Of a stretch of 5,168 nucleotides of DNA, positions 1 to 5,168 are shown in pieces. Origin of the DNA: Clostridia bacterium. Its GTDB lineage: Bacteria; Bacillota_A; Clostridia; Oscillospirales; CAG-272. Location of the stretch: NCBI GenBank assembly GCA_017395725.1, contig JAFQOB010000073.1:1-5168 (forward strand), given 5' to 3'. The position numbers were made by a program, and so were the translations under genes. The notes beneath the pieces were generated by a model. That model was not told the origin of the DNA, did not search any database, and saw only the letters and a program-made list of their open reading frames with translations. Position 1 is the stretch's first letter; each line of letters starts with the position of its first letter.

Positions 1-556
1 CGTTTGGCGAAAATATCTCAACGTTTTCAAGCTTTTCCAAGGGAAGCTCAAACTTTCTCAGACCTGCATCTATAAATACGGGAACTCTCCATCTCTGAGC
101 CATTCTCGTAGCGGCAACTATTTCTCTGTCGGGCAAGTCAAACTGCAAATATAATGCATCGGGATAACACAAAAATGCTCCCTCTACTTCATTTCTGCCA
201 AAATTGTCGTTTGCTCCCGGAAACACTATTGACCTTGTAGTTCCGTTTGCCTCGTTTATGGTAACAGAAAAACCTGTGGGTTCATCGTTATCACGTGTCA
301 TATATCTGGTATCAACTCTGCATCTGTCATAATAGTTTATGAGCGTTTCACCGTTTTCGTCATTACCGAGACGGGCGCAAAAAACCGAACCTACCGAATG
401 AGCCGCAAGCGTAACAGCCGCAAGTCCCCCTCTTCCGCCCGGAGCATAAGCATAATCCGTTCCCTTGGTGGTTCTTCCAACCATCGGAATCGAGCCTATA
501 TTCATAACCATTTTCATTTCGGCTTTGCCGAGTGTCAATACCGTTCTGTTAAACAA
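1..556 (-). CDS. PfkB/ribokinase-family carbohydrate kinase, C-terminus cut by window edge
   Basis: Seen: 185 codons read leftwards from a TTG at 556-554 and run off the window, so only the N-terminal ~185 of the usual ~300 residues are present. The start is set by an in-frame TAA two codons upstream (TAA AAT TTG) and by AGAGGG (plus-strand ccctct, 565-570) 8 nt before the TTG. The PfkB N-terminal signature appears as PGGRGG (residues 39-44) followed by an Ala-rich helix and ARLGNDENG (61-69), matching the ribokinase pattern GGKGAN...LG.DxxG. LQFDLP, then PVFIDAGLRKFELP and EIFSPN near the edge match the family's mid-domain strands and the Asn-containing motif before the substrate/ATP cleft. 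The ATP-binding and catalytic Asp region (GAGD) lies outside the window. Family members phosphorylate ribose, fructose phosphates, nucleosides or similar sugars; the substrate cannot be told here. It starts 30 nt after the purM stop on the same strand, so co-transcription with purM is likely (inferred). Confidence 0.85.
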   Translation of the reverse strand, partial: MFNRTVLTLGKAEMKMVMNIGSIPMVGRTTKGTDYAYAPGGRGGLAAVTLAAHSVGSVFCARLGNDENGETLINYYDRCRVDTRYMTRDNDEPTGFSVTINEANGTTRSIVFPGANDNFGRNEVEGAFLCYPDALYLQFDLPDREIVAATRMAQRWRVPVFIDAGLRKFELPLEKLENVEIFSPN

Positions 557-564
557 ATTTTATA

Positions 565-570
565 CCCTCT
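565..570 (-). promoter_or_regulatory. Ribosome binding site that fixes a TTG start for the sugar kinase
   Basis: Read on the minus strand, AGAGGG lies 8 nt upstream of the TTG at 556. No ATG or GTG competes nearby: the first in-frame ATG is residue 14 (AEMKM), which would remove the first strand of the PfkB fold and has no good Shine-Dalgarno sequence. The TTG start is therefore favoured. The site sits in the 30-nt gap between the purM stop codon and the kinase. Confidence 0.6.
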
Positions 571-586
571 TTAAAGTATATTTGAA

Positions 587-1753
587 TTAATAGTTAAATT
601 CTTTTCCGTTAGCTTTAATAGTAACCTTATTTTCGCCGCTGTCACTTGCTTCAACGCGTCCTACAATCTTAGCTTCAACGCCGTACTTCTCTGCTGTCTT
701 TATCATAAATTCAGCTTCAGCAGGGTCGCAGTACATTTCAAGTCTGTGTCCCATATTGAATACTCTGTACATTTCTGCGGGTGCAATATCGGAGTTCTCG
801 GCAATAGCCTTAAACAACGGAGGAACATCAAAGAGGTTATCTTTAATGTAGTGGAGTCCGATACCAAAATTCTTGCACTTAACTTGACCGCCGCCTGTGC
901 AGTGAACCATACCGTGAACGGCTTCACGCTTAGCATCAAGTATTTCTTTTACAATAGGAGCGTAGGTTCTTGTAGGAGAAAGAATCGCATCGCCTACGGT
1001 AACGTTGGTTCCGGGAAGAATATCGTTAAATTTGTAAGTACCGCAATAAACCTGCTCGTCGGGAATGGTGTTTGAATAAGTTTCGGGATACTTTGCCGCA
1101 TATTCGTGAGCAAGAAGCAAATGACGGGCAGCAGTAAGTCCGTTTGAACCCATACCCGCGTTGTATTTATCTTCGTATACAGCCTGTCCCGAAGATGCAA
1201 AGCCAACAATAACGTCGCCCGCCTTAATGTTATCGCAGTTGATAACCATATCTCTCTTCATTCTTACAAAGAAGGTAGAGTCAACGATAAGTGTGGAAAC
1301 AAGGTCGCCCACGTCTGCGGTCTCACCGCCGCACATAGTTATATCAACACCGTACTTACGCATCTTTTCAACGAATTCGGTGTAACCCTTTATAACCCCT
1401 GCAACAGCCTTACCGTCAACACGGTGAGCATTTCTGCCGATAGTGTTTGACATAATAAAGCCCTCGGTTGCACCTACGCAGAGAAGGTCGTCAAGGTTCA
1501 TTACCATAGAATCCTGTGCAATATCCGTAAAGGCTGTGTAATCGCCTGTTTCTTTAAACTTTATGTAAGCAAGAGAAGATTTCGTACCTGCACCGTCAGC
1601 GTGCATTGCCGCACAATAGTTTTCATCACCTGTAGGATCAGGCATAAGAGTACAGAACGCACCCTTAAAAACCCCCTTATCCAAAGACTTAACCGCATTG
1701 TGAACGTCTGTTTTTTCGGCAGATACGCCTCTTGACAAATATGCTTCGCTCAT
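587..1753 (-). CDS. purM: Phosphoribosylformylglycinamidine cyclo-ligase (AIR synthetase), long form
   Basis: PurM converts FGAM plus ATP to aminoimidazole ribonucleotide (AIR), the fifth step of cytosolic de novo purine synthesis; AIR also feeds thiamine synthesis. The protein is 388 aa, longer than the ~345 aa of E. coli-type PurM. Motifs in order: DGAGTK (53-58, canonical DGVGTK), MNLDDLLCVGA (85-95, canonical MCVNDILVCGA), GGETADVGD (142-150, canonical GGETAEMPG), ASSG and GMGSNGLT (186-207), then SPTRTYAP, HGMVHCTGGG and RVFNMGHR towards the C-terminus. The short N-terminus RGVSAEKTDVHNAV and the acidic GGETADVGD are features I associate with Bacteroidetes-like PurM (recollection, not searched). 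The ATG at 1753 is chosen over an ATG 10 codons upstream because GAGGA lies 7 nt before it and family members begin close to this point. Upstream is a near-consensus promoter; downstream the sugar kinase follows after 30 nt. Confidence 0.95.
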   Translation of the reverse strand: MSEAYLSRGVSAEKTDVHNAVKSLDKGVFKGAFCTLMPDPTGDENYCAAMHADGAGTKSSLAYIKFKETGDYTAFTDIAQDSMVMNLDDLLCVGATEGFIMSNTIGRNAHRVDGKAVAGVIKGYTEFVEKMRKYGVDITMCGGETADVGDLVSTLIVDSTFFVRMKRDMVINCDNIKAGDVIVGFASSGQAVYEDKYNAGMGSNGLTAARHLLLAHEYAAKYPETYSNTIPDEQVYCGTYKFNDILPGTNVTVGDAILSPTRTYAPIVKEILDAKREAVHGMVHCTGGGQVKCKNFGIGLHYIKDNLFDVPPLFKAIAENSDIAPAEMYRVFNMGHRLEMYCDPAEAEFMIKTAEKYGVEAKIVGRVEASDSGENKVTIKANGKEFNY

Positions 1754-1771
1754 ATATATATCCTCATTTCC

Positions 1772-1796
1772 GCCGTAAAACAAAACGCATTACGGC
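1772..1796 (-). promoter_or_regulatory. Hairpin in the purM leader
   Basis: A perfect 7-bp inverted repeat, GCCGTAA (1772-1778) and TTACGGC (1790-1796), with an 11-nt loop, lies in the inferred 5' leader between the purM promoter and its ribosome binding site. It has no T-tract beside it, so it is not an ordinary terminator. It may be an operator, an mRNA-stability hairpin or chance. I do not see a PurR box or a purine riboswitch core around it. Confidence 0.35.
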
Positions 1797-1818
1797 ATAA
1801 TAAACTATAATTAGATAT

Positions 1819-1847
1819 ATTATAACACATAAAATCCTTTCTTGCAA
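1819..1847 (-). promoter_or_regulatory. Sigma-A-type promoter for purM
   Basis: On the minus strand, TTGCAA (1847-1842) and a perfect TATAAT (1824-1819) are separated by exactly 17 nt. Transcription would start near 1812, giving a leader of about 58 nt before the purM ATG. This is one of the two best promoter matches in the window. Confidence 0.75.
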
Positions 1848-1940
1848 GTAATTTAATTATTTTTTTGTTGTAACCTTTTCACTCCCAAAGTTGTCTATAT
1901 TAAGTAGAGAGTATGAATAATCTTTTTGGATATTATTTAC

Positions 1941-1981
1941 AAAAAGTACTTTTTTGCAAACAATATTTGTGGTATTATTAA
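1941..1981 (+). promoter_or_regulatory. Probable promoter of the Cys-motif/radical SAM operon, with adjoining palindrome
   Basis: TTGCAA (1954-1959) and TATTAA (1976-1981) are spaced by 16 nt and point at the gene starting at 2018. A 14-bp perfect palindrome, AAAAAGTACTTTTT (1941-1954), touches the -35 box and could be an activator or repressor site. The region is very AT-rich, so other -10 registers (TATTAT, 1973-1978) are possible and the palindrome may be chance. Confidence 0.4.
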
Positions 1982-2017
1982 ATAAACCGCACAACCACAC
2001 CGAAAGGAGCAAGAAAT

Positions 2018-2683
2018 ATGACAGGCAAAAGCAAATGTAAAATATTAAAAGATATCCGTCGACAGATTGCAGAAAAGAACGGGATCGAGCTCGTTATAGA
2101 AGAGTGTAAATACAAAGGCGATTGCCTCGGAACTTGCCCTCGTTGTGAGGCAGAAGTGCGTTATCTTGAAAAAGAACTCGAAAAACGCAGAGCTTTAGGC
2201 AAAAAAGTTGCGGTTGCAGGACTTGTGGCAACGTTAACTGTTTCAACAACAAGCTGTAACCTCGTTGACAAAGTAATAGACACCTCAACAGCCGGTATAT
2301 TCCCAACAGAACAGTCAGCAGAGCTCGATGGAAATATTGCTCTCCCCGAAACAATGGTAACTATGGGAGAAATGATCCCACCGGAAACAACGGAAACCAC
2401 TGCAGAAACAAATGCACCGGAAACAGAATATACAAGCACCTTATCAGTATCCGCACTTCTTGGTACTACTCCCTATTTTATGTATATTCAAAACTACAGC
2501 AAAGACGAAATAATGACAGTCTGGAAGGAAAACTATCGTAACACCATAGGCAATACTTACTACTTTGCGTTTGTACACAATGGAAAAAACTATCTCATAA
2601 TCATTACATTCGACGAAAACGGCACACCGATACGAATAAAAGTTAACGTAGAACAGGAATTGTTAGGAGCCCCGCCCGTATGA
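2018..2683 (+). CDS. Cys-motif protein with internal membrane/lipobox-like segment, paired with radical SAM
   Basis: Function unknown; 221 aa. The ATG at 2018 is preceded by AAAGGAG (2003-2009) at 8 nt. Parts visible in order: residues 1-60 form a charged, probably cytoplasmic domain with C30-x5-C36-x3-C40-x2-C43 (ECKYKGDCLGTCPRCEAE), a likely zinc or Fe-S site, followed by a basic/acidic helix. Residues 62-80 (KK, then a hydrophobic run ending TTSC) resemble a signal-anchor or lipoprotein signal ending at C80, but lie internally. Residues ~90-140 form a Pro/Glu/Thr-rich low-complexity linker containing two similar segments, DGNIALPET and MGEMIPPET. Residues ~150-212 look like a small folded domain (YSKDEIMTVW..., then alternating strands ending FDENGTPIRIKV), resembling BamE/SmpA-like extracytoplasmic domains. 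The C-terminus is ELLGAPPV. The stop overlaps the start of the radical SAM gene (ATGA), implying translational coupling. From memory, Cys-motif N-termini of this type recur beside radical SAM genes in gut anaerobes; no search was run. Confidence 0.8.
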   Translation: MTGKSKCKILKDIRRQIAEKNGIELVIEECKYKGDCLGTCPRCEAEVRYLEKELEKRRALGKKVAVAGLVATLTVSTTSCNLVDKVIDTSTAGIFPTEQSAELDGNIALPETMVTMGEMIPPETTETTAETNAPETEYTSTLSVSALLGTTPYFMYIQNYSKDEIMTVWKENYRNTIGNTYYFAFVHNGKNYLIIITFDENGTPIRIKVNVEQELLGAPPV

Positions 2684-3336
2684 TAAAAGGAAGCGACATA
2701 ATTACAGCCCCCATCGTTACGTACGCAAGACACAGAATGCAGTCCGACGGACAGGGCGTGACGACACTTGTTTGTTTTCACGGTTGTCCTCTGCGTTGTA
2801 AAATGTGCCTGAATCCTTTTTCATTTTCGCCCGACACCAAGCGCAAAATGATGACTCCAAAAGAATTATACGACGAGGTTAAGATAGACGAATTATACTT
2901 TCTTGCGACAAACGGCGGAGTTACCTTCGGCGGCGGAGAACCGTTATTATATCCCGATTTTTTGACGGAATTTCGCAACATCTGCGGTAAAGAATGGCAT
3001 TTGTGTGCCGAGACGTCATTAAACGTTCCTTGGGAGAACGTTGAAAAAAGTATAAAAGCTATTGATTATTACATAATTGACTGCAAAGATACGAACCCGG
3101 AAATATACAAAAAATATACGAATAAAGATAACGGCATTATGCTCGACAATCTAAAAAAACTTGTTTCTTTGATTTCTCCCGAGAACATTCTTGTGAGAGT
3201 CCCCCTTATAACAAATTACAACACCGAACATGACAGAGAAAAATCAATAGAGGTTTTGTCTTCTATCGGCATTAAAAACTTCGATAAATTCGAATATATT
3301 GACCCCAAAAGCAGAAAGAATTTGTTTAAAGCCTAA
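2680..3336 (+). CDS. Radical SAM protein, pyruvate formate-lyase activase-like
   Basis: 218 aa. The start overlaps the preceding stop (ATGA, 2680-2683), with AGGAG (2665-2669) 10 nt upstream. The radical SAM cluster motif is C36-x3-C40-x2-C43 (HGCPLRCKMCLNP), binding a 4Fe-4S cluster and SAM. GGVTFGGGEPLLYP (79-92) matches the GGEP SAM-binding motif in the form typical of glycyl-radical-enzyme activases. AETSLN (110-115), YYIIDCKD (130-137) and RVPLITNYN (173-181) match the ETSG, D.KH and VP..PGYN strands of that family. There is no inserted two-cluster ferredoxin domain and no SPASM-like C-terminal Cys cluster, so this is a minimal barrel. Extra cysteines are C32, C102, C109 and C135. No glycyl radical enzyme is in the window; the likely partner or substrate is the Cys-motif protein encoded just upstream (inferred). 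Alternatives are activation of a distant glycyl radical enzyme or an anaerobic NrdG-like role. The stop codon lies 2 nt before the repeat block. Confidence 0.88.
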   Translation: MIKGSDIITAPIVTYARHRMQSDGQGVTTLVCFHGCPLRCKMCLNPFSFSPDTKRKMMTPKELYDEVKIDELYFLATNGGVTFGGGEPLLYPDFLTEFRNICGKEWHLCAETSLNVPWENVEKSIKAIDYYIIDCKDTNPEIYKKYTNKDNGIMLDNLKKLVSLISPENILVRVPLITNYNTEHDREKSIEVLSSIGIKNFDKFEYIDPKSRKNLFKA

Positions 3337-3338
3337 AA

Positions 3339-3444
3339 CCTCTATACAATTATTACATTTTCGCATAGACTGAGGAAGATTTCAAAGAGGCAGTCACTTT
3401 AGCAGTAATTATGAAAATAAACATTATCTTCAAATTAAACACCA
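3339..3444 (+). repeat. Tandem repeat copy A (~106 bp)
   Basis: First of three head-to-tail units that begin CCTCT and carry TATTACA, a CATAGAC/CACAGAC-like stretch and GGAAGATTTC about 40 nt in. The tail (ATTATG...CATTATCTTCAAAT) aligns with the tail of copy B. It begins 2 nt after the radical SAM stop codon and may include that gene's transcription end, but I see no classical hairpin-plus-T-tract. Confidence 0.6.
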
Positions 3445-3548
3445 CCTCTTTGCACATATTACAACTTAGCACAGACCAAGGAAGATTCCAAGGATAGAAG
3501 TAACTTTGATAGTGATTTTAAAAAACACTATCTACAAATAAAACATTA
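3445..3548 (+). repeat. Tandem repeat copy B (~104 bp)
   Basis: Second unit: CCTCTTTGCAC, then ATATTACAACTTAGC, then ACAGACCAAGGAAGATTCCAA. Its tail contains a hairpin, GATAGTG (3508-3514) with CACTATC (3526-3532). The head is nearly identical to the head of the long element at 3549, and the tail matches copy A (CAAATTAAACA against CAAATAAAACA). Confidence 0.65.
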
Positions 3549-3709
3549 CCTCTGTGTACTTATTACAACTTAGCACAAACCAAGGAAGATTCCAAAGGTG
3601 GAAAACCTTTGGTCGTTTTGGGGGCATGGGGTTCAAAGGGGTGGGGGAATCGAAACCCCCAGCCCCTTTGTGCCTTCTTTGCAATACTTTCTTGGCACCA
3701 AGAAAGTAT
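3549..3709 (+). repeat. Structured repeat element, left copy (161 bp)
   Basis: Begins with the same head as copies A and B (CCTCT...TATTACAACTTAGCAC.AACCAAGGAAGATTCCAA) and continues into three hairpins: CCAAAGGT/ACCTTTGG (3592-3599/3605-3612); CAAAGGGG-T-GGGGG/CCCCC-AG-CCCCTTTG around the loop AATCGAAA (3634-3670); and ATACTTTCTTGG/CCAAGAAAGTAT (3684-3695/3698-3709). The same three hairpins recur in inverted order and opposite orientation at 3820-3980. It could be a non-autonomous mobile element, a REP/BIME-like intergenic repeat or the gene of a structured RNA. No encoded protein is credible here. Confidence 0.75.
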
Positions 3710-3819
3710 GAAAAAAAGAAAAAAGATAGAGTTCTTTTAGAACAATATCTCTGTGATATATGTTTATATCTTCTAAACGAACGTGTCTATAATAATTACA
3801 CTCTTTTAGATTTCTCTTC
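3710..3819. other. AT-rich spacer between the two inverted elements
   Basis: 110 bp of low-GC DNA with two small hairpins, GTTCT/AGAAC (3731-3743) and GATATA/TATATC (3755-3770). It starts with an A-rich run. No promoter, RNA gene or reading frame is convincing here. Confidence 0.5.
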
Positions 3820-3980
3820 GTTACTTTCTTTCCGTAAAGAAAGTAACCAAAGAAGACGCAAGGGGAAGAAGCGTTTCGATTCGCTCCTTCCCCTTGACCC
3901 CATCCTCACGAAACGACCAAAGAGGAGACCTCGTTGGAAACTTCCTTGGTCTGTGCAGACTTTTTATAAATGCATAGAGG
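3820..3980 (-). repeat. Structured repeat element, right copy, inverted (161 bp)
   Basis: Read on the minus strand from 3980, it begins CCTCT, carries CACAGACCAAGGAAG.TTCCAA, and has the three hairpins of the left copy: CCAACGAGG/CCTCTTTGG (3937-3929/3925-3917); CAAGGGGAAGGAGCG/CGCTTCTTCCCCTTG around the identical loop AATCGAAA (3896-3882/3873-3859); and GTTACTTTCTTT/AAAGAAAGTAAC (3847-3836/3831-3820). TTTGGTCGTTT between hairpins 1 and 2 is also shared. Stem sequences differ from the left copy yet still pair. The lengths are equal (161 bp), counting from CCTCT to the end of hairpin 3. Confidence 0.75.
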
Positions 3981-4049
3981 TGGAGTTGTGTTCATTTGCT
4001 TGTGTTTGGGTAAAATACAAAAAAGTTAAAATATTTTTTGTGTAAAGTG

Positions 4050-4078
4050 TTGTAAAATAAAAAAATTTGTTTTATAAT
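4050..4078 (+). promoter_or_regulatory. Sigma-A-type promoter for typA
   Basis: TTGTAA (4050-4055) and a perfect TATAAT (4073-4078) are spaced by exactly 17 nt. Transcription would start near 4085, giving a leader of about 60 nt. The stretch 3981-4049 between the right repeat and this promoter is AT-rich and I see nothing else in it. Confidence 0.7.
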
Positions 4079-4146
4079 AATAAATTGTTGAAAATATGTT
4101 GTTGAAAAAAAAGAAAGATATTTGTTTTAAGGTAGGTACAGAATTA

Positions 4147-5168
4147 ATGAAAAGAGAAGACCTTCGTAATATTGCGATAATCGCTCACGTCGATCACGGT
4201 AAAACAACCCTCGTTGACGAAATGTTAAAGCAGGGCGGTGTATATCGCGAAAATCAGGCTACAGAAGAAAGAGTTATGGACAGCAACGCTATTGAAAAAG
4301 AGCGTGGCATTACAATTCTTGCAAAAAATACTGCTATACATTACAAAGACGTAAAAATCAACGTAATAGACACCCCCGGACACGCTGACTTCGGCGGTGA
4401 GGTTGAACGTATTCTTAAAATGGTTAACGGCGTTTTGCTTCTTGTTGACGCGGCAGAAGGTCCTATGCCTCAGACAAGATTCGTTCTCCAAAAGGCGTTG
4501 GAATTGAATCATAGAGTTATCGTTGTTGTTAACAAAATAGACAAGCCCGATGCACGTCTTGATGAGGTTGTTGACGAGGTTCTTGAGCTTCTTATCGACC
4601 TTAACGCTACAGACGAACAGCTCGACAGTCCTATGATATTCTGCTCGGGTAAAGCGGGCACTGCTTCGCTTTCTCCTTTCCAGCAGGGGACCGACCTTGT
4701 GCCTTTGTTTGAAACGATTCTTGAATATATGCCTGCTCCCGAGGGTGAGCCCGACGAGGACTTGCAGGTTCTTGTATCTTCTATTGACTACAACGAATAC
4801 GTAGGCAGAATCGGTATCGGTCGAGTAGAAAGAGGAACTATCAAACAAAACCAAGAAGTAATGATTTGTAACTATCATACAGAGGCGGCTCCTAAGAAAA
4901 CCAAGATAGTTTCTATGTATCAGTTTGACGGTCTCGGCAGAATGCCTGTTACTGAAGCTAAATGCGGCGATATTATTTGTTTCTCCGGTGCTGAAGATAT
5001 TACAATAGGTGATACTATCACATCTATCGAAAAACCTGAGCCTTTGCCTTTTGTTAAGATAAGTGAACCTACCCTTGAGATGACGTTCTCTGTAAACGAC
5101 AGTCCTATGGCGGGCAGAGAGGGTAAGTTCGTTACTTCACGTCAGCTCAGAGACAGACTTTACAAGGA
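4147..5168 (+). CDS. typA: Translational GTPase TypA/BipA, C-terminus cut by window edge
   Basis: A ribosome-associated GTPase of the EF-G-like superfamily, acting in the cytoplasm in ribosome assembly and stress or low-temperature growth. 340 codons are present of the usual ~605-615 aa. The GTPase motifs are complete: G1 AHVDHGKT (13-20), G2 within ERGITI (52-57), G3 DTPGH (75-79), G4 NKID (129-132) and a G5-like SGKAG (167-171). The beta-barrel domain 2 follows ([14 protein letters not shown]..., GDTI), then domain 3 begins ([33 protein letters not shown]), which is diagnostic of TypA rather than LepA or EF-G. The ATG at 4147 is chosen because TypA proteins start just before [12 protein letters not shown]. 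An in-frame ATG at 4096 would add 17 residues; it is disfavoured because it lies very close to the inferred transcription start and the extension is Lys-rich and family-atypical. The ribosome binding site is only moderate (TAGG ending 10 nt upstream). Its own promoter lies at 4050-4078. Confidence 0.95.

Follow-up and report, generated by a model that had tools for sequence, protein, structure and literature searches.

A cysteine-domain protein and a radical SAM enzyme form a conserved gene pair, probably a protein maturation system, in gut and rumen bacteria

Results

Two overlapping genes and their surroundings

The window, by which we mean the whole stretch of 5,168 nucleotides that was analysed, carries two overlapping genes on the plus strand. 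Gene 1 (2018-2683), an open reading frame with relatives elsewhere, encodes a 221-aa Cys-domain partner protein, the probable substrate, and gene 2 (2680-3336) encodes a 218-aa radical SAM enzyme that is kin to the glycyl-radical-enzyme activases, as judged by PF04055, TIGR02494, the structure 3cb8 and a tree. A PfkB-type kinase gene (2-556) and a gene for an AIR-synthase-like protein (587-1783) lie on the minus strand, and an EF-Tu/EF-G-type GTPase gene, TypA-like in our reading, lies on the plus strand (4096-5166). An initial reading of the window, made from the sequence alone, had placed an ATGA overlap between the two central genes, and the coordinates are correct. Each gene has a probable ribosome-binding site on the plus strand, AAAGGAG (2003-2009) for gene 1 and AGGAG (2665-2669) for gene 2.

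The common promoter that the sequence-only reading had assigned to the pair could not be demonstrated. A scan of positions 1780-3500 returned 14 promoter-like matches against 4.7 (sd 2.4) expected, and neither a convincing promoter nor a convincing terminator for the pair was found in this region; upstream of gene 1 there is one weak plus-strand site (9/12; 1936-1964). Rfam gave no match in the window. As initially claimed, no glycyl radical enzyme is encoded near the pair within the window, nor does the window hold a protease or transporter gene for the release of a small mature peptide, a feature by which RiPP loci are recognised.

The partner protein joins a cysteine domain, an export-like segment and a variable tail

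A sequence search with protein 1 returned 1148 relatives at E<=0.001, and gene 1 is therefore more than a chance open reading frame, while no Pfam or NCBIfam family matched the protein above its cut-off. The C-x5-C-x3-C-x2-C domain, the hydrophobic stretch and the low-complexity linker that had been read from the letters are all present. The N-terminal Cys domain, delimited by alignments and an AlphaFold model (residues 1-60; 2018-2197, plus strand), is modelled as two helices flanking a Cys-rich loop, and its five cysteines, C7 and C30-x5-C36-x3-C40-x2-C43, are invariant in alignments of 36 and of 86 proteins. The domain is a possible binding site for an Fe-S cluster or for zinc. When the Cys alignment was searched as a profile against the PDB, the best E values were 1.8 and 3.1, which are not significant; Foldseek with the Cys protein gave nothing at E<=0.001, in searches of which the later repeat barely probed the Cys domain, and PHROGs had no match to the Cys proteins of the window and of the viral contig L081. 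A SCIFF-type precursor, as that class is defined, was considered and rejected, because the Cys cluster sits in the conserved N-terminal domain and not in the tail. At one locus, L002, the Cys gene is divided between two open reading frames.

The Cys domain is followed by a hydrophobic, export-like segment (2201-2257, plus strand), recognised by its pattern in relatives, in which residues 62-79 lead to the lipobox-like C80. All 130 non-redundant relatives have such a segment (96/96 outside Bacteroidales and 34/34 within). By a pattern of our own, the lipobox-like Cys is present in 89/96 and 23/34 of them, respectively, and an Ala-x-Ala-like site takes its place in six Bacteroidales relatives. 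The export segment is missing from the three viral-contig proteins tested. Residues 68-137 are disordered and of low complexity, mostly with pLDDT <50 in the AlphaFold model, and the same model predicts a small C-terminal alpha/beta domain at about residues 143-213 (2444-2656, plus strand) with a possible, weak likeness to the BamE fold. Ten larger or divergent members were scanned for known domains; TonB_C matched in three of them, one under its cut-off, and CarbopepD_reg_2 in two.

The enzyme retains the peptide-anchoring residues of activases and stands apart from them

Gene 2 had been taken for a compact radical SAM protein with the segment GGVTFGGGEP, and this holds: PF04055 matches at E 6.2e-17, and the cluster motif C36-x3-C40-x2-C43 (2785-2808, plus strand) is invariant. 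Pfam matches the enzyme to Radical_SAM and Fer4_12 only; SPASM, twitch and RRE domains, which RiPP maturases commonly but not universally have, are missing from its matches. The best NCBIfam match, TIGR02494, scores 134.9 bits, below its cut-off of 174.35, and TIGR02493 scores 94.8 bits, below its cut-off of 231.75. The structural model (mean pLDDT 91.9) has as its best PDB match 3cb8, PFL-AE with a bound substrate peptide, at TM 0.81. By alignment, Asp23 (2746-2748) and Asn45 (2812-2814), both on the plus strand, are the equivalents of Asp16 and Asn38 of PFL-AE, and both are invariant in 61/61 family rows and 13/13 activase-like rows, as is D134-x-K136 (3079-3087, plus strand). PMC9326890 describes Asp16 and Asn38 of PFL-AE as holding the loop of the target Gly734. 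Given that these equivalents are common to activases too, their retention reflects ancestry as much as function.

Other positions separate the family from the activases. The activase-like segment GGVTFGGGEP (2914-2943, plus strand, by alignment) includes a family-specific glycine just ahead of GGE, G84, found in 61/61 family rows, whereas the 13 activase-like rows have Ser (10) or Thr (3) there. The activase motif DGxGxR reads DGQGVT in the window, and the last position is Thr in 59/61 family rows as against Arg in 13/13 activase-like rows. In accordance with the initial expectation that the enzyme would not cluster with known activases, the 13 activase-like proteins lie across a branch with 100/98 support, in a tree whose bootstrap was unsettled (0.973) and from which two very long activase-like rows (L130, L131) had been excluded; an earlier tree that included them gave the same branch 86/93. 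The family rows of both trees were drawn from part of the 80 loci described below (numbers not 1 modulo 3), with viral and fusion rows added, and the activase-like rows come from genomes that carry the cassette, 12/13 of them lying within 2.5 kb of a match to the glycyl radical enzyme family PF01228.

These data also bear on whether gene 2, with a neighbour unrelated to it, encodes an ordinary glycyl-radical activase that serves an enzyme encoded in another part of the genome. TIGR02494 is its best NCBIfam match and PFL-AE its best fold, and at least one PF01228 protein is encoded in 21/42 cassette genomes, which are drafts. Against this, the other 21/42 have no PF01228 match, the score falls under the curated cut-off, the motif Arg is replaced by Thr in 59/61 rows, the family is set off by the 100/98 branch, and the enzyme co-occurs exactly with the Cys domain (see below), so that we regard this reading as very improbable. 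The PF01228 model probably does not cover the anaerobic ribonucleotide reductase.

Cysteine-domain genes and enzyme genes occur together

Species genomes were scanned with the Cys-domain alignment, and the best 80 of at least 529 encoding places were analysed, among which L020 and L021 are identical sequence in one assembly. The tabulation of adjacency that the sequence-only reading had called for came out in its favour: in 72/80 of these best loci the Cys-domain gene has the radical SAM gene near by, on the same strand in 72/72 and within 300 nt in 70. The Cys gene comes first in 55/72; the enzyme comes first in 17/72, all of them labelled as Bacteroidales or Bacteroidia kin and having up to five Cys genes. 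The enzyme is encoded elsewhere in 7/8 genomes with an unpaired locus, in five of these about 500 nt or less from a second Cys gene, and in two (G003, G004) unlinked to the Cys gene; in the eighth genome (G005) a Cys gene and no enzyme was found. In 16/18 genomes there is one enzyme of the paired kind, with 1-5 Cys proteins. A genome scan with a single enzyme sequence yielded no locus. The carriers are gut and rumen Clostridia and Bacteroidales, plus some viral contigs. A Cys-domain match is present in 6/7 viral loci, the Cys gene of one (L086) being truncated at the contig end, and absent from L087; a viral scan with A1 gave no confirmed match.

Co-occurrence was followed through whole taxonomic sets, each of which includes a centre genome picked for having the system. 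G009 is labelled as Oscillospiraceae; in its class, of which 391 genomes were covered with at most seven candidates scored per genome, the same 12 have both parts and 379 have neither; eight of the 12 have separate window-type neighbours, two have the Cys domain at the end of an upstream protein, and two have it fused to the enzyme, where co-occurrence is automatic. Both parts are found in the same five of 147 genomes of the order of G009, and in one of 196 genomes of the order of G018, the centre genome itself. In the order of G014 (Bacteroidia, 198 genomes) the Cys protein is found in three and the enzyme in four, the fourth (G299) being a fusion in which the Cys domain is attached to the C-terminus of the enzyme.

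Could the two genes be neighbours through operon inheritance only, with no joint function? A short overlap alone is no proof of interaction. The gene order, however, varies (55 Cys-first, 17 enzyme-first), unlinked copies persist and, because two lineages carry the two parts as one fused protein, this explanation is in practice refuted; we assign it almost no weight.

The tails share a repeated glycine motif

Tails of the partner proteins were compared after over-similar sequences and those of <30 residues had been excluded, leaving 130 non-redundant tails of 230 (the anchor is missing in 2/232 proteins). Expectation-maximisation was trained on 96 of them, drawn from loci whose record titles place them outside Bacteroidales and Bacteroidia kin and from relatives found in the protein 1 search, most without an organism name, and it returned the motif [EVT]-[LTIV]-[MDEA]-G-[DE]-[VIPM]-[AP]-[PY]-[PE], the final positions of which are weak. 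Its core is [LTIV]-x-G-[DE]-[VIPM], often with Pro next. At the loosest main threshold the 96 tails hold 336 sites, against 28.6 +- 5.6 in 40 shuffles, with at least one site in 95/96 tails and at least two in 89/96. The 34 held-out Bacteroidales tails hold 67 sites against 9.3 +- 3.3 when shuffled, in 28/34 tails. Sites occur at 29.2 (96 tails) and 12.8 (34 tails) per 1000 residues, as compared with 1.35 in 569 other open reading frames of the same loci. A count by regular expression finds the motif 1 to 6 times in 124/130 tails, with 345 sites against 54.5 +- 7.2. Thus the partners show the arrangement looked for in RiPP precursors, a conserved leader and a variable tail with a recurring core motif.

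Four copies can be seen in the window, all on the plus strand. ELDGNIALP (Gly105; 2321-2347) and VTMGEMIPP (Gly117; 2357-2383) score 13.4 and 16.7 with the de novo PSSM. TAGIFPTE (Gly93; 2288-2311), which the PSSM at threshold 3 does not report, and the C-terminal ELLGAPPV (Gly217; 2657-2680), which lies too close to the end for the 9-residue PSSM, were recognised by eye. The motif is also kept, as LMGDVAPP and LEGDVTPP, in L081 and L084, two proteins of viral contigs that lack the export segment, and hence it is more than a signal for export or lipidation; their two tails, which make up the whole of the viral test since L082 and L083 are almost identical to L084, hold 6 sites against 0.9 +- 0.9 when shuffled. 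At the loosest main threshold no site is present in 6/34 Bacteroidales tails and in 1/96 of the others; some partners are therefore perhaps not substrates, or their motif has drifted. Alternatively, the motif could serve in docking or have a structural role.

Glycine, with a frequency of 0.99, is the only near-invariant position of the motif, and positions -2, +1 and +2 are biased as well (1.70, 1.07 and 1.39 bits). The latter bias would suit a variant, overlapping with the explanation that we favour below, in which the same maturation attacks the side chain of Asp/Glu, Leu/Met or Pro to give a crosslink or an epimer and the glycine serves for a bend. There are precedents: PMC8326336 describes radical SAM RiPP enzymes that form C-C, C-O and thioether bonds, and PMC9062424 describes TvgB as cyclising the valine of a repeated TVGG. 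Yet it is the glycine, not these neighbours, that hardly varies, and the enzyme keeps both residues with which PFL-AE holds its target glycine; we consider a side-chain attack possible and rather unlikely.

The cysteine domain moves between polypeptides

The fusion in G299 is not isolated. In the family of G299 the enzyme is present in 6/9 genomes, in all six as a fusion of 281-315 aa (that of L111 has 301 aa). In 6/6 of these Bacteroidales-type loci a peptide of 61-92 aa that lacks the Cys domain starts 12-33 nt downstream of the fusion, and in 5/6 a gene that by eye is TonB-dependent-receptor-like comes next, the sixth stretch ending too early. At the main threshold the six peptides hold 4 PSSM sites against 0.53 +- 0.74 (equalled in 1/500 shuffles), and at a lower threshold 11 against 1.09 +- 0.98 (0/500); the matches are weak, three peptides examined at threshold 7 having no site, and as the six peptides are mutually related this evidence counts as one event, not six.

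A second type of fusion occurs in the class of G009 (G690, G589; loci L138, L139); it lies outside the rest in the tree and keeps DGPGVR and SGGE. The L139 fusion is followed by a small lipoprotein-like open reading frame with LMGIP, which is not significant (55/500 shuffles as good), and no small peptide was seen beside the L138 fusion. In a further arrangement, found in G598 and G631 (L140, L141) and in the viral contig L085, the Cys domain lies at the C-terminal end of an upstream-encoded protein of 333-378 aa, and the motif is not significant in these proteins (105, 341 and 455 of 500 shuffles as good). Taken with the fusions, these placements indicate that the Cys domain acts together with the enzyme no matter on which polypeptide it is located, and, as the Bacteroidales-type fusions retain a motif-bearing neighbour (6/6), motif and enzyme keep together without a link through the Cys domain.

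The same arrangements can be read another way, with the Cys protein as an Fe-S or zinc carrier or an electron donor, the enzyme acting elsewhere, and the motif a binding or structural element that is left unmodified. Invariance of the five cysteines would be expected of such a carrier, and in 8 genomes it is the enzyme that bears the Cys domain, in the manner of an accessory cluster domain; some tails, moreover, include folded domains (TonB_C and CarbopepD_reg_2, for example). It is difficult, on the other hand, to reconcile a carrier with the Bacteroidales-type fusions, which keep a small motif-bearing protein next door in 6/6 cases, or with the recurrence of the motif in 124/130 tails and its persistence in viral-contig proteins that have no export segment. 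We judge the carrier reading to be improbable.

Discussion

We propose that the two genes encode a radical SAM maturation system in which the motif-bearing tail of the partner would be modified under the guidance of the Cys domain, before export. We put the probability of this reading, which is drawn from sequence comparisons, at roughly 0.7. Our analysis directly supports the pairing, the genome-wide co-occurrence, the repeated motif, the domain shuffling and the kept peptide-anchoring residues; from these we infer a modification with the glycine as its site, its product, a metal site in the Cys domain, export and lipidation, and a role for the modified protein. A maturase with a dedicated partner was what the sequence-only reading had suggested, and pairing, co-occurrence and tree speak for it. 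It had further suggested that modification takes place in the linker and C-terminal part, and both the recurrence of the glycine motif and the Bacteroidales-type fusions favour this. Protein 1 is best regarded as adaptor and substrate at once, with a portable adaptor in its Cys domain and the likely substrate in its motif tail.

In the proposed mechanism the Cys domain would dock the partner on the enzyme, or would give the enzyme a metal or Fe-S site. The enzyme would then generate a 5'-deoxyadenosyl radical, which would attack one residue in every copy of the tail motif [LTIV]-x-G-[DE]-[VIPM]; the likeliest target is the glycine that hardly varies, at its alpha carbon, or else a residue immediately beside it. 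The modified protein would be exported by way of its signal-like segment, usually as a lipoprotein. The enzyme has retained the glycine-peptide site of activases, has altered the residues around it and travels with glycine-motif proteins. Given that the site is kept and that the enzyme travels with tails that share a motif, the simplest account is that the enzyme modifies the motif. If the system is as we propose, the glycine alpha carbon is our first choice of target, at slightly less than even odds, and a neighbouring side chain our second. A broader and more tentative idea, which we think somewhat more likely to be wrong than right, is that an activase lineage has been put to a new use, as a machine that tags glycines in general. 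Such a machine would place alpha-carbon radicals, or crosslinks that arise from these, wherever LxG[DE] recurs on surface lipoproteins, on TonB-like proteins and on proteins of viruses. Its specificity would come from a portable Cys domain carried by the substrate at its N-terminus, by some other protein at its C-terminus, or by the enzyme.

How does the pair compare with known systems? With the glycyl-radical-enzyme activases (PFL-AE; TIGR02493/TIGR02494; 3cb8) it shares the fold, the Asp16/Asn38 equivalents, D-x-K and the GG-V-T-x-x-GGE segment, whereas the window enzyme is tied to a Cys-domain or motif partner and not to a glycyl radical enzyme. The radical SAM RiPP maturases with SPASM, twitch or RRE domains, which make sacti- and ranthipeptides, resemble it in having an adjacent precursor-like gene with a conserved N-terminus and a variable tail; a precursor gene beside the enzyme, as RiPP systems have, is what we find in 72/80 best loci and 6/6 Bacteroidales-type fusion loci. 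Unlike those maturases, the enzyme has no SPASM, twitch or RRE among its Pfam matches, its likely recognition module is the Cys domain of the partner, and partners of the window type are whole export-type proteins. Anaerobic sulfatase-maturating enzymes, likewise of the radical SAM type, act on a short motif of proteins destined for export; they differ from the pair in the sulfatase motif and in formylglycine chemistry. TvgA/TvgB also consists of a radical SAM enzyme with a partner that carries a short repeated glycine-containing motif; it differs in motif (TVGG) and host, and PMC9062424 assigns TvgB to a subfamily known for binding up to three [4Fe-4S] clusters. We found no published description of the pair in the open-licence literature, and an earlier description may exist.

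If our reading is true, gut and rumen bacteria and some viral contigs would possess a protein-modification system whose partner protein belongs to no Pfam or NCBIfam family, and relatives of the glycyl-radical activases would serve as peptide or protein maturases. The occurrence of the Cys domain on the substrate in some lineages and on the enzyme in others provides natural experiments that separate recognition from target, and the fused enzyme with its 61-92 aa peptide offers a compact, directly testable pair. Should the glycine carbon indeed be the target, the chemistry of backbone glycine radicals would be in use outside the glycyl radical enzymes.

A third arrangement of the Cys domain is found at three loci (those of genomes G598 and G631, and the viral contig L085), where it forms the C-terminus of a 333-378 aa protein encoded upstream of the radical SAM enzyme. 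Where the domain is instead joined to the C-terminus of the enzyme, as in the Bacteroidales-type fusions, the fused enzyme and its downstream peptide of 61-92 aa are followed in five of the six genomes (L132, L134-L137) by a gene for a 664-681 aa product that, by eye, looks like a TonB-dependent receptor; in the sixth, L133, the stretch examined was too short to reach this gene position.

On viral contig L081 (IMG/VR 3300021399_005556), positions 5986-7375 carry the enzyme and a Cys-domain protein, whose gene is overlapped by a lipoprotein-like ORF in which GYGYxVxYTxR units recur. The Cys-domain proteins of viral contigs L084 (4225-5430) and L082 (6666-7877) bear a C-terminal extension of about 260 residues, which looks HIRAN-like by eye; the L084 protein matches PHROGs of unknown function. 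Human faecal record MT837469 (L089), which is filed as 'phage' but may be bacterial DNA, encodes the enzyme together with a tandem array of three Cys genes at 766-3952, and by eye no obvious glycine motif appears in the first 150 residues of each of the three Cys proteins.

In the window itself, the intergenic element 3' of the gene pair (3338-3992), for which an Rfam search of the window gave no match, contains direct repeats of 51 nt at a spacing of about 105 nt. It also has inverted arms, 57-75 nt long, in which 3438-3494 pairs with 3931-3987 and 3607-3681 with 3848-3922. The element looks like a palindromic interspersed repeat.
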